Positions 1-64,000 of a stretch of DNA of 64,000 nucleotides are shown piece after piece. The notes beneath the pieces are model-generated. The model was not told the DNA's origin and made no database searches. It saw only the letters and a program-made list of their open reading frames with translations. The DNA is taken from the NCBI GenBank assembly GCA_022072055.1, contig JAJVIK010000011.1, positions 494,597 to 558,596 of the forward strand. Direction: 5' to 3'. This DNA comes from a bacterium (GTDB lineage Bacteria > Hinthialibacterota > Hinthialibacteria > OLB16). The position numbers and the translations under genes are program-made. Within the stretch, counting starts at the first letter, position 1; each line of letters opens with the position of its first letter.

Positions 1-215
1 CGCAAGGTCCTGGCCGCGCTTCTTCGCGCGCGGGTCCTGGAGCTTCTGAGGCCCGGATCATTGACTGAGGTTTGCACGGGGCATCCGTTTCCAAGCGGTG
101 GAGCGCGCGGTACGAACCTGGCTGAAGATGCGATCTCCGTCCCCCTGGCTGACCCATCCGTTCAGTCCTGACCCCGCCGAAATTGGACCTTCGAAGAGGA
201 GGTCAGCCAGCTGCC
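1..215. other. Left edge, no gene assigned
   Basis: No convincing gene is seen between the window edge and the 3' end of glyA. A plus-strand frame is open from base 1 to a TGA at 169-171, and its first 18 codons have GC-rich third positions, so it could be the C-terminus of an upstream gene. A 64-codon minus-strand frame (58-252) overlaps the glyA end and has no recognisable domain. Neither is supported by motif or ribosome binding site. Confidence 0.3.
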
Positions 216-1493
216 TCAAATTGAAATCCCCGGGGCGGGGAAAGACGCGCACAGATCCCGCACCTCACCCGCGACACGCGCCTTGACCGCCGCAACGCCC
301 GCGCTCGCGACCACCTCCGCCATCCAGTCGGCGATCCGCTTCATCTCCGGCTCCTTCATGCCCCGCGAGGTGATCGCCGGGGTCCCGATGCGAACCCCGC
401 TGGGATCAAACGGCTTGCGGGTGTCGAAGGGGATCGCGTTGCAGTTGGCCACAATCCCCGCCTCGGCCAAGGCCTTGGCCGCCTCGCGCCCGCTCAAGCC
501 CTTGTTGGTGATGTCGATCAGGATGAGATGGTTCTCGGTTCCGCCGGTGATCAGCCTGAAACCATGGGAAAGCAGCCCTTCGGCAAGGGCTTTCGCGTTG
601 CGCACGATCTGGTGACCGTAACTCGTGAACTCCGGTGTCGCGGCTTCCTTGAGGGCCACCGCGATGGCGGCGGTGGTGTGGTTGTGAGGTCCGCCCTGGA
701 GTCCGGGAAAGACCGCCTTGTCCAGCGCCGCGCCATACTCCTCCCTGGAGAGCAGCATCCCGCCACGCGGCCCGCGCAGGGTCTTATGGGTGGTGGTGGA
801 GACAATGTCGACAATCCCGGCGGGGGAGGGGTGTGCGCCGCTCACCACCAACCCGCTGATGTGCGCGATGTCCGAGACCAACACCGCGCCGACCTCCTTG
901 GCGATCTCCGCGAACTTGGCGAAGTCCAGGACGCGCGGATAGGCGCTGTGGCCGCAGAAGATGAGCTTGGGTCGCTCCTCCAGAGCGATCCGCCGGATTT
1001 CGGTGAAGTCGAGCAGGTGGTCCTTGGCGGAGACCGTGTAGGGAACCGGGGTGTAGAGCTTGCCGCTGAAGCTCACCTTGGCGCCGTGGGTAAGATGCCC
1101 GCCGGAAGGCAGTGCCATGCCCATGACCTTGTCGCCCGGCTCCAGCAGGGCGAGATAAATCGCCTGGTTCGCCGGGGAGCCGGAATAGGGTTGGACATTG
1201 GCGTGCGGCATGTTGAAGAGCGCCTTGGCGCGCTCCACCGCGATGCGCTCGACCTGATCGATGTATTCCTGACCCTCATAGTAGCGCTTGCCGGCGTAGC
1301 CCTCGGAGTACTTGTTGGTGAGGACCGTGCCGGTGGCCTGCATCACCGCGCGGGAGGCGTAGTTCTCGGAGGGAATCAGGCGAATGACATTGGCCTGACG
1401 TCGCTCTTCGAGTCGAATGAGGTCGTGGATTTCGGGATCGACGGCCTGAATGGCGTCCAGTTGATTCAAGGACAAGACTTCCGTGGTGGACAT
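216..1493 (-). CDS. glyA: Serine hydroxymethyltransferase
   Basis: This PLP enzyme interconverts serine plus tetrahydrofolate with glycine plus 5,10-methylene-tetrahydrofolate in the cytoplasm, feeding one-carbon units to purine, thymidylate and methionine synthesis. The 425-residue length is normal for bacterial GlyA. Visible signatures are the N-terminal IPSENYAS (residues 40-47), the GKRYYEG segment (68-74), SGSPANQA (104-111), and the PLP-lysine motif STTTHKTLRGPRGG with the Schiff-base lysine at about 237. The ATG at 1493 follows a GGGAGGGG ribosome binding site about five bases upstream. The gene stands alone behind a ZTP riboswitch and promoter (separate entries), which matches its role in folate one-carbon metabolism. 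Confidence 0.97.
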   Translation of the reverse strand: MSTTEVLSLNQLDAIQAVDPEIHDLIRLEERRQANVIRLIPSENYASRAVMQATGTVLTNKYSEGYAGKRYYEGQEYIDQVERIAVERAKALFNMPHANVQPYSGSPANQAIYLALLEPGDKVMGMALPSGGHLTHGAKVSFSGKLYTPVPYTVSAKDHLLDFTEIRRIALEERPKLIFCGHSAYPRVLDFAKFAEIAKEVGAVLVSDIAHISGLVVSGAHPSPAGIVDIVSTTTHKTLRGPRGGMLLSREEYGAALDKAVFPGLQGGPHNHTTAAIAVALKEAATPEFTSYGHQIVRNAKALAEGLLSHGFRLITGGTENHLILIDITNKGLSGREAAKALAEAGIVANCNAIPFDTRKPFDPSGVRIGTPAITSRGMKEPEMKRIADWMAEVVASAGVAAVKARVAGEVRDLCASFPAPGISI

Positions 1494-1548
1494 GGTTCCC
1501 CTCCCATACGCGAATCGGCTGGTGCAACAGCCTTGAAGTGATCCGGCA

Positions 1549-1639
1549 ATCGCCCAGGCCCGCGGCGATCAGAATGGAACGTCCCATCAGGCTCCCTGGC
1601 GGTTAGATCCGCCTTGAGATGAGGACCAGTCACCTGACA
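1549..1639 (-). ncRNA. ZTP (pfl) riboswitch aptamer upstream of glyA
   Basis: Reading the minus strand 5' to 3', all parts of the pfl/ZTP aptamer are present in order. P1 is UCAGG (1637-1633) pairing with CCUGA (1591-1587), followed directly by the conserved UGACUGG (1632-1626). An inner hairpin GGCGG/CCGCC (1613-1609 with 1602-1598) leads into AGGGAGC (1597-1591). A second hairpin AUCGCC/GGCGAU (1569-1564 with 1554-1549) carries CCUGGGC. The pseudoknot can form between GGUCC (1627-1623) and loop bases GGGCC (1561-1557); this differs from the common GGCG/CGCC pair but keeps pairing. ZTP/ZMP riboswitches are known to control glyA when 10-formyl-THF is low. About 55 bases separate the aptamer from the ATG, including a GGCUG/CAGCC hairpin, so control is probably at translation or at that hairpin. 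Confidence 0.88.
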
Positions 1640-1644
1640 GGGCC

Positions 1645-1673
1645 ATTACACCATCGGCGAGCGGGAAGGTCAA
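1645..1673 (-). promoter_or_regulatory. Sigma-70 promoter of the riboswitch-glyA transcript
   Basis: The minus strand reads TTGACC (1673-1668), 17 bases, then TGTAAT (1650-1645). The predicted start of transcription, about seven bases downstream near 1638, coincides with the first bases of the ZTP aptamer P1 stem. The -35 box overlaps the last codons of the small membrane-protein gene upstream. Confidence 0.7.
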
Positions 1674-1957
1674 TGCCCGGAAAGGAAGGCCATCGCCCCC
1701 GGAAAGTACCGGGTCAGCACTTGGTATTCCGCCACCACCACTGCCCCGCAGGAGAGGATGAAGAGCACCAGGGTGAAGGTCGCTGAGCAATCCTCGTCGT
1801 ACTCTCCCCGCAGCGCGGAAACCCACCAGGGGGTCAGCAGAAACGCCAGCGCTCGAAGGAATTCCATGGGACTCCGGAAGAACAGGGAACCCACCAAGAA
1901 ATAGGTGGGGACATTGATGAGGAGTAGGATTCCCCAGAACCTCAACGCTTCCTCCAT
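1670..1957 (-). CDS. Small hydrophobic membrane protein, unknown function
   Basis: A 95-residue protein with two or three hydrophobic segments: an N-terminal one around LLLINVPTYFLVGSLFF, a middle one around ALAFLLTPWWVSAL, and a C-terminal one around FTLVLFILSCGAVVV. A short acidic loop (YDEDCS) lies between the last two. The ATG at 1957 has a GGAGG ribosome binding site about eight bases upstream, which supports translation. No family is recognised. It precedes glyA on the same strand, but glyA has its own promoter. Confidence 0.6.
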   Translation of the reverse strand: MEEALRFWGILLLINVPTYFLVGSLFFRSPMEFLRALAFLLTPWWVSALRGEYDEDCSATFTLVLFILSCGAVVVAEYQVLTRYFPGAMAFLSGH

Positions 1958-2039
1958 GTTCGCCTCCGGAGGCCATTAGTCGCAATCGGGTCCATTTTCT
2001 GGTAAGAGTTAATTCCAAGGCAAGGAGGGACAATCACTT

Positions 2040-2597
2040 ATGGTGGACCAAGGCTCGGATCACGGCATGACATGGCTGGTCTACGCGCTCCTCACGGTGG
2101 CATCCTGGGGAGTTTATGGAGTCTTTCTCCATACCGGACAAACGGGGATGGCGGACCCGGTGAACGGTCGCTACAAGGCATTCTTGTTTGTGGGGATCGC
2201 CTATTTCCTCACTGCGGTCCTGGCGCCGCTCGCGGTGTTGATCGCCAATGGGGCCTCCTGGAGCTATCCGCTCAAGGGGATGGGGTGGTCGCTGCTCGCG
2301 GGAACGGTGGGGGCCATTGGGGCCTTCGGGGTGCTGCTGGCGTTCGGAGCCAAGGGCACCCCCCCCGTTGTGATGTCGATTGTCTTCGCGGGCGCGCCGA
2401 TCGTGAACGCGCTGGTTTCTCTCGGCATGCATCCCCCCAAGGGGGGGTGGAGCAGCCTGCGCTGGCAGTTCGTGGTGGGGATTCTGCTCGCCGCCGTTGG
2501 AGGATGTCTGGTCACTCTCTACAAACCGCCTCCGGCGCCCGCGGCTCATGTCCAGGGCACGCCCATGACCGCGACGGCGCAAGGAACGGCGAGATGA
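2040..2597 (+). CDS. DMT/EamA-like membrane protein, single half-repeat
   Basis: A 185-residue inner-membrane protein with about five hydrophobic helices, resembling one EamA repeat of the drug/metabolite transporter superfamily. Full EamA transporters have two such repeats (about 300 residues), so this form would need to act as a dimer. Features include WLVYALLTVASWGVYGVF at the N-terminus, a helix with GTVGAIGAFGVLLAFG, and a last helix FVVGILLAAVGGCLVTLY followed by a Pro/Ala/Thr-rich cytoplasmic tail. The ATG at 2040 is preceded by AAGGAGGGA. The stop overlaps the next start as ATGA (2594-2597), showing translational coupling to the adenylate-forming enzyme. The substrate cannot be inferred. 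Confidence 0.7.
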   Translation: MVDQGSDHGMTWLVYALLTVASWGVYGVFLHTGQTGMADPVNGRYKAFLFVGIAYFLTAVLAPLAVLIANGASWSYPLKGMGWSLLAGTVGAIGAFGVLLAFGAKGTPPVVMSIVFAGAPIVNALVSLGMHPPKGGWSSLRWQFVVGILLAAVGGCLVTLYKPPPAPAAHVQGTPMTATAQGTAR

Positions 2598-3895
2598 GCT
2601 CAGTTCTCAGTCCCGCCCGCTTGGCAATTCAGCAAGAACAGTTGGAGAAGCTCAACCACCTGATCCAGGCACTCCATGGCGAGAATCGTTTCTACACCTC
2701 GCGTTTGCGCGCCGCCGGCCTGGAAAGGGGGGTGGAATCGCTTGAGGAATATTTCGAGCGGATGCCATTCACCACGAAGCAGGAGATTGTGGAGGACCAA
2801 GTCGATCATCCTCCCCACGGCACAAACTTGACGTTTCCTCTCGAGCGCTACACCCGGTTCAACCAAACCAGCGGAACAACCGGCGCGCCGCTGCGCTGGT
2901 TGGACACTCCGGAATCCTGGAGTTGGATGGTTGGGAATTGGGAACGGGTGTTTGAGGCCGCCGGAGTGAATTCCTCGGACCATGTTTTCTTCGCGTTCTC
3001 GTTCGGCCCGTTTCTGGGGTTCTGGACTTCCTTTGATGCCGCCCTTCGTCGCGGGTGCCTGGCCTTGCCGGGGGGAGGCATGAGCACCGGCGGGCGGCTG
3101 CGAACCTTGCTCGACAACCAGGCGACCGTGGTCTGCTGCACCCCCACCTATGCGATCCGTATGGGAGAAACGGCACGGAGCGAGGGCATTCACCTCGCGG
3201 ATGGCAAGGTCCGGGCGCTGATCGTGGCCGGGGAGCCGGGAGGCAGCATCCCCTCAACCCGCAAGCGCATCGAGGAGCTCTGGCCTGGGTCCCGGGTGTT
3301 CGACCATCACGGAATGACCGAGGTGGGCCCGGTGAGCTTCGAGTCTCCCACCCATCCAGGCGTTCTGCATGTCATCGAGTCCTCCTTCATCGCGGAGGTC
3401 CTCCATCCGGAAACCCTGAGCCCCGTGGAGCCGGGAGGAATTGGGGAATTGGTGCTGACCAACTTGGGGCGAGTCGGATCCCCGCTGCTTCGGTACCGAA
3501 CGGGCGATATTGTCAATCCGGTCTGGGATGGGGAGCGGGTGTTCCGTCGCCCTGAACTTGCCCTGGTCGGGGGGATCCTCGGAAGGGTGGATGACATGGT
3601 GATTGTCCGGGGCGTGAATGTCTCCCCGGCGGCGCTTGAGGATGTGATTCGCTCACGGGGGGATGTGGCCGAATACCGGGTGGAGATTTCCACCCTTCGT
3701 GGGCTCACCGAAATGCGCGTGGTGATCGAGCCGGACGGAGAATCGATCCCGGGGCACGACTTGCGACGTGAGATCGAGACCGCTCTGCGAACCGCTTTCA
3801 GTTTGCGCATCCCTGTCCAGGTGGTTCCGCCCGGATCGCTTCCTCGATTTGAAATGAAGGCTCAACGTTGGGTTCGAGTGGAGACCCATGGCTGA
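2594..3895 (+). CDS. PaaK-type adenylate-forming enzyme (phenylacetate-CoA ligase-like)
   Basis: A 433-residue member of the ANL superfamily, close to the usual PaaK length. It should activate a carboxylic acid as an acyl-adenylate and probably transfer it to CoA or another thiol. The ATP-binding motif TSGTTGAPL is at about residues 92-100, HHGMTEVGP lies in the middle, RYRTGD is near residue 300, and the hinge region contains GRVDDMVIVRGVNVSP before a small C-terminal domain. The start at 2594 overlaps the previous stop; an in-frame extension upstream is ruled out because it would lie inside the membrane-protein gene. The true substrate is unknown: neighbours are a DMT-like protein and an ABC ATPase, not a phenylacetate pathway. 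Confidence 0.85.
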   Translation: MSSVLSPARLAIQQEQLEKLNHLIQALHGENRFYTSRLRAAGLERGVESLEEYFERMPFTTKQEIVEDQVDHPPHGTNLTFPLERYTRFNQTSGTTGAPLRWLDTPESWSWMVGNWERVFEAAGVNSSDHVFFAFSFGPFLGFWTSFDAALRRGCLALPGGGMSTGGRLRTLLDNQATVVCCTPTYAIRMGETARSEGIHLADGKVRALIVAGEPGGSIPSTRKRIEELWPGSRVFDHHGMTEVGPVSFESPTHPGVLHVIESSFIAEVLHPETLSPVEPGGIGELVLTNLGRVGSPLLRYRTGDIVNPVWDGERVFRRPELALVGGILGRVDDMVIVRGVNVSPAALEDVIRSRGDVAEYRVEISTLRGLTEMRVVIEPDGESIPGHDLRREIETALRTAFSLRIPVQVVPPGSLPRFEMKAQRWVRVETHG

Positions 3896-4592
3896 CACGG
3901 ACAGCTCCCGGACGCTTCTCAGACTCGAGGCGGTGAGCAAGGAGTACCCCACCGGGGATGGCTCCTTCGTGAGGGTCCTCGCGGCGGTGGATCTTGTGAT
4001 AAGCCGGGGTGAAACCCACGCGGTTGTGGGGCCGTCCGGTTCGGGCAAGAGCACGCTCCTCAACATCATCGGGGCGCTCGACCGGCCCACCTCAGGGCGT
4101 GTGCTGCTCGCGGGGAATGATCTGGCCAAGGCAACGGATTCGGAACTGGACGCCATCCGCAATCGGGAAATCGGCTTCGTCTTCCAGGCGCATCACCTTC
4201 TGCCGCAGTGCACGGTCCTTGAGAATGTGTTGGTCCCGACCCTCGCGGGGCCGAGTGGGCGGAGCAATCCGGAATCCGAACAGCGCGCGCGTTCTCTGCT
4301 TGAACGTGTGGGTCTGGGGCATCGCCTGGGGTACCGTCCAGGGCTGCTTTCCGGAGGCGAACAGCAGCGCGTGGCGGTGGTCCGCGCGTTGATCAACCGC
4401 CCCAAGCTCCTGCTCGCCGATGAACCGACCGGGTCGCTGGATCACGCCACCGCGACGGAGCTCGCCGATCTTCTGGTGGAGCTCAACCGCGAGGAGGGGG
4501 TGACCCTGATCACTGTGACCCATGCCGGCGACCTGGCGGAACGGATGGGAGCGGTCCATGAGCTTCGGGATGGAAAACTTGAAAAGCGGTAG
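3888..4592 (+). CDS. LolD/MacB-type ABC transporter ATPase
   Basis: A 234-residue ATPase of the lipoprotein-export/macrolide-export (LolD, MacB, FtsE) type. The Walker A motif GPSGSGKST is at 48-56, the Q-loop region reads [11 protein letters not shown] (97-107), the signature LSGGEQQR is at 154-161, and Walker B LLLADEP at 174-180 is followed by TGSLD. It begins eight bases inside the adenylate-forming gene, so it is in the same operon. Partner FtsX-like permeases are normally adjacent, but none is found here; the only one in the window (about 53.3 kb) has its own ATPase. It may serve a permease encoded elsewhere. Confidence 0.88.
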
Positions 4593-4660
4593 GGACTGGC
4601 GCTGAGGCTGAGGCTTCGAGCAGCCCCGACCAAAGTCCCCTCCGGATGTTTCGGCGGAGG

Positions 4661-5176
4661 TCACTCCGGCGGTTTGTATTTCGGGTTTATTTTCTTCTTG
4701 CCGATTCGGATGGTGTCTCCCGCTTTGATCCCTTTCTGCTTGAACCACCCGCGCGGCATCTCCCATGCATACTTGACCTTGCGCTTGGAGGGGACGGTGG
4801 ATTCATCGAAGGGGACCATGTCCTCGATGTTGGCAATCACCCCCTTGGAATCCACGTAGGCGATGGAAAGAGGGCTGGGGGTGTTTTTCATCCAGAACCG
4901 GAGGAAATCCTGATCAGGAAACTCGAACCACATTCCTTCGTTCTCTCTGAGGTTCCGTCGATACATGAGCCCGAGTTGGGTGCCGTAGGCGTCGCCGGCC
5001 ACCTCCACCTCATAAGTGGCTCCGCCAATTACCAGGGCGATGAGCTCCTCGCGCTCGGGGTTGGTTCCATCCACCATCGCCTGGGCCAGCGGATGGACAC
5101 GCGGCTCCCGCGCGGGGGGATCCCCCCCCCCGCACCCAAGCAGCGCCACAAAGAGAAACGGAGCAAGGTTCTTCAA
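4661..5176 (-). CDS. DUF192 lipoprotein
   Basis: A 171-residue protein with a lipoprotein signal peptide (lipobox LLGC at about 12-15, followed by Gly residues), so it is probably membrane-anchored outside the cytoplasm. The rest is a DUF192 domain: a segment with GTQLGLMYRRNL, then MWFEFPDQDFLRFWMKNT, then SIAYVDSKGVIANIEDM, and AWEMPRGWFKQKGIKAGD near the C-terminus. The biochemical role of DUF192 is not established. Its start overlaps the stop of the upstream cytochrome/beta-propeller gene as ATGA (5173-5176), so the two are translated together. Confidence 0.88.
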   Translation of the reverse strand: MKNLAPFLFVALLGCGGGDPPAREPRVHPLAQAMVDGTNPEREELIALVIGGATYEVEVAGDAYGTQLGLMYRRNLRENEGMWFEFPDQDFLRFWMKNTPSPLSIAYVDSKGVIANIEDMVPFDESTVPSKRKVKYAWEMPRGWFKQKGIKAGDTIRIGKKKINPKYKPPE

Positions 5177-8100
5177 GGCGTATCCGAAGGGTTGGTCGGA
5201 TCGGAGCCCGCGAGGACTTCGGTCCGGTCCCCAAATCCATCGAGATCGCGGTCGATTCCCGCCCGACGGCCCACTCCGAACGGTACGACCGTGTAGGTCA
5301 ATTCCACACCCGGGGCGGACAGCGCCAGGAGGTCCTCCGGAGAGAGACTCTCGCCATTCAGGTCGGTCAGGAACCGGCCAACCGCGCGTTCATAGTAGGC
5401 CCCTCGCGCCGCCCCGCCAACAACCCCTTTCACGATGAGGTCCACCTTGCCGGCGTTGGCCAGGTTCCGCATTTGGACCAGGCGCGCAGGCTCGACCGGC
5501 GCGCTCACGGTCTCCTGCTTCCCGACCGAGGCATGCGAGTCCTGACTCAGGGGACCGGGTGGGTTGAAGAGATCATTCGGGTCGCCCGGTGGGAGTTCCG
5601 ATCCCGAGAAGCTCAGAACCAACGACACGAGGTCGGCGACCTCCTGATCGTTGACCACATCAAAGGCCCCCTCCGAAAGGAAGCGTTCAAGCGAGTCGAT
5701 GGCCCCATCGTGCTGGTATCCGAAACCGGCCCGATTGGAGGTTTGAGTGAAGTTGCAGCCGGTCTTCTCGAACTGGTTGCGGAGATGGGGGATCTTCATT
5801 GCCCGGTTGGTCGAGCCATCCACGGAAACCAGGGCGTGGTGGCGCTCCCCGTTCGGGCCGATGAGACGCGGGACAAACGGAGGAGTGAGACCGTTCGGAA
5901 GGGTGAAGTCCGTGCCCATCCCGGTGGGAAGAGTGTGGCAGGTCACGCAGGAGAAGGCGCCCTGATCGATCCGCCTCTGGGCGTCTCGGTAAATCATCAA
6001 ACCGCGAGTGGCGCTCCCGTTTGGAAGCGGAAGCCCGGCCTGTCCGAATCGGCCCGTGGTGAAATGTCCGGGCAACGGCAGGTCCGCCGGGAGGGTGTTA
6101 TCGAAATTCCGGTTTGGGTTGGGGGGAACCGTGAGGGTGTCGAGAAAATCCTCGAACTCCTGCATTTCCGTCTGGGTGAGCAAGTTGTCCGCGGCCTGGA
6201 GGGTCTTGAAGGCCCCATTGAACTCCTCAAGTCCATCCCGGTCGCCGCGCCAATGGAGTGGTTCATGCCCAATGATGTCTTGGAGGGTCTGGGTGGTCAT
6301 CGGCCCTTTCATGGGATGGAAATCTTCGAACCCGGAAACCAGGAGGAGAAAATTCCCACCGAGGTTGTGACGCACGCTGTTCACATCCTTCATCTCACCG
6401 GAGGGATCGCCGAGGTCCCAGGCGAGGCGGTCCATGCGGCCATCCACATGGCAGGAGGCGCAGGCAAGATGGCCGAGTCCGGAATTCTTGTGGGTGTCAT
6501 AAAGGTGCTTTCGACCAATCTTGATCTCGGACGGGGTCGGGTCGAAGAAGGGGACACGAGCAAGCTCGGTCTCCGTCGTGACGCTGACCACGGAAATCGA
6601 ACCCTCAAATCGGTTGAGCACATAAAGCCTGTCTCGCGTCTCATCCAGAGCCAGTCCGGTGGGTCCCTCGCCGACATCGATGGTTGGGGCAAGCCCGGCG
6701 CGGGCCCCATCGGAGTCGATCACCACCAGGTTGTTGGAGCCCATCCCGGTCACATAGGCGCGAGTGCCCGCTGAGTTCCAGGCAATCCCACGCGGGTCTC
6801 CGAGTGACTTGTTCCGCTCCACCAAGGTGGTGGTCGTGGCGTCATAGGGGATTAAGTGCGGGTTGAGGTCGAGCACCTGACGCGAGCCGCCGGACGCATC
6901 GGTCAGCGCCACGTTCACGCGGTGGAATCGACCGCCGATCACCGGCTCAAAGCGGACCTCGTTGATGCCATCCGTTCCGACCACCGCGACCTTGCCGCTG
7001 GCCGGGTTTACCGCCAGCGACATACAGATGTTCATCAGCCTGGTCGAATAGCCGGTAACCTGAAGGGTGGAGGTGTCCACAATCGCCACGTCCCGGTCGG
7101 GAAGGTCCCAGCCCGGAACTCTCCCTGAGAGGTGCGCGCTTGCCCCACTGACAAAGGGGCTCCAATCCGTTCCATTGTCATCCCGCCAAAACCCCTGGTC
7201 ATCCTTCTTCACAATCAGTGGGACCCTTGGCGCGGTCGGGTTGGAGGGGTTCAGCGGCGGATTGAAACCGGATTCGTGGTTGGGCGGCGGATTGACCCCG
7301 CCATAGGGGCCCGACGGGTCACTGACCACATTGGGCGGGAAATCAATCACGGAAAGGTCCCTGGCCCCACCCCCTAGAAGCGTCGACCCGTTCCCCGATT
7401 CGAAAATGGCCGCATAAACCATGGAGCCATCCGGGCTTGCCGCCAAGGCGCGCGGATCCTCCGCATCGATGGGGATAACCACCGGCGGCATGGAAAGGTC
7501 GCTCGGATCAAACACCTGAAGCTCGTTCACCTGCGAGCAAGAGACAAAGGCGCGCTCCGGATTCCCGGCGAAGACCACATCGCACGGTTCATCATGGGTC
7601 TCCAAGGTGGCGCGGACCCGAAGCGCGGGCAGCTCGACAATGCTGATCGAGTCGGAAACATGGTTGACCACCCAGACCTCGGTATCGGTCCGAAACCGGG
7701 CGGTGACCGGATCGACCCCCACGGGGACATCCCCCACCCAAGCCGGGGTTCCCGAAGTCACATCGAAGAGCATCAGGCGGTAATCCGGGAGATTGGCGAC
7801 CGCCAGAAACTGGCCGCTCGGACTGAGGTCCACCGGGTGGATTGGGGCGTTCTCATAGTTCACAAAGGCCGGGACCCCGACCTGAGTGTTCGTTGAGGTG
7901 GGGCTCTGGCTGGGCGATGGGGTAAGGCTCGCAGTCACAGTGGGACTGTCGGTGGCGGTGACCGTTTCGGACGGCGTCTCGGTTTCCGTGGGATCCGGAG
8001 CAATCGGTTCGGTTTCAGTCGGAGTTTCCGAAAAGGAAGGGGGCGGAGTGGGGGGAGAGTACAGCCCCATTAGAAGCAGAATCAGCTCCGGGGCTTGATG

Positions 8101-8244
8101 CTCGGGATCCATCCAGTCGCGGGCAAACCCAAAGAGATCTTCCTCAGTCGGAGGGAGGCTCCCCTTCTCGTCCATCGCAAAGGCCGAGGTGGGAAGATGG
8201 ACAAGTGCAAGCCACAGGGACAAGGCGCGGGCAAGGCGGAACAT
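5173..8244 (-). CDS. Secreted YncE-like beta-propeller fused to di-heme cytochrome domain
   Basis: A 1,023-residue exported protein. Residues 1-23 are a signal peptide ending TSAFA. A Thr/Ser/Pro-rich linker spans roughly 70-122. A long YncE/NHL-like beta-propeller follows, with phrases such as SPSGQFLAVANLPDYRL and DPRALAASPDGSMVYAA. Two c-type haem motifs come next, CASCH at 595-599 and CVTCH at 766-770, in a region resembling the di-haem cytochrome c peroxidase/MauG type. The C-terminus carries DRDLDGFGDRTEVLAGSDP, a dockerin/thrombospondin-3-like calcium motif. It likely acts in periplasmic or surface electron transfer, but the substrate is unknown. The start has a strong GGAAGGAG ribosome binding site; the DUF192 gene is coupled to its stop. 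Confidence 0.85.
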   Translation of the reverse strand: MFRLARALSLWLALVHLPTSAFAMDEKGSLPPTEEDLFGFARDWMDPEHQAPELILLLMGLYSPPTPPPSFSETPTETEPIAPDPTETETPSETVTATDSPTVTASLTPSPSQSPTSTNTQVGVPAFVNYENAPIHPVDLSPSGQFLAVANLPDYRLMLFDVTSGTPAWVGDVPVGVDPVTARFRTDTEVWVVNHVSDSISIVELPALRVRATLETHDEPCDVVFAGNPERAFVSCSQVNELQVFDPSDLSMPPVVIPIDAEDPRALAASPDGSMVYAAIFESGNGSTLLGGGARDLSVIDFPPNVVSDPSGPYGGVNPPPNHESGFNPPLNPSNPTAPRVPLIVKKDDQGFWRDDNGTDWSPFVSGASAHLSGRVPGWDLPDRDVAIVDTSTLQVTGYSTRLMNICMSLAVNPASGKVAVVGTDGINEVRFEPVIGGRFHRVNVALTDASGGSRQVLDLNPHLIPYDATTTTLVERNKSLGDPRGIAWNSAGTRAYVTGMGSNNLVVIDSDGARAGLAPTIDVGEGPTGLALDETRDRLYVLNRFEGSISVVSVTTETELARVPFFDPTPSEIKIGRKHLYDTHKNSGLGHLACASCHVDGRMDRLAWDLGDPSGEMKDVNSVRHNLGGNFLLLVSGFEDFHPMKGPMTTQTLQDIIGHEPLHWRGDRDGLEEFNGAFKTLQAADNLLTQTEMQEFEDFLDTLTVPPNPNRNFDNTLPADLPLPGHFTTGRFGQAGLPLPNGSATRGLMIYRDAQRRIDQGAFSCVTCHTLPTGMGTDFTLPNGLTPPFVPRLIGPNGERHHALVSVDGSTNRAMKIPHLRNQFEKTGCNFTQTSNRAGFGYQHDGAIDSLERFLSEGAFDVVNDQEVADLVSLVLSFSGSELPPGDPNDLFNPPGPLSQDSHASVGKQETVSAPVEPARLVQMRNLANAGKVDLIVKGVVGGAARGAYYERAVGRFLTDLNGESLSPEDLLALSAPGVELTYTVVPFGVGRRAGIDRDLDGFGDRTEVLAGSDPTNPSDTP

Positions 8245-8334
8245 CCGAGCTCCTTCCGTTCAGAAACACCCTTCCCTCCCGGAAGTGGCGGGAAATCAAG
8301 GCGGAATCCGATTAACCTGAATGAGATTAGCCCC

Positions 8335-8364
8335 AGTTTATCCGCTTAAGGGCCTGAAGTTCAA
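8335..8364 (-). promoter_or_regulatory. Possible promoter for the cytochrome/beta-propeller operon
   Basis: The minus strand reads TTGAAC (8364-8359), 18 bases, then TAAACT (8340-8335). Each box matches sigma-70 consensus at four of six positions. It would give a leader of about 84 bases before the ATG at 8244. It lies just beyond the stop of the PQQ-like gene at 8384. Confidence 0.4.
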
Positions 8365-8383
8365 CTGGAAATCACCCGGGGGG

Positions 8384-9931
8384 TCAGTCCGGGGCGCGCA
8401 GGTCGTAGCACAGGAGACGTGGCGGCTTGTCGGTGAGAAGATCCTGATAGTTCCGGCAGATATACAGCAGGCCGTGGGAAACCACGGGCGGGGTCCAACT
8501 TTCCGGAGCCTCGAAGAGCTTTGCGCGAGAGATTTCACGGCAGCCCTTCGGAGACAGATCAAGCCATTGCAGGCTGCCCAGCTCTCCCAGGCAGAGAAAC
8601 TTCCCCTCGGCCTCGACAAGCGCGCCCCGGAAGGTTCCGCGCCGGATTGTCCGCTTCTTTCCGCGCCATTCGACCTCCTCTTCCCACTCCAGAACCTTGC
8701 GCCAGTGGAGCTTTCCGGTGTTCCAGTCGAGGCACACGAGTGAGGCATCCTGCTCGTTGCGCCCATCGAAGCCATACAGGAAACCGTCCTTGTGGATCGA
8801 AGTCATGAAATGGGTCCCCAGGTCCTGAGTGGTCCAGAGAAGCTTCGCGGACCCATCGGGTTGAACCTCCAGCATCGCTCCCCCGGTCTGGTAACTGGCG
8901 GAAATGAACACTCGGTTGCCCACCACCACCGGGCGCGAGGCGTTCACCGACTCGACACTCTGGCTGCGCCAGGGGAACTGGAAGTCAATCGTTCCGCCAA
9001 CCGGGTCCACCGACAGCAGTCCGCCGACCGGTGGGCGGCTTTCCCCACCCGCAAAAACCAGGACTCGTCTCTTTCCGTGGAAGACCGCCGGGATTGGTGC
9101 GGAGCAGCTCGGTCCCCACTCGTGGCCCGCGCCCCAAGCCAGCTTCCCGGAGGCTCGCTCAAAGGCCGCCACGCAGGGGCCGCCCGGGGCGCCGAGGTTG
9201 ATAATTAAATTGTTCCCCTCAATCAGCGGGGTCGCGGCCACACCGAAGAAGTCCTGGGGAATCTTGAACTCGGAGAGCAGGTCGCGTTGCCAAAAGAGAT
9301 GCCCGGTCAGCAGGTGGATACAGCTCAGCACCCCCGCCGCGCCAAGGGTGTAAACATGGTCTTCCTCATCCACGATCGGACTCGCGCGGGGGCCATCATT
9401 GTAACCATATCGATCCTTGTAATCGGTCGGGTAGGCGACCCTCCAATAGCGCTCCCCGGTCTCGGGGTGGAGGCACTCGATCACTTCCTCGTTGGCGAGA
9501 CGGTGGAAGAAAATCAGTCGTCCCTTGGCAATCGCGGGGGAGGCATAGCTCTCCCCCTTGGGCATCTCCCAGACCAGGGGAGGTCCCTCTTGGGGAAGGT
9601 CTTTGAGGAGGTGGGTTTCCTCGCAGGTCCCATTGTGATTCGGTCCTAGGAAGAGCCTCCAGTCCCTCACGCGGGCCCCTTTGGCGAGGGTTTTGGGCGG
9701 ATTGTGGAACTGAATATCGGGGTTGGGTTGCGGAGCGGGGATCGTGGGGGCTGAAAGCTCCGAAACCTGCGGTGGACGGGGATCGTTAAAGACGGCACCA
9801 GGCGCAGGTGTTCCCTCCCCGGCGAGGACACCGTGCGCCATGAAGCAGGTGAAGGCCAACGCGCCAAGGGCGCGAAAAACCCGAAGCAACCCAGCCACAG
9901 AGCCGGGGCAGAAGACGGTGGGCGGGGGCAT
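8384..9931 (-). CDS. Secreted PQQ-like beta-propeller protein
   Basis: A 515-residue exported protein made mostly of PQQ-like/WD-type beta-propeller blades. The N-terminal region contains a hydrophobic signal (GLLRVFRALGALAFTCFMA) ending near VLAGE, then a proline-rich stretch. Blade-like segments include DWRLFLGPNHNGTCEET, SPAIAKGRLIFFHRL, IVDEEDHVYTLGAAGVLSC and LVCLDWNTGKLHWRKV, each with the alternating Trp/Gly pattern of the family. Proteins of this kind in planctomycete-like genomes are often annotated PQQ-binding but may not bind PQQ. The ATG at 9931 is chosen because the frame upstream is antisense to the aldehyde dehydrogenase gene and lacks coding character. Confidence 0.82.
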   Translation of the reverse strand: MPPPTVFCPGSVAGLLRVFRALGALAFTCFMAHGVLAGEGTPAPGAVFNDPRPPQVSELSAPTIPAPQPNPDIQFHNPPKTLAKGARVRDWRLFLGPNHNGTCEETHLLKDLPQEGPPLVWEMPKGESYASPAIAKGRLIFFHRLANEEVIECLHPETGERYWRVAYPTDYKDRYGYNDGPRASPIVDEEDHVYTLGAAGVLSCIHLLTGHLFWQRDLLSEFKIPQDFFGVAATPLIEGNNLIINLGAPGGPCVAAFERASGKLAWGAGHEWGPSCSAPIPAVFHGKRRVLVFAGGESRPPVGGLLSVDPVGGTIDFQFPWRSQSVESVNASRPVVVGNRVFISASYQTGGAMLEVQPDGSAKLLWTTQDLGTHFMTSIHKDGFLYGFDGRNEQDASLVCLDWNTGKLHWRKVLEWEEEVEWRGKKRTIRRGTFRGALVEAEGKFLCLGELGSLQWLDLSPKGCREISRAKLFEAPESWTPPVVSHGLLYICRNYQDLLTDKPPRLLCYDLRAPD

Positions 9932-10031
9932 GAGGGCATGATCCTCTCCCACTTCTATGGAGCCTGTCGAGCTGGTAAAAGGAAAACCCAATCCGTTCCG
10001 GTCGAGTGTCCGGGACCTCTGAAGGTGGAAC

Positions 10032-11468
10032 ATGTCGGTTGGAAGCCTGCCCCACATCCCCGTTCTTCGACACGGCAAAGTGTATGAAAGCCTGGAGCGT
10101 TCGGAGGTGGTGAACCACCGCACCGGAGAACCGCTCGCGCTCCTGTCCCAAGCCAACGCCGGATTGATCCGCCGGGACCTTTCCAAGATCGGCGAGTCGT
10201 TTGAAATCCTACGCAAGATTCCGATCGGTCGGATCCTCGATATCTGCCGGAAGGCGGGCGAGCTGTTCATGAGCGCCGATCTGCCGCTCGGTGTCGAGGG
10301 AAGCAGACAATCCCCGCAACAGTATGTGGAGACCTTGTCCGCCACCAGTGGTCTCCCACACACCCTGTGTCGCCGAAACATGGCCAAGGTGAACGAGGTA
10401 TTCACCGAGATGCCGACGATCCTGAAAGGGCTGACCCGGGGACTCGACCTGGAGATCCTGGACAGGGGGTTCGGCGAACAGAATGGGGTGCCGGTCAGTT
10501 ACTACCCCACCTCCAGGTCCCTGGGGGTGGCGCTTCCGAGCAACTCACCGGGTGTCAATTCGATCTGGATGCCGGCGGTGGCGCTCAAGGTCCCGGTGGT
10601 CCTCAAACCCGGGCGCGAGGAGCCCTGGACCCCTTGGCGGATTATCCAAGCGTTTATCGCGGCCGGGATGCCGCCGGAGGCATTCACCTACTGCCCCACG
10701 GATCACGAGGGGAGCGGGACGATTCTCAAGGGATGCGAGCGCGCGATCCTCTTCGGGGATCAAAGCACCATCGCGCAATACGCGAACAACCCGGCGGTTC
10801 AGGTGCATGGTCCGGGTTGGAGCAAGGTCTTGGTGGGGGAGGACTGGGTGGAGCGTTGGCCTGAGTTCCTGGATGTCCTGGTCGCCTCGGTCGCGGACAA
10901 TGGCGGGCGCAGCTGCATCAACGCCTCCGCCATTGTGGTCCCGAGACTGGGAAAGGAAATCGCCGAGGCGCTCGCCGAAAGGCTCGCGACGATTGAACCG
11001 TGCACGCCGGAGGATGAGAACGCGCGCCTCTCCGCCTTTGCGAACACCAAGATGGCGGAGTTTATCGACGCCACGATCACCGAGGGGCTGACCACTCCGG
11101 GGGCGGAGGAGGTGACTGCGAGGTATCGCAAAGGCGCCCGCAAGGTGGAGCTCGACGGCTCGGTGTATGTCCTGCCGACCGTGGTGCGCTGCGACTCATT
11201 CGCTCACCCGCTGGCGAACAAGGAGTTTCTCTGCCCGTACACGAGCGTGGTGGAGGTTCCACAGGCCAGGATGCTGGAGCAGGTCGGCCCCTCGCTGGTG
11301 GTGACCGCCATTACCGAGGATTCCGCCTTCATCGAACAGATTGTCGCCTCGCCACACATCGAGCGCCTCAATCTCGGTCCGATCCCGACCTCCCGCGTGC
11401 GCTGGGACCAGCCGCACGAGGGGAACTTGTTTGAGTTCTTGTACAAGCGAAGGGCGATCCAGAGGTGA
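10032..11468 (+). CDS. Aldehyde dehydrogenase superfamily protein
   Basis: A 478-residue NAD(P)-dependent ALDH-fold enzyme. The nucleotide-contacting lysine sits in VVLKPGREEPWTP (lysine about 192), and the probable catalytic cysteine is Cys295 in NGGRSCINAS. The usual ELGG general-base motif is replaced by HGPGWSK (259-265), so this is a divergent subfamily, possibly acting on an acyl-CoA or phosphorylated substrate. The ATG at 10032 follows AAGGTGG. The stop overlaps the next gene's GTG start (GTGA, 11465-11468). The operon also contains an iron alcohol dehydrogenase, which suggests paired interconversion of an alcohol, aldehyde and acid or acyl-CoA. Confidence 0.85.
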   Translation: MSVGSLPHIPVLRHGKVYESLERSEVVNHRTGEPLALLSQANAGLIRRDLSKIGESFEILRKIPIGRILDICRKAGELFMSADLPLGVEGSRQSPQQYVETLSATSGLPHTLCRRNMAKVNEVFTEMPTILKGLTRGLDLEILDRGFGEQNGVPVSYYPTSRSLGVALPSNSPGVNSIWMPAVALKVPVVLKPGREEPWTPWRIIQAFIAAGMPPEAFTYCPTDHEGSGTILKGCERAILFGDQSTIAQYANNPAVQVHGPGWSKVLVGEDWVERWPEFLDVLVASVADNGGRSCINASAIVVPRLGKEIAEALAERLATIEPCTPEDENARLSAFANTKMAEFIDATITEGLTTPGAEEVTARYRKGARKVELDGSVYVLPTVVRCDSFAHPLANKEFLCPYTSVVEVPQARMLEQVGPSLVVTAITEDSAFIEQIVASPHIERLNLGPIPTSRVRWDQPHEGNLFEFLYKRRAIQR

Positions 11469-12301
11469 GGGGGGAGAACGTGATTTGTTTCGATGTCGCG
11501 CTGAATGACAAACACCTTTTCCTCGCAGGCGTCGGCGGATTCGGAGACCTTGGCACTTACGTTCAATGGAGAAGCAGCCCAAACGAGGTTGAATCAACTA
11601 TGACAGTCGATTCCGTTTCCCATTTCACGTGTGGACGAACCGATCGGGATAGTCCGCTCCACTATTGGACCGCTGGACCCCTAAAGGTCGGCGATGAGCT
11701 TACCGTTCAAGTCGTGGAGTCGGCGCGGTGCGATGAACCCGTTGAATGTCGGGAGCCATCTACTCGAGAGCACATGGATGAATTGAGGGTTTCGTACAGA
11801 GAAGGCCTGAAATCAGGGAGGAGAAAACCTCCCACCGACATCGTGGATGCGAGGCAGTATCCCGGCCATTTTGAGCGGGACGCCTCCGAGAGGGTCATTT
11901 GCTTTGATGTGTCGGTCAATGGTAAACCGACTGTTCGAGCTGGTGCAGGAAGGTTGGGATCGCTTGACATCTCGATCTGGTGGCCTGGGAACGATGAATC
12001 CTGTCTCGGTCGAAATTCCGGAGCACGTGAGTGGCCCGGTGGCCGCTCCGACGTGACAGTCTGGCCCTGTGGTTGCGTATACGACCTGGAAACTGACGAA
12101 GGTTGGCGAGGAACAACATTCTTGGACTGGGGACAACGCATTATCGGTGTTGGTGACCGTGTTATTCTCCGTGTGACTGAGGCCACTGACCATGATCCAC
12201 CACAATCAACCCACAGGATGACCGCATCTTGCCTGAGAGATTCATGGCAGCGGTATGTGGAACAGGTTCTCGCTGAAGAGGAAACTGGGGGAACCCAATG
12301 A
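11465..12301 (+). CDS. Unknown protein made of two copies of one domain
   Basis: A 278-residue protein without signal peptide or membrane segment, not assigned to a known family. It is an internal tandem duplication: repeat 1 (about residues 6-115) begins VICFDVALNDK and repeat 2 (about 144-270) begins VICFDVSVNGK. Shared positions follow as AG-G--G-L, then a Trp, then VGD followed by a hydrophobic strand ending in a Glu (VGDELTVQVVE and VGDRVILRVTE). The linker is Arg/Lys/Pro-rich. It starts with GTG overlapping the aldehyde dehydrogenase stop. Codon choice is less GC-biased than in its neighbours, which hints at acquisition. The repeated beta-rich pattern could be a small binding or immunity-type domain, but no function is claimed. 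Confidence 0.65.
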   Translation: MRGENVICFDVALNDKHLFLAGVGGFGDLGTYVQWRSSPNEVESTMTVDSVSHFTCGRTDRDSPLHYWTAGPLKVGDELTVQVVESARCDEPVECREPSTREHMDELRVSYREGLKSGRRKPPTDIVDARQYPGHFERDASERVICFDVSVNGKPTVRAGAGRLGSLDISIWWPGNDESCLGRNSGAREWPGGRSDVTVWPCGCVYDLETDEGWRGTTFLDWGQRIIGVGDRVILRVTEATDHDPPQSTHRMTASCLRDSWQRYVEQVLAEEETGGTQ

Positions 12302-12371
12302 CTTGTGTCGTGGCACAACGCAGGGAAAAGTCTGTAATCCCTCATCCCATGTGCGAGTGAGGCGCGCCCCC

Positions 12372-12557
12372 ATGAAAGTTACTTTCGATCCTCGCTACAA
12401 CATCGCCTACATCGCCTTCCGCGACGAGGTTGAAGAGGTCGAGTCCCTCTGCATTGAGGAGGATATCAACATTGATCTCGCCCCGAATGGCTCCATCCAC
12501 GGGATTGAGTTGTTGAACGCCGACGCTCAGCTTGGAAGGCTGATGCTCCAGACGTGA
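12372..12557 (+). CDS. DUF2283 family small protein
   Basis: A 61-residue protein with the DUF2283 pattern: MKVTFDPRYNIAYIAF, then an acidic stretch with EEDINIDLAPNGSIHGIELLNA, ending in a short helix. Function in this family is unknown; many members are encoded near toxin-antitoxin or other small accessory genes. The ATG at 12372 is preferred to an upstream in-frame start because the family begins at this MKV. The stop overlaps the ATG of the alcohol dehydrogenase by one base (TGATG), so the two are coupled. Confidence 0.75.
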   Translation: MKVTFDPRYNIAYIAFRDEVEEVESLCIEEDINIDLAPNGSIHGIELLNADAQLGRLMLQT

Positions 12558-13738
12558 TGGGCCTCTCCGACCTCCACTCCCTTTCCCCCTTCGACTTCCA
12601 TCCCCGCACGCGCGTTGTTTTCGGAAACGACTGCATCGAGCGCCTGGGGGAATTGGCGCGCGAAATCGGCGGGAGCCATGCCCTCCTGGTCACCGACCCC
12701 GGAATCGAGCAGTGCGGACACCACGACCGCGCGCGCAAAGCCATCCAGGGCGCGGGACTCACTCTCTCGCTGTTCGATAAGGTGATCCAAAACCCGACCA
12801 CCCATGAGGTCGAAGAGTGTGTCGAATTCGCGCGCTCCCGGAATGTGGACCTCCTGGTCGGCCTCGGTGGCGGGAGCAGCATGGACACCGCCAAAGGCGG
12901 CAACTTTCTCCTCACCAACGGCGGCAAGATGGAGGATTACTGGGGAGTCGGGAAAGCGACCCGGCCGATGCTCCCCATGATCGCGGTTCCCACGACCGCC
13001 GGAACCGGAAGCGAATGCCAATCCTTCGCGCTCATCTCCCAAGCCGGAACCCACCGCAAGATGGCCTGCGGGGATCCCAAGGCGGCCCCTCGCATCGCGC
13101 TTCTGGACCCGACCCTCACTCTCACTCAGCCCAAGGGGGTGGCCGCCTGCACCGGCATTGACGCGGTCGCGCACGCGGTCGAAACCGCGGTCACCACCAA
13201 GCGCAATCCGATTTCCCGGATCCTCTCGCACGAGGCCTTCCGCCTCACCGAGTCGGCGCTGCCGCGTGTGATGGAAAACCCGGATGACCTGGAGGCGCGC
13301 GGGGCGATGTTGCTCGGCGCGGCGCTGGCGGGCCTTGCGATTGAGAACAGCATGCTCGGCGCCGCCCATGCCGCCGCCAACCCGCTCACGGCTCGCTTCG
13401 GCGTGATCCATGGCCAGGCGGTCGGCCTGATGCTGCCCAAAGTGGTTCGGTTCAACGGAGAGGACCAGTCGGCCCGTGAGGTGTACCAGGAACTCGCCCA
13501 GCTCGCGGGAGTGGCGCGCAATGGGGAGCCCGGGAGGAACGCGGTGGAGGCGCTGGCGAGCCTCCTCGAGGGGTTTCTCCGCCGCGCCGGACTCGCTGAA
13601 AGCCTCACCGAACTGGGGATTCCGGAGTCCGAAATTGGGGACCTCGCCGCCCGCGCGACCGAGGAGTGGACCGGGAAGTTTAACCCGCGAGAAGTGACCA
13701 AGAAGGATTTCGACAGCCTATATCGGATGGCGTACTGA
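12557..13738 (+). CDS. Iron-containing alcohol dehydrogenase
   Basis: A 393-residue group III alcohol dehydrogenase that reduces an aldehyde or oxidises an alcohol with NAD(P). The nucleotide motif GGGSSMD is at 104-110, followed by PTTAGTGSE (145-153). Metal ligands expected for the family are all present: Asp202 and His206 in GIDAVAHAVE, His271 in AAHAAANP and His285 in IHGQ. The ATG at 12557 overlaps the DUF2283 stop; a GTG one codon earlier is also possible. It is the last gene of the aldehyde dehydrogenase operon. The substrate is not determined. Confidence 0.92.
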   Translation: MGLSDLHSLSPFDFHPRTRVVFGNDCIERLGELAREIGGSHALLVTDPGIEQCGHHDRARKAIQGAGLTLSLFDKVIQNPTTHEVEECVEFARSRNVDLLVGLGGGSSMDTAKGGNFLLTNGGKMEDYWGVGKATRPMLPMIAVPTTAGTGSECQSFALISQAGTHRKMACGDPKAAPRIALLDPTLTLTQPKGVAACTGIDAVAHAVETAVTTKRNPISRILSHEAFRLTESALPRVMENPDDLEARGAMLLGAALAGLAIENSMLGAAHAAANPLTARFGVIHGQAVGLMLPKVVRFNGEDQSAREVYQELAQLAGVARNGEPGRNAVEALASLLEGFLRRAGLAESLTELGIPESEIGDLAARATEEWTGKFNPREVTKKDFDSLYRMAY

Positions 13739-13756
13739 GATTCCCCCTTTGTCTCT

Positions 13757-14101
13757 CTACGACAAATGGAGGATCTGGGAAAGGGCTTCGGAAAGCGCGG
13801 CGAGTTCCCGGGATGGCAGGGTTCCAATAGGGTCCTTGAGACGAAACTTGGATACCGCACGGACTTGGTCCACGATGGCCACTGCCGCTTCCCCTTGGCA
13901 GGTTACCGGCAATGTGATCGGCGGATGCGCCTTCGCTGAGCTTGAAAGCGGCACGACGACGACTGTACGGCGAAGCCTGTTCAAGGTGTCATGTGTTAGG
14001 ACCACGCAAGGTCTTGTCTTCTTTATCTCTCCTCCCACGGTGGGGTCAAGGCTGACCCACCAGATATCCCCACGTCTTATCAATCTTGAGCGATCTTTCA
14101 T
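13757..14101 (-). CDS. mazF: MazF/PemK-family toxin
   Basis: A 114-residue endoribonuclease-type toxin of the MazF/PemK fold. The family hallmarks are GDIWWVSLDPTVGGEIKKT followed by RPCVVL, the strand TVVVVPLSS, and VAIVDQVRAVSKFRL. Such proteins cut mRNA at short sequences when their antitoxin is degraded. The start overlaps the antitoxin stop by four bases (14098-14101), the usual arrangement. The gene is convergent with the alcohol dehydrogenase, 18 bases away. Confidence 0.93.
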   Translation of the reverse strand: MKDRSRLIRRGDIWWVSLDPTVGGEIKKTRPCVVLTHDTLNRLRRTVVVVPLSSSAKAHPPITLPVTCQGEAAVAIVDQVRAVSKFRLKDPIGTLPSRELAALSEALSQILHLS

Positions 14102-14316
14102 TCGGCAATATCTTCGTCAAAGGCTTGCCACTCATCAATCTCTCGTTCAAGTTCCTCATCGCGATTCGCGGCATGGCATGCGACGGCGAGTGATTTGGAG
14201 TGTATCGACAGCTCTTTTTCGAGAAGCCGAGCAACCAAGCGTGACCGTTGACGGGGTGGCACCGCTTGATGGAACTGCTGGGCGATCGGGTCAGGGAGGG
14301 AAACCGTGATCTTCAT
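14098..14316 (-). CDS. MazE/ribbon-helix-helix-type antitoxin
   Basis: A 72-residue protein with an N-terminal MKITVSLPDPIAQQF strand-helix typical of ribbon-helix-helix antitoxins, the helix PRQRSRLVARLLEKEL, and an acidic C-terminal tail (RDEELEREIDEWQAFDEDIAE) of the kind that wraps the toxin. It is expected to neutralise the adjacent MazF protein and repress the operon. Its predicted promoter places the transcription start almost at the ATG, so the message may be leaderless. Confidence 0.88.
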   Translation of the reverse strand: MKITVSLPDPIAQQFHQAVPPRQRSRLVARLLEKELSIHSKSLAVACHAANRDEELEREIDEWQAFDEDIAE

Positions 14317-14322
14317 GGGAAA

Positions 14323-14352
14323 ATGCTACGCGCAATCCGCCGCTTGTGTCAA
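14323..14352 (-). promoter_or_regulatory. Promoter of the toxin-antitoxin operon
   Basis: The minus strand reads TTGACA (14352-14347), 18 bases, then TAGCAT (14328-14323). A start seven bases downstream falls at about 14316, the A of the antitoxin ATG, and no ribosome binding site is visible in the intervening TTTTCCC. Confidence 0.6.
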
Positions 14353-14409
14353 CGTTTCCAGATGCCCCCTTTCCCAAGACCCTCTTCCCCCTGCACTATT
14401 CTCCCCGAG

Positions 14410-16764
14410 ATGAATCGGCGGAAATTTCTCCTCCTTTCCCTCCTTCTGCAGCTCGCCCCCACGCTCTGGCTCTGCCGAGACTTTGTTTTCGAGGGGCGAT
14501 ATCTGCTTTCCGGCGAGGCGCTGGACATGAGCCTCCCCTGGGCCAGGAACCTCGACCGAATCGGATGGGACGTTTCCGAGGCGCTGTGGGACCGGAACTC
14601 TTTCTGTGGAATCCCCTTCCTCGCCAACCCAGCCGCGCGGACCTTCTATCCCCCGGACCTGGTCTTCCGACTCCTCACTCCCCTCTCACCCGAAGCCTCG
14701 TTCAGCACCCTCATCTTCAGCCACTTCCTGCTGCTCGGCTTCGGAGGGGTCCTCTGGGCGCGGACCTTTGTAAGGAACTTGTGGTCGGTCAATCTCGCCG
14801 GGTGGGTCTTCATTCTGAATGGGTATGTGGTCTCCCGGGTGGGACTCGCCGATCCGAACTTTTTGTTTGCGATCACCTGGATCCCGTGGATTCTGGCCTG
14901 CCTCGCGCGCCTGGACCAACCCCGCGCGCGCTTCGGACTCTTCCTCGTGGGAACCTGTGAGGTGCTTGCCGGGCGGCCGGATATCACCTTCTTCACCACT
15001 TACTTGGTGGCGGCTCAGCTCCTGGTTGTCTGGCTTCCACGCCTGTTCCGCCAAGCAGGTCGCGCACGCGCCATCGGGCACTTCGTCAAGTTGGCCCTTG
15101 TGGCTCTCGCCGTGGGGCTTGCGACCGCGGTTCAAACCTTGCCCACAGCCGAGATTCAGAACCATGCACTCAACCGATCCGGGGAATCCAATTACGAGTT
15201 CGCGGTGACCGACTCGCTCACCCCCGCGCTGTTTCTGGCGACCTTCTTTCCGCGCTCGCTGGGGGATCCGAACGGAGTCAACCCGGATCCGCGCACCGGT
15301 GGGGAGGGAAACTTTTGGGGCCAAGGGGCGGGGTTCCATGAGATTTACTTCTACATGGGGCATGGGATTCTTCTCCTGGCGGTCGCGGGCGCCTTTGCCG
15401 GGCGGACTCGCATGCGATATTTCTGGTCGGCGGTGGCGCTCCTCGCGGTGGCGCTCTCCATGGGAAGACATCTCCCCTTCTACCGCCTTGTGCTGGAATT
15501 CGTTCCGGGCTGGGACCGCTTTCGCGTTCCTCCAAGAGTCCTGGTCATCACCCTACCGGCCTTTGCCTATCTCGCGGCATATGGCTTTGAAACCCTGGTG
15601 TCGCGCGCGAGATGCCTCCCCCGCACGCTCCGAGCGGTCCAGTTCGCCGCCGGGTTTTGGGGAATCCTGATTGTCGGCGCGCTGCTTTCCTGGGCTTTCG
15701 CGGGGCGCTGGCTGGAGACCAAGTTTGTGGGTGTGGGTCTCAGTGAGGCGCGCGCCTTGGAAAGCTCGCTGCGCGCCTTTTGGAGCGCCATCTTCTCAGC
15801 GGGAGGGTGTGGCCTTGCGGCGGCGCTCTTGTTCCTTGTTTCCGCGAGTCGGCCCGCTTGGAGGAATATGCGCTGGGCGCTACTCGCCCTCGCGCTGGGG
15901 GACTTGGTTTGGACCAATGGGAGCTTCCTCCGGAGCATCAGCGCGGGCGACCTCGCACGGGAGTTCCCCAAGGATCCTCTCATCGAACGTTACAAGGCCG
16001 AGATGGCCGATGGGCGCCTGATGATCCTCGGGGACACCCAGTACTTTGACCGGCGCCCAGCCCACCCTTGGCTCTTTCCCGGCAGGGTGCTCGACTATGG
16101 CGTCGAGATGGTAAACGGCTACGGCCCGTTCCTCCTCGCGGACCATGTGAACGCTTTTCTGCGGATAGACCCCACCGAGAAGTCCTACAACGGCGGCCTG
16201 CTGCTGTATTACTTCAACCTGGACAAGCGCGACCCGGGACTCTTTGGACTCTTCCAGGTTTCGGCGGTCCTCTCCTCGGATCGTCCGGTGAAAGGACTTC
16301 AGGTGCTCGCGGTGGAGACTTACTCCCATCCCGTGTTCGGGGAGACCCGTGTGTTCCTGTCCCGGAATCCGTCCTTTTACCCTCGCGCGTTCCTTTTCCG
16401 GCCTGCGCCGGGTCAAACCCCCGCGCCGGAAGGGTCCCTTGGAAAAGTCACGGTCAAAGCGGTCGGAGCGACCCGTGTGGAAATCGAGGTGGAGGCCAAG
16501 CTGGACTGCTCGCTCGCCCTGCTCGAAACCCACTTCCGCGGATGGAACTGCCGGGTCAATCAAACCCGCGCTCCAATCGAGAAGCTCGCGGGGACCTTCA
16601 GGTCAGTCCGAGTCCCGCCAGGGGCCTCACAGGTGATTTTTGAATACCAGCCCACCCCCTTCCGAATCGGAGTCCTACTGGCCCCCTTCGGGCTACTTCT
16701 TGGGTTTGTCTCAGCCTTTCCAACAAAGAGCCGGACGTCTCAAGCCCACTCCATCCTGGCCTGA
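14410..16764 (+). CDS. YfhO-like multi-spanning membrane protein
   Basis: A 784-residue inner-membrane protein resembling the YfhO family, which in Firmicutes is linked to glycosylation of cell-wall polymers. The N-terminus begins MNRRKFLLLSLLLQLAPTLWL, followed by a first extracytoplasmic loop with DMSLPWARNLDRIGWDV and the family-typical GIPFLANPAARTFYPPDLVF. About ten to twelve hydrophobic helices continue to near residue 530. A soluble beta-rich C-terminal region (about 540-755) follows, with a last helix GVLLAPFGLLLGFV. The ATG at 14410 is chosen because the upstream frame is antisense to the antitoxin gene. Confidence 0.8.
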   Translation: MNRRKFLLLSLLLQLAPTLWLCRDFVFEGRYLLSGEALDMSLPWARNLDRIGWDVSEALWDRNSFCGIPFLANPAARTFYPPDLVFRLLTPLSPEASFSTLIFSHFLLLGFGGVLWARTFVRNLWSVNLAGWVFILNGYVVSRVGLADPNFLFAITWIPWILACLARLDQPRARFGLFLVGTCEVLAGRPDITFFTTYLVAAQLLVVWLPRLFRQAGRARAIGHFVKLALVALAVGLATAVQTLPTAEIQNHALNRSGESNYEFAVTDSLTPALFLATFFPRSLGDPNGVNPDPRTGGEGNFWGQGAGFHEIYFYMGHGILLLAVAGAFAGRTRMRYFWSAVALLAVALSMGRHLPFYRLVLEFVPGWDRFRVPPRVLVITLPAFAYLAAYGFETLVSRARCLPRTLRAVQFAAGFWGILIVGALLSWAFAGRWLETKFVGVGLSEARALESSLRAFWSAIFSAGGCGLAAALLFLVSASRPAWRNMRWALLALALGDLVWTNGSFLRSISAGDLAREFPKDPLIERYKAEMADGRLMILGDTQYFDRRPAHPWLFPGRVLDYGVEMVNGYGPFLLADHVNAFLRIDPTEKSYNGGLLLYYFNLDKRDPGLFGLFQVSAVLSSDRPVKGLQVLAVETYSHPVFGETRVFLSRNPSFYPRAFLFRPAPGQTPAPEGSLGKVTVKAVGATRVEIEVEAKLDCSLALLETHFRGWNCRVNQTRAPIEKLAGTFRSVRVPPGASQVIFEYQPTPFRIGVLLAPFGLLLGFVSAFPTKSRTSQAHSILA

Positions 16765-17042
16765 GTCCCCTGAAAGACCCCCACAAGGTTGAGGGATAGA
16801 GCTACCTTCCTCCACCTTGTGCCCTCCCCCGCTTTCAATCATCTGATAAAAAACGTTATTGGTGGTAATGTTCTATTTCTTAAATGACCGATTTATTCCA
16901 CATGCGGAACGCTTCTTTTCAACGGCCAGGGGTGAGGGAGCAAAAAGGCCCTTATAAATAATGCCGTGTATTGAGGAAATGAGATTGGCATCAGGGTTGC
17001 CTTATACCTTTCCGATTCCGGAAAGAATTGAGGTAAGATGCC
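16765..17042 (+). other. AT-richer intergenic region with two hairpins
   Basis: No gene is seen. A hairpin at 16782-16821 (CACAAGGT pairing with ACCTTGTG, extended with one mismatch) sits just after the YfhO-like stop. The centre is AT-rich. A small hairpin CTTTCCG/CGGAAAG at 17008-17025 lies just before the GAGGT ribosome binding site of the next gene. No promoter with good -10 and -35 spacing was found by eye. Confidence 0.5.
16782..16821 (+). terminator. Possible terminator of the YfhO-like gene
   Basis: CACAAGGTTGAGGGA pairs with TTCCTCCACCTTGTG around a loop of about ten bases, with one mismatch and one wobble pair. No T-run follows, so intrinsic termination would be weak or factor-dependent. 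Confidence 0.4.
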
Positions 17043-18587
17043 ATGAAAAATTACGCTCTCGCCCTTCTGATCCTGCTCCCTGGCCTGCCGAGTTACTCCG
17101 CTCAGCTCTCCAATCTGGTTCCCGGCGCCGCCTATCTGGTCTGGCAGGATGGATTTCCCGGCGAGACGATGGTGGCTGGCGAGGGTTCGCTGACCGTCAC
17201 GCTTCCAGCGGGCTATCACAAGGTCGCCCTGGAGTTTGTGAGCGCCAACCCGACCCCGATTCCGACCGTTACCGAGGACCCGACTCCGGTGGCCACCGCC
17301 TCCCCGAGTGTGGAGCCCACCCCCTCCGCCACGCCGACCGAGAAGCGCGAAGGGAACGAGGTCCTGGTCGCCAGCTTCGATCAGGAGAGCGGGCGTAACC
17401 GGTTTGAGATTCTGGACGAGAACGGCAACAGCCTGAACGGGGTGATCGAGGTCCTCGAGGGTGTGAGCGTTCCGGGCGAGATCAAGGCCGCCGACCTGGA
17501 TGGGGACTCGGTCCTTGAGGTGGTGGCCGCCGGTTGGAACTCCGAGCGCGGCGTGGTGGTCGAGTTCTGGACCGGTAACGGCCAGATGCTGAGCTCGGCG
17601 GATGTCTTCCCGGTTGACTTCCAGGATGAGAATTACCTGCTCACCGGCGATTTCGACGGGATCGAGGGGCTTGAGGCGATTCTGGTGGGGCGCGCCGGGG
17701 ATGGCTCCTATCGCTCCGCCGCGGTTTCCCTCTCCGGCGAGGTGCTCGGGGACGAGGAGATTCTGCCCGCCGGTTACTCGAACATCGAGTCTCTGTTCAC
17801 CTCGGATGTGGACGGCGATGGAGTCGGCGACCTGGTGGTCCTGGCGCGGAATGCCTCGACCTTCGTGGAGATGAAGGTGGTTTCCGGGAACTTGGTGGAG
17901 ACCTCGGTTGTGGTCTTTGGGAATGGGTACACCGGCAAGGTCTCCGGGTTCCCGCTCGACACGGACGGGGATGGCATCCTGGAGATCGGTTGCGCCTGCC
18001 GGAACGCCAACACCTCCGACTTCCGCCTCCTGGTCCTTTCACACGAAGGCACGGTGGTCTTGAAGCAGAACTTCTTCCCGGGCAAGTTTGAGGACAACGC
18101 GACCTTCACCGCCAGCGACCTGAACTCCGATGGGCGCTCTGAGATTACCGCGTTGGGGCGTATGACCACCACCGGGTCGAATGTGATCCAGGTTGTGGAC
18201 GGCAGCGGGGACCGTCTCTTCTCGCGGACAGTGCTCGATCCCTCCTATAGCGGCGTGAATTCCAGTGTGCTGGCCGACCTGAACGGGGATGGAGTCCAGG
18301 AGCTGGTTGTCGCCGGAAGCAGCTCGGTCTCCGGCGAGGCGGCCTACCAGGTGTTCGAGATCGATGGAAACCTGATCGCGGGTGGAACCGCCTTCGAGTC
18401 CGCCGCCACCCCGGCCCTGGCCTCCTCCGATCTGGATGAGAACGGCAGCGAGGAGCTCCTGATCCTGGGCGAGTTCGAGGATGGGGCTTGCGGGCTTGAG
18501 ATGCGTGATGGGCAGAGCGGCGAAGTCCGGTTCACCACGACCTTCTCCACCTCCCCTTCCCTGGTGATGGCGGGCGACATGATCTGA
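17043..18587 (+). CDS. Secreted FG-GAP/VCBS-like repeat protein
   Basis: A 514-residue exported protein with a cleavable signal peptide (LALLILLPGLPSYSA). A short beta domain (about 20-70) and a Thr/Pro/Ala linker (about 75-103) precede a repeated region. The repeats carry calcium-loop motifs of FG-GAP/integrin alpha-like blades: DLDGDSVLEV, DFDGIEGLEA, DVDGDGVGDL, DTDGDGILEI, DLNSDGRSEI, DLNGDGVQEL and DLDENGSEEL. Seven blades suggest a closed seven-bladed propeller on the cell surface. The GAGGT ribosome binding site supports the ATG at 17043. No ligand can be inferred. Confidence 0.8.
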   Translation: MKNYALALLILLPGLPSYSAQLSNLVPGAAYLVWQDGFPGETMVAGEGSLTVTLPAGYHKVALEFVSANPTPIPTVTEDPTPVATASPSVEPTPSATPTEKREGNEVLVASFDQESGRNRFEILDENGNSLNGVIEVLEGVSVPGEIKAADLDGDSVLEVVAAGWNSERGVVVEFWTGNGQMLSSADVFPVDFQDENYLLTGDFDGIEGLEAILVGRAGDGSYRSAAVSLSGEVLGDEEILPAGYSNIESLFTSDVDGDGVGDLVVLARNASTFVEMKVVSGNLVETSVVVFGNGYTGKVSGFPLDTDGDGILEIGCACRNANTSDFRLLVLSHEGTVVLKQNFFPGKFEDNATFTASDLNSDGRSEITALGRMTTTGSNVIQVVDGSGDRLFSRTVLDPSYSGVNSSVLADLNGDGVQELVVAGSSSVSGEAAYQVFEIDGNLIAGGTAFESAATPALASSDLDENGSEELLILGEFEDGACGLEMRDGQSGEVRFTTTFSTSPSLVMAGDMI

Positions 18588-18621
18588 GGCAGGAAGACTC
18601 TGATTTCCAGATGAACCTCTG

Positions 18622-18651
18622 GGCCGCGCGGGAAATAAATCTCGTGCGGCC
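18622..18651 (+). terminator. Hairpin terminator after the FG-GAP-like gene
   Basis: GGCCGCGCGGGA pairs with TCTCGTGCGGCC over 12 base pairs, two of them G-T, around the loop AATAAA. It lies 35 bases after the stop. The following TTGTGGTGTTT is only moderately T-rich. Confidence 0.6.
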
Positions 18652-18764
18652 TTGTGGTGTTTGCGCCCGATGGTGGTTAGGTAATACTCCGCCCCAATGG
18701 GAGAAATCTCCGGTGCTTTCTGAAGACCCGGAAAAAAACTCCGATTCTATTTGAAGGAATCACC

Positions 18765-18793
18765 TTGAAAACCAATTTTAAGGATAGTATACC
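18765..18793 (+). promoter_or_regulatory. Sigma-70 promoter of the AAA/DUF4143 gene
   Basis: TTGAAA (18765-18770), 17 bases, then TATACC (18788-18793), in a locally AT-rich stretch. The predicted leader before the ATG at 18830 is about 30 bases. Confidence 0.6.
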
Positions 18794-18829
18794 ATTCTAA
18801 TTGAGCGCTATTAAGCCGAGTTCGAGATC

Positions 18830-20260
18830 ATGATTGCTTCTCAGCCAGAGGTCTTCCAGGTCCTGCGTCAATTCAACCCGTGGTGGGAGGGGAGTTCCAT
18901 CCCAGACCTCCCCACCTGGAGGCGCTCCGCCTTTTCGGATCTGGAGCTTTGGATCAAGGATCCGCCCGCGCGTCGCGCCATCCTGCTGAGTGGGGCGCGT
19001 CAAGTGGGCAAGACCACGATCCTCCTTCAGCTGGTCCGTTCGATCCTTTCAGATCGGATCAACCCAGGGCAGGTTCTTTACGCCACGTTCGATCACCCGA
19101 TCCTGAAGCTGATCGGGCTGGAAAAGACGCTGGAGGCCTGGAGAGAGTTCGCTCCTCCTTCGGGGGAATTGGAGTTTCTCCTCCTGGACGAAATCCAGTT
19201 CTGTCAGGGGTGGCAGACCTGGCTGAAACATCAAATGGACTTTGAGAAACGAAGGCGGATTGTGGTCACCGGCTCGGCGACTCCGCTTCAAACCGAGGAG
19301 CCCGAATCCGGAGTTGGGCGCTGGCGCACGGTTCAACTCCCAACACTCTCGTTCATGGAGTACCTCCAGATCAAGGGCATCGAAACTCCACCCCTTCCGG
19401 CCATCGAGTCCCTGTCCAACCTCTTTGGGTTCTCCACCTCGGATTTTAATCGGATTTCCGTGACCGCCAAGCCGCTGGTGGGGCATTTCAATGAGCACCT
19501 CCTGCGCGGCGGTTTTCCGCAGACCGCCTTGGTTGAAAGCATTCCCACTGCCCAGAGGCTTCTTCGCGAGGACATTGTCGAGAAGGTTCTGAAGCGGGAT
19601 ATGACCGCGCTGTTTGGGGTTCGGCGAGTTCTGGAGCTCGAGAAATTGTTTCTGTACCTGTGCTTGCATGATGGGGGAATCCTGGACATCGCCGTGTTGT
19701 GCAGAGACCTGGAGCTGAACAAGGCCACGGTGACCCGCTTCATTGCCCTGCTCGATGCGGCCCATCTGATTCACAAGCTTCCGCCACACGGCTACGGCAA
19801 GGAGGTGTTGCGCGGTAAGAACAAGGTTTACCTGTCGGACCCCGCGATTCCAGGGAGTGTTCTTCTCAAGGGGAAATCCCTGCTTGAGGACTCCCCCAAG
19901 CTCGCCGTTGCGGTCGAATCCGCCTTCATCAAGCACCTTGTTACTCGCCACCCTCAAGAGAGCATTGGGTTCTCTTATTGGAGAGGTAAAGGGTCGGAGG
20001 AGGTGGACATCGTCGCTGAAGTCGAGGGGGAGGTCATTCCGTTCGAGATCAAGCATCGGCGAAGCGGTGTGGGAATTGGGGATCTTAAAGGTCTGGAATC
20101 CCTCTGCCGAAAGCGCAATCCGCCACGCGCCTACGTGGTGACGCGAGAGATGATCGACTTTGGGCCGTTGCCCAAACTGGGTGAGACTGAAGTCTTGAGG
20201 ATTCCGGCGTCGCTCGCCTGCTACTGGCTTTCACGTCCCGAGATTGTCCATCCCCACTGA
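18830..20260 (+). CDS. AAA_14/DUF4143 ATPase
   Basis: A 476-residue protein of the large AAA_14 plus DUF4143 family. The Walker A motif GARQVGKTT is at 55-63, Walker B LLLDEIQ at 117-123, and a sensor-like VVTGSATPL follows near 150. The DUF4143 part has the helix DIVEKVLKRDMTALFGV, a winged-helix-like segment and the C-terminal nuclease-like strand pattern SYWRGKGSEEVDIVAEV with FEIKHR. The DUF4143 C-terminus resembles PD-(D/E)XK nucleases, but activity is unproven. Family members are abundant in candidate-phylum genomes and their physiological role is unclear. It has its own promoter and stands alone. Confidence 0.9.
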   Translation: MIASQPEVFQVLRQFNPWWEGSSIPDLPTWRRSAFSDLELWIKDPPARRAILLSGARQVGKTTILLQLVRSILSDRINPGQVLYATFDHPILKLIGLEKTLEAWREFAPPSGELEFLLLDEIQFCQGWQTWLKHQMDFEKRRRIVVTGSATPLQTEEPESGVGRWRTVQLPTLSFMEYLQIKGIETPPLPAIESLSNLFGFSTSDFNRISVTAKPLVGHFNEHLLRGGFPQTALVESIPTAQRLLREDIVEKVLKRDMTALFGVRRVLELEKLFLYLCLHDGGILDIAVLCRDLELNKATVTRFIALLDAAHLIHKLPPHGYGKEVLRGKNKVYLSDPAIPGSVLLKGKSLLEDSPKLAVAVESAFIKHLVTRHPQESIGFSYWRGKGSEEVDIVAEVEGEVIPFEIKHRRSGVGIGDLKGLESLCRKRNPPRAYVVTREMIDFGPLPKLGETEVLRIPASLACYWLSRPEIVHPH

Positions 20261-20318
20261 AATCCCTGGGCGGGCGGTCCTATAGTCTCCCCCGGATCGA
20301 CCACTAGGGCGGATCAAA

Positions 20319-21461
20319 ATGGACTTTGGCTTCTTGGCGCATTCCACCTGGGGGTGGGTGTATGGGCTGGTGTTCCCCACAGCATTCCTCACCGCGCTCG
20401 TGGTGACTCCCCTTGTCGGCTCCTATGCCCGGAGGATTGGGTTCCTCGATGTTCCCAACCAGCGTGCCAGCCATGCGTCGCCGACACCCCTTGGGGGCGG
20501 AGCCGCGATCGCCATCGCCTTCCTGGTAAGCGTTCACCTCGGGATCTTCCAGGCGGGTTCCAGCGACGTCTCCCTTCCCCTGATCATTTTCGGGGGGTTA
20601 GTGGTCCTGACCCTCGGGCTGGTGGATGACTTCATGGGAGGAATCCCGGCCACGCTCAAGCTGGCCGCGTTGTTCGCGCTGACCCTCCTGCTCTGGCGGA
20701 TGGACAGCCGGCTGATCATCAAGATCACACCGTGGGTCTGGTTCAACGTGACCCTCACCTTGCTCTGGATTGTCGGAGTCACCTCGGCGATCAACGCGAT
20801 CGACAACATGAACGGGCTTTCGGTTGGCTTTGTCGCCATTGCGGCTCTGGCCTATTTCGCGGTGGCGATTGAAACCCTGGCGGACCGTGAGAATTTCACG
20901 TTACTGAACCGCTTTTGGGCGCTGGTGTCCCTCGCGCTGTGTGGAAGCTGCTTGGGGTTCTTGCCCTACAATTTCCCACGGGGGCGGATTTTCATTGGGG
21001 ATGGCGGGAGTTTCTTCCTGGGGTTCAACCTGGCGGTGCTGGGAGTGATGGGGGAGTGGTCGCATTTGTCCTCGGCGCGCGCCACAATCCCACTGTTGAT
21101 TCTGGCCCTCCCGATCTTCGACCTGGCGTTCACAGTGTTCACGCGGCATCGGGAGGGGGTCACACGCACCCTGGTGGAGGCGATTCAGCACTGCGCCCGC
21201 GACCATCTGAGCCACCGCTTGGTGGATGCGGGCTTATCCAAAGCGCAGGCGGTCCTGGTCCTGCACGCTGTCGCCGCGGTTCTGGCCTTGAGCGCGGTGG
21301 AGGTCGCCAAATCGGATACGCTCTCCTCCACCTGCCTCCACCTGACTCAAGCCGGCACGGTCTTGGTGATCCTCGGGGTCCTGATCAAGGTCGGTGGGAC
21401 CAAGGGGACTCAACCTAGGGGCGAGATTCCAACCGGAACCCCGCCCTTGGAGGGGGACTAG
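20319..21461 (+). CDS. WecA/TagO/MraY-family glycosyl-1-phosphate transferase
   Basis: A 380-residue multi-spanning inner-membrane enzyme that moves a sugar-1-phosphate from UDP-sugar to undecaprenyl phosphate, the first step of many surface-glycan pathways. Conserved cytoplasmic-loop motifs are present: PTPLGGG (55-61), GLVDDFMGG (100-108) with the Mg-binding Asp pair, NAIDNMNGLSVG (159-170) and GRIFIGDGGSFFLGF (222-236). About ten membrane helices fit the family. A TATAGT box at 20281-20286 lies in a plausible -10 position but lacks a good -35. It is likely to work with the flippase, glycosyltransferase and ManA encoded nearby. Confidence 0.9.
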   Translation: MDFGFLAHSTWGWVYGLVFPTAFLTALVVTPLVGSYARRIGFLDVPNQRASHASPTPLGGGAAIAIAFLVSVHLGIFQAGSSDVSLPLIIFGGLVVLTLGLVDDFMGGIPATLKLAALFALTLLLWRMDSRLIIKITPWVWFNVTLTLLWIVGVTSAINAIDNMNGLSVGFVAIAALAYFAVAIETLADRENFTLLNRFWALVSLALCGSCLGFLPYNFPRGRIFIGDGGSFFLGFNLAVLGVMGEWSHLSSARATIPLLILALPIFDLAFTVFTRHREGVTRTLVEAIQHCARDHLSHRLVDAGLSKAQAVLVLHAVAAVLALSAVEVAKSDTLSSTCLHLTQAGTVLVILGVLIKVGGTKGTQPRGEIPTGTPPLEGD

Positions 21462-21500
21462 GTTGGCCTTGAAAGCCCTGCACCACAAATGTATATCGGG

Positions 21501-21530
21501 TTGACACTCAAAAACCGGACCGGATATGAT
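21501..21530 (+). promoter_or_regulatory. Strong sigma-70 promoter of the beta-helix gene
   Basis: TTGACA (21501-21506) is a perfect -35; TATGAT (21525-21530) is a five-of-six -10; spacing is 18 bases. Transcription should begin near 21537, giving a leader of about 80 bases before the GTG at 21618. Confidence 0.75.
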
Positions 21531-21617
21531 CGTTTTGTTGATTGATTGCTTTGCACCAGTGTGGACGGGGAGTCAGTAGGTCCCGTTTTCTCTCTCCAAT
21601 TTCGGGAGGCGTGTTCC

Positions 21618-24600
21618 GTGTTGTCTCGACTTGAAGGGCCGTCACACAACCCAAGTTCTCTGCCTCGGAAGGGTCTTTTTTCGCTGGGAGCTTTCATCGC
21701 GGTCCTGCTGGCGTGGACCGCCCCGACAGGCGCCCAGGACTTGGATTTTTTCAACTGGGAGTTCGCCGACATCCCGCTCGGTTTCGACCTTGTCGGGCAG
21801 GCGGAAGATCCCCATGAGAAGCAGACCCCATTCACCGAAACACAGACACCCACCTCAACTTTTACCGAGACTTTGACACCCACCCACACGAGCACCGCGA
21901 CCCACACCTCAACGCCAACCATCACCGATACGCCCTCGGTCACTCCGACTCGGACCGCGACCAGGACGCCGACTTCGACTAATACTCGGACCTTCACCCC
22001 CACTAACACTGGGACGCCCACCTCAACTCGAACCATCACCCAGACGCGCACGCCGACCAGCGCGGTGGTTCCGGGTCAAGGACTTGAGGACTGCTTAGAG
22101 GTTGTCTCTCCGAGCGAGTGGCTGATCTCATCCTGCAGCTGTGAGTCTGTCTTGATTGATCGGGACTTCCTGGTCCCCGAGGGGGTGACCCTCACGCTTG
22201 AGATTTGCGATCCGGCCCACACGCTCACCATATCCTTCCTTCCCGAATTCGAGTGCGGGACCAGCTGCAACAATGTCAAAGGCCTTGCCGAGTTCATTGT
22301 CGCGGGAGCCCTGAAGACTCATGTGGTTGGGGACGGGCGGATTGTGCTCACCTCCGCTCCGGCGGTGAAAACCGACTCCCAGAAAGGGGTCGCCGACATC
22401 AACACCGCCGGGGACTGGGCGGGAATCTACATCCTGCCGCAATCGGATGACCTGACCACGGTTCTGGAGAACCTGGAAATCCGCAATGCCCGAACCGGGG
22501 TGCGCTTCCTGAGCTCCTCGGGAATCCTCAGGAATTGTGTCATTGAGAATTGCTTGGAGTATGGCGTTTTGATTCGGGACAAGGCCTTCCCGCGCATCGA
22601 GGGGAATCTGATCGCGGACAACGGCGCGGGCGGAATTCATGTCAACCAGGAGTCCTCGCCCTATCTCATCGGGAACATGGTCGTGGGGCACGGCAACGGT
22701 TCGGGGATGGTAATCTCGAACTTCTCCGCCCCGATTCTCACCGAGAACATCATTTCTGAAAACGCGATTGGGGTGTTCATCCGCAACGGGTCCGCGCCCA
22801 ACCTGGGAAGAGTCTCCGCCGTCCCGGAAAACGACCCGAACCCCGATCCCGACCCCGGATCGGATTTGGATGAGGGCAGGAACTCCATTTTCGCAAATGT
22901 GAACGGCTTAGGGCAGACCATCAACCTCATCAACAACACGCCCAACCGCATTTCCGCCGAGAATAACAGCTGGGGAACGGCGGATCCTTCTCAGATTGAC
23001 CCAACGATCTACGATGACGATGAGGCCACCTTTATCCCGGGTTTGATCAGCAACGCGGGTCCGGTTGATTTCATCCCGATCTTCGGCGCAAGCCCGATCC
23101 CCAGCAGTACTCCGACTCCGCTACCTCCCACGCCCACGATCACCCGAACGAGCACCGTGACCGAAACCCACGACCCGGATGTTCCGACCGTCACCCCTTC
23201 TCGTACCGGAACCTCGACTCGGACACGCACTCCGACGCGCACACTAGCTCCGACCACCACACCAATCGTGCTTCCGGCCAAGTCGCCGACACCGACTCGG
23301 ACATTGACCCCTCTCCCCTCGGACATCGCGGGAAACCGCGTGCTCGGCGGATTGATTCGAATTGACACGACAGTCCGCATTCGAACCGCGGTGACCTTGA
23401 CCATCCTGCCCGGCTCCACAGTTCTGTTTGAGAACGGCGCGGGCATCGAGGTCGCTCCCGGCGGACGGCTTCTGGCCGATGGAACCCGCGACAACCCGAT
23501 CACCTTCCTGTCGCATCCGGATGAACCTTGGGGAGGAATAAAGGTTGAGGGTCCGGACCTGAACCTGGAGACTGCTCGCTCAACCTTCCGGTATTGCCGC
23601 TTCCAGTCCGTGCGCGCGCCGCTCAAGCTGGGCCCCCTGGCCGCGCTGGACCTGACGAATGTCCACAGCTTGATCGAACACAGCGAGTTCATCGCCAATG
23701 ACATCGCGATCCGTGTGAGCGGCGGACAGGACAGTTTCCCGCGCATTCGCAACAACTCCTTCCGAGGGAACAAGATCGCCATCGAGGTGAACCTCTCCGG
23801 TCCGGTTTCCCCGACTCGGGGCGAAGCCGACATCTTCAATCTGGGCCGCAAGCAGACCGCGGAGAATCCGCACATGAACGTGGACCCGGGCTTTAATTGC
23901 TTTATCCAGCCCGCCACGGGGGAATCTGATCTGGACCTGTCGGTGAACAGCTTTTTCGCCGGGAAGACCCTGCCGGCTGATGAGAACCTGTTCCTCGAAT
24001 CGAATGGCGACGGGACCTTCCAGCTCCTCACCGCGCCGAGCGCCATCGACGCGAGAATTGTCTCCAGCGCAAGCTACAGCGCGGACCTGCCGCCGATTGT
24101 CCACAACCTCGGAACCGCCGAGACCGAATTCAAGAATGCGACGGGATCAGGACCGGGCGTACAAATCGATTCGGTTCTCGGCTCCGCCCCGACGGCAAAG
24201 AACGACAATGTAACCCTCTATCACCTGATCGACGATGAGGTGTGGGGAGGGGTTGTCACCCTTCCGGTGAACCTGGAGCGGTTTGAGGTCGGCGAGGGGG
24301 TCACCCTGACCATCAAGCCGGGAACGCGGATCATTGTCCCGCGAGTCAACCAGGATCCGGACGACACGGTCGAAACCAAGCCGACGATCCGAGTCATGGG
24401 ACGTTTGCTCGCGCTCGGGACCCACAACGAACCGATCGTCTTCGAGGGGCCGGAGTCGGCCACCTCGGAAACAGAGTTCGGCTGGGGCGGGCTTGAGTTC
24501 CTCGGCCCGGAATCCCACCCGGATGGTCCTTCTCTGCTGGCCCACTGCCGAATCCGCAACGCCCTGATCGGCATGGCCTTCTATTCGGGAGTCCAGACAC

Positions 24601-25874
24601 AGGTCCGAGACACGGTGATTGAGAACTGCGGGGATGCGGCCATCGCGGTGGTCGATGCGCTCCCCTCGGGCGGACTCGCGCTCAAGAGCAACGAAACCTA
24701 TCTCACCGCGAGCGAGGCCCTCAACCGCCGGAACCTGGTCAGGCCGACGGACAAGGGGACCGACCCCTTCAACACACCACGGCCCAGCTTCCTGCGGGTG
24801 ATCGCCCTTTCCGGATTGTATGGCCAGTTCGGACTGCTTTCGGATGATGGCGAACCGAAGGCGCGATTCTGCGCCTTCGGAGTGGACCCGAGAAACAACG
24901 CGTATTCGATGCACGGGTTCCGGTTTGCGGGGGTCCATGTCTCCGGTTCGCACGCGCCGGATCTGGGTACATTATCCGATTTCGGAAACAACCTGTTGTT
25001 CGGAAGCCACGGCCTCTCGCATCCGAACTTTGAGATCATCCACAACGCCGGGCTGGTGATGAACGCCATCGGCAACTACTGGTTGACCAATGACGCGGGC
25101 GAGATTTCCAAGAGAATTCTGGATCAGGATGAGAACCAGTCGGTCGGAAAGGTTGTGTTCAGCCCGTATCTGAACCTTCCGCCGCCCGTGGGCGCTCCGT
25201 TCGGAAATCTGGACGGTGACCTGTATGTGCTCCCCAACGATTTCACCGAACTCATGGGCGAGTCGTTCCTCGCGCTGCTCGGAACCAATGGTTACACCAG
25301 GCAGGCGGATGTGAACGGGGACGGGATCATCGACTTCCGCGACATCTTCGAGCTGAGCCTGTTGTACAGTCGCGGGCATATCGACCCCATGCGCCGCTTC
25401 CCGGTGACCCCGACGATCTCCCCCACGCCCCAGGGTTCGGTGACACGGACCCCGACGCCCACGGGGACATCCTCCGGACCGACCGCGACCCCAACAACGC
25501 CCGGACCGAGCTGCAGCGATGGGACCTACACGGGAACATTCGATGGGAGCCCCGGAGGCGGGATTGTCCGGATTCTCAATTTCTCCCTCACCATCTCCAA
25601 CAACGGCGCCCACGTTAGCGCCGGGAATGTGGCCTGGAACTATGACTGCGGGATCATCGGATTCCAGGGATCAGGCAACGCCACCAATGTTCCCGCCGCC
25701 ATCAACAATGGAGCAATTCCCCCGATCAGCTTCCAGGGGACCGGCGAAACACAGATCAGTTTGACCGGAGGGAGCTGTGTTTCCGAAACCTCCATCACCG
25801 TGAATGGAGCCTTGGCAAACACACAAGATCCAACAGCCTGCTCGTTCAACTTCACGGTGACCCTAACCCGGTGA
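21618..25874 (+). CDS. Very large secreted right-handed beta-helix protein with Thr/Pro linkers
   Basis: A 1,418-residue exported protein. The GTG at 21618 is preferred because GGGAGG lies nine bases upstream; it places a signal peptide (GAFIAVLLAWTAPTGA) near the N-terminus. A Thr/Pro-rich linker of about 75 residues follows. Two beta-helix regions (pectate-lyase-like repeats such as GILRNCVIENCLEYGVLI and PRIEGNLIADNGAGGIHV) are separated by a second Thr/Pro linker. Near the C-terminus DVNGDGIIDFRDIFELS is a dockerin-like calcium loop, then a third Thr/Pro linker and a Cys-containing beta domain. It probably binds or degrades a polysaccharide at the cell surface, but no catalytic residues were identified. 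It has its own strong promoter. Confidence 0.8.
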   Translation: MLSRLEGPSHNPSSLPRKGLFSLGAFIAVLLAWTAPTGAQDLDFFNWEFADIPLGFDLVGQAEDPHEKQTPFTETQTPTSTFTETLTPTHTSTATHTSTPTITDTPSVTPTRTATRTPTSTNTRTFTPTNTGTPTSTRTITQTRTPTSAVVPGQGLEDCLEVVSPSEWLISSCSCESVLIDRDFLVPEGVTLTLEICDPAHTLTISFLPEFECGTSCNNVKGLAEFIVAGALKTHVVGDGRIVLTSAPAVKTDSQKGVADINTAGDWAGIYILPQSDDLTTVLENLEIRNARTGVRFLSSSGILRNCVIENCLEYGVLIRDKAFPRIEGNLIADNGAGGIHVNQESSPYLIGNMVVGHGNGSGMVISNFSAPILTENIISENAIGVFIRNGSAPNLGRVSAVPENDPNPDPDPGSDLDEGRNSIFANVNGLGQTINLINNTPNRISAENNSWGTADPSQIDPTIYDDDEATFIPGLISNAGPVDFIPIFGASPIPSSTPTPLPPTPTITRTSTVTETHDPDVPTVTPSRTGTSTRTRTPTRTLAPTTTPIVLPAKSPTPTRTLTPLPSDIAGNRVLGGLIRIDTTVRIRTAVTLTILPGSTVLFENGAGIEVAPGGRLLADGTRDNPITFLSHPDEPWGGIKVEGPDLNLETARSTFRYCRFQSVRAPLKLGPLAALDLTNVHSLIEHSEFIANDIAIRVSGGQDSFPRIRNNSFRGNKIAIEVNLSGPVSPTRGEADIFNLGRKQTAENPHMNVDPGFNCFIQPATGESDLDLSVNSFFAGKTLPADENLFLESNGDGTFQLLTAPSAIDARIVSSASYSADLPPIVHNLGTAETEFKNATGSGPGVQIDSVLGSAPTAKNDNVTLYHLIDDEVWGGVVTLPVNLERFEVGEGVTLTIKPGTRIIVPRVNQDPDDTVETKPTIRVMGRLLALGTHNEPIVFEGPESATSETEFGWGGLEFLGPESHPDGPSLLAHCRIRNALIGMAFYSGVQTQVRDTVIENCGDAAIAVVDALPSGGLALKSNETYLTASEALNRRNLVRPTDKGTDPFNTPRPSFLRVIALSGLYGQFGLLSDDGEPKARFCAFGVDPRNNAYSMHGFRFAGVHVSGSHAPDLGTLSDFGNNLLFGSHGLSHPNFEIIHNAGLVMNAIGNYWLTNDAGEISKRILDQDENQSVGKVVFSPYLNLPPPVGAPFGNLDGDLYVLPNDFTELMGESFLALLGTNGYTRQADVNGDGIIDFRDIFELSLLYSRGHIDPMRRFPVTPTISPTPQGSVTRTPTPTGTSSGPTATPTTPGPSCSDGTYTGTFDGSPGGGIVRILNFSLTISNNGAHVSAGNVAWNYDCGIIGFQGSGNATNVPAAINNGAIPPISFQGTGETQISLTGGSCVSETSITVNGALANTQDPTACSFNFTVTLTR

Positions 25875-25887
25875 CTTCGGGCGCGGG

Positions 25888-26847
25888 ATGCCGCCGATCT
25901 TAAGACTTGCGCCGCGCCTTGTCCCCAGACCCTGGGGCGGGGCGCGGCTTTCCACCCTCCTTGGCAAAAAGTGTTCTCCCGCCGAAAAGATCGGAGAAAC
26001 CTGGGAACTCTCCGACCGACCCGACACCCCCTCCGCGATAGAAGGGGGTCCCCATCATGGGCGACTCTTCGGGGACCTCATCCGTGAGTTCCCGAAGGAA
26101 ATGATTGGGAGGAACCAGCCCCCTCCGCGCTTTCCGCTCCTGGTGAAGTACATCGATGCCGCCGAAGACCTGTCCATACAGGTCCACCCGGATGACGAGT
26201 ACGCCGAACGAAAGGGTCTGGGGGACCGTGGCAAGACCGAATGTTGGTACATCCTCGACTGCCACGCGAATGGAGAAATCATTTTCGGGCTTCGAGAGGG
26301 GGTGGGGCCTCATGACCTCGAAAGGGCAATTCGCGAGGGCACCGTGGATGCGGCGGTCCGCCGAGCGCCCATCTCGCCTGGGGACTTCCTCTTTGTCCCG
26401 GCGGGAACTGTCCATGCGATTCTGGCTGGGACCCTCCTTTGCGAGATTCAACAGTCCTCCGATTTGACCTTCCGACTGTGGGACTGGAATCGTGTTCCGG
26501 CTCGACCCCTGCATATCCGCGAATCGCTGGAAGTGGCGCGGTATCGGCCGACGGCCATCCCGGCCATCGCCACTCGAAGCGACAACTCTACAGGGTTGGT
26601 CCTCGATCTCACGCGAAATCGGTTCTTTCAGGTCCGGTTGGCTTCCCTTCCCCCAAGGTCCCGGCTGACGGTCACACAGCCCGGTCATGGACTGATCCTG
26701 AACGGCGTGCTGGGCTCCTGTTCCGTGAATAGATTGGACCTTTCGTTGGGTGGGACTCTGTTCATCCCGGCCTGTGTTTCCGAGATTGAGCTTGAAGCGG
26801 GCGAGAAGGGCGCCGCCGTGCTGCTTACCGAATCACTCGAGGTTTGA
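25888..26847 (+). CDS. manA: Mannose-6-phosphate isomerase, class I
   Basis: A 319-residue cytoplasmic zinc enzyme that interconverts fructose-6-phosphate and mannose-6-phosphate, supplying mannose units for glycans. The zinc ligands expected for the family are visible: Gln98 and His100 in SIQVHPDDEYA, Glu118 in GKTECWYI and His176 in AGTVHAI. The substrate region QQSSDLTFRLWDWNR (188-202) is typical. It starts 13 bases after the beta-helix gene, so read-through from that strong promoter is likely. Only five bases separate its stop from the stop of the convergent glycosyltransferase gene. Confidence 0.95.
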   Translation: MPPILRLAPRLVPRPWGGARLSTLLGKKCSPAEKIGETWELSDRPDTPSAIEGGPHHGRLFGDLIREFPKEMIGRNQPPPRFPLLVKYIDAAEDLSIQVHPDDEYAERKGLGDRGKTECWYILDCHANGEIIFGLREGVGPHDLERAIREGTVDAAVRRAPISPGDFLFVPAGTVHAILAGTLLCEIQQSSDLTFRLWDWNRVPARPLHIRESLEVARYRPTAIPAIATRSDNSTGLVLDLTRNRFFQVRLASLPPRSRLTVTQPGHGLILNGVLGSCSVNRLDLSLGGTLFIPACVSEIELEAGEKGAAVLLTESLEV

Positions 26848-26852
26848 GGGAC

Positions 26853-28034
26853 TCATTCCGGGATCGGCGTTCCAGCCACCAGGGAATGAGGCATCCCCAG
26901 GGCCTTGCTGACCTCCCACACCAGGTTTTCAGCGATGGTGGACCAAAGGAACTGACCTTCCACCAGGTCACGACCTTGAAGACCGAGAGTTCGGACCAGA
27001 TCTCGGTCCAGGAAAACCATCCGGATAAACCGGGCGAATTCTTCAGGGTCTTCTGAGACCAACGCCTGGCGGTCAGGGATCACGGGAAGCCCACGCACCG
27101 CGCGCGGGGTGGCCACCACGGGACGCGCCGAGGCGAAGTAGTCCAGAATCTTGATTGAGGTCCCGCTGCCATGCCGAACCGGCGAGATGCAGCAGTCCGC
27201 GGCCGCGAGCGCCACATGCAGGTCCTCCAGATACCCGACAAACTCAAAAGGGGGTATCGGCGCCCGCGGAGCGGGGGACCCCACCGCGATCCATCGGGTT
27301 CGGAAGCCCAGGTCCCCGATCTTGGGAAAGATCGCCCTCGAGAACCATTCGAGCCCCTTCCGATTTGGAGCGTAGTCCGGTTTGCCGACAAACAGTCCGA
27401 TGCGTTCATCCTCCCGGATGTGCCAGGATTCTCGAAGCGCCGCGATCTCTTGACGAGAGACCTGGGGGGGAAGCTCGGTTCCGTTCGGAACGACGGTCAC
27501 TCGCGGTGGACGCGGCTCCAAGGCCCGCTGAAGGTGGCAGGCCTCATCCAAGGTCATCGCGAACAATCGGTTCGCCTTGCGATAGACCCGTTTCTCGAAT
27601 TGCCACAGCGCCCAGGGCAGTGGAGGGAGGTAGACGCCCCGCGCGGAGAGAGCCTCGATATTGTGAACTGTGATTCCCCACGGAATTGATAGTTTCTCCA
27701 CGCTCGCCCGGCAGCCGGGCGCGGCCCATAGCCCTTCGGCGATGACGAAATCCGGGCCAAAGTCCTCAATCGCCTTGGTCAGAACCTCACCAAACCGCTT
27801 CGAGAGCGAGAGAAGAATCCGCTGTTTGGGGCGAAGGGGATCCCCGCCCCGCGATTTCCTGTCTCCATCTCCGAAGTCGATCCGCCTCCAGGGCAAACCC
27901 TCGGGACGCCCCCCCGGGCTCAGGACCAGGACCTCGGTCAGTTCCGCCACTCTCCGGTAGAGAGCGGTCACTCTTCGCTTGTAGCCCGAATCCGCCGGAT
28001 CGAGGGGCAGCCAACAGACCACGCACAGTCGCAT
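26853..28034 (-). CDS. GT-B glycosyltransferase (family 4-like)
   Basis: A 393-residue glycosyltransferase of the GT-B fold. The N-terminal Rossmann-like half starts MRLCVVCWLPLDPADSGYKRR, as in enzymes that begin with a substrate-binding loop after the first strand. The C-terminal half contains FVGKPDYAPNRKGLEWF, the phosphate-binding HGSGTSIKILDYFASARPVVATP and an acidic SEDPEEFARFI near the end. It would add a sugar from a nucleotide donor to a growing glycan. The ATG at 28034 is chosen over a start 19 codons earlier because the protein family begins at the MRLCVVC strand. It diverges from the first sulfatase gene. Confidence 0.88.
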   Translation of the reverse strand: MRLCVVCWLPLDPADSGYKRRVTALYRRVAELTEVLVLSPGGRPEGLPWRRIDFGDGDRKSRGGDPLRPKQRILLSLSKRFGEVLTKAIEDFGPDFVIAEGLWAAPGCRASVEKLSIPWGITVHNIEALSARGVYLPPLPWALWQFEKRVYRKANRLFAMTLDEACHLQRALEPRPPRVTVVPNGTELPPQVSRQEIAALRESWHIREDERIGLFVGKPDYAPNRKGLEWFSRAIFPKIGDLGFRTRWIAVGSPAPRAPIPPFEFVGYLEDLHVALAAADCCISPVRHGSGTSIKILDYFASARPVVATPRAVRGLPVIPDRQALVSEDPEEFARFIRMVFLDRDLVRTLGLQGRDLVEGQFLWSTIAENLVWEVSKALGMPHSLVAGTPIPE

Positions 28035-28153
28035 GAAGACATCATACCTCTCGCGCTCTCCCAAATGTAGGAACGCGCATCGTTCTCTCACGCCCGCATC
28101 GATGAAACTCCCCCTCCCAATCCGGACCGGCGCGTTCTAGGCTTGGAACCCTG

Positions 28154-29578
28154 ATGCCCTCCGAAAAACCCAACATCTTGTTGATCCTGAGCGATCAACA
28201 CACTCCGGGAGTGACCGGGTGTTACGGCAACCGCGAGGTCCGCACGCCCAACATCAACGCCCTTGCCGCTGAAGGGGTGACCTTCGACTCCGCTTACTGT
28301 GCCTCCCCGCTGTGTGTCCCTTCCCGGCTGAGCATGCTATCCGGAAGGTTCCCGCACTCGATTCGTGTCTGGAGTCTGGCCGACACGATCGCCTCCACCA
28401 CGCCCACTTGGCCCTTGCCGCTCAGCATCGCCGGGTGGAGGACAGTTCTGTGTGGGCGGATGCACCTGGTCTGGCCCGATCGCGTGCATGGCTTCGAGAA
28501 CCGCCTCTGCGGTGACGGCTACCCCACGATCCGGAACCATTTCGCCCACTGGAGGGACCCCGAACCCGAGATCGCGGACTCGGCCTCCACGATCCGAGAC
28601 GCCGGAGTCGGATCCTCCCGGCATGACGCCGAGGACGATATCGCCACGGGGCACGCGCTCAAGTTCCTTCATGAATGGAAGGGTTCGGAAGGGAATCGAC
28701 CCTTTGCTTTGTGTGTCGGGTACTATCGTCCCCACACACCCTTCCTCGCGCCCCCGGACCTGGCGGCGCTCTATGAGAACCTGGATCCTGAGCTTCCCGA
28801 TCCATTGGAGGACCTGCCTCCCTTCTACCGGTCACTGGCCCGTCATTTTGGCCTTGAAACCAGCCCGCCGACCCCCGAACAGGCGCGACGCGCCGTCCGT
28901 CGCTACTACTCGATGGTGACGGGCATAGACCGGCGAGTGGGAGCGCTGTGCGACGCTCTCAAGACGCGCGGGCTGTGGGACAACACGATTGTGATTTACA
29001 CCAGCGACCACGGGGAAAGCCTGGGCCGTCACGGTCTCTGGTTCAAGGGAAACTTTTTCGAGGAGTCCGCGCGGGTTCCATTGATCGTGCGCTTTCCAAA
29101 ACGGTTTCGCGCCGGAATCCGCATCGCGGACCCCGTCTCCCTGCTCGACCTGTTTCCGACGTTTTGCGATTTCGCGGGCGAGCCACCGTATGATTTTCTC
29201 GACGGCAAGAGCCTCCTCGCGGCATTGACCGAGGGGCAAGCCGATCCCGACCGCGCGGTCTTTTCGGAATTCTGCGACTATGGGATTCACACGCCGACTC
29301 GGATGATCCGCAAGGGGAAGTGGAAGCTGATCTTCGCGGCGGGTTATGAACCGTTGCTGTTCGACCTCGAAGCCGATCCCCGCGAGAAAGCCAACTTGGC
29401 GGGTCGCGCCGAACATAAGAGCGTGGTCGAATCGCTGCTCGAGCAGCTGCTGCGGGGTTGGGACCCGGAAACAATCCGTGACCGGGTCCTCGAGAACCAG
29501 CGGAACCGGGACCTCTTCATGGCCGCGGAGGACTCCATCAAGAAGGCCGCCGGAAAGGAGGGGTTCCCGTGGGGCTGA
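28154..29578 (+). CDS. Sulfatase, CVPSR type, cytoplasmic
   Basis: A 474-residue type I sulfatase. The formylglycine motif is CVPSR with Cys54, within the expected sequence SPLCVPSRLSMLSGRFPHS. The N-terminal metal-binding strand is LILSDQHTPGVTG (residues 10-22). The second metal region IVIYTSDHGESLGRHGLWFKGNFFEE is intact. No signal peptide is seen, so it acts in the cytoplasm or relies on another export route. Conversion of Cys54 would need an FGE or anaerobic maturase, not found in the window. It overlaps the next sulfatase by ten bases. Likely substrates are sulfated glycans. Confidence 0.93.
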   Translation: MPSEKPNILLILSDQHTPGVTGCYGNREVRTPNINALAAEGVTFDSAYCASPLCVPSRLSMLSGRFPHSIRVWSLADTIASTTPTWPLPLSIAGWRTVLCGRMHLVWPDRVHGFENRLCGDGYPTIRNHFAHWRDPEPEIADSASTIRDAGVGSSRHDAEDDIATGHALKFLHEWKGSEGNRPFALCVGYYRPHTPFLAPPDLAALYENLDPELPDPLEDLPPFYRSLARHFGLETSPPTPEQARRAVRRYYSMVTGIDRRVGALCDALKTRGLWDNTIVIYTSDHGESLGRHGLWFKGNFFEESARVPLIVRFPKRFRAGIRIADPVSLLDLFPTFCDFAGEPPYDFLDGKSLLAALTEGQADPDRAVFSEFCDYGIHTPTRMIRKGKWKLIFAAGYEPLLFDLEADPREKANLAGRAEHKSVVESLLEQLLRGWDPETIRDRVLENQRNRDLFMAAEDSIKKAAGKEGFPWG

Positions 29579-31107
29579 AGCAGATCGACTGGGTTATCTC
29601 CCTCAAGGCCTTGGTGTTGTCCGCGCTGCTGCTCCTGCTCGACCCCGAAGAGGGGGCGGCGGCGACACGCCCTGAAAAGCCGAATGTCCTTTTCCTGATC
29701 GGCGATGATCACGCCGCCCATGCTTACGGGGCATATGGGAATCCCCTTGTGAAGACCCCCAACCTGGATGGCCTCGCCGAATCGGGCGTGATCTTCACCA
29801 ACGCCTTCTGCAATTCCCCAATCTGCACCTGTTCGCGCCAGTCGCTGCTTACCGGGGTCCTTCCCCACGCCATCGGGGTCCGACTTCTCCAGGATGCGCT
29901 TTCGGAGGACACGGTCACGCTTGCCGACCTGTTCAAGGGGGCCGGGTATGCCACGGCCGCCATCGGCAAGATGCACTTCAATTCTGACCTCCATCATGGT
30001 TTTGACCTTCGCCTGGATGGTCCCGATTTCGCCGCCTTCCGCAACCGGCATCCGGCCCAGCCGATTCCCTCGGAGATTGAGACCCTTCCCGTTTGGCGTC
30101 CATTCAAGGATCCCGCGCGGGTCTGGTTGAACGGTTCCTATCTCCCTTACGCTGCGCGTGAGTCGGACATGCCAAGCGCCTGGTTCGCCGAACAGGCGGT
30201 GGAGTTCATGGAGAACCATGTCGAAAAACCGTTCTGCCTCTTCGCGAGTTTCACCGAGCCGCATTCCCCTTTCCACTTCCCGGTTGAGTACCGCGGGATG
30301 TTCGATCCGACCCGGCTCCAGGTCCCCCCGGTCGCCCCGGAAGACAGCCCTCAGATCCCCGAGATTTTCCGAGACCTCACCCGTGAGGAGAAGCAGCGCA
30401 TCACCGCCGCTTACTACACCTCGACCGCGTTTCTCGATCGGAATGTGGGCGGTGTCTTGGCAGCCCTGGACCGACTCGGATTGCGCGAAAAGACATTGGT
30501 GGTGTATCTCGGAGACAACGGGTACTGCCTGGGACACCACGGGCGCTTCGAGAAGCACTGCTTCTATGAACAAGCGGTCCGAGTCCCCTTGGTGATACGC
30601 GCGCCCTGGTTGGACAAGGTCGGCGTGCGCGCGCAGGGGCTGGTGGAATTCATCGACATCTTCCCGACTGTCACCGAATTGACCGGCGTATCCTCCCCCG
30701 GCGCGGTGGAGGGAAGAAGTCTGGTCCCGCTACTTGCCGGCCAGACAAGCGTGGGAAGGAGCTTTGCGTTCTCCGAATACTGGCACTATGAGAGCGCGAT
30801 GGTCCGAACCGCGGACTTCAAGCTCATCTATGAGCGCGGCAAGCGGGAAAGGGACGATGGATACAAGACCGGCCTGCCGCTACCGGGGCGGACTGTGAAG
30901 CTTTTTGACCTTCGCGAGGATCCTCAGGAGATGACCAACCTCGCCGCTCGACCGGAACAAGTGGCGCGGGTGCGGGAGATAGAGCGCGAGATGCTCCTGC
31001 GATTGGTAGGAGATGAGGCAAGCAGGGGAGTTCCGGACTCGTTACTCGAGGACCGCTTGGACGAGGCGTTGCGGAGAACGGACCCGGAGAAGGTGGAAAC
31101 GCCCTGA
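29569..31107 (+). CDS. Secreted sulfatase with unusual CTCSR motif
   Basis: A 512-residue sulfatase with a signal peptide (ALVLSALLLLL). It keeps LFLIGDDHAAHAYGAYGN for metal binding and VVYLGDNGYCLGHHG downstream. The modification motif reads CTCSR (Cys86 to Arg90) where the usual form is C-x-P/A-x-R, so the third position is Cys. Sulfatases with C at this position can still be recognised by some maturases, but activity is not certain. The GTG start at 29569 overlaps the preceding sulfatase. The pair would cover cytoplasmic and periplasmic desulfation. Confidence 0.9.
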   Translation: MGLKQIDWVISLKALVLSALLLLLDPEEGAAATRPEKPNVLFLIGDDHAAHAYGAYGNPLVKTPNLDGLAESGVIFTNAFCNSPICTCSRQSLLTGVLPHAIGVRLLQDALSEDTVTLADLFKGAGYATAAIGKMHFNSDLHHGFDLRLDGPDFAAFRNRHPAQPIPSEIETLPVWRPFKDPARVWLNGSYLPYAARESDMPSAWFAEQAVEFMENHVEKPFCLFASFTEPHSPFHFPVEYRGMFDPTRLQVPPVAPEDSPQIPEIFRDLTREEKQRITAAYYTSTAFLDRNVGGVLAALDRLGLREKTLVVYLGDNGYCLGHHGRFEKHCFYEQAVRVPLVIRAPWLDKVGVRAQGLVEFIDIFPTVTELTGVSSPGAVEGRSLVPLLAGQTSVGRSFAFSEYWHYESAMVRTADFKLIYERGKRERDDGYKTGLPLPGRTVKLFDLREDPQEMTNLAARPEQVARVREIEREMLLRLVGDEASRGVPDSLLEDRLDEALRRTDPEKVETP

Positions 31108-31136
31108 AGTCTCACTCACCCCCGAGAGGGCGTGCG

Positions 31137-32633
31137 TTAAGACCGTTTCCCCCTGAAATCGCGGAGGATCGGAAGGGTGTCGAGGGTCTTGCGGCTCACT
31201 CCAGCGCTTCGGAGCACCAGGATGGCCGCGATCCCGGCGGCGAGAACCTTGAGTGGGAAGCGAACCGCCGGCGACGGGATGCCATCGTCCAGCAGATAGA
31301 GCGCGGCAAGCCCGATCCCCAGTGAAGCAACCAAGGTGATCCAGGAGAGCCACTTGTGCGGGAGTCGCAAGGTGGTTTGGCCGAGCCACAGACCGCCCAG
31401 GGCCATGGTCGTGTTCGACAGGAATGTCGCCCAGGCGGCGCCGAGGAAACTCCCCGTCGCGTTCAGAAGAAGAAGATTCGCGGCGATATTCGTGATCGCG
31501 GCGGTGATGCTGATGCGCGCGAGAAGGCCGATCCTGGAGGTCTCATAGACAATCGATTGGGAGAAAACATAGTACCCAGCCATCGAAACCCCGGCGGCGG
31601 CCACCGGAGGCACGACCCGCCAGGATTGATCGAAGTCGGTCCCCGGAAGGACTTCGAGGGCCTCGCGCGCGACCGTGGAAACCGCGAGTCCCACACAGGC
31701 CACAAAGGCCGTCATCTGCAATCCCGCTCGGGCCACCAAGCGAAAGGTCTCTCGGCGCATCTCCTCGGGCTTTTCGATACTCTCGCGAATCGATTGAATG
31801 AACAGGGTGCTATAGGCCTGGTTGAGGGCGGTGGCCACAATCCCGGTGAGCGAGGCCAGGTTGTAGCCCATCGAGTAAACCCCGGTGGATCCAAGCCCCA
31901 GGACTCGGCTGATGAGGATTCGATCAATGACCTCATTGGTGAGTCCCGCAAGGGAATGGGGCAGCAGCGGAAGCCCGTAGCGCAAGCTCGCCGCCAAAGT
32001 GCTGAGCGAGAAGGAACGTATCCGACTTGGGCGAATCAACGCCAGCGCCGCCAACGCGACCAAGCCCGCCGCGATGGCATCGGCCTCGACCTTTCCCGCC
32101 GCTCCGCGCTTGAGAACCAGAATGAAGAAGAGGATCAGGAGCAGGCCGAGTCCGGTGCGCGCGGCGGTGAAGATGGCGTATTGGATCGGGCGCTGCTCGG
32201 CCTGAAGTTTGCGCTCATACAGGTTGGGGAACATCAGGAGCGCGGCGGTGAGGGTGGTCAGGAAGCCGAGGGGATAAAATCCGACCTCGGTGGTGATCAG
32301 GGGGAAGAGGGCGGGCCCCACCAGGGCGAGCGCCACGACTCCGATCGCGCCGCTCGCGAGGAGATACCAGACAATCGTGCATTCGAGTTCTTTTTGGCTC
32401 GCGCGGTCCTTGCGGTCGAAGCGCAGACGAAACCAGGCGCCATGCAGTCCCTGGGCGTAAATGAATCCGAGGAAGGAGCCTATCGACCACAGCAGATTGA
32501 TGATCCCGACCCCTTGCGCGCCGATTAGGGCATAGACGGGCAGGAGGATCAGACGGGTGAATTGGTTGAAAAGACGGGAGAGGGTGTAAATGCCGCCTTG
32601 GGCGAAAAGCCTTCTCGCAACCGATTGAGCCAC
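31137..32633 (-). CDS. Wzx-type polysaccharide flippase
   Basis: A 498-residue inner-membrane protein of the polysaccharide synthase/MATE type that moves lipid-linked oligosaccharide across the membrane. About 12 to 14 hydrophobic helices are visible, beginning with the amphipathic start VARRLFAQGGIYTLSRLFNQFTRLILLPVYALIG, typical of Wzx proteins, and a repeat-like second half starting LLAVSTVAREALEVLPG. The start is a GTG at 32633; no strong ribosome binding site supports it. It is convergent with the second sulfatase and fits with the WecA-like transferase and glycosyltransferase nearby. Confidence 0.88.
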   Translation of the reverse strand: MAQSVARRLFAQGGIYTLSRLFNQFTRLILLPVYALIGAQGVGIINLLWSIGSFLGFIYAQGLHGAWFRLRFDRKDRASQKELECTIVWYLLASGAIGVVALALVGPALFPLITTEVGFYPLGFLTTLTAALLMFPNLYERKLQAEQRPIQYAIFTAARTGLGLLLILFFILVLKRGAAGKVEADAIAAGLVALAALALIRPSRIRSFSLSTLAASLRYGLPLLPHSLAGLTNEVIDRILISRVLGLGSTGVYSMGYNLASLTGIVATALNQAYSTLFIQSIRESIEKPEEMRRETFRLVARAGLQMTAFVACVGLAVSTVAREALEVLPGTDFDQSWRVVPPVAAAGVSMAGYYVFSQSIVYETSRIGLLARISITAAITNIAANLLLLNATGSFLGAAWATFLSNTTMALGGLWLGQTTLRLPHKWLSWITLVASLGIGLAALYLLDDGIPSPAVRFPLKVLAAGIAAILVLRSAGVSRKTLDTLPILRDFRGKRS

Positions 32634-32662
32634 AGAAGGGGTCTTTCCGAAGGCGCTAGAAT

Positions 32663-32738
32663 TGGTGGAGCTGAGGGGGCTCGAACCCCTGACCTGTGCG
32701 TTGCGAACGCACCGCTCTCCCAGCTGAGCTACAGCCCC
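32663..32738 (-). tRNA. tRNA-Ala (anticodon CGC)
   Basis: A 76-base cloverleaf with encoded CCA. The acceptor stem GGGGCTG pairs with CAGCTCC (with G-T), the anticodon loop is TTCGCAA giving CGC, and the T-loop is TTCGAGC in an AGGGG/CCCCT stem. It reads GCG codons, a frequent alanine codon in this GC-rich DNA. Confidence 0.97.
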
Positions 32739-32755
32739 ACCGCCTTGTTAAGGTG

Positions 32756-32784
32756 AATGTAGGGAAAAGCCGGGTTCCTTTCAA
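32756..32784 (-). promoter_or_regulatory. Promoter of tRNA-Ala(CGC)
   Basis: The minus strand reads TTGAAA (32784-32779), 17 bases, then TACATT (32761-32756). The predicted start lies about ten bases before the tRNA, suiting a stable-RNA gene. Confidence 0.65.
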
Positions 32785-32805
32785 GGGCGAGGGAATGACC
32801 CGCTT

Positions 32806-34497
32806 TCACACCCGAAACAGCGCCCCCAGGCGACGTCCAAGAAGCCGTCCCGCGAGAGCAAGACCCACCGCGAGGAACAGCATGCTCCAGACCCCCAGCG
32901 CGGAGGCCAGATACCGCCCCTCACCAAGCAACATGTAGAGCTCGTAGATGGCCTTGGTGATCGGGAAGTCGCTCTGACGTTGCGCCAACATCAACGAATC
33001 GCTCACCTCCAGCATCGCGAACGAAAGCGCCAAGACTCCGCCCGCGATCAGGTGGGGACTGATCAGCGGAAGGGTGACCCGTCGAAGTGTCCGGAATGGT
33101 CCCGCGCCCAGGTTGCGCGCGGCCTCCTCCAGGCTTCTGCCGGCCTGCTCCAGACCCGCCGCCACCGAGCGCACCACATAGGGAAGGCGACGTATCGCGT
33201 AGGCCACGATCAGTAAGAGGGTCGGGTCTTTCGCCGGATCGAGGAACGCCAGGGGTTCCCCGGGTTGGGTCATGGCAAGATACCCGAAAGCAAGAACAAT
33301 TCCGGGGACCGCGAGCGGAGTCATCACCAGGGCATCCAAAAAGCCCCGCCCGCGCAAGCTGGTCCGAGCCAGAATCCAAGCCGCCGCAAGCCCCACGAGC
33401 AGGTCAATCAGGGTCGCCACGCCCGCGTAGCGCAGGCTGTTGGCGATGCTGGGGACAGTGAACGAGTGCCCCAGGGCATCGCGGTAGTGAATAAGTGTCC
33501 AACGCTCGGGGAGAACGGTCTTGTACCAGTCCTCGGAAAGGCTCAGCAGGACCAACCCGATATGGGGGATGAGGGCGAGGACAGTGACCAAGGCAAGAAA
33601 GGCGAGCGCCGCGCCTGCGCGCCAGCCTCGTAGAGTCTTCTCCGAGGCGCCGCGAAACCCGCGCGTCAGGGTCGCGCCGGTCTGCCTCCCCAGAAAGAAG
33701 CGCCCGAGGGCGTAAAGGATGACCGAGCTCGCGAGCATGACCGCCACCAGGACATAGGGGAACGGGTTGTCGCCGATCTCCTTGAGCGAATCAAAAACCT
33801 GGACCGCGGTCACCCGCGTGTAGTCGAACATGATCGGGGTTCCCAGTTCGGTGAAAGACCAGATGAACACAATCGTTCCTCCGGCAAACACCCCCGGCAT
33901 CATGAGCGGGAGGGTGATCCGGCGGAATCGAAGCCACCTCCCCGCCCCAAGCGCCCTTCCCGCCTCTTCCATGGCCGGGTCGATACCGGAGAGCGCGGCG
34001 ACCGCGTTGAGATAGAGGATCGGATAGAGGTGCAGCGCGAGCGCCAGGGTCACTCCCCAGAACCGACTGGCCCCCAACCAGTCGATGGGTGGGTCCGGAG
34101 ATAATCCGACTTTCGCGAGCAGCGCGTTGAGAACCCCGGCTTGTCCCCAGAACTGGCGCAGTCCCAGAGCGCCGACAAAGGGGGGAAGGATCATGGGAAC
34201 CAGAATCAGCGCTCCGAAGACTCCCTTCCCCGGAAATCTGTAACGGGCCTGAATCAGGGCCAGCGGAATGGCGATTAGGGCGACCAAGCCTGTCGTGGCC
34301 ACCGCGAGCAGGAAGGAGTTGCGAAGACCTTCGAGGTAAATTGGGTTGCGGAAGACTTCGATAAGAAACGCCAGGGTGAAGGCCCCGCCCTCATCCTGGA
34401 ATCCGCCCTGGATGGTCCGCAAAAGGGGATACGCGAAAAAAAGGGCGAGCCAGGCGAGGATCAGGGCATAGGCCAAACGCGCGAGGCGGGGTCTCAT
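32806..34497 (-). CDS. Fused two-domain ABC transporter permease (FbpB-like)
   Basis: A 563-residue permease in which two six-helix halves are joined, as in iron(III)/thiamine/sulfate-type FbpB and ThiP permeases. Each half carries an ATPase-coupling loop: EEAGRALGAGRWLRFRRITLPLM in the first and EEAARNLGAGPFRTLRRVTLPLI in the second. The ATG at 34497 overlaps the solute-binding protein stop as ATGA, so the two are translationally coupled. No ATPase gene follows; the next feature is a tRNA. The substrate may be a metal or small anion, but is not shown. Confidence 0.88.
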   Translation of the reverse strand: MRPRLARLAYALILAWLALFFAYPLLRTIQGGFQDEGGAFTLAFLIEVFRNPIYLEGLRNSFLLAVATTGLVALIAIPLALIQARYRFPGKGVFGALILVPMILPPFVGALGLRQFWGQAGVLNALLAKVGLSPDPPIDWLGASRFWGVTLALALHLYPILYLNAVAALSGIDPAMEEAGRALGAGRWLRFRRITLPLMMPGVFAGGTIVFIWSFTELGTPIMFDYTRVTAVQVFDSLKEIGDNPFPYVLVAVMLASSVILYALGRFFLGRQTGATLTRGFRGASEKTLRGWRAGAALAFLALVTVLALIPHIGLVLLSLSEDWYKTVLPERWTLIHYRDALGHSFTVPSIANSLRYAGVATLIDLLVGLAAAWILARTSLRGRGFLDALVMTPLAVPGIVLAFGYLAMTQPGEPLAFLDPAKDPTLLLIVAYAIRRLPYVVRSVAAGLEQAGRSLEEAARNLGAGPFRTLRRVTLPLISPHLIAGGVLALSFAMLEVSDSLMLAQRQSDFPITKAIYELYMLLGEGRYLASALGVWSMLFLAVGLALAGRLLGRRLGALFRV

Positions 34498-36140
34498 GAG
34501 CGTCCGCCCCCCTCCTCGTGGGCGAGTTCCCGCGCGCGCCGATACCTCTCCGCGAAGAAGAGTCCCCACTCGCGCGCAAGGCGGATTTCGTCCACCTTGG
34601 ATTTAAGCGCGGCGAGGGAGCCGCTGATTCGATCATAGCGCGCGCCATCGGGGAGTCGGTTCAGCTCCTCCATCGCGCGCGGGCAGGCCTCCGGGCCGCC
34701 ATGCTCGATGACTGCCTTCCAGGCCGCGCGGAGTTCCTCTCCGGAGTCGATGCACATGGTCCGGATCAGCAGGCGCAGGGCGTTGAACAGGTGTCCGGTC
34801 CACTCCACGCGGTAGGTGAAACTGGAGGCCTGATCGAAGGGGTTGAGCTCGGGGTGGGTGGAATGCCGGAGGTTCTCCGGAACATAGAAATCTCGGCGAA
34901 TCGGCAGGCGCTGCAGCGAGTACCGAACCGGGCCGCCCGGGGCTCCGACCCGGTAGGCCCAGAGCCTTTGGCCTTCGGGGGAGAGGGCGAATTGGATGAA
35001 GCGAAGGGCCAGCTCGGGATGGGGCGCGCCCCGGAGCATCGCGATCGGGTCGCAACCGACCGTGCTGCCCCCCTTGGGCGTGACATACTTCATGCGCCCC
35101 GCGCCATCCTTCCCGGCAACCATCCCTGCCTGGTAGAGACCATAGAAGTCAATGCACATGCCGGCCGCCGCCTCGGCCATCGCCACATCGTGGGGGACCT
35201 TCGAGGCGGTGTCGGTGAAATAGCGGGCGTTCGCGGCGGAGAGACGTATGACCCGAAGCCCCGCCTCCCATCCCCGCCCAAGGGCCTCCCGGAAAACCGG
35301 AGAAGCGGGCGATAACCCTCCGCCGGCCGTGGCCATCTCTTGCTGGATGACCATCTCGAACGCCTTGGCCGAGGAGCCGCTCTTGGTCGGATCGGCAAGC
35401 GCCACGCGCCCAATGAGCGCGGGTTGGGCCAGGTCGCTCCAAGCGACCGGATCGCTCCGCACTCCGACTGAGGCGAGCACATCCCGGTTGTAGCAAATTC
35501 CGAAGGCGGAAACGGTCACCCCGTACCAGCGGTCATCCCGATCGAACCACCTTTCGCCGCCGATGACTTCGGGAATCTCAGCGCCGAGGGTGGCCTGTCC
35601 TTCGGGCGTGTCACGGTATCCGCTCGGGACCAGATGCCCCATGGCGGCTTGACGGCTGTGGTCGTATTCCCCGCCGCCGAAAAAGAGGTCGAGGCCAACC
35701 CCACCCGCCGAGGCGAGAAAAGCCCCCCGCGCCTCGCGCGCCTGCTCCGGGAGGGTGGTGTCTTCGGTTTTGACCTTGGCGTTGTTGAAAGAGTTGGCGA
35801 TCTCGGCGGTCCACTCGCGACCCTTTGCGGTCCATTCGGCGCGAAAGGCGGCGGTGTATTGGGATGAGAGGTAGCGCGCGATCTCCGAAGTCCCGCCGAC
35901 ATTCCGCCAGTCCACGGTCACCGGGTCGCCGTAGCGTTCACGGTGCCAGCGGTCGAAGGCCACGCCAAACTCGTACCGAATCGCCTCATTGTGGGGTGTG
36001 ACAATCGCAAGGGTGAGCGCGCCGGCTTGGGGCTTTGTTTCCTCGGGCCGAAGCAAGAAGGGAATGGCGAGCAGCGCCACCAGGAGGGAGAGAATAGCCC
36101 ACGGCGGGCGAGATGCCGGCGTGGCCTGCTCATTCGTCAT
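34494..36140 (-). CDS. ABC transporter solute-binding protein (SBP, FbpA/SBP_bac_6-like)
   Basis: A 548-residue exported binding protein, longer than the usual 330-400. The N-terminus has a hydrophobic anchor WAILSLLVALLAIPFLL without a lipobox, so it may remain membrane-tethered. The region TLAIVTPHNEAIRYEFGVAFDRWH is the typical first strand and helix of the class. A segment near 230-260 reads DRDDRWYGVTVSAFGICYNRDVL, common to iron- and sugar-type binding proteins. It overlaps the lysozyme-like gene by about 11 bases and the permease by four. Confidence 0.82.
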   Translation of the reverse strand: MTNEQATPASRPPWAILSLLVALLAIPFLLRPEETKPQAGALTLAIVTPHNEAIRYEFGVAFDRWHRERYGDPVTVDWRNVGGTSEIARYLSSQYTAAFRAEWTAKGREWTAEIANSFNNAKVKTEDTTLPEQAREARGAFLASAGGVGLDLFFGGGEYDHSRQAAMGHLVPSGYRDTPEGQATLGAEIPEVIGGERWFDRDDRWYGVTVSAFGICYNRDVLASVGVRSDPVAWSDLAQPALIGRVALADPTKSGSSAKAFEMVIQQEMATAGGGLSPASPVFREALGRGWEAGLRVIRLSAANARYFTDTASKVPHDVAMAEAAAGMCIDFYGLYQAGMVAGKDGAGRMKYVTPKGGSTVGCDPIAMLRGAPHPELALRFIQFALSPEGQRLWAYRVGAPGGPVRYSLQRLPIRRDFYVPENLRHSTHPELNPFDQASSFTYRVEWTGHLFNALRLLIRTMCIDSGEELRAAWKAVIEHGGPEACPRAMEELNRLPDGARYDRISGSLAALKSKVDEIRLAREWGLFFAERYRRARELAHEEGGGRS

Positions 36141-36915
36141 CGCTCTCGCTCCTTGGGTCTCCAACAAGTCGGAAACCGAGCACCCGCTTGACTGCATCCG
36201 AGGTTCGTCTCCCGGGAACGCCATCCGCCTTGACCGCGATCCCGGGGATTTCATTCAAAAACCGTTGGAGCTTCTCGGCGTGCCCGGTTCGTCCCAGCGA
36301 GTATTCAATGACCGCGGCGGGGGAGGTTGGCTGAGGCGCCAACGACACCATTCCCGTTTCAACCATCCGCCGCAAGAGGACAGCGGCGCCGCACTGCTTG
36401 GAAACCGCATCCGGGTCATATCGTCCGTCCTCGACAAACTTGCCCTTTGTGTAGTGATTGGAAAACGACCAGAGGTAAGGGGAAGGGATGGGTCGCTTCA
36501 GGCTTCTGTAGCCGAAACCATTGTAGACTTCGAGCTGGAAGAGGGTTCCCGCAAGACTCCAGTCGGTCCATCGGTCCATTCGCTTGAGTCGAAGGGCATC
36601 CTCGGCGCTGGCTTCCCAAGTAAAAGGCGGATGCCCCTGCTTCGGCCTTCCTGCAGGAGCACGAACAGTCCGCGCGGATAGCGGGTCCCCGTTGTGCAGG
36701 TGCAGGTCGAAGCTCCGGCCCGCTTCAAGGGAGTGCAGAATCGCGATCACATGCCAAGGGACTCCGGTAGCTTCGGAAACCCTATCGTAGCGTGGTTTCC
36801 CCGCGAGGATCCTCTCTAAGAGCTTCTCCACCAGCCTCTCACGCCTCGGCGCAAGAACACAGGTCCCGAAGAGGGTTTCATACTCGTAGCGGACGGGCTG
36901 GGTCAATCTGGGCAT
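36130..36915 (-). CDS. Lysozyme-like protein with peptidoglycan-binding C-terminus
   Basis: A 261-residue protein resembling a conserved lysozyme-fold family. The segment WHVIAILHSLEAGRSFDLHLHNGDPLSAR contains a Glu (about residue 64) in the position of the catalytic acid, and FTWEASAEDALRLKRMD follows as in that family. The C-terminal portion KLQRFLNEIPGIAVKADGVPGRRTSDAVKRVLG looks like a PG_binding_1 repeat. No signal peptide is visible. The ATG at 36915 is preferred to an upstream TTG. It sits between a degenerate M24 gene and an ABC transporter in one operon, which is an unusual setting for a muramidase. Confidence 0.72.
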   Translation of the reverse strand: MPRLTQPVRYEYETLFGTCVLAPRRERLVEKLLERILAGKPRYDRVSEATGVPWHVIAILHSLEAGRSFDLHLHNGDPLSARTVRAPAGRPKQGHPPFTWEASAEDALRLKRMDRWTDWSLAGTLFQLEVYNGFGYRSLKRPIPSPYLWSFSNHYTKGKFVEDGRYDPDAVSKQCGAAVLLRRMVETGMVSLAPQPTSPAAVIEYSLGRTGHAEKLQRFLNEIPGIAVKADGVPGRRTSDAVKRVLGFRLVGDPRSESDDE

Positions 36916-36954
36916 CGCTTCTCTCAATGGTTCAATCGCAACCCCGGGCGATCC

Positions 36955-38058
36955 TCAAGGCTGGAGGATATCGGGACGCTCCAGGCGGCCAAGGTCGGTT
37001 TGCGCCCACACCATCGGCCACTCCTTCGCCTCGGTCAGGCACTCCACTCCGGACTCGGTCACCAGGAAGGTGTCCTCGGATTTTGTACCCGTAACGCTCG
37101 GATTCCAGGCCACGGCGGTGGGGGCAGCAAGGGCGTGTTCCGACCCCGGCACGGCCCGGATGTCGCGCCCCTCATATCCGGTGAGTCCCCCCTGATGGTG
37201 GCGATGCCATTCCTCGCCGAAATCTTCCTCCTCATACTGACGAATCCCTTGAGCCAGGATCACCCCAAGGCGGGCGCCGGGATGACTCGCCAGGTTGAGG
37301 ACCGTGTCGATCCGGCAGACCGCATCGTGCTTACGTCGCAGGTCGGAGCCCATCGGCGCGAAGGAGACCATCCGGGACAGACTCGCGTTCAGTCCCCACT
37401 TGCGCGCGCCCAAAACCAACAGCGCGGTTTTCTCCAGCCGCTTCTCGGTCGGCAGGGGGTGACGGTATTTGTCGATCCGTTCATCGAAGGCCACAAGTCG
37501 GACCGAGGCCTCGAGTCCCCGCGCGAGGCATCCGCCCGCGAGAAGCCCGGCAACCTCGAATTCGGTCATTCCCGGTTTCAGGGCCCTGCAAGTTCCATTC
37601 AGAACCTCCTCGGCGGCCTGTCCCAGGAGTCGGTAGCGGTTCATCTCGCTCGGTAAAAGCGGGTGGCGAAGGCGAATGAGGTCCGCGGCGAGGTCCACCC
37701 CTCCACCCGACCCATCGGAGCCATGCTCAAGTCCGCTCAAGAGCTTGGCCAAGGCCGCGGGTTTGTCGGTCCGTTCGGCGTGCCACGGGTAAGGCGCGGG
37801 TTGGATTGGGAGATCGAAACACTCCTCCTCCAATTGGCGAGCTGTCTCGATGTTGCTTGAGAGCAGGAAGACCTTTTCGCGGGTGACCACCAGGACTCCG
37901 GCCCCGATCTCGCTGGCCGCGGCGACATGGTTCTGTCCGCCGCAGGTGAGCCAAGCGAAATGGCTCCGGCGCGCGAGCAGAACCGCGCCGAGTCCGCGCG
38001 CCTCCAAGAGGGCGCGGAGACGATCCCTCTTCGCGGCAAACTCCTCGCCTCGGGTCAT
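36955..38058 (-). CDS. M24-like (creatinase/aminopeptidase P) protein, probably not a metalloenzyme
   Basis: A 367-residue protein with the two-domain M24 layout: an N-terminal creatinase-like domain (about 1-130; LARRSHFAWLTCGGQNHV) and a C-terminal pita-bread domain. The metal site appears degraded. The strand where the family carries the first two Asp ligands reads ALLVLGARKWGLNASLSRMVSF, with no Asp. HRHHQGGLTGYEGRD keeps the histidine cluster. The KYRHPLPTEKRL block is characteristic of a divergent M24 subfamily. It may bind rather than cleave prolyl or amidino substrates. Its ATG overlaps the small upstream gene as ATGA. Confidence 0.75.
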   Translation of the reverse strand: MTRGEEFAAKRDRLRALLEARGLGAVLLARRSHFAWLTCGGQNHVAAASEIGAGVLVVTREKVFLLSSNIETARQLEEECFDLPIQPAPYPWHAERTDKPAALAKLLSGLEHGSDGSGGGVDLAADLIRLRHPLLPSEMNRYRLLGQAAEEVLNGTCRALKPGMTEFEVAGLLAGGCLARGLEASVRLVAFDERIDKYRHPLPTEKRLEKTALLVLGARKWGLNASLSRMVSFAPMGSDLRRKHDAVCRIDTVLNLASHPGARLGVILAQGIRQYEEEDFGEEWHRHHQGGLTGYEGRDIRAVPGSEHALAAPTAVAWNPSVTGTKSEDTFLVTESGVECLTEAKEWPMVWAQTDLGRLERPDILQP

Positions 38059-38255
38059 GCCTCCTGACCCCCATCCTTGGGACTGTCATGGTCCAGGCTC
38101 GATTTGATCGTGTGGGCGATCTCACGGGCGCGGTGTTCAATGGCGGCCTTGGCTCCAGGCTCGCGCGAATCGAGGTACTCCAGAACCGCCGCGATGCTCA
38201 CCATGTTGGCAAGCACGGCGTCCTGGACGCGAATTTTTCCGGGAAGTTCACTCAT
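38055..38255 (-). CDS. Small conserved-looking protein, unknown
   Basis: A 66-residue mostly helical protein with no signal or recognised family. A central helix reads VLANMVSIAAVLEYLDSREPGAKAAIEHRAREIAHTIKSSL. It starts three bases after the endonuclease III-like stop and its own stop overlaps the M24 start, so it is translated in the middle of the operon. Function is unknown. Confidence 0.55.
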   Translation of the reverse strand: MSELPGKIRVQDAVLANMVSIAAVLEYLDSREPGAKAAIEHRAREIAHTIKSSLDHDSPKDGGQEA

Positions 38256-38258
38256 GGA

Positions 38259-38945
38259 TTAGGCTCCTTGTTCGGCGCTGTGCGGAAGAGGCTCGAGGGG
38301 ACAGATTGCGCACAGCGGCCTCTTTCGACAATAGGATTTTCCGGCTTCCACAATCTGGGCGTGGAAATCGTTGTAGAACTCGGCGTCGGGAGGGCATTCG
38401 CGCATGAAGCGCTCCTGGATGGCGTGGTAGCTCGGCTTTCCGTTCAAGTAGAAGTGGCGAGTGAAGATGCGCCGGGTGTAGGCGTCCACGACGAAGATCG
38501 GCTTGTCGAGGGCGTACAGGAGAATGCTGTCGGCCGTTTCGGGCCCGATCCCGTTGACCCTGAGGAGCTGCGCTCTCAATTCCTCGAGCGGGACCTTGCG
38601 CATTCGCGCGAGGGAGCCGCCGTGGGTTTCGTCGATAAAGGCCACCAGCGCCTTGAGCTTGCGCGCCTTCTGATTGAAGTAACCGGATGGGCGAATCCAT
38701 TCGGCGAGCTCCCCTTCGCGCGCCTCGCGGATGCCCTTGATCGAAAGAGCGTTGTTGGCCTTCAGGTTCCGAATCGCCTTTTCGACATTGGACCAGGCGG
38801 TGTTCTGGGTCAGGATCGCGCCGACCATCACCTCGAACGGGGTTTCTCCCGGCCACCAGTTCCGGTGACCGAAATGTTCCCGCAGGCGTTGGTACACCTC
38901 GGAAAGCGGTGGCAAGGCATGATGGCGCGCCATGCGGGAAATCAT
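38259..38945 (-). CDS. Endonuclease III-related DNA glycosylase
   Basis: A 228-residue HhH-GPD protein related to endonuclease III, closest in pattern to the shorter MagIII/COG2231-like group. The helix-hairpin-helix is LRVNGIGPETADSILLYAL, and the catalytic Asp154 lies in FVVDAYTRRI. In classic endonuclease III a lysine follows the GVG turn; here that position is Glu, so the enzyme is probably a monofunctional glycosylase rather than an AP lyase. The C-terminal Cys residues (206, 212, 215) resemble an iron-sulfur loop but the fourth cysteine is missing. It begins a six-gene operon. Confidence 0.82.
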   Translation of the reverse strand: MISRMARHHALPPLSEVYQRLREHFGHRNWWPGETPFEVMVGAILTQNTAWSNVEKAIRNLKANNALSIKGIREAREGELAEWIRPSGYFNQKARKLKALVAFIDETHGGSLARMRKVPLEELRAQLLRVNGIGPETADSILLYALDKPIFVVDAYTRRIFTRHFYLNGKPSYHAIQERFMRECPPDAEFYNDFHAQIVEAGKSYCRKRPLCAICPLEPLPHSAEQGA

Positions 38946-38990
38946 AGCGAATCGCGCGGAGGTGTCAGGAAGGGTGGACTCCCGTGTCAG

Positions 38991-40940
38991 TCAATTCGAC
39001 CCGCTTTCCTCAAAGTGAAGTCGCAAGATTCTCTCGATTTCCTTGATCACAAGGGGATGTTCGTGGATCTGGGTGTGGCGCGCGGGAACAATCAGCTCGG
39101 ACTCAGCCCAGGAAATCCGGGCGCTGGGGAGGAGCACCACTCCATCGCCCCCTTCCTCGCCCACGCCCTGGGCGTTCCCGACAATGTTGTGGTAGTGGAC
39201 CTCCGGGGAACGGGGAGCCTCCGCGAGCGCCGCGAGGACCGGCGAATCGGTGCGCAGCTGATTAATGCTGGTGAAGTAGTCCTCATCGAGGCTCATCCGG
39301 GCATACTGTTTGTTCTTGTCCCCCACGGTCTGGATGAACATGCGGGTGGGTTTGGGGAGATCGACCAACTGAGTTCCGAGCCACCCCAGGGGGCGCATGG
39401 CGATGGGCGATCCCTGATGGGGAGTGGCCATGAAGACCACCCGCCGGATGAAGGGGAGACGTTTGAAATAGAGCGTGCGCTGGAATTCGTCGCGCTCTTC
39501 GGGAGTAAGGTCGAGACGGTCGATTGGGACTGTCCAGGTGGCGTTCCAGAAGGCCTCCCCGCTGTCTTGGGAGAGGAAGCGCGCCAGGAGCCCCCCCATG
39601 CTGTGCCCGATCATCACGATGCTGTCGAGCGCGGAGTCTTTGTCCTCGGGGTCGAGACGCCTTCGCAGATTAAGGATCGACCGGCGGAGGTCGGCGGCGT
39701 TCCAGAGCATTCCTTTCCCAGTGGGGTACTGCATGAACCAGAACTCGTAATGTTGGCGAATCCAGGGGTCATCCATGAGTCCGTTGACCAGGGTTTCCCA
39801 AGGACGGCTCGAGGAGAGAAGACCATGGCACAGGACAACCGGGATGCGACCGGGGCGGTGCGGCTGGAAAAGGAAAACCGCGCCCTGGGTGTCCTCGTCC
39901 GTCCCGATGAAACCCGACCAGGTTCCTGAGTCGAAGCCGGTCTGGTTGAGCATGTAGTTGAGCGGAGTGGAGAGGTCCGCCTCCACGGGGATCTCGAGCT
40001 CGCCGATCCGGATGGTTTCCTGTGCGTAGGGATTGACCAAGTGAATCGTGTCGCGACGGTCGGTGACCTCCAGGTCGAGGGTTTCGTGGGGGATGTAAAG
40101 CGCGGTCACCGGGAAGGCGCACACGGGGGGATAGTTTTCGACCGACATGTCGGGGTTTCCATAGCGCAGGGCGATCAGGGGCACTCCCAGCCCATGTCGT
40201 CGGGAAGAGGGACCGACCTCATCGGTGCGGTAGTCGGCGGTGGGGAGGATCTCGTGGATATCCTCGGCCTGCCAGTCGAACCCGATCAGTTTGAACATCG
40301 CCTGGGTCACCCCCTCCGGTGTGTCGAAGCGATAGAAGGCCTTGGGGTGAAAGGGGATGGCGTCCAGGCTGAAGCGCAGGGTCTGTTCCAGGGAGTAATT
40401 GTAGATGTCACAGGCGTTTCGGAAGCGTGGATGAAAGGCGTGAGTGGGGAGATTCCCCGATGCCACGGTCAGGTAGGCATAGGACAGATAGGACGCAAGG
40501 CCATAGTAGGCGAGGACCTCGGGCTTCGCGGCGGTCAGACGCTGGCTTGGGTTAGGCGCCTCCGGTTCAGCCGCCGGGGGAGTCCCGCGACGCTTGATGA
40601 AGGGGCGGCGGTTCCAGGGGGGGGCGTTGCGCTCGCCGAGGACATTGGCGAGCTCGGCGGCGGCGAAGAGCAGTTTGGTGTCTTGCTGGTTTTCCGGTTC
40701 CTTGAGGATTTCGGCCAGCAGCCCTTCAAAGGCGGTCGCGGGGTTCTTCGAGTACTCTTGCAGGAGGTTCTCGCGGTATAGGACCTCCAGGCTCTCCCGT
40801 GAGAGCTGATTGGATTTGGCCCGGTCGTCCATGCCGAGCACAATCCCTTCCTTGGACCAGTTGGAACGAGCGCCCGTGCGGGCGCAACCGAGAACGAGGC
40901 ACAGGGGGAGACAGAGGGAGCCGACGATAAGGGTCCTCAC
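38991..40940 (-). CDS. Lipase-like alpha/beta hydrolase lipoprotein
   Basis: A 649-residue protein with a lipoprotein signal (LCLPLCLVLGC) and a C-terminal alpha/beta-hydrolase domain. The nucleophile elbow GHSMGG is near residue 443, preceded by the oxyanion-type VVLCHGLLSSSRPW. A likely catalytic His is in PARHTQIHEHPLV near the end. The N-terminal half (about 30-330) is a family-unknown region. It is presumably anchored at the outer membrane or cell surface and hydrolyses an ester. The GTG start is chosen because it gives a good lipobox. It lies just after gspK on the same strand. Confidence 0.82.
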   Translation of the reverse strand: MRTLIVGSLCLPLCLVLGCARTGARSNWSKEGIVLGMDDRAKSNQLSRESLEVLYRENLLQEYSKNPATAFEGLLAEILKEPENQQDTKLLFAAAELANVLGERNAPPWNRRPFIKRRGTPPAAEPEAPNPSQRLTAAKPEVLAYYGLASYLSYAYLTVASGNLPTHAFHPRFRNACDIYNYSLEQTLRFSLDAIPFHPKAFYRFDTPEGVTQAMFKLIGFDWQAEDIHEILPTADYRTDEVGPSSRRHGLGVPLIALRYGNPDMSVENYPPVCAFPVTALYIPHETLDLEVTDRRDTIHLVNPYAQETIRIGELEIPVEADLSTPLNYMLNQTGFDSGTWSGFIGTDEDTQGAVFLFQPHRPGRIPVVLCHGLLSSSRPWETLVNGLMDDPWIRQHYEFWFMQYPTGKGMLWNAADLRRSILNLRRRLDPEDKDSALDSIVMIGHSMGGLLARFLSQDSGEAFWNATWTVPIDRLDLTPEERDEFQRTLYFKRLPFIRRVVFMATPHQGSPIAMRPLGWLGTQLVDLPKPTRMFIQTVGDKNKQYARMSLDEDYFTSINQLRTDSPVLAALAEAPRSPEVHYHNIVGNAQGVGEEGGDGVVLLPSARISWAESELIVPARHTQIHEHPLVIKEIERILRLHFEESGSN

Positions 40941-40978
40941 AATCCCCCATTATCGGGGGAATCGGGGTGGAAATTCAC

Positions 40979-43900
40979 CTACCGGCGCAGTTCCACCTCA
41001 ATTCTTTGATCCGCGACCTGTTCCGGCTGGGGGGTCGGGACGGGCTGATTGCCGGAAACCCTTGGCGAATCCACATTGAACACCCGTCCGCGCGAAGTCA
41101 CGATGAACTCGTTGGATTGCACGGTGGAGAGGTTGGCAACCCTCCCCATCATGATGAGCAGGTCGGACTCGTCGATTGAGGGCTGGGTTGCGGGATCGAG
41201 GTCACGCCAGTTTCCGGGTTTGAGGTCGCCGCCGGTAGCCAGGTTGATCCGCCGCAGCTCCTGAATCAGGACCGGATGGAGAAACACATTGGCCAGATCC
41301 CCCACTTCGCGATAGGGGCCATCATCCCCGCCCGCGGCGCCCGCCTCATCCGGTTCGTCGATCAGCTCAGGCGAATTCGGATCGTCGGGATCCACAAAAT
41401 CCCCGTCATCATTGTAGCTGAACCTGCCGAAACCGAGCCGGGTGTCAATGAATCCGCGATCCCCATTCTCCTCAGCTTCCAGAATGGGTGAGTCCCAGAA
41501 GGGGGGATAACGGAACGGTTCATCGGACCTGCCCGGCGCGCCGCCGATATCGCTTAGGTCTGAGGCAGCCTCCGGGTTGGCGGGCTCCGGAGAGCCATCC
41601 AGGTCATCATCGTGGTAGGGGAACCCGATTTCGCCGTCGAAACCCCGCTGGGAACGCCCCATGACAATCACCTGGGACATCAAACCCGCAAACCGCAAGC
41701 GGGCGGGAATCTCACTGAACCTGGGTGACTCGGGGGGCAGGAAGGGGAGCGCGGTGAGCACCTTCTGGTCCGCGCAGTTGATGTTCAGCAGACCCTCCAC
41801 CTCGGCGTCCGGATGGAAGCTAAGTCGGCTTGCCAGTTGGCGCATCTCGCTTGGAGTCGGACCGGAGAAAATACCCCTGCCCATCGAGAATTTTTCGAGA
41901 TTTCTCCCAAACGCCCCCGCGAGATAGGGTGAGCAGCTCGCCATGGGTCCTTCGCGGAAGCGCAGGCTGCGCTGGAAGACATAGGTCTGGGGATCATCGC
42001 CCGGGACAGTCAGAATGCGGCGCCTGTCGATGAAGAAGGATTGCCCCTCCAGGTTGGTGTCGGGGAAATAGAACCACTCCTGTCCAGGGTCCCCCGCGAT
42101 GCGCCCGGCGGGTTTGATGAGGGTCGGGTCCTGGACTTCCGGATCGGCGCGTCTTCCGGGTGAGATCTCGATGTATGCGAAGAGGCGCTGGGTGGAGGTG
42201 GCGCTGGATTGCGGCCCAAAGGTGAGCCGCAGGGAACCGTGCTCCAAATCGAGGATATCCTTGTACTGGTCGGGGAACTTCGGATCGATGACATAGGCCA
42301 GTTCCCCGTGATAGACCGTGCTATAGCGCTCGTCATCCGACTCGGTGTTGTTGTTGTCTGTGGGATCAAGGTCGATTCTTCCGACGGCGCGATTGGAGAT
42401 TCCCCCCACTCGAACATAGAGAAGCGGGAAGCGCTCCTCGTCATCCAAATCCGGGTCCGGATTGCGGAAATGGTTGAGAATCCCCGGCCAGTGGAAGGTC
42501 ACCTCGCCGGTCGCCGGAATGGTGAAGAGGTTTTCGCCGAATTCCGTCCAGGTGTGGACCGGGATGTCGGTTCCGTTGGTGGCGTTCCCGACCGTTCCGG
42601 CGCTGGCGCGCCCGACCACGCGCTCAGCCTTGAAGCTCGCCCCGGCTCGGATTTCCTCCTTGGTGGGGGTGGGCGTGTTGACCAGGGTGACCGCGGCGTC
42701 CTCAGCCAGGAAGCGCATCGGTCCGTGCACGTACATCTCCTCGGTGGTGGTGGTGTCGTCGGTCTTGGAGGCGGTCCCCTTGGTGTCAAGCGTCCTCTCG
42801 ATCCGAAGCACGGATCGAGTCGGATCGCCGCGATGTTGGGGGGCGAAGGCGACCTCATCCTGACGGCGCGTCCGTTGGTTCGGAGTGCAGAAGTCGGTGG
42901 AGATGTTGAAGTAAAAAGAATCCATGAGGACCCCACCGGGGGCGTACATCTCCACGTTCTTGGTCCCATCCTGGCCGAACACAATCTCATGCAGATTCAG
43001 CGTCAGGTTGAGCGGTTCGGTCGTGGAAACCACGCTATCGCCGGAGAGGATGAGGGGCTCCACTCCCCCCTCGTGGGCCGCAGGAACGAGCGCGGGAATC
43101 TTGGAGGGGCCATCGTCCTTGATATCGTCCGGATCGACATCCTCGCGGTAGAGGACCGCAAATTGTCCGGGGTTGAGGACAAAGTCTTCTTCATCCTTGA
43201 GGCGCGTGACTCGCGTGGTGTCCTCTTCATTGGCGTCCTGGACCCCATTGTTGTTGGCGTCGTCAAAGCTCCCCACGCGGAACTCCCAGTTCGCCAGCGA
43301 GATGGGGCGCTCCCCGAAGTTGGCGAGCTCGATGTATTGGGCGTCCGGCGCATAGAGCTCGACATAGTCAAAGGAGATGTCGGCGGTCCCGGGAACCTTG
43401 TTGATTTGAATCACGAGCTCGCCATCCTCAAGGACCGGAACCTTTTCCACGGAGGCGAAGGCTTTCCCGTTCTGGAAGACATTCACAAAGGCCTTGCCGA
43501 ACCGGTCGGCCTGAGAGTTATTGGCCGGGTTGATGGCAATCAGCGGGTAAGTGTTATTGGCCGCCAGGGGAAGGCTCCCGAGGTTCCAGTTCCCGGTGGA
43601 GCGGCTGTAGGCGATCACATAGTACTCCCCCTTGGGGATCGAGGGGAAAACCCACACATCGCCGCTCTGGGCCGCGGTGTCGATCGTGTAGTGCGTTCCG
43701 TCCTCCGCGAGGGTCCAGTTCCCGTGGGTCGCGCCGAAGTAGCGCTCCGGTTGGAGACGCATGAGCGGGCGGGCCATGACTTCGGTGATGCGGATCGCCT
43801 CGTTGCCGTACGCGACCGTGGTCGTCACGCTTTGAGTGCTTGATCCGCTTGGGATGCGGACCGTGGAAATCCCATCCGGCTGGTCATCCGAAACCGAGTA

Positions 43901-46249
43901 GTCCAGGGAATCGACCAGATTGGCGAGCAGCGGAGCCTCGACCGGGTCTTCGTCCATGCGCAGTCCGGGGCCGAGCTTGGCGCCGGCGACTTCGACTTCG
44001 AGCGGGGGGCGGATCTTATCGGTTGTCTTTCGGACGGGATACTTGTCCTGGTCATCATCCCAGGAGGCGATATACCACTCGTCGATCTCATCCACTCCTT
44101 CGTCGGCGGCGGCGTCCCAGGCATCCTTGGGGGAGATCCCGGAGTTCTCGCTGAGCAGGCGGAGAAAATCTTCATGACGGGTTTCGTCGGTCAGGCCGTC
44201 AAAGTCGTTGTCGATCCCATCCGACATCCAGCGCGTGGCATTCCCGTTGTTGTCGATCTGATCCCCGAAGACCCAGTCGCCGACACTGCTTTCGGTGGTG
44301 TCGGTGTAGATGGCGCGATTTCTTTCGTTGGGGGCGCGATTCAGGCGGATTAGCGGCTCCTCCGGGTCGGAGGGGTCGACTTCCCCGGCGCTGGGAGGAC
44401 TGAGGAGGAACTGGCGGTCAGCCTGGGTCACCCTCCCCCAGGTTTGGCGATCCTCGTTGATTCGGGGTTCCGGATCGTAGGTGGGGGCTCCATCGCCGTT
44501 GTGGTCCCCGCTATCGTCGGGGAACCCGTCCCGGTCGTCGTCCTTGTTGTTGGTCTGATCGGACTCCCCGGCGCCGTCCCAGTCGCCATCCGGGAGGCCA
44601 TTGCGGTTCAGGTCATCGGATCGGACCGTGTTCCCATCGAGCGTGTCGGTCCCCCAGTCCCCATCGTTGTCGAGCGCGGCCAGGGCGAGGAAATCGTTGA
44701 CGGTGGGGCGGGCTTGGGTCCCCACGGGGACTTGGGCGATCAGCAGGTTGGGGTTGTATTTGCGGCGGTTGCCGAGCTCATCGGGGCTGTTCTCGAAGTC
44801 CCTGCGCTGACGTGGGGCGGAGGAGCGGACGGTGATGTAGCGATCGAGGATCTCGAAGACCGTGGGGCGCTCGTTGGCGGGGAGATCGCTCGGGCCATCC
44901 AGTCGCAAGGGGCTGCCGTTCGCGTCCACCAGAAAGCGCGCCAGTTCCTCGCGGGAGATGAATGGCGTGTCCCTCCCGGACTGCCCGTCTCGAAAGGGGT
45001 TGGTCGGGCGGGATTCCGCGAGATCGTCGACCCCGGGGTCGTCTGGGGTCCCGCTCGCATCGATCTCAAAGGCGTCGTCGATCACATCCGGAATGCCGCC
45101 ATCATCCTGTCCATTGGTCAGAAGGGCGGCGCGGTTGGCGCGGTTGTCGAGGAGGTCGCTCGGGGGGTTGGCCGTGTCGAGCGGATCGGCGGTCCCGGCG
45201 GCCATCTCATCGGCTTCATCGGTGAGACCGTCCAGATCATCGTCGATATTGTTGAAGCGGGGATCGAATCCGCCGGCGTTTCCATTGTCGTCCGCCGCAA
45301 GGGTTCCCGGGCCTTGGTCGGCGCCTTGACGGTAGCGGATGATGCCGGGAAAGGCGCCCGCGCCGAACCCGTGGGCAATCTGCAGCCCGCGCTCCCCTCC
45401 GACCAGGCATACCAGGAAGGTCTCCAGGTCGAGCTCGCCGGGATGGATGCCTTGGGAGTAGATGTGATTCTCCTCGGGGCCGTTCTGGTTGCCCGCGATG
45501 TTGATGTTGAGTCGGGCGGTGGAGGGTTCGATGCCGGTCCAGTCGCGGTCCTGATCCCAGCCCATTGAGAGAACCTCCAGGCGAAGGTCTCCAACCGAAT
45601 CGAAGGGCAGAAGATCATTTCTGAAATCCACGCGGTCCTCTTCGGTCAGCCCGTCCTCGTCATCGTCCAGCGGACTGAGTTCGGCGTTATCGATCACGCC
45701 ATCCTGGTTGTCGTCGATGCCGGCGATGCCGGGTTTGCCATCGGCGGAAATGTCCCCCACCGGGTCTTCATCCACCCCCAGGCGGCTGAGATAGAATTCC
45801 TGGTCGAGGAACCCGTTGCTGTGGCGAATCTCCCAGGTTCCGCCGTTGTGGAGGGGGAAGAGGTAATCCTGAGGCGTATTGAAGAGGTCCGAATAGATGC
45901 GCCGATTGTCAAAAACCCACTGACGCAGATCGTAGTTGCTCAGCGGTTCATTCGTGCTGATCGGCCCGGATGCCCCGGTGGACCACGGATCCAGGAAGGA
46001 GAGGTAAGGGCGAACCTCATCGCCGGTGAAGGGGATCCCGTCCGGCCCGTTGACCTGAACATCAAACTCCTGGCCCATGAGCGCCGCCCCGCCGGCGGCC
46101 ACATCGCCGACCGTCTGCCGATTGGTGAAGTGGGTGGCGGTGGTGAGCTGAATGCGGATTTGTTGCACAAACGCCGCCGCGAAGATCGCGAACACGGTCA
46201 AGATGACCAGGACTGTCAGGAGGGCTATGCCCCGGGAGTTCTCGCGCAT
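40979..46249 (-). CDS. gspK: Giant GspK-like minor pseudopilin with calcium-binding repeats and lamin-tail-like domain
   Basis: A 1,756-residue protein with a type IV pilin-like N-terminus (RGIALLTVLVILTVFAIFAAAF). Gly7 precedes the cleavage point, and the usual glutamate at position +5 is absent (Thr), the hallmark of GspK. The GspK NIN motif appears twice, at 248-250 (ARLNINIAG) and 1489-1491 (GLLNINCAD). Between them lie a long region rich in Asp/Gly/Asn calcium loops and a lamin-tail-like segment (about 960-1,090; YIELANFGERPISLANW). Normal GspK is about 300-350 residues. It is the tip protein of a type II secretion pseudopilus. It begins one base after the GspJ stop. Confidence 0.82.
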   Translation of the reverse strand: MRENSRGIALLTVLVILTVFAIFAAAFVQQIRIQLTTATHFTNRQTVGDVAAGGAALMGQEFDVQVNGPDGIPFTGDEVRPYLSFLDPWSTGASGPISTNEPLSNYDLRQWVFDNRRIYSDLFNTPQDYLFPLHNGGTWEIRHSNGFLDQEFYLSRLGVDEDPVGDISADGKPGIAGIDDNQDGVIDNAELSPLDDDEDGLTEEDRVDFRNDLLPFDSVGDLRLEVLSMGWDQDRDWTGIEPSTARLNINIAGNQNGPEENHIYSQGIHPGELDLETFLVCLVGGERGLQIAHGFGAGAFPGIIRYRQGADQGPGTLAADDNGNAGGFDPRFNNIDDDLDGLTDEADEMAAGTADPLDTANPPSDLLDNRANRAALLTNGQDDGGIPDVIDDAFEIDASGTPDDPGVDDLAESRPTNPFRDGQSGRDTPFISREELARFLVDANGSPLRLDGPSDLPANERPTVFEILDRYITVRSSAPRQRRDFENSPDELGNRRKYNPNLLIAQVPVGTQARPTVNDFLALAALDNDGDWGTDTLDGNTVRSDDLNRNGLPDGDWDGAGESDQTNNKDDDRDGFPDDSGDHNGDGAPTYDPEPRINEDRQTWGRVTQADRQFLLSPPSAGEVDPSDPEEPLIRLNRAPNERNRAIYTDTTESSVGDWVFGDQIDNNGNATRWMSDGIDNDFDGLTDETRHEDFLRLLSENSGISPKDAWDAAADEGVDEIDEWYIASWDDDQDKYPVRKTTDKIRPPLEVEVAGAKLGPGLRMDEDPVEAPLLANLVDSLDYSVSDDQPDGISTVRIPSGSSTQSVTTTVAYGNEAIRITEVMARPLMRLQPERYFGATHGNWTLAEDGTHYTIDTAAQSGDVWVFPSIPKGEYYVIAYSRSTGNWNLGSLPLAANNTYPLIAINPANNSQADRFGKAFVNVFQNGKAFASVEKVPVLEDGELVIQINKVPGTADISFDYVELYAPDAQYIELANFGERPISLANWEFRVGSFDDANNNGVQDANEEDTTRVTRLKDEEDFVLNPGQFAVLYREDVDPDDIKDDGPSKIPALVPAAHEGGVEPLILSGDSVVSTTEPLNLTLNLHEIVFGQDGTKNVEMYAPGGVLMDSFYFNISTDFCTPNQRTRRQDEVAFAPQHRGDPTRSVLRIERTLDTKGTASKTDDTTTTEEMYVHGPMRFLAEDAAVTLVNTPTPTKEEIRAGASFKAERVVGRASAGTVGNATNGTDIPVHTWTEFGENLFTIPATGEVTFHWPGILNHFRNPDPDLDDEERFPLLYVRVGGISNRAVGRIDLDPTDNNNTESDDERYSTVYHGELAYVIDPKFPDQYKDILDLEHGSLRLTFGPQSSATSTQRLFAYIEISPGRRADPEVQDPTLIKPAGRIAGDPGQEWFYFPDTNLEGQSFFIDRRRILTVPGDDPQTYVFQRSLRFREGPMASCSPYLAGAFGRNLEKFSMGRGIFSGPTPSEMRQLASRLSFHPDAEVEGLLNINCADQKVLTALPFLPPESPRFSEIPARLRFAGLMSQVIVMGRSQRGFDGEIGFPYHDDDLDGSPEPANPEAASDLSDIGGAPGRSDEPFRYPPFWDSPILEAEENGDRGFIDTRLGFGRFSYNDDGDFVDPDDPNSPELIDEPDEAGAAGGDDGPYREVGDLANVFLHPVLIQELRRINLATGGDLKPGNWRDLDPATQPSIDESDLLIMMGRVANLSTVQSNEFIVTSRGRVFNVDSPRVSGNQPVPTPQPEQVADQRIEVELRR

Positions 46250-46250
46250 A

Positions 46251-47744
46251 TCAGTTATCCCCAGTTCCGAACGGCAACATGACCCGCGTGGAGACTCGAA
46301 CAGGGTCTTCCTTTAGGCGATTCTGATCCTGAACAAAGAGGGTGATTTCGATGATCCGGGGAAGGCCATCGGTGCGCCGAACCGCGTTTGCGATCCGCTC
46401 CTGCTCCGCCTCAACCGCGTCATCGTTCGGATCAAACAGCTCATTGAACTTGGAAGTTCCAGGGATGACCGCGAGGTCATCCGCTTCATTGGGCAACACG
46501 GGGATATCCGATGGGGGAAGGACGTACGGATTCAGCGCCCTGTTCTCATAGGAGGAGTCCCAGGAAAGCGCGGGGAAGAAATAGGGGTTGAAGCGGCTGT
46601 TGAGAGTGGGAATCAACACCGTCGCGTTCGGGGAGTTCTCGTCACGATTCTCTTCCCCAAGGAGATAATCGTAGTAGTAGGCCTTGAAGTCCACTCCGAG
46701 GATATTGAGGGCCATGACCTCGTAAACCTGAGTGATGCCGAGCGTCCGGTGGGGCTGGTTCCGCTGCGCGTTGCTCCGAATGATGCCGACCTCGCGCGGC
46801 TCCTCGCCGCGGTCCACCGAGTTTGGGTCTTCCGAGTCGAAATCCTGGTCGAACCAGGGAACAAGCAGGTCGGGGGATATCCCGGGAACCGGTTGAGGCT
46901 GCGCCGCGCCGCGAGCCGCGAGCGCGTATTGAACCGCGATGGGATAGAGGCCGTCGAGACGTGCCGAGCCGGTGGAGACCGCGAGCAGTGCGGTCCGGCG
47001 GAGCAGGTCGCGGCGGGTAAGCGTGTCCATGGCGTAGCCGACTTCGATTTCGCGGCCCCTTCTTGAGGTCAGGAAATTGATCATGTCGCGCGGGAAGAAG
47101 AAGTCCTCGTCGATGCCCTCGTCCACTCGCCCATCGCCGTTGTTGTCGATCCCGTCAGCCATGGCTACCTGGAGAATGGGGTGCATGGGGCTGCTCGGTT
47201 CACCGTCCCCGTCGTTGTCCAAGCCGTCGAAGGCCTCTTCGTCGGTTTCTCCATCCCCGTCGTCGTCAATCCCGTTTCCGGTGAAGATCCGCTTGTCGTT
47301 CACATCAACGCCCAAGGTCCGGGCGCGGTCCTTGTCCGGCGGCCAGTCGTTGATGAGCAGACGCCCACGCCCGTTGTCCGGCTCGTTGAGGTCAGCCGGA
47401 ACCCCACCCCCTGGATCAGCGGCGAAACGCAGATCATCCTCATACAGTTTCGCGGAGCGGAGCTCCTGGGCCATCAAACCAAGGGCCGAGCGCGCGTTCT
47501 GGTAGATGTCGATCCTCGCGGCGGCGGCGCGTCGAACCTCGGTTGCGGCGAGCAAGGTGGCGAAGGCCATGCTCATCACGAGCAGGAACACGGCCACCGA
47601 AACCAACATCTCAATCATGGTGAACCCACGGCAGGAATGAACGACAATCCCACGAAGGTGGGAGTCCATTGTCCACGGACTTCCTACTGGATTCCCGTTT
47701 CCACGGAAATGACGCCGAATGAGGGGAACGCGCGGGAATCTCAT
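46251..47744 (-). CDS. gspJ: GspJ-like minor pseudopilin with calcium-binding repeats
   Basis: A 497-residue protein (ordinary GspJ is about 200). The prepilin signature CRGFTMIEMLVSVAVFLLVMSMA has Gly before the mature Phe and Glu at +5. After the helix, repeated loops such as NGIDDDGDGETDEE, DGLDNDGDGEPSSP and DGIDNNGDGRVDEG occur near residues 155-235. The rest is beta-rich. The ATG at 47744 overlaps the GspI stop as ATGA, so coupling favours it although the leader is long (40 residues); a start at 47669 would give a shorter leader. Confidence 0.82.
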   Translation of the reverse strand: MRFPRVPLIRRHFRGNGNPVGSPWTMDSHLRGIVVHSCRGFTMIEMLVSVAVFLLVMSMAFATLLAATEVRRAAAARIDIYQNARSALGLMAQELRSAKLYEDDLRFAADPGGGVPADLNEPDNGRGRLLINDWPPDKDRARTLGVDVNDKRIFTGNGIDDDGDGETDEEAFDGLDNDGDGEPSSPMHPILQVAMADGIDNNGDGRVDEGIDEDFFFPRDMINFLTSRRGREIEVGYAMDTLTRRDLLRRTALLAVSTGSARLDGLYPIAVQYALAARGAAQPQPVPGISPDLLVPWFDQDFDSEDPNSVDRGEEPREVGIIRSNAQRNQPHRTLGITQVYEVMALNILGVDFKAYYYDYLLGEENRDENSPNATVLIPTLNSRFNPYFFPALSWDSSYENRALNPYVLPPSDIPVLPNEADDLAVIPGTSKFNELFDPNDDAVEAEQERIANAVRRTDGLPRIIEITLFVQDQNRLKEDPVRVSTRVMLPFGTGDN

Positions 47745-49363
47745 GGCGCGTTCTCCGGGAGTTGGATTAAGCCGGTGGTCTTGTAAACCCGGCGGTAGTT
47801 GTCCTCATCGGTCCGACCGTCAAAATCGTCGTCGATCCCATCCAAGACTTCCTCGTCGATCCAGCCGTCCCCATCGTTGTCCTGACGATCATCCCCTTGG
47901 AAGATCAGGATGGTCACAAGCAAGGCGCGCGGCGCGGGATAGAAGCCGAGGTCCTCGTCGATAAGTCCGTCTCCATCGTTGTCGACTCCGTCATAGTACT
48001 CTTCATCAATCCAGAGCAGGTCGCCTTGATTCGTCAACCCATCACGATTGACATCGTAAAGGATCGGGTGGTCTTGAGGCGGGTCGCTTTGGTCGGTGAA
48101 AAAGCGGGGGCCTTCATTGGCGTCGCCATCGTTGTCGATTCCATCCCCGCCGATGGCGGCGCGGCGGACCTGAATCTGGAAGGAGTACTCCTCATTGGGC
48201 GGCGGAAACGGGATGGGATTCCAGGGAAAGACCGCGGCGCGGCAATCTTCATCCACCCTACCGTCCCCGTCGTCGTCGCGTCCGTTGAACAGTTCCTCGT
48301 CGATGCCTTCATCGACCCGGCCGTCGTTGTTGTTGTCCAGATTATCCGCCACCACCTCGTCAATGAGGCCGTTTCCGTTGTTGTCGATCCCATCGCCCAG
48401 AATCTCGCCGGGCGCGGGCGGGCTTCCCGGTTCGCCGTCGCCATCGTTGTCAATCCCATCCCCGGCAAAGGTCGGGCGGTAGTTGTAGGGATTGGTCGGG
48501 TCCCCGCCCTGGAAGAGGACCGAGGCGAGGGCGATATCCTCGTCCGTGAGTCCATCGCCATCATCATCGATTCCGTTGGAAAGCTCCTCGTCGATTCCGC
48601 GCTGGGGGTCATAGGTGAAATCGCCGTCGGGGCGGGATCGCGGTCCGAAAAGTTGCTGAAGCGCCCCCTGATAGTTCAGGGCGATTTCGTAATCCCCGGT
48701 GTCCACCGGGATGCCATCCCCATCCTCATCGGTGGCATTGATATGGCAGCCGGGCGCGAGAAAGGTATAGGCGACACCCTGCTCCGCGCCACCGTCAAAA
48801 TCCCGCAGGCTCGTGGCGCGTGGGGGCGTGTTCACATTCTCCGACTGCGAGATGGCGCTCGATATCTGAGTCTGCATTTGATCATCGAAGCCATCAGGAC
48901 CATCCGCCACCTGGGGTGGCCCGGTCTCCACCCTCACCAGGGTCTGTTCGTCGGTCCAGCGGCCACCCAGATCCACCGCGGCGTCATCGTCCACTCCGTT
49001 TCCCGGAACCGAAAAGACAAAGGGGAGCTGCATGCCGACCGAGTTCTTGGTGATGTCATAAGGGGTTCCATCCTGCGCGGCGAGGAACGTGTCTTGGGTG
49101 GGGTAGGGGTTATCGGGAGGCGACACGCGAAGGATCGGCCAATAAGTGGGGTTCAATCCGGGGACAAACGGGAAGCCTCCCTCCGGATGGGCGCGAAGGC
49201 CCTCGAGGAGGCTGTCGGCCAGCAGGGCCGCCCGTGTCTCGAACTCAATCGGCTCGCTGGCCACCAGCGCGCGCTGTAGGATCGCCAGCAACCCCAAAAG
49301 GCCGAAAGTGAGGATGGCGAGGGCAACCAGGATCTCCAGGAGGGAAAATGCGCGCCTTCTCAT
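47741..49363 (-). CDS. gspI: GspI-like minor pseudopilin with many calcium-binding repeats
   Basis: A 540-residue pseudopilin (ordinary GspI is about 125). The N-terminus MRRRAFSLLEILVALAILTFG has Ala at -1 and Glu at +5 of the mature end. About ten thrombospondin type 3-like loops occur from residue 240 onward: NGIDDDGDGLTDED, DGIDNDGDGEPGSP, DGIDNNGNGLIDE, DNLDNNNDGRVDEG, NGRDDDGDGRVDED, DGVDNDGDGLIDED and others. The C-terminal beta domain ends in LIQLPENAP. It shares one base with the GspH stop and four with the GspJ start. Confidence 0.84.
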   Translation of the reverse strand: MRRRAFSLLEILVALAILTFGLLGLLAILQRALVASEPIEFETRAALLADSLLEGLRAHPEGGFPFVPGLNPTYWPILRVSPPDNPYPTQDTFLAAQDGTPYDITKNSVGMQLPFVFSVPGNGVDDDAAVDLGGRWTDEQTLVRVETGPPQVADGPDGFDDQMQTQISSAISQSENVNTPPRATSLRDFDGGAEQGVAYTFLAPGCHINATDEDGDGIPVDTGDYEIALNYQGALQQLFGPRSRPDGDFTYDPQRGIDEELSNGIDDDGDGLTDEDIALASVLFQGGDPTNPYNYRPTFAGDGIDNDGDGEPGSPPAPGEILGDGIDNNGNGLIDEVVADNLDNNNDGRVDEGIDEELFNGRDDDGDGRVDEDCRAAVFPWNPIPFPPPNEEYSFQIQVRRAAIGGDGIDNDGDANEGPRFFTDQSDPPQDHPILYDVNRDGLTNQGDLLWIDEEYYDGVDNDGDGLIDEDLGFYPAPRALLVTILIFQGDDRQDNDGDGWIDEEVLDGIDDDFDGRTDEDNYRRVYKTTGLIQLPENAP

Positions 49364-50235
49364 CAGGTCTGCCCCTCGAAAGTGTCCGGGAGGGGCATCC
49401 TGGGCCAGGGATAGTGAATGCCATAGTCGTAGGCCACCGTCTGCCCGGTCAGCCTGAGCAGGTACAGGGTGTGCACCTGGGGTCGGGCTTCGTATTCCTG
49501 ATTCACATTGCTGAGGAGCCGGGCGAGTTCTGGATTGGGAGCGGTCAGGGGCGCGGAATCGATCGGCAGAATCAGGGAGAGGTAATCGATATCCCCTCCG
49601 ACTTCCCCGAGGTCGAGAACCGTTCCGGAGAACATGAAGTGAAGCGCGGGGTTTCGGACCACCGAATTGGAGACCACCTGTGCGTTGGGAGCGCGGGAGG
49701 TGCGCTGCATGGTTGTGATCTGACCATCCTCGGCATAGACAAAGCAGATGTAGTACGATTGGGTCCCATCGCCGTTGTTCTTGCCGGCGTTGGACCCCGT
49801 TGGAATCACCGCGCGGCCATCGATATCGACAAGCTGAACACCGGCGGGCAAGGTCTGGGGGTCATCCAGCGGCTCGGAGTAGTTGGTGGGATCCCAGTTG
49901 TCCAGCGCGGGATTCACCTTGCGCTCCACCCAAAAGTCCACTCGGATCCCGGCCTCATAAAGGGCCGATAGGCTGGGAGAGGAGGTTTCAAGGATCGGGT
50001 ACGTCACCCTCACCACCACCCTCCGCTCCTGGTTGGTGGCCAGGGCGGCGGTTTGGGCGGCGCGGAAGACTGTGGCCACCTGCCCGAGGGCCGTGTCCCG
50101 GCGCGCGCTGGCGATCATGCTGGTCACGCTCACCCCCACCAACGCCACCAGCACCCCAATCACCGCCAGCACCGCCACCATCTCGATGGGGGTGAAACCG
50201 GCGCAAGTTGGGCGTGCTCTCATTCGCGACCGCAT
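49363..50235 (-). CDS. gspH: GspH-like minor pseudopilin
   Basis: A 290-residue pseudopilin. The signature CAGFTPIEMVAVLAVIGVLVALVG has Gly13 before mature Phe14 and Glu18 at +5. The C-terminal beta domain contains IRVDFWVERKVNP and ALHFMFSGTVLDLG. Unlike GspI, GspJ and GspK it has few or no calcium repeats. The ATG at 50235 is supported by AAGGA eight bases upstream. It is the first gene of a gspH-I-J-K operon, in the order found in type II secretion loci. The rest of the secretion system (GspC-G, GspL-M) is not in this window. Confidence 0.84.
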   Translation of the reverse strand: MRSRMRARPTCAGFTPIEMVAVLAVIGVLVALVGVSVTSMIASARRDTALGQVATVFRAAQTAALATNQERRVVVRVTYPILETSSPSLSALYEAGIRVDFWVERKVNPALDNWDPTNYSEPLDDPQTLPAGVQLVDIDGRAVIPTGSNAGKNNGDGTQSYYICFVYAEDGQITTMQRTSRAPNAQVVSNSVVRNPALHFMFSGTVLDLGEVGGDIDYLSLILPIDSAPLTAPNPELARLLSNVNQEYEARPQVHTLYLLRLTGQTVAYDYGIHYPWPRMPLPDTFEGQT

Positions 50236-50280
50236 GATTTCCTTCCAAATGCCCAAAATTCCCCGGGGCAGGTTAATCCA

Positions 50281-50310
50281 AGTATAGGAAAGCCTGGAAT
50301 TTACCGTCAA
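50281..50310 (-). promoter_or_regulatory. Sigma-70 promoter of the gspH-I-J-K operon
   Basis: The minus strand reads TTGACG (50310-50305), 18 bases, then TATACT (50286-50281). The predicted start near 50274 gives a leader of about 39 bases. The -35 sits inside the palindrome CCGTCAACTTGACGG, which could be an operator. Confidence 0.65.
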
Positions 50311-50442
50311 CTTGACGGGGATGGTAGGGCAGAGAGCGGCCTCATATCCCAGAAAGCACGCGCCATATCACCCTCATATGGCCTCCACAACCCTTCCAGA
50401 CGAAAACCGCCCACATCTTTGCGAAAAAAGGCTGTCGCGGGT

Positions 50443-50458
50443 TTGGCACGCGGATTGT
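50443..50458 (+). promoter_or_regulatory. Sigma-54-like promoter (-24/-12) before the His/Cys-rich gene
   Basis: TTGGCACG, four bases, then TTGT matches the sigma-54 consensus TGGCACG-N4-TTGC except for the last base. Transcription would begin near 50470 and leave a long, structured leader of about 145 bases. No enhancer-binding site was identified. Confidence 0.4.
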
Positions 50459-50616
50459 GTATTCGCGGGGCATGCAGCCCGGGTCCCTCGAGACCGTCCT
50501 TCGACCCCGGGCCTTGAGATGCGGCCCTTCCGCCCCACCGGGATGAACCGGAAAGCTAACGCGAGACGCTCCGGCGCTCGCCACGAAAGGACCGAGAAAT
50601 GTGGAGGTACACCCTC

Positions 50617-51801
50617 ATGCGCAAGACATTCCAATCGTTCAAGACCAAGACCCCAATCCTCGCGGCTGCCCTCGGCGCCGCCATCGTGATCGCTCCCGCC
50701 GCGATCGGCGGAGAAGGCTCCAAGGGGAGCCAGTTCAAGCTGGCCAGCTCGCGGATTTCCAGTTCCCAAAGCCTGAACAGTTCCGCCGCCAAGATGAATC
50801 TCTCGACCTCCGCCCTCGGCAACAGCGGCGGAGGCGGGATCAAGCGGAATCTGAATCTGGGGAACTCGAACCTCTCGAACGCGGTGACCCGCCAGAGTAG
50901 CTCCAACCTCGGCGGAGCGTTCAAGAAGGGCAACCTCTCCGGAATCTCCAACAGCCCGAAGTTCGAGGGGCTGAAGGGGAACCTGGGAAGCGGTCTCGTC
51001 GGATCAGGCAAGTTCGACAAGTCCCTTGGCGCGAACAAATCGCTGGACCTCAAGCGCGGTCTCCCCGGCGGTTTCACCGGCCAAATCGGAAAGACCGATG
51101 GGCTTAAGGGTGGAATCAACAAGGGAGACATTTTCAAGAAGCCGATCAACGGCGACATCTTCAAGAAGCCGCTTGATCCGGGCATCGGCAACGGTAACGG
51201 GATCGGGAACGGCGTGGGCAAGGGAATCGGCCTGGACGACCTTGTCAAGAAGCCCTTCGACCCCATTAAGAACCCGGGCGATATCCTCAACCCCGACAAC
51301 GGCAAGGGCGGCGGCAATGATCCGGCCAATGACCCCGTGGCGGATCCCGGCAAGGGCAAGAACCCCGGCGACCCGAATGGCGGCGGCATGGGCGGTGGCG
51401 GGGTTGACCCGATCGTGGACCCCATCCACCACCATGGTCACCACGACTGCCACTGGGACTTCCACCTCTGCGAACCGTTCTTCCACACCCACTGTTGGGT
51501 CCCCGAGCGCCACTGCTACGTGGTCTGGGTTTATCGCAACGGCTGCTGGGTGAACGAGAGCGTGGTGGAACTGGAGCCGCTGGCGAAGGAGATGCCGCTG
51601 GAATACATCGCGATCAGCGAGCCGGTTCCCTACGAGTACGATCAAACCCTGGCGGATGGCACGGTGATCAAGAAGACAGGCGTGTGGTGGATGGGAGCGG
51701 ATGGCAAGCCGCACGGGCAGGAGAACTGGGCGGTGGTGGCGCTGGGACCGGAGATGGCCGCCGAGTTTGGAGTGACGAACACGGAGCTTGCCCAACAGTA
51801 A
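50617..51801 (+). CDS. Secreted Gly/Asn/Lys-rich protein with His/Cys-rich metal-binding-like patch
   Basis: A 394-residue exported protein. The ATG at 50617 has GGAGG nine bases upstream and gives a signal peptide (ILAAALGAAIVIAPAAIGG). The first two thirds are low-complexity, rich in Ser, Leu, Asn, Lys and Gly, with phased motifs such as KKPINGDIFKKP and NGNGIGNGVGKG. Residues near 270-310 form a patch HHHGHHDCHWDFHLC with later HTHCW and RHC, suited to zinc or copper binding. A small beta domain follows, with YYVVWVYRNGCW-type aromatic residues, ending in VTNTELAQQ. It may be a structural or adhesive surface protein. No family is recognised. Confidence 0.7.
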   Translation: MRKTFQSFKTKTPILAAALGAAIVIAPAAIGGEGSKGSQFKLASSRISSSQSLNSSAAKMNLSTSALGNSGGGGIKRNLNLGNSNLSNAVTRQSSSNLGGAFKKGNLSGISNSPKFEGLKGNLGSGLVGSGKFDKSLGANKSLDLKRGLPGGFTGQIGKTDGLKGGINKGDIFKKPINGDIFKKPLDPGIGNGNGIGNGVGKGIGLDDLVKKPFDPIKNPGDILNPDNGKGGGNDPANDPVADPGKGKNPGDPNGGGMGGGGVDPIVDPIHHHGHHDCHWDFHLCEPFFHTHCWVPERHCYVVWVYRNGCWVNESVVELEPLAKEMPLEYIAISEPVPYEYDQTLADGTVIKKTGVWWMGADGKPHGQENWAVVALGPEMAAEFGVTNTELAQQ

Positions 51802-52096
51802 GGCAATAGAAAAAGCCCCTGGTGGGTGCGGCGTGAAACCCGGCGCCAGGACAAGTGGGCTTCCGCCGCACCTTCATATAGAGCCTCCGGGATCGACGGT
51901 CCCGGAGGCTCTCTTGTTTAGGGGGCGGACTAAGAACCACCACGCGAGGTCCGTTGGCCTTCCTGAATGCTTCAATCCGAAGTCTGACTTCCCCTCGAGT
52001 CGCCCCCAAGAAAACGCAGGGTTGCCTGGAATGTGACACCAACCGCGTTATCATTTGGGGTGGTCTCTCGTTTTCATAAGAACACCAGCTTCTTCC
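51802..52096 (+). other. Structured RNA region between the His/Cys-rich gene and the exporter operon
   Basis: Directly after the stop, AGCCC (51814-51818) can pair with GGGCT (51857-51861), enclosing CTGG/CCAG (51819-51822 with 51846-51849) and GGGT/ACCC (51824-51827 with 51838-51841). An alternative helix GGTGCGGC (51825-51832) with GCCGCACC (51865-51872) is mutually exclusive with it. A perfect terminator follows. Downstream, GGGGGCG plus GACT (51921-51931) can pair with AGTCGCCCCC (51998-52007) over a loop of about 65 bases. No protein-coding gene is supported here. Confidence 0.5.
51881..51911 (+). terminator. Strong intrinsic terminator
   Basis: GAGCCTCCGGGA (51881-51892) pairs perfectly with TCCCGGAGGCTC (51900-51911) around the loop TCGACGG, followed by TCTTGTTT. 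It ends the His/Cys-rich transcript and lies upstream of the exporter operon. Confidence 0.85.
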
Positions 52097-53302
52097 ATGC
52101 ACCGCCACATGGAAGCCAGGGGGAATGCCATCGTGCGAGGCGTTGAACAGTCGGGGAAAGCGGTTTGGCGGTTGATTAAAGGCGCCGTTGCGCTTGCCTT
52201 GTTTGCCGCAGCCATTTACTGGCTGAGATTGTCGCCTGTTCCCATCAAACAGCACCATGTCGAAAGAGGGGAGATTGCCGCGACAGTCATGGGCACCGGA
52301 ACCCTCGAAGCCCAGATCAAGACGACCATAAGCCCCAAGATATCCGGCCGCCTCGAGAGGGTGCAGGTCGACCAGGGCGACAGAGTGACTGCCGGGCAGG
52401 TTCTCGCCCATCTGGACAACAGCGACCTTTCACAGCAGGTCGCTATCGCGGAGGCAGGCATTGCCGCGGCCCATGCCGCGGTGGATCTGGTCGAGGCCGA
52501 CTCTGTCCGGGCCAAAGCGATTCTTGACCAAGCGAAACGAGACCATCAGCGCTTCACCAATCTGACCTCCGCGCAAGTCGCCACCAGTGTTGAGTTCGAG
52601 AAGGCCTCAGAGGCTCTGGCTGTCGCGGAGGCTGGATTCAGCAAGTCGAGGGCCGCGATCACCGAAGCTCGTAAGCAGGTCATCACCGCCGAAAAGACCC
52701 TTGAGTACCACCGCGCGAGATTGGCGGACACCCTTTTGACCGCACCGTTTGACGGTTTGATAGTCCGTCGTCATCGCGATCCCGGCGATGTGGTGGTTCC
52801 CGGCGGCGGGGTCTTGTCTCTGATCTCCACCGAGGTGATGTGGATTAGCGCGTGGGTGGATGAAACCCAAATGGCCCAGGTGTCCCCCGGCCAGCCGGCA
52901 AAGATCGTGTTTCGGTCCGAACCGGAGAAGTCCTATGAGGGCGCGGTCTCACGTATGGGACGGGAAACGGACCGGGAAACAAGGGAGTTTATCGTTGATG
53001 TGCGAGTGGCTGAATTGCCGCCGAACTGGGCGGTCGGACAGCGTGCCGAGGTGTATATCGAGACTGGGAGAAAAGCGGATTGCGTCATCCTTCCCTCCGA
53101 GTGGGTGAACTGGAAAGAAGGACAACCCGGGACATTCCTCAAAGTTGCAGGAAAAGCCCGCTGGCGTCCGCTCGGCGTGGGGTTGAGGGGTGGAGACGCG
53201 GTTGAGATCACCGAGGGGCTGACCGCGGGGGATATCGTTATCAAGCCTGTTTCTCTCGTTGCGAGCGAATTGAGCGAAGGTCGCATGGTCGTAACCCCAT
53301 GA
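52097..53302 (+). CDS. HlyD/DevB-type periplasmic adaptor protein
   Basis: A 401-residue membrane-fusion protein. One N-terminal membrane helix (LIKGAVALALFAAAIYWL) is followed by a barrel-sandwich half (SPKISGRLERVQVDQGDRVTAGQVLAHLDN), a coiled-coil hairpin (about 110-190), the second half of the sandwich (LLTAPFDGLIVRRHRDPGDVV), and a beta-barrel. It links an inner-membrane exporter to an outer-membrane exit. Start choice is uncertain: ATG at 52097 or 52109 is possible and no ribosome binding site decides. Its stop overlaps the permease start (ATGA). Confidence 0.88.
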   Translation: MHRHMEARGNAIVRGVEQSGKAVWRLIKGAVALALFAAAIYWLRLSPVPIKQHHVERGEIAATVMGTGTLEAQIKTTISPKISGRLERVQVDQGDRVTAGQVLAHLDNSDLSQQVAIAEAGIAAAHAAVDLVEADSVRAKAILDQAKRDHQRFTNLTSAQVATSVEFEKASEALAVAEAGFSKSRAAITEARKQVITAEKTLEYHRARLADTLLTAPFDGLIVRRHRDPGDVVVPGGGVLSLISTEVMWISAWVDETQMAQVSPGQPAKIVFRSEPEKSYEGAVSRMGRETDRETREFIVDVRVAELPPNWAVGQRAEVYIETGRKADCVILPSEWVNWKEGQPGTFLKVAGKARWRPLGVGLRGGDAVEITEGLTAGDIVIKPVSLVASELSEGRMVVTP

Positions 53303-54513
53303 ATCTTGCATACAAGGACATCCGCCACCACTTCGGACGATTCACTCTCACCGCGATCGGAATCGGCCTCTTGCTGATGATTGTGATGGGGATGGGTGGC
53401 ATCTACCGCGGTCTCGTGGAGGAGGCGACTTTGCTGGTGGACGCCATCGGGGCCGATTTCTGGGTGGTGCAAAACGGGACTCGCGGCCCCTTCGCGGAGG
53501 TTTCCCGTGTTCCCTCGAATTTGGTTCATCGTGTCGCGGCAGTGCCTGGAGTGAGCAACGCGCGCGAATTTGTCTTTCACACAATCCAGCGCGAGCATCG
53601 AGGAAAACCGATGCGGATGGCGGTTCTGGGTTTAAGCTGGCCAGTCGACAAAGGAGCATGGCTCCCGCTCCTTACGGGACGGCCGCTCGCCGAGGGGCAT
53701 TTCGAGATGATTGCCGACAAGACCCTTGGACTCTCGCTGAATGAATCCATCCGGCTCGGTCAAGAGACCTATACGGTGGTCGGAATCACGAACGGGATGG
53801 TTGGAAGCGGGGGAGACGGACTTGCCTTTTTCACTCTCTCGGACGCTCAGGCCATCCAGTTTGACCTGCCCGGCGAGACTGTCCGGCTTGAGCGTTCAGC
53901 CCGTCAAGCGCGCCTTGTCGGGATGGATTGGGGCGCCACTCAACCGAATCTCGTCGATCGAGCTGCAAGTCAGTCGTCTGAAATCCCAAGCCTGGGTCCA
54001 CCCCAGATCAGCGCGGTTATCGCCTCCATCGCTCCAGGAACCGATCTCCGAAGCGTGACTTCGATTCTTTCCGGGTGGGAGGATGTTTCCGTTCACAGCC
54101 GGCAGGATCAGATCGACCTTCTGCTGCAGGGAATGGTGGACAAGGCCAGGCGACAACTGGGGCTGTTCAGCGCCCTTTTGACCATCATCTCCGCCATCAT
54201 CATGGCCCTCATCCTCTATACTCTTACTCTCGACAAAATTCACGACATTGCCCTTCTTAAGCTGATCGGCGCCCCGAACAAAGTCATTCTCGGCCTGATC
54301 CTTCAGCAGGGTTTGGTTCTGGGGTCTCTCGGATATGGGTTGGCCTACCTGATCGGTCAGAAGCTATTCCCCCTTTTTCCGCGGCGAGTCGTTCTTACCG
54401 ATGACGATCTGGTCCGTCTCGCATTCATCGTTCTGGGGATCTCGGTGCTGGCGAGCCTGCTTGGCATATGGAAGGCGTTGCGCGTAACTCCCAACGAAGC
54501 GCTTTCGGGATAG
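53299..54513 (+). CDS. FtsX/DevC-like ABC exporter permease
   Basis: A 404-residue FtsX-type permease with an N-terminal helix (FTLTAIGIGLLLMIVMGMGGIY), a large periplasmic domain (MacB_PCD-like, about 40-280), and three C-terminal helices. The size and gene order adaptor-permease-ATPase match the DevBCA exporter family, which exports glycolipids or other hydrophobic compounds in cyanobacteria. Neither the substrate nor an outer-membrane partner is encoded here. It overlaps the adaptor by four bases. Confidence 0.88.
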   Translation: MNLAYKDIRHHFGRFTLTAIGIGLLLMIVMGMGGIYRGLVEEATLLVDAIGADFWVVQNGTRGPFAEVSRVPSNLVHRVAAVPGVSNAREFVFHTIQREHRGKPMRMAVLGLSWPVDKGAWLPLLTGRPLAEGHFEMIADKTLGLSLNESIRLGQETYTVVGITNGMVGSGGDGLAFFTLSDAQAIQFDLPGETVRLERSARQARLVGMDWGATQPNLVDRAASQSSEIPSLGPPQISAVIASIAPGTDLRSVTSILSGWEDVSVHSRQDQIDLLLQGMVDKARRQLGLFSALLTIISAIIMALILYTLTLDKIHDIALLKLIGAPNKVILGLILQQGLVLGSLGYGLAYLIGQKLFPLFPRRVVLTDDDLVRLAFIVLGISVLASLLGIWKALRVTPNEALSG

Positions 54514-54517
54514 TGGC

Positions 54518-55219
54518 ATGATGATGAGCGACTTTGCGATCGAGACAGATGGCCTGACCAAGGTCTATGGCGCCGGCAACACCGAAGTGGTGGCCATGCG
54601 GGAAGTTTCCGTTGGAGTGAGGCGAGGTGAAATCGCGGCCTTATTGGGACCAAGCGGTGCTGGAAAGTCCACACTTTTGACGGCCGTGGGGCTGATCAAT
54701 CCACCCACCTCCGGACGAATCTCCATCGGCGGGAACCTGGTCATGGACGGACCGCGACCTCAAACAAACCTGACAGCTTTTCGGCTTCGGCACCTGGGGT
54801 TCGTTTTCCAAAAGTCCAACCTGATTCCTTTCCTGACCGCTCTGGAAAACGTCCTTGTCGCGCTGGAACTCAACAATGTCGGAAGGCGCTCGGGAAGAAA
54901 ACGGGCAATGGAACTCCTCGACTATCTTGGCGTTGCGGAGCGCGCGAACAATCACCCTTCGATGCTTTCAGGGGGGCAACAACAGCGCGTGGCCGTTGCG
55001 AGGGCCTTGGCCAACAACCCAAGCGTGATCTTAGCGGACGAACCGACCGCGGCTTTAGACAGTCATCGCGGGAGGCAGGTCATGGATCTTTTCCGCAAGG
55101 TGGCCCACGAACAAGGCGCGGCGGTGATTGTCGTCACGCACGATCATCGCGCATTGGATGTTTTTGACACGATCTATGAGATGGAGGACGGAGTGGTTCG
55201 TCTCTCGGAGTCTCGATAA
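54518..55219 (+). CDS. DevA/LolD-type ABC exporter ATPase
   Basis: A 233-residue ATPase. Walker A GPSGAGKST is at 44-52, the Q-loop GFVFQKSNLIP at 94-104, the signature LSGGQQQR at 150-157 and Walker B ILADEP at 171-176. It starts four bases after the permease stop with three consecutive ATG codons, so the exact first residue is uncertain. It powers the exporter encoded by the two genes before it. Confidence 0.92.
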   Translation: MMMSDFAIETDGLTKVYGAGNTEVVAMREVSVGVRRGEIAALLGPSGAGKSTLLTAVGLINPPTSGRISIGGNLVMDGPRPQTNLTAFRLRHLGFVFQKSNLIPFLTALENVLVALELNNVGRRSGRKRAMELLDYLGVAERANNHPSMLSGGQQQRVAVARALANNPSVILADEPTAALDSHRGRQVMDLFRKVAHEQGAAVIVVTHDHRALDVFDTIYEMEDGVVRLSESR

Positions 55220-55273
55220 GTTCTCGGTGTCCAAGCCGAAACGCGAACGGTTTGCTTGAGAGCCCGTGAGGCA

Positions 55274-56446
55274 TCAATGGACAGCCCCAAACGACCGGAT
55301 CATCTCCGCATAGACCGCCGCCGCCTTCACGACTTGGTCCAGCTCAATGAACTCATCCGCCGTGTGCGCCTGGCGGATCGAACCCGGCCCAAAGAGCACG
55401 CACGGTATCCCCGCCTCGCTGAAAACCCCTGAATTCGCCGCCCACGGCGCGGTGGCGAGAGTCGATTCCCCGAGCACCCGTTGGCAAACCCTCAAGGCAA
55501 ACTCGACCACCGGACTCTCCGCAGGCTGCTCAAAGGGCGGGTACCACTGGTCCTCCTCCAGGGTGAACTCAAAACCGACCGACTCAGCGATGGCCCCGAT
55601 CCCCTCAAGGAACTCGGCGGTGATCGCCTCGCGGGTCTCGCCGGGAAGCACGCGACGGTCCACCTCGATCCGGCAGAAATCCGGCACAATGTTGACCTGA
55701 GTCCCGCCTTGGATCACCCCCACGGTCATCGCCGGGTTGCCAAGCAGCGGATGGCTCTTCATAGCAAGGCGCGGGATCAGCTCCTCCTCAATGTGTTCCA
55801 CGATCCGGCGCATGAAATAGATGGCGTTTCTTCCGCGCGAGGGGTCGGAGCTGTGCGCCGCAAGGCCCTTGGTGGTGAGCCGCCAACGCAACGCCCCCTT
55901 GGTGGCGTGAATGATCGCCAGATCGGTCGGCTCCCCCACGATCGCGGCATCGACATCCGGCCCGCGCCCCGCGAAATCCCGCGCGCCGGCGAGTCCGAGC
56001 TCCTCATCGCAGGTGGAGACCAGATAGACGGTGGCCGGGAGGATCCGGCTCTCGTCCAAGACTGTCTTGAGACCGAGAAGCATCGCGGCCAAGGTCCCCT
56101 TCACATCCGAGGCGCCGCGCCCATAGAGCAGACCGTTTTCCAGGCGCGGCTGGAAAGGTTCGATGGTCATCCCCTCGATGGAGACCGTGTCGGAGTGCGC
56201 CTCGAGCATCAGCGCGGGGTGCTCCTCGCGCCCCCCGAAACGCCCGATCACGTTGGCGCGACCGGGAAGGACCTCCTCGACGGAAACATCCCCTCCCCAA
56301 CTCTCGAGGAGACCGCGGAGCAGCTCGACCACGCGCTCTTCGCCAAAGGGGGACTCCAAGGGGAAGCGCTTGCCGGGGTTGACACTCGGAGTGGCGATCA
56401 GACGGGCGAGGAGATTGTGGGCATCGGCGAGGGTCGGAGCCGTCAT
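55274..56446 (-). CDS. M20 peptidase (ArgE/DapE/acetylornithine deacetylase-like)
   Basis: A 390-residue zinc hydrolase. The first metal motif is LEAHSDTVS with His84 and Asp86. The bridging Asp is in GRGASDVKGTLAAML (Asp114). The catalytic Glu pair is in STCDEELGLAG (about 148-149). The dimerisation domain (about 180-290) precedes a C-terminal segment with LFGPGSIRQAHTADEFIEL, containing the last His ligand. The ATG at 56446 has GGAAG nine bases upstream. Substrate specificity among ArgE, DapE and carboxypeptidase types cannot be set. Confidence 0.9.
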   Translation of the reverse strand: MTAPTLADAHNLLARLIATPSVNPGKRFPLESPFGEERVVELLRGLLESWGGDVSVEEVLPGRANVIGRFGGREEHPALMLEAHSDTVSIEGMTIEPFQPRLENGLLYGRGASDVKGTLAAMLLGLKTVLDESRILPATVYLVSTCDEELGLAGARDFAGRGPDVDAAIVGEPTDLAIIHATKGALRWRLTTKGLAAHSSDPSRGRNAIYFMRRIVEHIEEELIPRLAMKSHPLLGNPAMTVGVIQGGTQVNIVPDFCRIEVDRRVLPGETREAITAEFLEGIGAIAESVGFEFTLEEDQWYPPFEQPAESPVVEFALRVCQRVLGESTLATAPWAANSGVFSEAGIPCVLFGPGSIRQAHTADEFIELDQVVKAAAVYAEMIRSFGAVH

Positions 56447-56463
56447 AAGGGACTTCCTTTTCA

Positions 56464-56559
56464 GATTCCCCTCCCCCAACCCCTCCCGCGAGCAGGAGGA
56501 GAGCATGGATTTCCTCTCCCGCTTGCGGGGGAGGTCAGGTGGGGGTGAGGTTGAAATCT
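56464..56559. repeat. Imperfect palindromic intergenic repeat
   Basis: The left arm is rich in CCCCTCCCCC and CCCTCCCGCG; the right arm contains CTCTCCCGCTTGCGGGGGAGG and GGTGGGGGTGAGG. The arms fold back on each other over about 95 bases. Similar CCTCTCCC/GGGTGAGG palindromes are widespread in GC-rich bacteria. Only one copy was noticed here. Confidence 0.6.
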
Positions 56560-56631
56560 GTTTCCTTGAGCGGATGATACTCGGGAAAGCCGGCGGGTCA
56601 CCCTGTACGCCCGGAAAGGAGAGAGACCTCC

Positions 56632-57552
56632 ATGAAGATCGGTCTTGTGGACCTGGACACCTCGCACCCGAAATCCTGGCTGCCCATCCATCGGGAGCTG
56701 GGCCACGAGGTTGTGGGGGTCTGGGATGGGGGGGCGGTCCATCCGGCGGGGTATGCCGAGACCTTCGCGAAAGAGAACGGAATCCCCTCGGTTTTCGGCT
56801 CGCTTGAGGAGATGGCCCGAAGTGTGGATTGCGCGATTCTCCACGGCTGCGATTGGGACACGCATGTGGACAAGGCGCGCCCTTTCGCCAGCGCCGGGAA
56901 GGCGATCCTGGTGGATAAACCCATCGCGGGGAAGCTCAAGGACCTGCGCCAGATGCTCTCCTGGGCGCGCAGCGGAATCCGGATTTCGGGAGGCTCCTCG
57001 CTCCGGTTCTGTTTTGAGGCGCGGGACTATCTGGCTCTCCCGGAAGAGGAACGGGGCAAGCCGCACACGGTGGTCGCGGGGTGCGGGGTGGATGAGTTCA
57101 ACTACGGCATCCACGCGTACTCGTTGCTCTCGGGCATCCTGGGTCAGGGGATCTCGAGGGTGAAGGACCTTGGGGGAGAGAACCTCCGCCGGGTCGAGGT
57201 GAGGTGGGAGGATGGTCGCATGGGGTTGGTGCTGGTTCCCGTGAAGGGGGGGTATGTCCCCTTCCACGCCACCCTGATCAGCGATAGGGCGGTGCACCAT
57301 ATCAAACCGGAGGCGGGGAGCCTCTATCGCGGGGAGCTGGAACGGGTTCTCCCTTATCTTTCAGGCCAGGCCCCGGACCCGCCGGTTCCCTTCGAGGCGC
57401 TGATCGAGCCGGAACTTGCCGCTCTCGCGGCCCGGCAATCCGGGCTTAACCACGGTCAGGAGGTCCGTCTTGCCGACCTATCCGAGGAGGATCCCGGATT
57501 CGATGGCGCGGCCTTCGCGCTGGAGTACAAGAATGCGAAGTATGGGGGGTGA
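56632..57552 (+). CDS. Gfo/Idh/MocA-family oxidoreductase
   Basis: A 306-residue protein with an N-terminal Rossmann-like domain and a C-terminal alpha/beta domain. The usual GxGxxG motif is replaced by GLVDLDTSHPKSW, as in a divergent subgroup of the family. The conserved KP motif is LVDKPIAGKL (about 92-101), and the substrate-site His is in NYGIHAYSLLSG. Family members oxidise or reduce sugars or inositol with NAD(P). A GGAAAGGAGAG ribosome binding site precedes the ATG. Substrate unknown. Confidence 0.82.
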   Translation: MKIGLVDLDTSHPKSWLPIHRELGHEVVGVWDGGAVHPAGYAETFAKENGIPSVFGSLEEMARSVDCAILHGCDWDTHVDKARPFASAGKAILVDKPIAGKLKDLRQMLSWARSGIRISGGSSLRFCFEARDYLALPEEERGKPHTVVAGCGVDEFNYGIHAYSLLSGILGQGISRVKDLGGENLRRVEVRWEDGRMGLVLVPVKGGYVPFHATLISDRAVHHIKPEAGSLYRGELERVLPYLSGQAPDPPVPFEALIEPELAALAARQSGLNHGQEVRLADLSEEDPGFDGAAFALEYKNAKYGG

Positions 57553-57584
57553 GGGAGGGGACCGTCGGGACTTGGCCTGAAAAC

Positions 57585-58187
57585 TCACACGCTCCGCCCA
57601 GCTTCGCGCGCCGTCCACCCCAGCAGCGCCTCGATCTCCAGGAGTTGAACCCTTTCCAGGAGCTGGACAACCTCCCGCTCTTCCCTGCCCCGGACCGCCT
57701 CCTCGCAGCGGTCGATGAATTGGTGCGGGTCCCAGCCCTTGGAGCGGATCTCGCTGCTCCAGCCTTTTGAATAATCGTCCTGCCTCTCCGCCAGGAAACC
57801 CTGCACCGAATCCACGACAGGCATGAACGCCGGATGCGCGCCGACTCGGTGAAACCAGTACTTGGAATTGCCGAAGTCCGGCTCGCGGCGGTGCATGATC
57901 CCATGCCAGTAAGAGCCGGTCGGGGTGTGAATCCCCTGGGAAAGGACATGCGAAGATTCCAGCGCATCGTTCCACAGCAAGAGCCCGCTTTTCACCGCAA
58001 GGGCCATGTCCTCATCGGGACGCGCGATTCCCGCGAAGATCTTCTCCACCGAGGTGTCGTTGATCTCGCGGCTGAGGAGGGGATCCCACTCCCCTTTCGG
58101 AGAAAGCGGCGGTAGCGGCCTGCGGCCCCGCAGTTTGGCGACCCAATCGGCCACCTGTTTGGATTTCAAGACCTCCAGGATATCCAC
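57585..58187 (-). CDS. Conserved protein of unknown function
   Basis: A 200-residue protein with no signal or membrane segment. A striking conserved-looking core runs [23 protein letters not shown], then [20 protein letters not shown] and [10 protein letters not shown], rich in His, Trp and Arg, suggesting a ligand- or metal-binding site. I recall similar sequences as unnamed proteins in planctomycete- and acidobacteria-like genomes, but no function is established. The GTG start has GGAGGGAAAG upstream. Confidence 0.75.
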
Positions 58188-58293
58188 GGCCTTTCCCTCC
58201 TCATGAAACCGGATTCGAACAATCAGGTCCGGCGGAAACCCAATTCTCCGCCGGTCCGGGCGCGGGTCAAGAGAGGTCTGCCTCTATCTTGGA

Positions 58294-59256
58294 ATGCCGA
58301 GTACGATCATCCCCCTCATGATCCAATTCAAGACTTCTTCCGCGCCGGGACCGATCGGCATCCTCGGGGTGGTACAGACCCCCTTCCACGAGGATGGGAC
58401 CCTCGATTTCGAATCCCACGAACGCCTGGTCCTGGATGCCCTCGCGGCGGGAGTGGATGGGTTCCTTGTTCCGGCCATTGCGAGCGAAAACGCCTACCTG
58501 AGCCTCGAGGAAAAGATCGCTCTGGCCACCCATGTCCAAAGCCTCTCGCAAGATCGTGTTCCCGTGGTCTGGGGAACCGGGTCCCCTCATGTGGAGGAGT
58601 GCCTGGAGATCATGCGAAGAGCCGAACAAGCCGGGGCCGCGGCCTGCTTGGTGGCGGTCCCCCCAACCCTTTACAGGGAACCCGCTCGCATCATTGAATT
58701 CTTCGCCGAGCTCGCCTCTCAAGTCCCGGTCCCTCTCATGGCGCAGGACTGGGAACCGGGAGGGACAGGGATGCAGGTTTCCACGATCCTCGAACTCGCA
58801 CGCCGAGTCCCAAGCATCCGCTATCTTAAGATCGAAACCCTCCCGGCGGGTCCGAAGTACACGGCGGTCCTGGAGGGGACTCAGGGCGAGCTTCATGTAT
58901 CCGGAGGCTGGGCGGTTCAACAGATGATCGAGGCGCTGGATCGTGGGGTCCACGCCATGATTCCCGAATGCGGCATGATCCGGATCTACAAGGCCATCGA
59001 TCGCCTGCATCGCGGCGGGAATCGCGCCGAGGCCATCGGGCTTTTCAATCGCCTGGTCCCAGTGCTTTGCTTCACCAATCAGGAATTGGAGGTGTCGATC
59101 CGATTCTTCAAGCGCCTGCTTGTCCGGAAGGGGATCTTCTCAACCTGCCGGACTCGGCTTGCAGGCCCGGACTTTGATCGTTACATGGAGCGGACCGCCG
59201 GCGAGTTGATTGAGCATCTGCTCCAGATCGAGCGGGAACTTCGCTCTCCCACTTAG
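58294..59256 (+). CDS. DapA-family (dihydrodipicolinate synthase-like) aldolase or lyase
   Basis: A 320-residue TIM-barrel protein of the DapA/NAL family. The Schiff-base lysine is at 179 in SIRYLKIETLP. The family tyrosine that normally precedes the NVP motif is not present (the segment reads LMAQDWEPGGTG), and the GTTGE motif is replaced by AIASENAYLSLEEK. True dihydrodipicolinate synthase activity is therefore unlikely; a 2-keto-acid or sugar-acid lyase is more plausible. The ATG at 58294 is used, but 58318 is also possible because no ribosome binding site decides. Confidence 0.82.
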   Translation: MPSTIIPLMIQFKTSSAPGPIGILGVVQTPFHEDGTLDFESHERLVLDALAAGVDGFLVPAIASENAYLSLEEKIALATHVQSLSQDRVPVVWGTGSPHVEECLEIMRRAEQAGAAACLVAVPPTLYREPARIIEFFAELASQVPVPLMAQDWEPGGTGMQVSTILELARRVPSIRYLKIETLPAGPKYTAVLEGTQGELHVSGGWAVQQMIEALDRGVHAMIPECGMIRIYKAIDRLHRGGNRAEAIGLFNRLVPVLCFTNQELEVSIRFFKRLLVRKGIFSTCRTRLAGPDFDRYMERTAGELIEHLLQIERELRSPT

Positions 59257-59260
59257 AACC

Positions 59261-61357
59261 TCACCGAAGCAGATCGAAGAGGTTGTTGAAATCATCGGTC
59301 CAGGTTTCAAGGGGACGCAGCGCGGAGGAAGGGCGCGCAGCGGCTCCGGCAAGGGGTGGGGTCTCGAAGAGCTCCTGTCCGCGAGCCAGAATCATCCAGG
59401 TGGAATGCCAGGTCCCTTCTTCATCCGCTGGGGTCTCCACAAGACCCCAATCGAACCCCAGCTCCTCCCCCAAGGCGCGAATCAGCGGTGCGAAGTCGAG
59501 ACGTCGGTTGGTGATGTCCACCGCGAGGACCCCCTCCTCGGTCAGGTGGGAAATGTAGACCGCGAACGCCTCGCGGGTGATCAGGTGGACCGGCACCGCG
59601 CCGCCGCTGAAGGCATCCGCCACAATCAGGTCATAACCCTGGGAGCCGTTTTCGGAGAGCTCCCGCTCCAAGAGCAGGCGAGCATCCCCTTCCGCGATCT
59701 CAATCCGCGCAGGCGAGTCCGATAGAAAGCGGAACCACCCGCCCTCGCCGCGCGCGAGTCGAATCACTTCCGGGTGGATCTCATAAAAGCGAAACCTGTC
59801 TTCAGGTCGGCCATACGCCGCGACCGTTCCAATCCCAAGACCAATCACTCCGACATCGAGGGTCGCCCTCCGAGCTTTCATCGCCTCGAATAGGAGACCG
59901 CAACCGCTCTTCGGAGAGTGGTAGCCCGTGGGGAGAGCGCGCCTCTCCGGCGAGGCATACTGGAAACCGTGTCGTGTGGCGCCATGAGCAAACACATAGT
60001 GGTGTCGCTTCGGCTCGGCGGGTGTCTTCTCCAGAACCCGGACCACTCCATGAAAACCACGTGATTGAAAGACCGCCACGCGGGTCACTTGCCCTTCGTA
60101 AAACCAGAAAAAGGCAACCAGTGTGCCGGTCCAGCCGCCGAGACCTAGCAGCGCCAGCGGGGAATACCATCTGTCGGAGAAAATGGATCCGCGTTCAGAG
60201 GCCAGCACAACGAGCAGAAGCACCCAGGTTGAAATCACCGCGAGGTCAAACTCCCAATAGTTCGTAAAGACCAGCGGGGCGGCCAGGTTGACAAAGACCC
60301 CACCCAACGCGCCCCCACCGGCCACCGCCAGGTAAAAGGAAGTGAGATGCTCGCATGCCGGTCTGACACGATAGAGTTCTCCATGACACACCACACACGC
60401 GACAAGCAGGAACAGGCAGTGGAAAGCGATTCCCTCTAGGAGGTGAAGCGTCGCCCCTTTTAGGAGGGCGTTTACCAGCACGAGAGTGGACAAGCCCAAC
60501 AGGGGAACCGCAACGCGCCGGGAATAAGCCCGATCCCCCGAAAAAGTGATCACAAACGAAATCAGGTATATTGAAAGCGGGAGCACCCACAGGAACGGAA
60601 TCACCGCGATGTCCTGGCACAGACGGTTTGTGGTGGCGAGGAGCAGAACCGAGGCGCAGCCAGGGAGTGCCCACCAGAACATCCGACGGATCCGAGAAAC
60701 CGGATTTGATGAAAATGGATTCTCCCTATTGAGGCGCTCAGAAACCGGTGGGGCTTCAACCAAGCGCTGCTTCCCCGCCAGCCACGCCATCCCCACGGTG
60801 AAACAGAGGTATCCCGAGGCCCACGCCCAAGCCTCCGCGCGCAAACCGAGGTGCGGCTGAATGAAAGTGGGGTACGCGAGCAGCGCAAGCAGCGAGCCGG
60901 CGTCGCTGACCGCGTAAAGCGGATACGGGTTCCGCCCGGGATACGAGCGGCTGTACCAGGCTTGAAGAAGCGGAGCGGTGGTGGAGAGCGCGAGGAACGG
61001 GAGTCCCACGCTTGCGGCAAGGATGAAGAGGATCTCCCAAACGGGATTGCCGGTCGGTTTCCAGGAATCATTCGCGAGCAGGGGCGACTTCCAGGACAGG
61101 GAGGCCGCGAACAAGGTTGCCACGGAGACGAGAAGGAGGCATCGATGAAGCAACCTCTGTGGGCGAGGGCGCAGCCTCGACGCCACCAGGTGGGCGTAGG
61201 CGTAACCCGCAAGTAGCGCCACCTGAAAGAACAACAGCGCCGCCGACCACACCGCCGGGGAACCTCCAAACCAGGGGAGGATGTGGCGTGTGGCCAGCGG
61301 CTGGACCTCGAACAGCAGGAACGCCGAAAGGAAGGAGAGCAGGGGGTAAAGGGCCAT
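59261..61357 (-). CDS. Fused MFS-like/spermidine-synthase-like membrane protein
   Basis: A 698-residue protein. The N-terminal half has about 12 hydrophobic helices, starting LLSFLSAFLLFEVQPLATRHILPWFGGSPAVWSAALLFFQ. The C-terminal half is a spermidine-synthase-type methyltransferase fold, with VGVIGLGIGTVAAYG near residue 490 and GYDLIVADAFSGGAVPVHL near 560. Fusions of this kind are common in GC-rich and candidate-phylum genomes, but their substrate is unproven. The ATG at 61357 is preferred to the TTG directly upstream. It is divergent from the phosphatase gene. Confidence 0.85.
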   Translation of the reverse strand: MALYPLLSFLSAFLLFEVQPLATRHILPWFGGSPAVWSAALLFFQVALLAGYAYAHLVASRLRPRPQRLLHRCLLLVSVATLFAASLSWKSPLLANDSWKPTGNPVWEILFILAASVGLPFLALSTTAPLLQAWYSRSYPGRNPYPLYAVSDAGSLLALLAYPTFIQPHLGLRAEAWAWASGYLCFTVGMAWLAGKQRLVEAPPVSERLNRENPFSSNPVSRIRRMFWWALPGCASVLLLATTNRLCQDIAVIPFLWVLPLSIYLISFVITFSGDRAYSRRVAVPLLGLSTLVLVNALLKGATLHLLEGIAFHCLFLLVACVVCHGELYRVRPACEHLTSFYLAVAGGGALGGVFVNLAAPLVFTNYWEFDLAVISTWVLLLVVLASERGSIFSDRWYSPLALLGLGGWTGTLVAFFWFYEGQVTRVAVFQSRGFHGVVRVLEKTPAEPKRHHYVFAHGATRHGFQYASPERRALPTGYHSPKSGCGLLFEAMKARRATLDVGVIGLGIGTVAAYGRPEDRFRFYEIHPEVIRLARGEGGWFRFLSDSPARIEIAEGDARLLLERELSENGSQGYDLIVADAFSGGAVPVHLITREAFAVYISHLTEEGVLAVDITNRRLDFAPLIRALGEELGFDWGLVETPADEEGTWHSTWMILARGQELFETPPLAGAAARPSSALRPLETWTDDFNNLFDLLR

Positions 61358-61486
61358 CAACGATTAACGGTCCGCCGCGAGCATCCGCTTGCCAAGGGAT
61401 CGAACCCTCATGGGTTGTCTGGAAACGAGATTGACAATAAGGTGAAGCCCACGGGGATACAACCGATTCGCGGAGGAGGTGGATTG

Positions 61487-62818
61487 ATGTTTGGACAGCG
61501 CGCGCGGGGATATCTCCCGCCTTTCGTGTTCCTGGCGTGTCTGTGTCTGTCCGCTGCCGCGGCGCCGGCGCAGGATCAAGGTGAGGATCCGGCGCGGGTT
61601 CCGACTCGAATCGTGTTGACCTGGTCGGGCGACCCCTCCACTACTCAAGCGGTCACTTGGCGGACCGAGGAAGAGGTCCCCGATCCGCGCGCGCAGATCG
61701 CCCTGCTTGCCGGAGACCCGAAGTCCGTGGAGAGCGCCACGCCGGTGATGGCAACATCCCAGCAGATCATCACCGAAGGGAGTGCGACGGCTTGGTATCA
61801 CTCAGTCACCTTCCAAGGGCTGAAGCCCAAGACGGATTACTGTTATCGCGTGGGAAGCGATTCCGCCTGGAGCGAGTGGAGCTTCTTCCGAACCGCGAAT
61901 GACAAGCCGGAGCCGTTCAGGTTCATCTATGTCGGCGACGCCCAGAACCGAGTCAAGTCGATGTGGTCGCGGACCATCCGGAAGGCATTCAGCCAGACTC
62001 AGGACGTACGGTTCGTGTTGCACGCCGGGGACCTCATCAATCGTGCCGAGGCGGATTGGGAATGGGGGGAGTGGTGCTATTCACTTGGGTTCATCGCCTC
62101 CACGATCCCGCAGGTGGTGACCCCGGGAAACCACGAGTATGCCTCGGAGGAGATCGCCGAGGGTTCAAGGCGGTACTGGCTTTCACGATTCTGGCGGCCT
62201 CAGTTTGAGCTCCCGCTGAATGGCCCGCAGGGGCGCGAGGACCTGCGCGAGGCGGCGTACACCTTCGACTTCCAAGGAGTCCGCTTCGTTTCGCTGGACT
62301 CGAATCATGAGGCGGATTTCGAACAGGCCGCTTGGTTGGACCGCGTGCTCACCGGGAATCCCAATCCCTGGACGATTGTCGCCCATCACCATCCCATTTA
62401 CTCGACCGGCAACAAGCGGGATAACCCGGAATTGCGCGCCATGCTTCTGCCGATCTACGACAGGCGCCATGTGGACCTGGTGCTTACCGGCCACGACCAC
62501 TCCTATGGTCGCTCGCACAAGATGGCCGCCGACAGGATCGTGGCGCCCGATGACCCAGGAACTCTTTATGTTGTCTCCATCAGCGGTCCGAAGATGTACC
62601 CGCTTAATCCCGACCGAGAGGCGATCATGGCGGAGATGATCGCGGATACTCAGCTCTATCAGGTGATCGAGGTTGAGGGCGACACATTGCGCTACCGCTG
62701 CCATTCGGCGGATGGCGCGCTTCGGGATGCTTTCGAGCTGCACAAGCGGCCCGATGGTTCGACCACCTACCTCAACCAAGCTTCCCAGGACCAGCCAAAC
62801 GTTGTCGAGACCCGATGA
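61487..62818 (+). CDS. Secreted purple acid phosphatase-like metallophosphoesterase
   Basis: A 443-residue exported protein with a signal peptide (LPPFVFLACLCLSAAAAPAQ). An N-terminal fibronectin-like domain (about 38-135; RIVLTWSGDPSTTQAVTWRT) precedes the catalytic domain. Metal ligands follow the purple acid phosphatase order: GDAQN, LHAGDLINRAE, PGNHEY, VAHHHPIYS and LTGHDHSYGRSH. It would release phosphate from monoesters outside the cytoplasm. The ATG at 61487 has a strong GGAGGAGG site. Divergent from the MFS/spermidine-synthase-like gene. Confidence 0.9.
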   Translation: MFGQRARGYLPPFVFLACLCLSAAAAPAQDQGEDPARVPTRIVLTWSGDPSTTQAVTWRTEEEVPDPRAQIALLAGDPKSVESATPVMATSQQIITEGSATAWYHSVTFQGLKPKTDYCYRVGSDSAWSEWSFFRTANDKPEPFRFIYVGDAQNRVKSMWSRTIRKAFSQTQDVRFVLHAGDLINRAEADWEWGEWCYSLGFIASTIPQVVTPGNHEYASEEIAEGSRRYWLSRFWRPQFELPLNGPQGREDLREAAYTFDFQGVRFVSLDSNHEADFEQAAWLDRVLTGNPNPWTIVAHHHPIYSTGNKRDNPELRAMLLPIYDRRHVDLVLTGHDHSYGRSHKMAADRIVAPDDPGTLYVVSISGPKMYPLNPDREAIMAEMIADTQLYQVIEVEGDTLRYRCHSADGALRDAFELHKRPDGSTTYLNQASQDQPNVVETR

Positions 62819-62837
62819 TTCAGGCCGGGTGTCGGTC

Positions 62838-62866
62838 TTGACACTCTGCTTGGGAAGCGATGAACT
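62838..62866 (+). promoter_or_regulatory. Possible promoter of tRNA-Ala(TGC)
   Basis: TTGACA (62838-62843) is a perfect -35; TGAACT (62861-62866), 17 bases on, is a weak -10 (three of six). It would leave about 33 bases before the tRNA. Confidence 0.4.
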
Positions 62867-62905
62867 TCCGATCGTGAAATAGCCGTGTCCCAGGTGTTAA
62901 GGCAT

Positions 62906-62981
62906 GGGGCTGTAGCTCAGCTGGGAGAGCGCGGGCTTTGCAAGCCTGAGGTCAGGGGTTCGATCCCCCTCAGCTCCACCA
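62906..62981 (+). tRNA. tRNA-Ala (anticodon TGC)
   Basis: A 76-base cloverleaf with encoded CCA. The acceptor stem GGGGCTG pairs with CAGCTCC, the anticodon loop TTTGCAA gives TGC, and the T-loop is TTCGATC in an AGGGG/CCCCT stem. It shares most of its sequence with the CGC isoacceptor at 32.7 kb, differing mainly in the anticodon arm. Confidence 0.97.
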
Positions 62982-63414
62982 TCGAATTCATTGGACTTAC
63001 ACCCCACTCTTCAGTTCCCGGATTCCACAAGTGGCCGAGACATCCGCCCAAATTGGGCTCTAATCAGCGAGTCTTCCGTCAAGCCAGGTTGCAGGAGAGG
63101 GTTCAGGGATTGGATGCCTTGGACGGTAGGATTGGGGTTTCTCGCGGGTCGAAGGGGAGTCGGGGTTAAGCCTTGTCCCCAGTCCACCCTCGATGACTTC
63201 CCTACCCTCCACGGTCAAGTTTGTTGGTCGGGCGTGAAGAGCCTTATCAGCCCCGGATGGTCGAGCTCGATATCGTGTCGCCTAGGTTCCCCTTAACCCA
63301 AGCCGGATGAACCGACTTGGGTGCGAGGTCTGGGTTCAGACATCCAGGCACAAGACTGCTGCGATCCAAGGATATTGAGGTCTGGAAGTTCTGGCATCCT
63401 TCCGCCAACACATC
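62982..63414. other. Intergenic region, no gene seen
   Basis: No open frame here shows a domain, ribosome binding site or coding bias. The only clear structure is a hairpin at 63296-63322 (ACCCAAG-CCGG pairing with CCG-CTTGGGT, one mismatch, loop ATGAA), which could end the LamG-like gene on the minus strand. Confidence 0.6.
63296..63322 (-). terminator. Possible terminator of the LamG-like gene
   Basis: ACCCAAGTCGG and CCGGCTTGGGT (minus strand) pair over 11 positions with one mismatch around TTCAT, 93 bases after the stop at 63415. No T-run follows. Confidence 0.35.
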
Positions 63415-64000
63415 TCAACGTCGGGTCACCTCCGCTGATTCGAGCACCGGTGTCACTCCCGGCACCCCCCTGGCGGAAGGTCCTCCCAACGCCGCAACCT
63501 CCTCGGCTGACATCGGGTAGTTTCTGAATTGAACCGCGCTGACATACCCGGTGACCCCGCCTTCCTCCCACCCCGCGAAAAGCAATAGCGGGCGCCCGCG
63601 ACTGCCGGGATAGCAGGCCCAGTGCCCATCGGTCGTGGTGGAAAGCCGATGAACTCCCACCCTTTCTCCATTGAGATAGGTCGTCAGCGTCGGCTCCGGG
63701 GCCGTGGACACCTCGACTGTGCAAACCAATCGATTCCAGATCCCTCGAGGGAACTCGCCGAAATAGGTTCCGTCCATCCCCATCCCACCATCACCTGAAA
63801 TCTCCAGTTCGGGAATGTTCCGATTGTGAGGATTCGCGTTATAGATCGGGATGAGCTGACCCTTTGTGGTCTCAGGCAAGAATAGGTCCATGATCAAGGT
63901 GTACTGGTTGACCCTCTGACCGCCTCCGTTGGCTGGAGCTCCAGAGAATAGCCGGTACCCGCAATCCATGTCGAAGTCGTTGAAACTCAACACGTTCTTA
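63415..64000 (-). CDS. LamG/concanavalin-like protein, 5' end outside the window
   Basis: The frame is open to the right edge, so only about the last 195 residues are seen. The pattern is that of a LamG/concanavalin A-like sandwich: QYTLIMDLFLPETTKGQLIPIYN, a glycine-rich turn with GGMGMDGTYFGEFPRG, then WNRLVCTVEV, TLTTYLNGERVGVHRL and VSAVQFRNYPMSAEEVAALGG. Such domains are usually part of longer secreted or surface proteins that bind glycans. The true start and any signal peptide lie beyond base 64000. Confidence 0.75.
   Translation of the reverse strand, partial: KNVLSFNDFDMDCGYRLFSGAPANGGGQRVNQYTLIMDLFLPETTKGQLIPIYNANPHNRNIPELEISGDGGMGMDGTYFGEFPRGIWNRLVCTVEVSTAPEPTLTTYLNGERVGVHRLSTTTDGHWACYPGSRGRPLLLFAGWEEGGVTGYVSAVQFRNYPMSAEEVAALGGPSARGVPGVTPVLESAEVTRR

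Follow-up and report, generated by a model that had tools for sequence, protein, structure and literature searches.

An H-I-J-K minor-pilin operon with calcium-type loops and a giant K subunit in the Hinthialibacteria, probably encoding a large filament tip

What would a bacterium do with an operon of minor pilins in which three of the four subunits are several times longer than usual and carry rows of acidic loops? The operon lies in the 64,000-nucleotide stretch of contig that was analysed here as a whole (the window). A sequence-only reading of this DNA had described an H-I-J-K operon with standard gene order and prepilin motifs, and coordinates, sizes, and N-termini agree with that description (Table 1). 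The four genes are packed into a single operon on the minus strand, with junctions that overlap or are only a few bases apart, and prepilin N-termini are found in all four. The lengths that had been given for GspI, GspJ, and GspK (540, 497, and 1,756 residues) are correct, with the probable true start of J giving 472. The reported lack of the Glu at +5 of GspK is confirmed in its class III prepilin N-terminus, this position being a Thr (G↓IALLT). The promoter upstream of H is the only promoter-like site that a consensus scan found between positions 40600 and 50700, where shuffled sequences gave 2.0 on average.

Table 1. Features of the H-I-J-K operon and its surroundings (window positions)
Feature	Position	Strand	Remarks
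sigma70-like promoter TTGACG-18-TATACT, upstream of H	50281..50310	-	10/12 consensus matches
H: GspH/FimU-like minor pilin, 290 aa from ATG, ORF to 50310	49363..50235	-	prepilin site CAG↓FTPIE; no loops
I: GspI/PilV-like minor pilin, 540 aa	47741..49363	-	prepilin site RRRA↓FSLLE; 10 calcium-type loops
I residues 212-522, all ten D.[DN].[DN]G loops	47798..48730	-	six kept in >=6/7 class orthologues
J: GspJ/PilW-like minor pilin, ORF 497 aa; probable start 47669 = 472 aa	46251..47744	-	N-terminal matches TIGR02599, TIGR02532, TIGR01711
J residues 160-211 (497-aa numbering), three calcium-type loops	47112..47267	-	first loop kept in 7/7 orthologues
K: giant GspK/PilX-like modular minor pilin, 1756 aa	40979..46249	-	prepilin site SRG↓IALLT, no Glu at +5; 10 loops
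K residues 179-691, eight of K's ten loops	44177..45715	-	seven of ten K loops kept in 7/7 orthologues
first GspK-like part, K residues 246-310, RLNINIAG...GIIRYR	45320..45514	-	class-conserved; homologous in other phyla
LTD (lamin tail)-like module, K residues 968-1045	43115..43348	-	PF00932 E 6.5e-6, 26.9 bits (cut-off 34.3)
second GspK-like part, K residues 1486-1505, GLLNINCADQKVLTALPFLP	41735..41794	-	hhalign to genome's ordinary GspK, Prob 79, E 1.6e-5
lipoprotein-like alpha/beta hydrolase, 38 bases downstream of K	38991..40940	-	PF00561 E 2.1e-6

The hydrolase encoded downstream was considered as a conserved partner and rejected, because its gene is away from K in both other family members examined, and it probably stands outside the system. 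Outside the window's family, the gene after K in most class members encodes an apparently exported protein of 430-455 aa (e.g. L034 3295-4605 and L039 3080-4447), which has an NGDFE-type motif and is without a Pfam match.

The giant K is found in all 14 genomes of the class, namely that of the window and 13 others, and in none of the other 47 of the 61 genomes searched. Eight complete cases from eight species have K frames of 1,752-2,200 aa, and the genes keep the same order elsewhere in the class. Where I is whole it comprises 458-540 aa with 8-10 loops, whole J proteins have one to three loops, and H has none in the class operons. Identity between the class orthologues and the proteins of the window ranges from 27 to 56% in K, from 43 to 48% in I, and from 26 to 58% in J. 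An assembly error or a frameshift that fused separate genes, which the sequence-only reading had named as a way to be wrong, is refuted by this comparison, in which 14 genomes agree, and we regard its probability as negligible; nothing was found in its favour beyond split I or K frames in the draft contigs of a few relatives. The same holds for close homologues with the same N-terminus that lack the repeats, of which there are none among the orthologues recovered in the class.

By motif count (D.[DN].[DN]G), the window proteins contain ten loops in K, three in J, ten in I, and none in H, as had been noted for GspH. Chance repeats were considered and rejected, since 1000 shuffles per protein averaged fewer than 0.5 loops in each (K 0.48, J 0.10, I 0.37, and H 0.01), with maxima of four, two, three, and one, respectively. 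The loops are also better conserved than their surroundings (0.76 in loop columns versus 0.50 in the rest of K, and 0.70 versus 0.51 in I). The loop proteins consist to 10-15% of Asp, and similar loops are present in unrelated proteins of the same genome, so that low-complexity acidic expansions without metal-binding function have to be considered. However, the ligand-type residues and the positions of the loops have been kept class-wide at an overall identity of 26-58%, and H, encoded in the same operon, has none. Such positional conservation is what selection on the loops would be expected to give, and the acidic-expansion explanation thus appears very improbable.

The extra sequence had been described as repeated loops. 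In I the loops do make up much of what has been added. At about 12 residues each, they account for only a small share of the additions to K and J, which are mostly other sequence including the LTD-like module of K. Thrombospondin type 3 repeats are not the best match for the motif either, because it is without their cysteines (in total, I contains two cysteines, J one, and K four). Judged by its residues, the motif comes nearer to Dx[DN]xDGxxD, the EF-hand-like motif of PilY1, and to the acidic repeats NF033662 and PF11617 in a form without cysteines. When the loop list is read directly, the full Dx[DN]xDGxxD pattern is fitted by six of the loops in I, by two in J, and by four in K, and the repeat models stay under their cut-offs in these proteins (10.6 bits versus 27 for PF11617, and 17 versus 41 for NF033662). 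PilY1 needs calcium via the Dx[DN]xDGxxD motif (PMC8833165).

D-rich loops were also seen elsewhere. An FG-GAP repeat protein of 514 aa encoded in the window (17043-18587, plus strand) has five similar loops, and a frame of 1,846 aa on contig C10 of the same genome (L137 2387-7927) has seven and is without a Pfam match. Both ordinary GspK proteins of the genome (L048 11736-13103 and L047 9929-11398) share a D-rich insert of the form GED.N.DG....E.DG.E..P.D..DG.L..GL. A scan of viral contigs for loop proteins found one loop-bearing protein, which is without a pilin start.

The K protein begins like a GspK. Its residues 6-58 match the GspK model NF037980 (E 1.5e-6, 28 bits versus a cut-off of 130), and this N-terminal match is present in seven of eight class members. 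PF21687 and PF03934 have no match in the window K, and PF03934 was found in only two of eight class members, with a best E of 0.011. K nevertheless contains a two-part LNIN(T)A skeleton of the GspK type, near residues 246 and 1487, and these two parts correspond to the two halves of GspK. Most of the K loops and the LTD-like module sit between them. The LTD match was obtained for all eight class K proteins tested, being weak in each singly and sub-threshold in the window K. K thus joins an N-terminal pilin module to an LTD-like domain that is not specific to type IV filaments, as is the case in modular pilins. Like PilB and PilC of S. sanguinis, it combines a pilin module with a large non-pilin module and putative metal sites, and shares the proposed location at the tip; unlike in those proteins, the module consists of an LTD together with unknown sequence between GspK-like parts, and the partner I has been expanded as well. 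In GspK itself the pilin module is interrupted by an inserted domain, and a location at the tip has been assigned to modular pilins (PMC8179133).

A profile of the class K proteins also finds K-like proteins in other phyla, within H-I-J-K cassettes in most of the cases inspected. The class set aligns to eight of them with hhalign at Prob 100 and E 1.5e-50 over K residues 2-504, which include the loop region. LTD was found in seven of nine such proteins tested, mostly ahead of a T2SSK/HHH_3 match, and HHH_3 matches near the C-terminus in eight of the nine; in three K homologues LTD scores above the cut-off. Because K is homologous to these large, mostly LTD-bearing proteins, a giant K is not unique to the class. 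The K-like LTD minor pilins of the other phyla (loci L121-L130) resemble the window operon in the H-I-J-K cassette, the second LNIN part, the LTD in most, and the signature KININ(T)AG...DGIDNDGDG...EG.DDP.EF. They differ in having K proteins of 640-1572 aa and an I of usually 140-230 aa with no to two loops. Most I proteins outside the class have frames of 116-334 aa. An exception is genome G322 with an I of 395 aa and four loops and a J of 688 aa and two loops; loops are also found in the J of G142. Repeat insertions in homologues across phyla, which the sequence-only reading had proposed to look for, thus exist in some J and I proteins. A loop-rich I is nearly unique, with the I of eight to ten loops as the extreme of this class.

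The partners of K are equally hard to file. I matches the PilV model TIGR02523 with an E of 1.1e-9 (38.9 bits versus a cut-off of 52.2) and the GspI model TIGR01707 with an E of 7.3e-5, which is also under the cut-off, and therefore appears most like PilV. J matches TIGR02599 (Verru_Chthon C) in all eight members, in the N-terminus only and with 32 bits versus a cut-off of 256.5. Of the other Verru_Chthon models, TIGR02596 reaches 25.8 bits versus 70. These matches bring up the uncharacterised Verru_Chthon cassette A-D (TIGR02600, 02598, 02599, and 02596), which likewise consists of prepilin-type genes with a giant member and resembles J and H at the N-terminus. The set might thus be a cassette outside the classic filaments, whose prepilin-processed proteins would be anchored or displayed at the cell surface. 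The Verru_Chthon A model TIGR02600, which has 1,296 positions, matches K-like proteins weakly and over part of their length, both in this class and in other classes. However, it never reaches its cut-off in 290 genomes, with no match listed for that of the window, the cassette matches end after about 60-75 residues and stay under the cut-offs, and the H-I-J-K order and the conserved prepilin helices fit filament priming. We consider a cassette of the Verru_Chthon kind unlikely. Profiles of K, I, and J searched against the PDB returned only pilin helices and one chance calcium protein, and AlphaFold2 models of I and of K 1-480, built from a two-row alignment, had a mean pLDDT of 31 and are unusable. 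A literature search found no relevant paper joining a lamin tail domain with a pilin or thrombospondin type 3 repeats with a pseudopilin, and none naming the Verru_Chthon cassette. As membership in the GspK, T4P minor-pilin, and Verru_Chthon families fails at curated cut-offs, the proteins are best filed as a variant of the modular GspK/PilX-type pilins, and would work like a minor-pilin tip complex.

Which machine would this complex belong to? The four-gene H-I-J-K order, the prepilin motifs, the K without Glu at +5, and the two LNIN parts are all shared with the T2SS GspK-GspI-GspJ tip (ETEC GspIJK and P. aeruginosa XcpVWX), and calcium sites are known in GspK. Calcium is bound by two canonical sites in GspK, and by a third in XcpX (PMC6211770). 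It is therefore possible, though rather improbable in our judgement, that the operon encodes the pseudopilus tip of a second T2SS-like machine, where the K ectodomain and its LTD would recognise or push exoproteins and calcium would stabilise the tip as in GspK and GspG. The N-terminal and C-terminal GspK likeness of K described above speaks for this, as do the several GspE-type ATPases and four secretins in the genome. On the other hand, both T2SS-type loci examined come with shorter minor pseudopilins of their own, I resembles PilV more than GspI, and there is no apparatus gene beside the operon, in particular none of the T2SS genes E, F, G, L, M, C, and D. The window set further differs from the T2SS tip in a K that is several times longer with its LTD module and huge insert, in the calcium-type loops of I and J, in its place apart from the T2SS genes, and in Pfam GspK models that remain under cut-off.

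The genome of the window has a complete ordinary T2SS on another contig (C6) with a GspK of 489 aa and a second locus with a GspK of 455 aa, and an ordinary GspK (T2SSK_1st) is present in each of the 14 class genomes. The minor pilins of the window thus come in addition to those of the T2SS, and the earlier idea that they stand in place of a normal secretion piston does not hold. A PilM/secretin/PilT-like ATPase locus is found on contig C3, and PilM in 14 of 14 class genomes; this T4P core is an apparatus without a minor-pilin set nearby, and with no apparatus gene beside the operon the two would be paired by elimination. A stand-alone four-gene operon apart from the core, an I that best matches PilV, and loops that fit the calcium motif reported for PilY1 are also features of T4P FimU-PilV-PilW-PilX sets with PilY1. 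The best family match of K, which is GspK and not PilX, counts against the T4P reading. PilY1 (PF05567) was detected in none of the 14 class genomes, which leaves room for a diverged PilY1, while the same search was positive in 18 of 117 of a wider set; a giant modular K is present instead.

Genome-wide, there are 76 prepilin N-methylation matches, 15 T2SSE-type ATPase matches, and four secretins. The secretin of the ordinary T2SS (C6:181954-192582, at the end of L047 and the start of L057) is encoded by one uninterrupted frame of about 3,540 residues. It contains an N0 domain, one Secretin domain, and at least 26 matches to Secretin_N (stretches with 11 and 15), a domain of which three copies are normal for a T2SS secretin. 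The scanned part of the gene showed no near-identical DNA repeats.

Our preferred explanation, for which the chances seem about even, is that H, I, J, and K are the four subunits of a complex that primes a type IV filament and forms its tip, the filament being most likely a type IV pilus rather than that of the ordinary T2SS. K would be the modular tip subunit, in which the pilin helix and the two GspK-like parts frame a large class-specific ectodomain including the LTD. Once outside the cytoplasm, the EF-hand-like loops of I, J, and K are expected to bind calcium, which would rigidify the long inserted segments and result in a stiff, enlarged tip. The finished tip, large and calcium-dependent, could prime assembly and contact surfaces or substrates, and may thus do the job that PilY1 does elsewhere. 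The tip as the likeliest site for I, J, and K agrees with the exposed role that had been proposed for them, and this location, like calcium binding, the pairing with the T4P core, and an adhesive role, is what we infer from the proteins and their genomic setting.

What a type IV filament comes into contact with, and how it is started, depends on its tip subunits. Tentatively, and with considerable doubt, one could go further and suppose that the class has swapped the PilY1 tip adhesin for a giant tip made entirely of pilins and hardened by calcium (about 2,800 residues in I, J, and K combined), and that the LTD-bearing K represents an unrecognised family of tip subunits across several phyla. 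This LTD-inserted K-like family is largely missed by Pfam and NCBIfam at curated cut-offs. If the explanation is true, this family and the calcium-type loops that have been added in parallel to I, J, and K in the class would together show how a tip can be enlarged without PilY1, and the operon would provide its bearers with a large calcium-hardened filament tip, probably for grip or secretion.
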